From positions 1 through 14,072 of the forward strand of contig JALUVB010000060.1 in assembly GCA_027021085.1 (NCBI GenBank): DNA of 14,072 nt. The letters are read 5' to 3'. Each line of letters begins with the position of its first letter. The first letter of the stretch is position 1. The position numbers and the translations under genes were made by a program. The notes beneath the pieces are model-generated. The model was not told the origin of the DNA and ran no database searches. It was given only the letters and a program-made list of their open reading frames with translations. Below, piece after piece: positions 1 to 14,072 of the stretch. Source of the DNA: a bacterium (GTDB lineage Bacteria > CAIJMQ01 > JAADFP01).

Positions 1-2
1 GC

Positions 3-1958
3 AATGTTGCCACCACCACCATTGACCAGGTATTCAAAAATGAGTCCAATGTGGACCTGGAGGGAACCTATATATTCCCCCTTCCTGAGAATGCAGCAAT
101 TACCAGGTTTTCCATGTTCATAGACGGCAAGAAAGTAAATGGAGAAATCCTGGACAGGGAAAAGGCGAGAAAAATCTACGAAGACATAGTAAGGAGAATG
201 AAGGACCCCGCGCTTCTGGAATATGTAGGCAGAAACATGTTTAAGGCACGGGTATATCCCATCCCGAAACAGAGAGAAAAGAGAATCGAATTAGTCTACC
301 AGGAAACCTTGCCCTATGATGCGGGCATCTATAAATACGTTTACCCTCTGGACACGGAAAAATTTTCTCCCAGGCCATTAAAAGAAGTCAGCATAAACGT
401 GAATATAAAATCAGTTCTTCCCATAAAAAACGTGTATTCCCCCAGCCACCGGATAGATGTGAAAATGCAGAAATTTGCCGCAGCCTGCGGATACGAGGGG
501 AAAAATGTAAAGCCGGATAAAGATTTTATCCTCTACTATACAGTGTCAGAGAAGGATGTGGGGTTGGACCTGCTCACTTACAAAAAACCGGGAACCCAGG
601 GCTACTTTATGCTGCTTATTTCTCCCGGCAAACTTGCAGGCAAAAGTACTCCAAAAGACATAGTCTTCATTATAGATACTTCGGGCAGTATGTCCGGCAG
701 GAAAATAAAGCAGGCCAAAGAGGCCCTTCGCTTCTGCATAAATAGCCTTAACCGGGGCGACCGGTTTAACATAATAGCCTTTGCTACTTCTGTTAATTCA
801 TACCAGAGCAAGCTTGTCCCTGCCACTCCCCAGAACATTGCCTCCGCGCTGGAATTTGCCGCCGGATTGGAAGCAAGGGGTGGGACAAACATAAACCAGG
901 CGCTTCTTAGCGGCTTAGGAATATTTGAAGAGACTAAAAGACCACGCATGATTGTCTTTCTTACCGATGGACAGCCTACTGTGGGAGTGAGGAGCATAAA
1001 GGATATTTTAAGCAACCTGAAAAAGGCAAACCAGTCTGAAGCACGCATATTCGTTTTTGGGGTGGGTAATGATGTAAATACCCACCTCCTGGACAGGATG
1101 GCCGAGATGCATAGAGGCATGACTGAATATGTGGTGCCGGGAGAGGATATAGAAATCAAAGTATCTTCTTTTTACCGCAAGATTAGCGAACCGATTCTTT
1201 CGGATATAAGACTGGACTTCGGGAAAATAAAAGTGGAAGAAATTTACCCTTCAACCCTCCCGGACATTTTCAGAGGCACACAACTTGTTCTGCTGGGAAA
1301 GTACCAGGGGAATGGCTCTGCCAGGATAGTTCTGAAAGGCTATGTCAATGGCAGGGAGAAAAAATTCCTCTATCAGGCACAATTCCCCCGGGAAAACAGG
1401 AATAATGATTTTATCCCCCGCATATGGGCCACGCGAAAAATAGGATATCTCATTAACGAGATACGTTTGAAAGGTGAAAACCGCGAACTCGTGGATGAGA
1501 TAATCAGGCTGAGCAAAAAGTACGGGATAATTACACCTTATACCTCTTTCCTGATACTGGAAAAAGATAAAGATTATAAAAGGTGGGGAATAACCCCGGG
1601 CGTTTCCCGGAAGGTAAAAGAAGAAGGGAAAAAATTCGTGGCAGGCATGCAAAAAGCAGTGGGCAGAGAAGCTGTTTCCAGTGCCATGGATATAACCAGG
1701 CTGAAAAATAGAGAGATTATCCAGGAAACAGGCTCAAGCGCGGTTAAACAGGTAGGGGATAAAACATTCTACCTGCAGGAGAACGGTTTCTGGGTGGATG
1801 CGGAGTTTAAGAAAGATTTACAGGTAAAAGAAGTAAAGTATCTCAGCCGGGAATACTTTGACCTGCTCAAAAGAACCCCGGAACTCGGTAGATACTTTGC
1901 TCTGGGCAGGAACATCTTGCTGGTCTTTGAAGGGCAATGTTACCGTATCACTGAATAG
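3..1958 (+). CDS. VIT and von Willebrand A domain protein (5' end outside window)
   Basis: The frame is open from the left edge, so the true start and any signal peptide lie upstream. The GTG at 51 is internal: codons before it already encode the VIT strand ending QVFKNESNVDLEGTYIFPLP. The VIT (inter-alpha-trypsin inhibitor) domain covers roughly 3-330. It is followed by a linker region and a vWA domain at about 657-1184. The vWA metal site (MIDAS) is complete: DTSGS at 675-689, the Thr of GGTN at 885, and Asp of TDG at 966. After it comes the family's conserved tail, with PRIWATRKIGYL and YGIITPYTSFL near 1420-1555, and a final small domain to 1958. No LPxTG signal or C-terminal membrane anchor is seen. 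Family members are usually exported adhesion or scaffold proteins using a divalent metal to bind partners; the ligand here is unknown. Domain calls are firm, the role is not. Confidence 0.9.
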   Translation, partial: NVATTTIDQVFKNESNVDLEGTYIFPLPENAAITRFSMFIDGKKVNGEILDREKARKIYEDIVRRMKDPALLEYVGRNMFKARVYPIPKQREKRIELVYQETLPYDAGIYKYVYPLDTEKFSPRPLKEVSINVNIKSVLPIKNVYSPSHRIDVKMQKFAAACGYEGKNVKPDKDFILYYTVSEKDVGLDLLTYKKPGTQGYFMLLISPGKLAGKSTPKDIVFIIDTSGSMSGRKIKQAKEALRFCINSLNRGDRFNIIAFATSVNSYQSKLVPATPQNIASALEFAAGLEARGGTNINQALLSGLGIFEETKRPRMIVFLTDGQPTVGVRSIKDILSNLKKANQSEARIFVFGVGNDVNTHLLDRMAEMHRGMTEYVVPGEDIEIKVSSFYRKISEPILSDIRLDFGKIKVEEIYPSTLPDIFRGTQLVLLGKYQGNGSARIVLKGYVNGREKKFLYQAQFPRENRNNDFIPRIWATRKIGYLINEIRLKGENRELVDEIIRLSKKYGIITPYTSFLILEKDKDYKRWGITPGVSRKVKEEGKKFVAGMQKAVGREAVSSAMDITRLKNREIIQETGSSAVKQVGDKTFYLQENGFWVDAEFKKDLQVKEVKYLSREYFDLLKRTPELGRYFALGRNILLVFEGQCYRITE

Positions 1959-1990
1959 TGAGTCACCCCGGGTGCCCTGGTAGTCCTTCT

Positions 1991-2047
1991 GTATCCTGTC
2001 CGCCTCCCGACGTAGTCTCGGGACAGGCGGGCAGAAAACCAGGATAC
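1991..2047. repeat. Imperfect nested palindromic intergenic repeat
   Basis: An outer 8-bp inverted repeat (gtatcctg at 1991-1998, caggatac at 2040-2047) encloses an inner one. The inner right arm at 2018-2034 (tcgggacaggcgggcag) pairs with the left arm at 1996-2010, which lacks two bases and has one mismatch. The loop is about 7 nt. The core gcctcccgac at 2002-2011 recurs exactly at 7924-7933, and cccgac also recurs in the gap near 5376. This suggests a dispersed repeat family. It could also act as a terminator for the preceding gene, but no U-rich tract follows. Confidence 0.6.
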
Positions 2048-2063
2048 TGACTTCCCACTCACT

Positions 2064-2130
2064 GTTTACTACTTACTGTTCACTATCCTTCCCCTCGCTA
2101 CCCGCTACTCGCTACTCGCTACTTATTACT
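2064..2130. repeat. Degenerate heptanucleotide tandem repeat (array 1)
   Basis: Reading 7 bases at a time gives gtttact (2064), acttact (2071), gttcact (2078), then after a break cgctacc (2096), cgctact (2103), cgctact (2110), cgctact (2117) and tattact (2124). On the reverse strand these are variants of AGTARNN. The same units occur in the opposite orientation at 7791-7843. Heptanucleotide tandem repeats are known between genes in filamentous cyanobacteria (STRR sequences); any relation to those is only by type. No spacers are present, so this is not CRISPR. Confidence 0.75.
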
Positions 2131-2181
2131 ACTGCTAATTTCATTGAAACCGGACATTTCTACTTTGGTTTGACAGGTTTT

Positions 2182-2208
2182 TTGAATTTTTTACCTCTTT
2201 GATATAAA
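2182..2208 (+). promoter_or_regulatory. Possible promoter for the nadE operon
   Basis: TTGAAT at 2182-2187 and TATAAA at 2203-2208 are spaced by 15 bp, shorter than the sigma-70 optimum of 17. A perfect TTGACA at 2170-2175 is too far away (27 bp) to pair with the same -10. If TATAAA is used, transcription would begin at about 2215, almost on the first ATG of nadE. This is a weak call from consensus matching only. Confidence 0.35.
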
Positions 2209-2216
2209 CTTGAGGT

Positions 2217-3953
2217 ATGGGAAGGAATTTATTGCGTGTATCCCTGGCTCAGATAAATTCGACGGTGGGAGATTTAAAGGGCAATTCGCAGAAAATACTT
2301 AACTTTATAGAGAAAGCGCGGGACCAGGAATCAGACATAGTGATATTTCCCGAGCTTGCTCTCACCGGTTATCCCCCGGAGGACCTCTTACTCAAGCCGC
2401 AATTCCTGCAGGAGAATATGGAGACATTGCGTTCTCTTGCCGGGCAGGTTAAGGGGATAGCAGCGGTGGTGGGATTTGTAGATGTGGAGGACGATATATT
2501 CAATGCACTTGCAGTAATCTCAGAAGGAGAAATCAGGGGGGTATATCGTAAGATCTTTCTGCCGAATTACGGCGTATTCGATGAATACAGGTATTTTCAG
2601 AGAGGGCGGGAAACACCGGTTTTTCTGCTCAATGGTTGCAGGATAGGGATGAGTATCTGCGAGGATATATGGTATCCGGAAGGCCCCCACCTCAACCAGG
2701 CGATAGGGGGAGAATCCCAGATACTGGTTAATATTTCTGCTTCACCCTTCCATGTGGGTAAACGGGAATTACGGGAGAAGATGCTTTCTACCCGAGCCCA
2801 GGAATGCGGGGCGATAGTGGTGTATGTGAATATAGTAGGGGGGCAGGATGAACTCGTTTTCGACGGCGGGAGCCTGGTATTTGATGAGAAGGGATACCTG
2901 GTAGTGAGGGCAAAGGTATTCCAGGAAGACCTGGTAACAGTAGACCTGGAACCGGATAGGGTCTTGCGTTCCCACCTGCAGGACCCCAGGAGAAGGGCAA
3001 AAAAGCTGGATTACCCCTCTCCCCCTCTGGTAGAAATAAGCAGGGAGGGCAGGCATAAAAGTAGAAAGCTGAAAAAAAGGATTGAGCCTGTTCCCGTACA
3101 GGAAGAGGAGGTGTTCCGAGCATTGGTTCTGGGTACGCGGGATTATGTCAGGAAAAATGGTTTTGAAAAGGTGCTGGTGGGGTTGAGCGGGGGAATAGAT
3201 TCCTCCCTGGTGGCCTGTATTGCCAGAGAAGCGCTGGGAGAGGAGAACGTTGTAGGAGTAATCATGCCTTCTCAGTATAATGCTCCTTCCAGTATGGAGG
3301 ATGCGCATACACTGGCCAGAAACTTAGGGATTAAAACTTTCACTCTTCCCATCCAGGAAATCTTCCATGCCTACCGTGAAGTTTTAAAAAAAGAGGTTTT
3401 TAAAGGTTTAAAAGAAGACGTTACCGAAGAAAATATCCAGGCAAGAATCCGGGGGAATCTTTTGATGGCGTTGTCCAATAAGTTCGGCTGGCTGGTTTTA
3501 ACCACGGGAAACAAGAGCGAGATGAGCTGCGGGTATGCTACGCTTTACGGAGACATGGCCGGCGGATTTGCTGTAATCAAGGATGTATATAAAACAGAAG
3601 TATACAGGGTTGCCCGTTTTATCAATAATAGTAAGGATAAGGAAATTATCCCGGAAAGTATCATTAAAAAGCCACCCTCGGCAGAATTAAGGCCAGGGCA
3701 GAAAGACCAGGATACTCTTCCCCCTTATGAAGTGCTGGATGCTGTTCTTAAAGCATATGTGGAAAAGGAATATTCTTTCCGGGAGCTCCTGGGAATGGGC
3801 TACGAAGAGAATATTATCAGGGATGTTATTCGTATGGTGGATAGAAACGAGTATAAAAGGAGACAATCGCCGCCGGGAATAAAGATATCACCCCGTGCTT
3901 TTGGAAAGGATAGGCGTCTCCCCATAACAAATTTATACTCGCCTTTCTCTTAA
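2217..3953 (+). CDS. nadE: Glutamine-dependent NAD+ synthetase
   Basis: The enzyme makes NAD+ from deamido-NAD+ with ATP and glutamine, the last step of NAD synthesis, in the cytoplasm. The N-terminal nitrilase-type glutaminase domain (about 5-265) has the full Glu-Lys-Cys triad: E46 (FPEL), K112 ([10 protein letters not shown]) and C148 (GMSICED). The C-terminal synthetase domain (about 295-578) has the pyrophosphatase loop SGGIDS at 324-329 and the family motifs [15 protein letters not shown] and PITNLY. The length of 578 residues is normal for the two-domain form. Start choice is uncertain. The ATG at 2217 has GAGG only 1 nt upstream, whereas TTG at 2232 has GGAAGG 6 nt upstream and gives MRVSLAQ, closer to usual family N-termini. 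It is the first gene of a likely operon; the next gene follows after 32 nt. Confidence 0.97.
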
Positions 3954-3985
3954 TAACTTCGTAATAAATCAATGAAGAAAGAGGG

Positions 3986-5329
3986 ATGAACATAAAGGAG
4001 GGGATTAAGCTGACGAAGAATCTCCCCGGTGAGAAAACGAGGAAAATCCTGAAGTTAAAAGAGACCTATGAGCCTCGTTCCATGAGCGAACAGGTTCCGG
4101 CAGTCTGGGAAAGGGCACGGGGTGTTTATGTGGAGGATGTGGAGGGCAATGTTTTCCTTGATTTTTCTTCCGGGGTCCTGGTGGCCAATGTGGGGCATTC
4201 TCATCCCAGGCTGGTAAAAGTTATCAGAGAGCAGGCTGACAGGGTAATAAACTGCTACGATTTCCCCACGGAATACCGCTTGCAACTGGCCAGGAAGTTG
4301 GTGGAAATTACTCCTTTCAACCTGAATAAGGCTTTTTTGCTCACCACCGGGGCTGAGACCACGGAAACAGCAGTGAAACTTTCCCGTCTTTATACAGGGA
4401 AATACGAGATAGTTTCTTTTTACGGGGCATTTCACGGACGAACTTACGGCGCACTTTCCATCGGGGGGAAGAAAAGCGGGGCAGGAACGCATGGGTTTGG
4501 TCCTTTTTTACCCGGGATGATTCTTGCTCCCTTTCCTTATTGTTACCGTTGCCCTTTTGATAGGAGGTATCCTGCCTGCAAAACTTACTGTTTTGATTTT
4601 ATTGTGGATTGGGTGTTGCCGTGTGAGTCGGAAGGTCGTATTGCCGCCTTTATAACCGAGACTTACCAGGGTGGGGCAGGTTCTATTATCCCACCCTTAG
4701 AATGGATGAAAAAACTGGAGAAACTGGCCAGGGAGAAAGAGGCTTTGTTAATTATTGATGAGGTGCAGGCTTCTTTTGGGAGAACCGGGCGGCTGTTTGG
4801 TTTTGAGCACTACGGAGTTACTCCCAATTTACTTTGCCTGGGAAAGGGGATCACTTCTTCTGTGCCTCTTTCTGCCCTGGTAGGAGAATCCCGCGTTATG
4901 GATATGCTTACTCCGGGCTCTCTTTCTTCCACGCATGGCGGAAACCCGTTTTGCTCCAGGGTGGCACTGGAGAATATAAATATTATCATGGAGGATGACC
5001 TGGTGGAGAATGCGCGGCAGGGAGGAGAGTTTTTAAGTAAATCTTTCCGGGAACTGCTTTCTCGACACAGCATTTTGGGTGATGTGAGGGGAATGGGACT
5101 CGTCTGGGGACTGGAGATAGTAGAGGACAAGAAAAGCAAAAAGCCCTCTCCGGAAAAAGCCAGGGAAATAGTGCAGAAAGCATACAATCGCGGGCTTTTA
5201 ATGATTGCTCCCATCGGAACGTTTGGCAACGTGTTGAGAATTGCGCCTCCTCTTTCTATCAGCCGGAAGGAGCTGGAAACCGGCATAGAGATTATTGATT
5301 CTGCCTTGAGTGAAGCAGGTAAGGAGTAA
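3986..5329 (+). CDS. Class III PLP-dependent aminotransferase (GABA/ornithine type)
   Basis: A fold-type I PLP enzyme transferring an amino group from an omega- or alpha-amino acid to a 2-oxoacid. Visible motifs are the cofactor phosphate loop TGAET at 121-125, the pyridine-nitrogen Asp in IIDEVQ (D258), and the Schiff-base lysine in CLGKGIT (K287). A four-cysteine segment (C186, C189, C198, C202) sits between the phosphate loop and D258; I recall similar PYCYRCP segments in archaeal and thermophile members. The 447-residue length is normal. The substrate cannot be set: 4-aminobutyrate, ornithine or a dialkylglycine-type substrate are options, and some relatives are amino acid racemases. The start is doubtful. 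ATG 3986 touches GAGGG with no spacing, while a perfect AAGGAGG (3995-4001) lies 8 nt before an in-frame CTG at 4010. It lies between nadE and the M20 gene on the same strand. Confidence 0.92.
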   Translation: MNIKEGIKLTKNLPGEKTRKILKLKETYEPRSMSEQVPAVWERARGVYVEDVEGNVFLDFSSGVLVANVGHSHPRLVKVIREQADRVINCYDFPTEYRLQLARKLVEITPFNLNKAFLLTTGAETTETAVKLSRLYTGKYEIVSFYGAFHGRTYGALSIGGKKSGAGTHGFGPFLPGMILAPFPYCYRCPFDRRYPACKTYCFDFIVDWVLPCESEGRIAAFITETYQGGAGSIIPPLEWMKKLEKLAREKEALLIIDEVQASFGRTGRLFGFEHYGVTPNLLCLGKGITSSVPLSALVGESRVMDMLTPGSLSSTHGGNPFCSRVALENINIIMEDDLVENARQGGEFLSKSFRELLSRHSILGDVRGMGLVWGLEIVEDKKSKKPSPEKAREIVQKAYNRGLLMIAPIGTFGNVLRIAPPLSISRKELETGIEIIDSALSEAGKE

Positions 5330-5376
5330 GAACTAAGCGGGGATAATTAGTTTTGAGTTGGGGGGAGGCGGAACTC

Positions 5377-5390
5377 CCGACGCATGTCGG
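5377..5390. repeat. Small palindrome in the aminotransferase-M20 gap
   Basis: A 5-bp stem, ccgac (5377-5381) and gtcgg (5386-5390), encloses the loop gcat. The flanks carry a direct repeat gaactaag at 5330-5337 and 5390-5397. The sequence cccgac matches the core of the larger palindrome at 1991-2047, so this is probably a decayed copy of the same repeat. The surrounding 100-nt gap holds no gene. Confidence 0.4.
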
Positions 5391-5429
5391 AACTAAGAAC
5401 CCACCAATCATTTATGAGGAGTTTACCGG

Positions 5430-6680
5430 ATGTCTGACCATATTCCCGGGAAAGAGAGAGCATACCTGGTTTCCAGAAGGGAGGAGCTGGTAAGTTTTCT
5501 TAAAGAGCTGATTTCTCTTTCCAGTATCACCGGTGGAGGAGAGAGAAAAATCCAGGAGCATCTTAGGGATGTTTTTTCTTCGCTTGCCCTGAAAACCGAG
5601 CTTGTTCCCTTCCCTCCCGGGCTGCAGGAGCACCCGGAATATATCTCTCTTCCCCGGGAGTATCCTCTCTCCGAGCGTAAGAATCTCCTGGCCTTCTGGG
5701 AAGATGAGGGTGAGAAGTCTGTTATTATCAATACCCATTCCGATGTTGTGGGGCCTGCTGACTGGGAAGAGGCTTTCAGCCCCCGGGTGGAGGGAGACTG
5801 GATAACGGGAAGGGGGGCAGTGGATTGCAAGGGGCAGATAGCTGCTATTTACCTTGCCTTTATGGCAATAAAAGACCTGGGGCTTAAAATCAGGAAGAGA
5901 GGACACATCCAGATAGTAATTGAGGAGGAGGTAGGAGGGAATGGCAGCCTGGCCGCGATTCTCTCTGGCTACCGGGGAGACGGTGTAATTGTAATGGAGG
6001 CTTCCGGCCTCAATATTCACCCTGCAAATCGGGGAGCCATCTGGTTCAGAATTACCATAAAAGGAAAGCCGGTGCATATGGGGAGGAAATACGAGGGAGT
6101 TAATGCAATAGAAAAGATGATGCAGGTGATAGAATCGCTTCAGGATTACGAGAGAAAACTCCTGGAAGAAAGCCGGAATGTGCCTCTCTTCCAGGAATAT
6201 TCCCATCCCGTGCAGGTAAACGTGGGGACTATAAGAGGGGGAGAGTGGCCCTCCATGGTGGCGGATGAGGCGGTTATTGAAGGAGGAGTGGGGTTTCTGC
6301 CGAATAAAAGTATCCCCCGGGTGAAAGAGGAGCTGGCGGAGATGCTTGCTTCTCACCCCGATGCCTGGATACGCGAGAATTATAAGCTGGAATTTCCGAA
6401 ACTTCGCAACGAGGCTTATTCCATTTCTCCGGAACACTGGCTGGTTAAAGAATTGCAGTGTGCGGCGGAGAAAGCGGATGTCCCCTCGCGTGTTACCGGG
6501 TTTATTGTGAGTTGTGATGCGCGCCTTTTCTACCATGTGGGCAAAATGCCGGTAGTGGTCTTTGGCCCGGGAGATATTTGCGAGGCGCATTCCAGAGGAG
6601 AGAAAATCAGTATAAGTGAGATTATAAAGGCATCTGAAACTTTGCTGCATTTCTTAACCCGGGAGGAAGAGAATGATTAA
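5430..6680 (+). CDS. M20 family zinc amidohydrolase/deacylase (ArgE/DapE-like)
   Basis: A predicted cytosolic di-zinc hydrolase cleaving an N-acyl or peptide-like amide bond, as in acetylornithine deacetylase or succinyl-diaminopimelate desuccinylase. The metal and catalytic residues are all present: H103 and D105 (THSDVV), D132 (GRGAVDCKG), the EEEVGG pair with E166 as likely base and E167 as ligand, E190 (VMEAS), and H387 (EAHSRG). A dimerisation-type domain occupies about 195-310 with the KGKPVHMG motif (H216). The length of 416 residues is typical. The ATG is backed by GAGGAG at 5416-5421, 8 nt upstream. The last 8 nt overlap the next gene, which implies coupled translation. Neither the acyl group nor the amine can be inferred, so argE or dapE is not assigned. 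Family call firm, substrate unknown. Confidence 0.92.
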   Translation: MSDHIPGKERAYLVSRREELVSFLKELISLSSITGGGERKIQEHLRDVFSSLALKTELVPFPPGLQEHPEYISLPREYPLSERKNLLAFWEDEGEKSVIINTHSDVVGPADWEEAFSPRVEGDWITGRGAVDCKGQIAAIYLAFMAIKDLGLKIRKRGHIQIVIEEEVGGNGSLAAILSGYRGDGVIVMEASGLNIHPANRGAIWFRITIKGKPVHMGRKYEGVNAIEKMMQVIESLQDYERKLLEESRNVPLFQEYSHPVQVNVGTIRGGEWPSMVADEAVIEGGVGFLPNKSIPRVKEELAEMLASHPDAWIRENYKLEFPKLRNEAYSISPEHWLVKELQCAAEKADVPSRVTGFIVSCDARLFYHVGKMPVVVFGPGDICEAHSRGEKISISEIIKASETLLHFLTREEEND

Positions 6681-7746
6681 GATTTGTGTAATCGGAGGAG
6701 GAGCTTTTGGGACAAATCATCTGAGAGCTTTCAAGCAAATGGAGAGAAAGGGAGAGGTAAAACTCCTTGCCCTGTCGGATTTGAACGAGGAAATACTTGA
6801 AAAACAGCAGGAGAGTTTCGGGGTTAAAGGTTATACGGATTTTCGCCAGATGCTGGAGGCTGAGAAACCGGACGCAGTGACCATTGCTACCCCGGACCAT
6901 TTGCACAAAGATATAGCCCTGGAGGTTATTGATAGAGGATTGCCTCTCCTGGTGGAGAAGCCGCTGGATGTTACGGTGCAGGGAGCCAGGGAGATTGACA
7001 GGAAGGCGCGGGAAAAGGGGGTTTTCCTGCAGGTGGATTTTCATAAGCGTTACGACCCCTACCACAGGGAAGCGGAAAGAATAGTGAAAAGCGGAGAGTT
7101 GGGAGAGATTCAGTACGGTCATGTAATAATGGAAGATGTCATAAATTTGCCCCGGGACTGTTTTCCCAATTGGGCTCCCCGCTCTTCCCCGGTGTGGTTC
7201 CTGGGAGTGCACTTCTATGACCTTCTTACCTGGATAATCAAGAAGAAGCCGGTAAGAGTGGTGGCTACCGGAATAAAAAGAGTGCTCAGGAATATGGGGG
7301 TAGATACCTACGATTCTGTACAGGCCAAGGTTGAGTATGAGGATGGCATCTCCCTTACCTTTGATACTTCCTGGATTCTTCCCGAGGAATTTGAGGCAGT
7401 GGTAAACCAGGAATTTCGCCTGGTGGGGGACAAGGGCATGATAGAGGTGGATTCACAGTATCGGGGGATGAGAGGGTGTTTCAGGAAGAAGGGGATGAAA
7501 ACTTTTAACCTGGGTTTCTTTGAGAAAACCGAGGATAAATGGGGGAACGAGGAATACCACGGGTACGGCTTTGAATCAATAATGGACTTTGTCTATAATC
7601 TCCGGTTTTTGAGGCAGGGCGGGAAAATTGAGGATTTGAAGGGGAAAGTAGCTATGGGAGAAGACGGGGTGGTAACCACGAGTATTGCTGCTGCGGTAAT
7701 GGAAAGTGTGGAAAAGCAGGGAATCCCTGTGGGGATTAGGCTATAA
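6673..7746 (+). CDS. Gfo/Idh/MocA family NAD(P)-dependent oxidoreductase
   Basis: A predicted cytosolic dehydrogenase oxidising or reducing a hydroxyl of a sugar, inositol or sugar-nucleotide type substrate. The N-terminal Rossmann fold (about 1-120) shows GGGAFG at 8-13 in place of the usual GxGxxG, an acidic residue after the second strand (D36, suggesting NAD rather than NADP), and the family EKP motif at 95-97 with the catalytic-type K96. The C-terminal alpha/beta domain has GVHFYDLLTW with H180 and D183, matching the family's GxHxxD active-site pattern. The length of 357 is normal. GGGAGG at 6661-6666 supports this ATG, and the start overlaps the M20 gene by 8 nt. It is the last gene of the nadE cluster. 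The substrate is unknown. Confidence 0.93.
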   Translation: MIKICVIGGGAFGTNHLRAFKQMERKGEVKLLALSDLNEEILEKQQESFGVKGYTDFRQMLEAEKPDAVTIATPDHLHKDIALEVIDRGLPLLVEKPLDVTVQGAREIDRKAREKGVFLQVDFHKRYDPYHREAERIVKSGELGEIQYGHVIMEDVINLPRDCFPNWAPRSSPVWFLGVHFYDLLTWIIKKKPVRVVATGIKRVLRNMGVDTYDSVQAKVEYEDGISLTFDTSWILPEEFEAVVNQEFRLVGDKGMIEVDSQYRGMRGCFRKKGMKTFNLGFFEKTEDKWGNEEYHGYGFESIMDFVYNLRFLRQGGKIEDLKGKVAMGEDGVVTTSIAAAVMESVEKQGIPVGIRL

Positions 7747-7748
7747 CT

Positions 7749-7843
7749 ATAGACTTTAGACCATAGACTTTAGACTGTAGACTGGGAGTATAGTAAACAG
7801 TGAACAGTAAATAGTAAATGGTGAGAAAGTAGCGGGTAGCGAG
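7749..7843. repeat. Degenerate heptanucleotide tandem repeats (array 2)
   Basis: Five units of one type come first: atagact (7749), ttagacc (7756), atagact (7763), ttagact (7770), gtagact (7777). After gggagta they shift to tagtaaa (7791), cagtgaa (7798), cagtaaa (7805), tagtaaa (7812), tggtgag (7819), then after 4 nt to tagcggg (7830) and tagcgag (7837). The later units are the reverse complement of array 1 at 2064-2130. The array begins right after the stop of the oxidoreductase gene. Confidence 0.75.
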
Positions 7844-7852
7844 GGGGAATAG

Positions 7853-7872
7853 ATTCCTGCTTGCGCAGGAAT
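7853..7872. repeat. Perfect hairpin repeat, 8-bp stem and 4-nt loop
   Basis: attcctgc (7853-7860) and gcaggaat (7865-7872) form a perfect stem around ttgc. The form ATTCC-N10-GGAAT is like the dRS3-type ATTCCC-N8-GGGAAT repeats of Neisseria, which is a resemblance in shape rather than evidence of kinship. It could also end transcription from the oxidoreductase operon, but an A-rich rather than T-rich stretch follows on the + strand. Confidence 0.65.
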
Positions 7873-8042
7873 GACAAAAGAGAAGCAGAAAGAGAAAAAC
7901 CTGCCCACCTGTCATGCCTATCTGCCTCCCGACACCGATTTTATATCTGGAGGCTGGGTACCTGCCCCTTGATATACAATACAGGGGTATGGTATGTTTA
8001 AGGTGAAGTTAAGGTAATAAATCCTGGAAGCATGAAAAGTTA
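7873..8042. other. Intergenic stretch without a recognisable gene
   Basis: This is part of the 383-nt gap between the oxidoreductase and permease genes. It holds a 10-bp copy of the palindrome core (gcctcccgac, 7924-7933) and the short inverted pair atgaca (7871-7876) and tgtcat (7910-7915). I see no ORF with family features, no tRNA fold and no riboswitch that I recognise. Confidence 0.5.
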
Positions 8043-8049
8043 TTTGTTA

Positions 8050-8058
8050 TGGTATAAT
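8050..8058 (+). promoter_or_regulatory. Extended -10 promoter for the permease/SPFH operon
   Basis: TGGTATAAT at 8050-8058 is a consensus extended -10 element (TGnTATAAT). No good -35 is found 16-18 bp upstream, which extended -10 promoters tolerate. Transcription would begin near 8065 and leave a leader of about 65 nt before the ATG at 8130. Confidence 0.5.
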
Positions 8059-8084
8059 TTAGAGCTTGATAATTTGAAAGCGCC

Positions 8085-8103
8085 CTCCGTGATAACCACG
8101 GGG
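8085..8103 (+). promoter_or_regulatory. Leader hairpin upstream of the permease gene
   Basis: ccgtg (8087-8091) pairs with cacgg (8097-8101) around the loop ataac. The stem extends by a T-G wobble and a C-G pair to 7 bp (8085-8103). It sits in the predicted 5' leader, 26 nt before the start codon. Function is unknown; it matches no riboswitch class I recognise. Confidence 0.35.
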
Positions 8104-8129
8104 TTAAATTTTAAGATATTTTACTTATT

Positions 8130-9074
8130 ATGAGAGCTTTCCCTGCGTTAGCCCACATTTCGTTCTATAATGTAATCCGCCAGCCGTTTTTTGCCCTTAT
8201 TACCGTGGGGTCTTACCTTTTTATCCTGGCCAGCCCTGCCTTTACCATGTTTACTCTCATGCATGCAAAAAAGCTGATTTTAGATATGGGAATGGCTACT
8301 ATTCTTTTATCCGAACTGGGAGTGAGCGTGCTGGGTATTTTCTCTATTGTGGGAGGAGAAATGGAGGAGAAGACGAGTACCCTTCTTTTGAGTAAGCCGG
8401 TATCCCGTTTTACTTTTCTCGTTTCCAAGATATTTGCCGTGGCTATTTCTCTCTTGTTTGTGCTTGTTCCCCTAATTATTATCCTTATAATGACTTTGAA
8501 AATGGGAGTGCCGGAAGCAGCTTACAGCGAGGTTAAGTATTCTATACTCTGGTTCGAGTTTTTGCCGTTGCTGGTGGCAGTAATTCTGGCGGGAGGGGCC
8601 AATTATTATGCTGATAAAAATTTTGCTTCTGCTTTTGTCATCTCACTGAATATTTCTCTTATCCTCTCTCTCCTGATTCTTTATTTCGTTGACAAGAGTG
8701 CTCTTCAACTGAATTTGTTCCTTCCGGCCGCTTTTCTCTGGATGGCAGGGATAGTCATGGCACCGGTGGCTTCTCTCTTTTCACTGAGAGGGAAGTTATT
8801 TTTTACCCTGACTTTTTCTTTCCTGATTTTTATGCTTGGGCTTACTTCGGATTACCTTTTAGGTAAGTTTATGCATAATCCGGGGGTAAAAATTGTATAT
8901 TCCCTCATACCGAATTTCCAGGTTTTCTGGAGCGAGGAAACCTGGTTAAAAGGAGGAAGTATAAACTTGCAATATCTGTTAAAGGCACTGGGGTATATGT
9001 TTTTCTATACCCTGGGCATGACGTTTTTAGGCTGGAGTATCTGGGAGAGGAAGGAGGTATCCGGTGGAAGATAA
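8130..9074 (+). CDS. ABC-2 type transporter permease subunit
   Basis: An inner-membrane protein of 314 residues with about six to eight hydrophobic spans (near 20-43, 55-75, 99-123, 139-156, 164-187, 196-219, 222-243, 280-305). The segment GEMEEKTSTLLLSKPVSR at 76-93 is the coupling-type motif seen in ABC-2 permeases of the NosY/GldF sort, after the second span. Such subunits need an ABC ATPase; none is encoded in the window, upstream or downstream. The substrate is unknown. The ATG at 8130 has no clear Shine-Dalgarno sequence. The gene is first in a compact operon and its end overlaps the next gene by 11 nt, so it is probably made together with the SPFH proteins. Family call good, partner and cargo unknown. 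Confidence 0.85.
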   Translation: MRAFPALAHISFYNVIRQPFFALITVGSYLFILASPAFTMFTLMHAKKLILDMGMATILLSELGVSVLGIFSIVGGEMEEKTSTLLLSKPVSRFTFLVSKIFAVAISLLFVLVPLIIILIMTLKMGVPEAAYSEVKYSILWFEFLPLLVAVILAGGANYYADKNFASAFVISLNISLILSLLILYFVDKSALQLNLFLPAAFLWMAGIVMAPVASLFSLRGKLFFTLTFSFLIFMLGLTSDYLLGKFMHNPGVKIVYSLIPNFQVFWSEETWLKGGSINLQYLLKALGYMFFYTLGMTFLGWSIWERKEVSGGR

Positions 9075-10938
9075 GGACAAATTACGGCGAGGTTTCCAGG
9101 TAGCCTTGGGAGCTTCCCTGTTCCAGGTTTTCTTGTCCTTAGTCTTCTACATAATGTATTTGCAGGTGAAGTCTCCTCTTCTGCTCCTGGAATCTTTCCA
9201 TGCCGGCATAGGTATTCCCATTTTCACCCTGCTCTTTCTCCTTTTCCAGCAGAGGTACAGGGAAAGACTGGAAAGGGATGAGGTGGAAGAGCTTGCCAAA
9301 AGGGAAGGGCGGATGTTCAGGGACGAGGAAAGCGCCCTGCTAATTTCCCGCATACGTCTGAGGCAGACTGAAAAGTGGGTAATTCCCGGGGTGACTTTAA
9401 TACTCTCCTTCCTCATGTTCTACGTCCCTTTCAAAATAATGCTCTATTTCGGCGGGAAGGGCATTCACTACCAGGCAAGCCCGGCAGTTTCGCTGTTGCT
9501 TATCGGGTTGACTTTTCTTATCTTTTTGTTCTCCCGCTATGTCGTGGGCATGTCCAAAGAAAAATTATGGCGTGAGCTGCGCAGTATCGGTACCTTTTTG
9601 GGGGTTAATGCTCTTTTCGCATTTCTTGTGGCCATATCTTTGACTTTAAGGAAATTTGGCCTTCCCAAGGTGGAATGGTTTATTTTCTACCTGCTCAATA
9701 TTTTGCTCATCGCAGTGGGGTTTGAATACCTGCTGAATATTATTCTTTCTTTTTACCGTTCTTCCAAGGCAGAAAAACGGATTTCTTTTGATTCCCGGAT
9801 TTTATACCTTCTTTCCACACCGGAGGAAGTTATCCCTTCTTTCTCGGAAATACTTGATTACCAGTTTGGCTTTCGTATTACCCAGACCTGGTTTTACCAG
9901 TTTGTAAAGAAGCGTGTTATCCCCCTTGTCCTATTGCAGATTGCCCTGCTTTACTTGTTGACCTGTTTTGTGATTGTAAGGCCGTATGAGAGAGCGTTCA
10001 TAGAGTTCCTGGGGAGGCCTATAGAGGGGGGGAAGGTTTTTGGACCCGGAATTCATCTCAAGTTTCCCTGGCCTATTGGAAAGGCGAGAATTTACGATGT
10101 GGAGCGGATAAAGGTCATCCGTGCCGGGGTGCGTGGCAAAGAGGGAGAAAGGGTACTCTGGACGGAAAGGCACTACGAGGAAGAGTTTAACTGGATAATC
10201 GCCAGCAAGGAAGGTGCTGCTGCTTCTTCTTCCCGTTATACCTCTGTCCCGGTGAATTTCCTTACCGGTGTGGTCTGGGTTTACTATCGCATTGACCCTG
10301 AACGGTTATTTGACTATGCATATACCCAGGCTCAGCCGGGTAAGCTATTAGAAAGCCTTGTCTATAACCAGTTTACCAGGATGATGATGAACGTGGATTT
10401 TTTCGAAGTATTGAACGTGAAGAGGCTTTCGCTTACCAATATGCTCAAGAAAAGTATTCAGAAAGAAGCGGATAAGCATAACCTGGGAGTAAAAATAGTT
10501 ATGGTGAGTGTGGGTAATGTTCATCCGCCCGTGGAGACGGCATCGAGTTTTGAAAAAGTTGTGGGGGCAATGGAAAGAAAGGAAGCGTATATTCTCGGTG
10601 CGGAATCTTACAAGAACCGGGAACTTACCCTGGCAGATTACGATGCTTCCCGGGTAAAAGTGCAGGCTGAGTCTTACAGGTTGACCAGGTCCGTGGAATC
10701 GAAAGCACGGGGGGAAGAGTTTTTAAAGGAATTGCAGGCTTACCAAAAAAATCCTCGCATTTTCAAATACAGGCACTACTTGAAAACACTGGAAAGGAGT
10801 CTCCTTTCTCCCAGGAAATATATTGTGGTTTCATCTGAGAGAGAAAGAAATGTCACTGTGCTTGACCTGGAGAAGACGCCTCTGCCTGATATTCTTTCCT
10901 TAGGTCTGGCAGCAGAAACAAAGGAGATTAAAAAATGA
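9064..10938 (+). CDS. Polytopic SPFH/band-7 protein, HflK-like
   Basis: This 624-residue protein starts with about seven predicted membrane spans (near 13-32, 42-62, 105-128, 138-161, 174-195, 203-228, 283-305). They are followed by an SPFH/band-7 domain from about 302 (VIVRPYERAFIEFLGRP, then GPGIHLKFPWPIGKARIYDV) to about 490, and a charged helical region from about 495 to 580. E. coli HflK has a single span and about 420 residues, so the N-terminal 280 residues are an added membrane module. An insert of about 40 residues (354-395) splits the band-7 domain before the SVPVNFLTG strand. SPFH proteins form ring or cage scaffolds; HflK/HflC cage the FtsH protease in E. coli. The GTG start is backed by AAGGAGG at 9051-9057, 6 nt upstream. 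It overlaps the permease by 11 nt and the next gene by 4 nt. Family call firm, role inferred. Confidence 0.88.
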   Translation: MEDKDKLRRGFQVALGASLFQVFLSLVFYIMYLQVKSPLLLLESFHAGIGIPIFTLLFLLFQQRYRERLERDEVEELAKREGRMFRDEESALLISRIRLRQTEKWVIPGVTLILSFLMFYVPFKIMLYFGGKGIHYQASPAVSLLLIGLTFLIFLFSRYVVGMSKEKLWRELRSIGTFLGVNALFAFLVAISLTLRKFGLPKVEWFIFYLLNILLIAVGFEYLLNIILSFYRSSKAEKRISFDSRILYLLSTPEEVIPSFSEILDYQFGFRITQTWFYQFVKKRVIPLVLLQIALLYLLTCFVIVRPYERAFIEFLGRPIEGGKVFGPGIHLKFPWPIGKARIYDVERIKVIRAGVRGKEGERVLWTERHYEEEFNWIIASKEGAAASSSRYTSVPVNFLTGVVWVYYRIDPERLFDYAYTQAQPGKLLESLVYNQFTRMMMNVDFFEVLNVKRLSLTNMLKKSIQKEADKHNLGVKIVMVSVGNVHPPVETASSFEKVVGAMERKEAYILGAESYKNRELTLADYDASRVKVQAESYRLTRSVESKARGEEFLKELQAYQKNPRIFKYRHYLKTLERSLLSPRKYIVVSSERERNVTVLDLEKTPLPDILSLGLAAETKEIKK

Positions 10939-11852
10939 GTAAAAGAAGAATCTGGAACCCATATACTTTTTTTCTGGGGTTGTTCCTGCTTATCATTCTG
11001 GTTCTTTACCTTATTGCCTTCCAGGTGCCGGTGGGCAAGATGGCAGTGGTGACTACATTTGGCAAGCCGGTGCGGGTAATAACTGAACCGGGGCTCTACT
11101 GGAAGGCTCCCTGGCCCATTCAGGAAGTATATCATTTTGATGGCAGGATTAATGTCCTGGAAAGCAAGATGGAGGAAACTTACACGCGGGATGGGAAAAA
11201 TATAATTTTAATTACCTCTACTTTCTGGAAAATAAAAGAACCGCTAAAATTCTTTACTTCGGTAGGCAGCAAAGATGCGGCAGAGAGAAAGCTGGTTTCC
11301 CTGGTAAGAAATTATGAAAACGGGGTTATAGGTACTTACGAGCTTTCCCAGCTGATTAATGTGAATAAGAAATTACTCAAATTAGACGAAATACAGGAAA
11401 AAATCAAAGCCCTGGCTTCCGAAGAATCTGAAAAAACATACGGTATAAAAATCATAGAAGTGGTGCTTAAAAGGATACAGTTTCCTCAGGAGGTTACTCA
11501 GGATGTATTTGAAAGGATGCGGAAAGAAAGAGAGAGAATAGCCCAGAAATTCCTGGCGGAAGGTGAAGGCATGGCAAGCGACATAAAGGCGAAGGCAGAT
11601 GCAGAAAAAGACAAGATACTGGCAGAAGCACGGGCTCAGGCTAAAAGGATTAAAGGGGAAGGTGATGCAGAGGCTGCGCAGTACTATGATATTTTCAGCA
11701 AGAATGAGGACCTGGCAATTTTCCTGAGGAAACTGGAAGCGCTGGAGAACACGCTTAAGAGTAATTCTACTATCATCCTGGATAGCAGGACTCCTCCTTA
11801 CGATTTACTCTTGGGTGGATACCTGGAGAAAGAAAATGGCAAGAAAAAGTAG
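10935..11852 (+). CDS. hflC: HflC-like SPFH protein
   Basis: The 305-residue protein has one N-terminal membrane span (11-29) and then a band-7 domain: QVPVGKMAVVTTFGKPVRVI, then EPGLYWKAPWPIQEV. A long charged coiled region follows at about 190-250 and carries HflC's hallmark RMRKERERIAQKFLAEGEG and IKGEGDAEAAQYY. The length is close to E. coli HflC (334). With HflK it forms the membrane cage that restrains FtsH; no ftsH is in this window, so partner and target are inferred. The start overlaps the previous stop as ATGA, with AAGGAG at 10921-10926, 8 nt upstream, which predicts coupled translation and matched amounts. The best paralogue match is HflC rather than stomatin or prohibitin, because of the EGE and GEGDAEA motifs. 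Confidence 0.88.
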   Translation: MSKRRIWNPYTFFLGLFLLIILVLYLIAFQVPVGKMAVVTTFGKPVRVITEPGLYWKAPWPIQEVYHFDGRINVLESKMEETYTRDGKNIILITSTFWKIKEPLKFFTSVGSKDAAERKLVSLVRNYENGVIGTYELSQLINVNKKLLKLDEIQEKIKALASEESEKTYGIKIIEVVLKRIQFPQEVTQDVFERMRKERERIAQKFLAEGEGMASDIKAKADAEKDKILAEARAQAKRIKGEGDAEAAQYYDIFSKNEDLAIFLRKLEALENTLKSNSTIILDSRTPPYDLLLGGYLEKENGKKK

Positions 11853-12876
11853 GGAACAAAGCGAAGCATTAGAGTACTTCTCCCGTGCTCTGAAGCTGAG
11901 TTTCTATTTCCTTAAGGCGTTGGTAGCCATTCTGGTGATTTCCTATCTTCTCTCAGGTTTTTTTACTGTTAAACAGGATGAAGTAGCTGTAGTACTTCGC
12001 TGGGGAAAGATTAAAGGAGTCGGAGAGGAAAGGGTACTTAAACCCGGATTTCACTGGTCTTTTCCCGAACCCGTAGATAAAGTTGTGCGCATACCGGTTA
12101 AGAAAGTTAAATCCATAGAGTTGAGAACATTCTGGGACCCGGATTTAGACAAGAAGAATGTCAATCCTGCTCCTTTCCTGATTCCGTGGCTGCATGGATA
12201 TTTGATAACCGGGGATAACAATATTATTCATACTCTGTGGCATATAGAGTACCAGATAGATGACCCTATTTTATACCTTACTAATACCAGCCAGGAAGAA
12301 TCCATAATAAAAATCGCGGTCTCCAATGCCATAGTACGCGTAGGCGGAAGATTGTCGGTTGATGAGGCATTGCGCACCCGCCTGGAAACTTTTTCCCGCC
12401 TGGTAAAAAACGAAGCACAGAAGACACTGGATGAGGTGGATTCCGGGTTGACACTTGTGGCAGTGTACCTGGATCGTTCTGTTCCTCCCCTGCAAGTGGC
12501 CGATGCATTCAACAAAGTGATTAAATCCGAGCAAATCAAAAGTGCACGCATAAATGAAGCTAAATCTTATGCCAACCGGGTGGTAAATACTGCTATGGGG
12601 GAAGCGGCAAGGATTGTGGGAGAAGCAAACACCTACCGTAGCGAAGTAGTTAATGAAGCGCGTGCTGATGCCGAGTATATTGAAAAACTTACCCAGAAAT
12701 TCGGAGAAGGGAGCAAGGGGCTTAATGTGTATCTTGCCTACTTCTATCAGGAAAAGATAGAGGAAATCCTGGCCAATTTACAGAATAAATTTATACTGAA
12801 AAGACCATTCCCGGGCAAAGAGAATGAATTGAGAATAATCCTGGGAAAGAGACAAAGATGGAAAGAGAGTAAATAA
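11836..12876 (+). CDS. hflK: HflK-like SPFH protein
   Basis: From the ATG at 11836 the protein has 346 residues: a short basic N-terminus, one membrane span (22-42), a band-7 domain opening with VKQDEVAVVLRWGKI and KPGFHWSFPEPVDKV, and the HflK-type segment ITGDNNIIHTLWHIEYQIDDP at about 124-144. A helical region (about 225-290) rich in Ala, Glu and Arg follows. The E. coli protein is about 420 residues with a Gly-rich N-terminus, absent here. ATG 11836 is preferred over GTG 11815 because GGAG (11825-11828) lies 7 nt before it and nothing like a ribosome site precedes the GTG. It overlaps hflC by 17 nt. Presumed partner of the upstream HflC, giving three SPFH subunits in one operon. The hflK symbol rests on family resemblance only. 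Confidence 0.85.
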   Translation: MARKSREQSEALEYFSRALKLSFYFLKALVAILVISYLLSGFFTVKQDEVAVVLRWGKIKGVGEERVLKPGFHWSFPEPVDKVVRIPVKKVKSIELRTFWDPDLDKKNVNPAPFLIPWLHGYLITGDNNIIHTLWHIEYQIDDPILYLTNTSQEESIIKIAVSNAIVRVGGRLSVDEALRTRLETFSRLVKNEAQKTLDEVDSGLTLVAVYLDRSVPPLQVADAFNKVIKSEQIKSARINEAKSYANRVVNTAMGEAARIVGEANTYRSEVVNEARADAEYIEKLTQKFGEGSKGLNVYLAYFYQEKIEEILANLQNKFILKRPFPGKENELRIILGKRQRWKESK

Positions 12877-14072
12877 ATGAAAGAAGAACTTTACCATCCG
12901 GTGCATGCACATGAAGAAGAAAGGGAATTGGTGCGGCGTCTCATATTCACTCTTATCGGGGGGATTCTTATTTTTAATGCCTTTATAGCCACGCGCATGT
13001 TCCCGGACCGCCCGGAGATTTCCGGCATAAGTGCTTTACTGGGAGCCCTTCTCCTGGGTGTTCCCATGATAGTGGGTTCATTTAAAGGTTTCTTTACCGG
13101 CAAGCTCGAGCTTACCGAACTGGCCAGCATAGCAGTACTTGCCTGTATAGCCCTGGGATATTACGTTACCGCAGGAGTGGTAGCCTTTATTCTCATTCTG
13201 GGTCATCTCCTGGAGCACCGGACGGCCCTGGGAGCGCGGGAGGCTATTGAATCCCTGCTCAAGCTTACTCCGCCTACGGCTCATCTGGTGGTAGGAAATG
13301 AGGAAAGGGATGTAACTGTACGGGAGTTAAAGCCAGGGGACATTATCAGGGTAAAGCCGGGGGAAAATATCCCGGCTGATGGGATTATCAAGGAAGGGGA
13401 AACTACCATAAGCGAAGCTTCCATAACCGGGGAGTCTCTACCCGTGGATAAGGTTCCCGGAGAGCAGGTCTTTGAAGGGACCACAAATATCACGGGATCA
13501 GTTTTGCTTGAGGTTACCCGGGTAGGGGAGGATACTACCCTGGGAAAAGTAAAGCAGCTTATCCTGCAGGCGGAAAAGACGCGCATCCCCATAATTTCTC
13601 TCATGGAAAAATATGTTCAATGGTATATTCCGGTAATACTCATGATTTCTGGCCTGATACTTTTCTTTACCCGGGATGCTTTGCGGGCTATTGCTGCCAT
13701 AATTGTAGGGGTTCCATGTGCGCTTCTCTTAGCTACTCCTACTGTTATCATTGCAGTACTCTCTGCTTCTGCTCGGGCAGGCATAATGCTGAAAGAAACC
13801 GGCAAAATTGAGGTGGCCTCCCAGGTAAATGCGGTAGTTTTTGATAAAACGGGGACCCTTACTACAGGAGAGCCGGTGGTAAGTTCTCTCAATCCTCTTC
13901 CGGGAATTCCTCCGGAAAAGTTTATTTACCTGGTGGGAACAGTGGAAAAACATTCGCTGCATCCTGTGGCTAAGGCAGTACGAGAGCTGGTAAGGAAAGC
14001 ACGGATTAAAGTCGGCGAGCCGGAAGAGTTTGAGGAAATAGGAGGCAAGGGGGTAAAGGGAAAAGTAGAGGG
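12877..14072 (+). CDS. P1B-like cation-transporting P-type ATPase (3' end outside window)
   Basis: The first 398 residues of an ATP-driven membrane cation pump are present; the end lies beyond the window. About four spans fall within 20-125. The actuator domain carries TGES at 184-187, the next membrane helices hold VPC at 279-281 followed by ALLLATPT, the phosphorylation motif is DKTGT with D323, and the P1B-type HP motif appears as SLHP at 360-363. The fold matches heavy-metal (P1B) pumps, but the ion-site Cys-Pro-Cys is Val-Pro-Cys and no N-terminal metal-binding (HMA) domain exists. The N-terminus is short and has four histidines within the first 13 residues. The ATG follows the previous TAA with no gap. 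The cation cannot be assigned: Cu, Zn/Cd and Co-type pumps normally carry CPC, SPC or related triplets. Confidence 0.9.
   Translation, partial: MKEELYHPVHAHEEERELVRRLIFTLIGGILIFNAFIATRMFPDRPEISGISALLGALLLGVPMIVGSFKGFFTGKLELTELASIAVLACIALGYYVTAGVVAFILILGHLLEHRTALGAREAIESLLKLTPPTAHLVVGNEERDVTVRELKPGDIIRVKPGENIPADGIIKEGETTISEASITGESLPVDKVPGEQVFEGTTNITGSVLLEVTRVGEDTTLGKVKQLILQAEKTRIPIISLMEKYVQWYIPVILMISGLILFFTRDALRAIAAIIVGVPCALLLATPTVIIAVLSASARAGIMLKETGKIEVASQVNAVVFDKTGTLTTGEPVVSSLNPLPGIPPEKFIYLVGTVEKHSLHPVAKAVRELVRKARIKVGEPEEFEEIGGKGVKGKVE

Follow-up and report, generated by a model that had tools for sequence, protein, structure and literature searches.

The window, meaning the whole 14,072-nt stretch of DNA analysed, is one entire contig (G000:C60). 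Five plus-strand genes fill positions 8130-14072 in the ORF list, each overlapping or abutting the next; they encode an ABC-2-type permease, three SPFH proteins and a heavy-metal ATPase (Table 1). The gene of the 624-aa protein has a GTG start and an 11-nt overlap with the permease gene. An SPFH domain was found in each of the 624-aa, HflC and HflK proteins using Pfam and NCBIfam, with the HflC-type protein at 161.9 bits (TIGR01932, cut-off 134.4) and the 353-aa HflK-type protein at 162.6 bits (TIGR01933, cut-off 159.4), both above the cut-off. The hydropathy scan gave one hydrophobic segment in HflC, one in HflK and seven in the 624-aa protein. The ATPase matched E1-E2_ATPase in Pfam (E 2e-49) and TIGR01525 in NCBIfam (E 1e-89). 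The permease of the window had no significant Pfam match, and its orthologues at loci L007 and L009 matched ABC2_membrane_4 (E 8e-7 and 3e-7). The preliminary description of this DNA had listed the five genes in this order, with two single-span SPFH proteins and one seven-span SPFH protein, and the gene list and the hydropathy scan agree with it on both points. Its cation ATPase is present, with the corrections that only 398 of ~623 aa lie in the window and that the protein is of the P1B heavy-metal class; its compact operon also stands for the five genes, with the correction that three further genes follow downstream in relatives. Elsewhere in the window, a gene cut by the contig start (positions 3-1958) encodes a VIT and VWA domain protein that resembles sortase-target/inter-alpha-trypsin-like proteins (TIGR03788 below cut-off), and an intergenic degenerate short repeat, tagactttagaccatagactttagactgtagact then aacagtgaacagtaaatagtaaat, lies at 7747-7830.

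Table 1. Features of the window, with positions counted from its first nucleotide.
Feature	Position	Strand	Basis and remarks
TATAAT of extended -10 (TGGTATAAT)	8053..8058	+	Sequence; ~70 nt before permease start
ABC-2-type permease, 314 aa, operon head	8130..9074	+	ORF
Polytopic SPFH protein, 624 aa; seven hydrophobic segments, then HflK-type SPFH domain	9064..10938	+	Band_7, hydropathy
N-terminal six-segment membrane domain, residues 10-232	9091..9759	+	Hydropathy; absent from ordinary HflK
His370 codon, insert LWxxxH	10171..10173	+	13/13 polytopic proteins, 0/9 ordinary HflK
His487 codon, (V/I)HPP motif	10522..10524	+	13/13 polytopic proteins, 0/9 ordinary HflK
HflC-type SPFH protein, 305 aa, single span	10935..11852	+	TIGR01932
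Second HflK-type SPFH protein, up to 353 aa, single span	11815..12876	+	TIGR01933
P1B-type heavy-metal ATPase, first 398 residues, contig end	12877..14070	+	E1-E2_ATPase, TIGR01525

Similar TATAAT boxes are found upstream of the operon in L006, L007, L031, L033, and L013. In several relatives (L007 8900-9075, L033, and L013) only ~7-10 nt separate the end of the TATAAT from the start codon (ATG) of the head permease, and this nearness suggests leaderless operon transcripts in those relatives. One Zur-box-like match (12/13) was found at -84 in the window, where it overlaps the -10 element; it is not kept in the near relative L006, and no conserved Zur-box-like site was found upstream of the operons.

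The likeness of the 624-aa protein to HflK is confined to its C-terminal half, where Band_7 was placed at residues 304-514 (Pfam, E 7e-12). Its best NCBIfam model was HflK, at 107.4 bits and thus below the cut-off of 159.4, and its profile matched the solved HflK structure 7vhp (E 5e-17). With the N-terminus inside, the SPFH domain would lie outside the cytoplasm, like that of E. coli HflK, and the loop that joins segments 2 and 3, which is long and rich in arginine, would lie inside. Residues ~150-608 are homologous to the proteobacterial polytopic proteins described below (hhalign, E 1.4e-25), and the second half of the N-terminal membrane domain, taken by itself, can be aligned to the proteobacterial N-domain with E 8e-4. 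The 13 polytopic proteins compared for the two histidines in Table 1 come from two lineages. The LWxxxH insert that ends in His370 is family-specific and is followed by E in 12/13 proteins and then by IA[SG], and the position of His487 holds N, R, K or Y in ordinary HflK. Both residues fall in the predicted extracytoplasmic SPFH part, and it is a guess that they bind metal. AlphaFold, run with five sequences, modelled the 624-aa protein with a mean pLDDT of 43 and a pTM of 0.25. A scan of viral contigs with this protein gave no match. SPFH proteins have been described as having one membrane segment each (PMC12407830), a rule from which the polytopic protein departs.

When 72,556 plasmid records were searched by tblastn with the window protein as query, long genes annotated as 'protease modulator HflK' were reached in Burkholderia ubonensis, Paraburkholderia sprentiae, several Rhizobium and Klebsiella aerogenes. 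The order polytopic SPFH, HflC, HflK, P1B ATPase is kept in 7/7 genomes of the window's phylum and at 10/10 plasmid loci, which span alpha-, beta- and gammaproteobacteria; nine of the ten loci were read directly, and Rhizobium sp. T1470 is known from its matches alone. Queries with the polytopic protein (Burkholderia or Klebsiella), the third SPFH protein, and the ATPase (matches counted above 50% identity) returned the identical 10 of the 72,556 records. Because seven of the ten plasmid loci are from Rhizobium, they do not represent ten independent events. Repeated co-occurrence with the pump in distant lineages had been named in the preliminary description as support for a functional unit, and homologues of the polytopic protein away from the pump as evidence against it; the co-occurrence was found with its order kept, and no homologue apart from the pump was found among the 7 genomes and 10 plasmid loci. 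The Klebsiella-type unit was not found in E. coli genomes. The genes that flank the four-gene unit vary by lineage and the unit itself stays. In Paraburkholderia, genes for a zinc ABC importer, a GTP-binding protein and a PCu(A)C copper chaperone are found close to the unit. Synteny alone as the cause of the unit was dropped because the flanking genes differ between lineages. Judged by comparison of genomes, the SPFH-pump link is a conserved unit, and the evidence for a functional link is solid; the suggestion in the preliminary description that a mixed scaffold holds, regulates or quality-controls the pump is supported in part.

The ATPase was assigned to the P1B class by its E1-E2 and HAD domains, the DKTGT phosphorylation site and an xPC motif in TM4. 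Its matches in the PDB were 7r0g, 3rfu, 7qbz, and 4umv. A tree drawn without HmtA compared the linked ATPases with 18 other P-type ATPases, which were taken from plasmids and from the same genomes and included the proteins of the LpCopA and sCoaT structures; the linked ATPases of the phylum and of Proteobacteria form one clade in it (support 99/98). Within it, the TM4 motif is VPC(x)6P in the window's phylum (APC in G006), with HE(V/I/L)GS close to the C-terminus of the full-length proteins, whereas the proteobacterial linked ATPases have CPC(x)6P in TM4 and HNxxT near the C-terminus. The metal or the role may therefore differ between the lineages. The combination of VPC(x)6P and HE(V/I/L)GS is none of the reference motifs compared.

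HflK and HflC are known as partners of FtsH, which the HflKC assembly encloses. The absence of an FtsH gene from the locus, pointed out in the preliminary description, is true locally but carries no weight, as FtsH is encoded elsewhere in the window's own genome (G000). FtsH is likewise encoded in three other genomes of the phylum (4/7 in all) and was not detected in three operon-bearing draft genomes, one of them 96% complete. Ordinary HflK and HflC are encoded away from the operon in G000, G002, and G003. Since FtsH and an ordinary pair are present elsewhere, the operon SPFH proteins are extra copies that probably have another partner. In the SPFH tree, each lineage has its own tight groups of operon HflC, of operon HflK and of polytopic proteins. 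None of these proteins falls within the groups of ordinary HflK (88/82) or ordinary HflC (94/89), to which the separate pair of the operon's own genomes belongs. The operon HflC proteins of both lineages were joined weakly (85/67), and the tree left the order among the HflK-type groups open. A directly adjacent P-type ATPase was found at 0/6 ordinary short hflKC loci; in Methylophaga, one lies about 3 kb away on the other strand. These results bear on a quality-control role, in which an HflKC-like cage would recruit FtsH to the pump or limit FtsH action on it and would thus serve turnover and not transport. The HflK and HflC types of the SPFH proteins, the partnership known for the family and the FtsH genes in 4/7 genomes are in keeping with such a role, but FtsH already has a separate ordinary pair as partner in G000, G002, and G003, and the failure to detect FtsH in the three operon-bearing genomes also counts against it, weakly for drafts, so that quality control is unlikely.

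Ordinary hflK-hflC pairs were also seen on plasmids beside cation:proton antiporters (L104 6821-10208, L106 6836-10020, L105 6569-11350, and L102 1165-8832). On a Vibrio parahaemolyticus plasmid, nhaA overlaps hflC of the ordinary pair, and the antiporter gene follows immediately after hflC in Methylophaga, 1 kb on in Pontibacillus and ~4 kb away in Roseibium. SPFH pairs beside ion transporters may be a wider theme.

A probable relative of the unit is known by annotation in Pseudomonas aeruginosa, where PA2434-PA2439 encode the P-type ATPase HmtA (PA2435), an HflC-family protein (PA2437), HflC (PA2438) and HflK (PA2439) and are induced in a znuA mutant (PMC4542158). This annotation bears out the remark in the preliminary description that hflK and hflC lie near cation ATPases in other phyla. 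The PA2434-PA2439 proteins are up under zinc depletion (PMC11761036), the promoter of PA2439, which heads the locus, is bound by Zur, and one study saw no response of hmtA mRNA when zinc was added (PMC8531726). HmtA has been reported as a Zn/Cu importer, mainly by overexpression, and a review calls the import direction unconfirmed (PMC10393844). Three SPFH genes (PaFlo5-7) form one operon in strain PA14 according to the accessible part of PMC13086221, in which an ATPase goes unmentioned and deletion of the three genes gave phenotypes that were mild at most; zinc limitation is not among the conditions described there. PaFlo5-7 are presumably the PA2437-PA2439 genes. The joint induction by zinc depletion (PMC4542158, PMC11761036) would be accounted for by co-regulation only, with an SPFH set for membrane organisation and a pump that share a promoter under metal starvation without contact. 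This is quite unlikely, as four genes that keep their order and occur strictly together in two distant lineages, with their ATPases in a single clade, exceed what regulation usually needs.

Of the known zinc transporters looked for in the seven genomes of the phylum, an ABC-3 importer scored over the cut-off in 2/7, and ZIP was seen in 3/7 and CDF in 2/7; G003 (96% complete) showed no ABC-3 importer, ZIP or CDF, a suggestive but weak result. In the window's genome (L124 48-2871, G000:C23), a Fur-family regulator gene stands immediately ahead of the genes of a likely znuA-znuC-znuB importer, together a candidate Zur system.

In relatives with longer contigs (L007, L009, and L031), the permease again stands at the operon head, and three more genes downstream encode an ABC ATPase, an ABC-2 permease of ~435 aa and a ~525-aa protein that is anchored by N-terminal hydrophobic segments and had no significant match in Pfam or the PDB. 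The polytopic SPFH protein, the ATPase and the ~525-aa protein were each found in 7/7 genomes examined of this small phylum; the operon is complete on a single contig in three of them and breaks elsewhere only at contig ends. A search of genome contigs with the window protein reached only four loci, all in the window's own clade. The same operon start was seen on a contig filed under Vermiphilus sp. (L008 1-6708), probably misbinned because its SPFH proteins fall inside the clade of the window's phylum. In Candidatus Manganitrophus (Nitrospirota; L130 6789-9801), genes for an ABC ATPase, a hypothetical product (1.3 kb) and a homologue covering the N-terminal part of the ~525-aa protein follow one another next to pilus genes, with neither SPFH nor pump genes there. 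That the operon of this phylum is mainly an ABC-export machine (two ABC-2 permeases, the ABC ATPase, and the ~525-aa anchored protein), with the SPFH scaffold and the pump as accessories, for example for a metal-binding envelope component, would suit the 7/7 occurrence, the ABC genes in the same operon and the similar trio on its own in Candidatus Manganitrophus, but it is improbable because proteobacterial units without ABC genes keep SPFH and pump, which makes the ABC part an addition in the window's phylum.

The best-supported mechanism is a dedicated SPFH dome around the pump, in which the products of the four linked genes would assemble and dock. The probability that these products make up a single membrane assembly, with a mixed SPFH dome dedicated to one P1B metal ATPase, is put at about 0.5. 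HflC, HflK and the polytopic HflK would co-assemble, their SPFH domains extracytoplasmic like those of E. coli HflKC; the polytopic subunit would use its additional membrane helices to dock the pump beneath the dome, and the dome would form a chamber at the outer mouth of the pump. Histidines of the chamber would bind or pass on the metal, most likely Zn2+ and possibly Cu, so that metal would pass between pump and chamber without ever being loose in the envelope. The operon of the window's phylum has gained an ABC exporter module besides. The more specific version, an extracytoplasmic SPFH microcompartment in which the polytopic subunit anchors the P1B ATPase and the invariant histidines act as a metal relay at the pump mouth, is tentative. 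The reading of pump and dome is drawn from the conserved order, the ATPase clade of its own, the distinct SPFH proteins, the extra membrane domain and the invariant histidines; the six ordinary hflKC loci with no directly adjacent P-type ATPase, the varying flanks, the neighbours of the Paraburkholderia unit and the response of the P. aeruginosa cluster to zinc depletion also speak for it. Counted against it are the low AlphaFold confidence, the VPC and CPC motifs, the lack of a conserved Zur-box-like site, the lack of a response of hmtA mRNA to added zinc, the unconfirmed import direction and the mild SPFH deletion phenotypes, as far as the accessible part of their source goes. There is a precedent in stomatin domes, which enclose AQP1 and UT-B (PMC12407830).

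The core gene set is already known in one species, P. aeruginosa, by published annotation. What appears to be new is the unit across phyla, its polytopic subunit, the ATPase clade that the lineages share, and the variant extended by ABC genes; no literature on an SPFH-P1B unit across phyla or on a polytopic first protein was found in a search with subscription journals mostly outside its scope. The conserved order in a little-known phylum and in Proteobacteria suggests a dedicated membrane compartment around a metal transporter. We know of no assigned cargo for most bacterial SPFH cages, and the strict conservation of three SPFH proteins with one pump clade names a likely one. If true, the cargo of a bacterial SPFH cage would here be a transporter and not a protease. 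Metal import by the P-type ATPase HmtA is disputed, and such a cage could account for the ability of a P1B ATPase of this sort to act as an importer.

HflK- and HflC-type SPFH domains are common to the window and to the E. coli HflK-HflC/FtsH system. The window differs in that its SPFH proteins number three, not two, and include a polytopic one, and in the link of this phylogenetically separate set to a P1B ATPase and not to FtsH. With the P1B ATPases ZntA, CopA, and sCoaT, the window ATPase shares the E1-E2/HAD core, DKTGT and the TM4 xPC(x)6P; it differs in its separate clade, in its short N-terminus (first hydrophobic segment from residue ~18), in VPC in place of CPC or SPC, and in the HE(V/I/L)GS of its full-length relatives. 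The principle proposed as common with human stomatin and AQP1 or UT-B is an SPFH dome enclosing a transporter. Stomatin is cytoplasmic and homo-oligomeric with one intramembrane segment, whereas the genes here point to a mixed extracytoplasmic set with a polytopic subunit. The nearest known system is PA2439-PA2435, a single Zur-regulon cluster likened to the window by annotation and gene order and not by sequence: like the window, it has an HflK-family first gene, HflC, a further SPFH gene, and a P1B ATPase gene, whereas the window's phylum adds the head ABC-2 permease and the ABC module, and the window ATPase has VPC where the proteobacterial linked ATPases compared have CPC.
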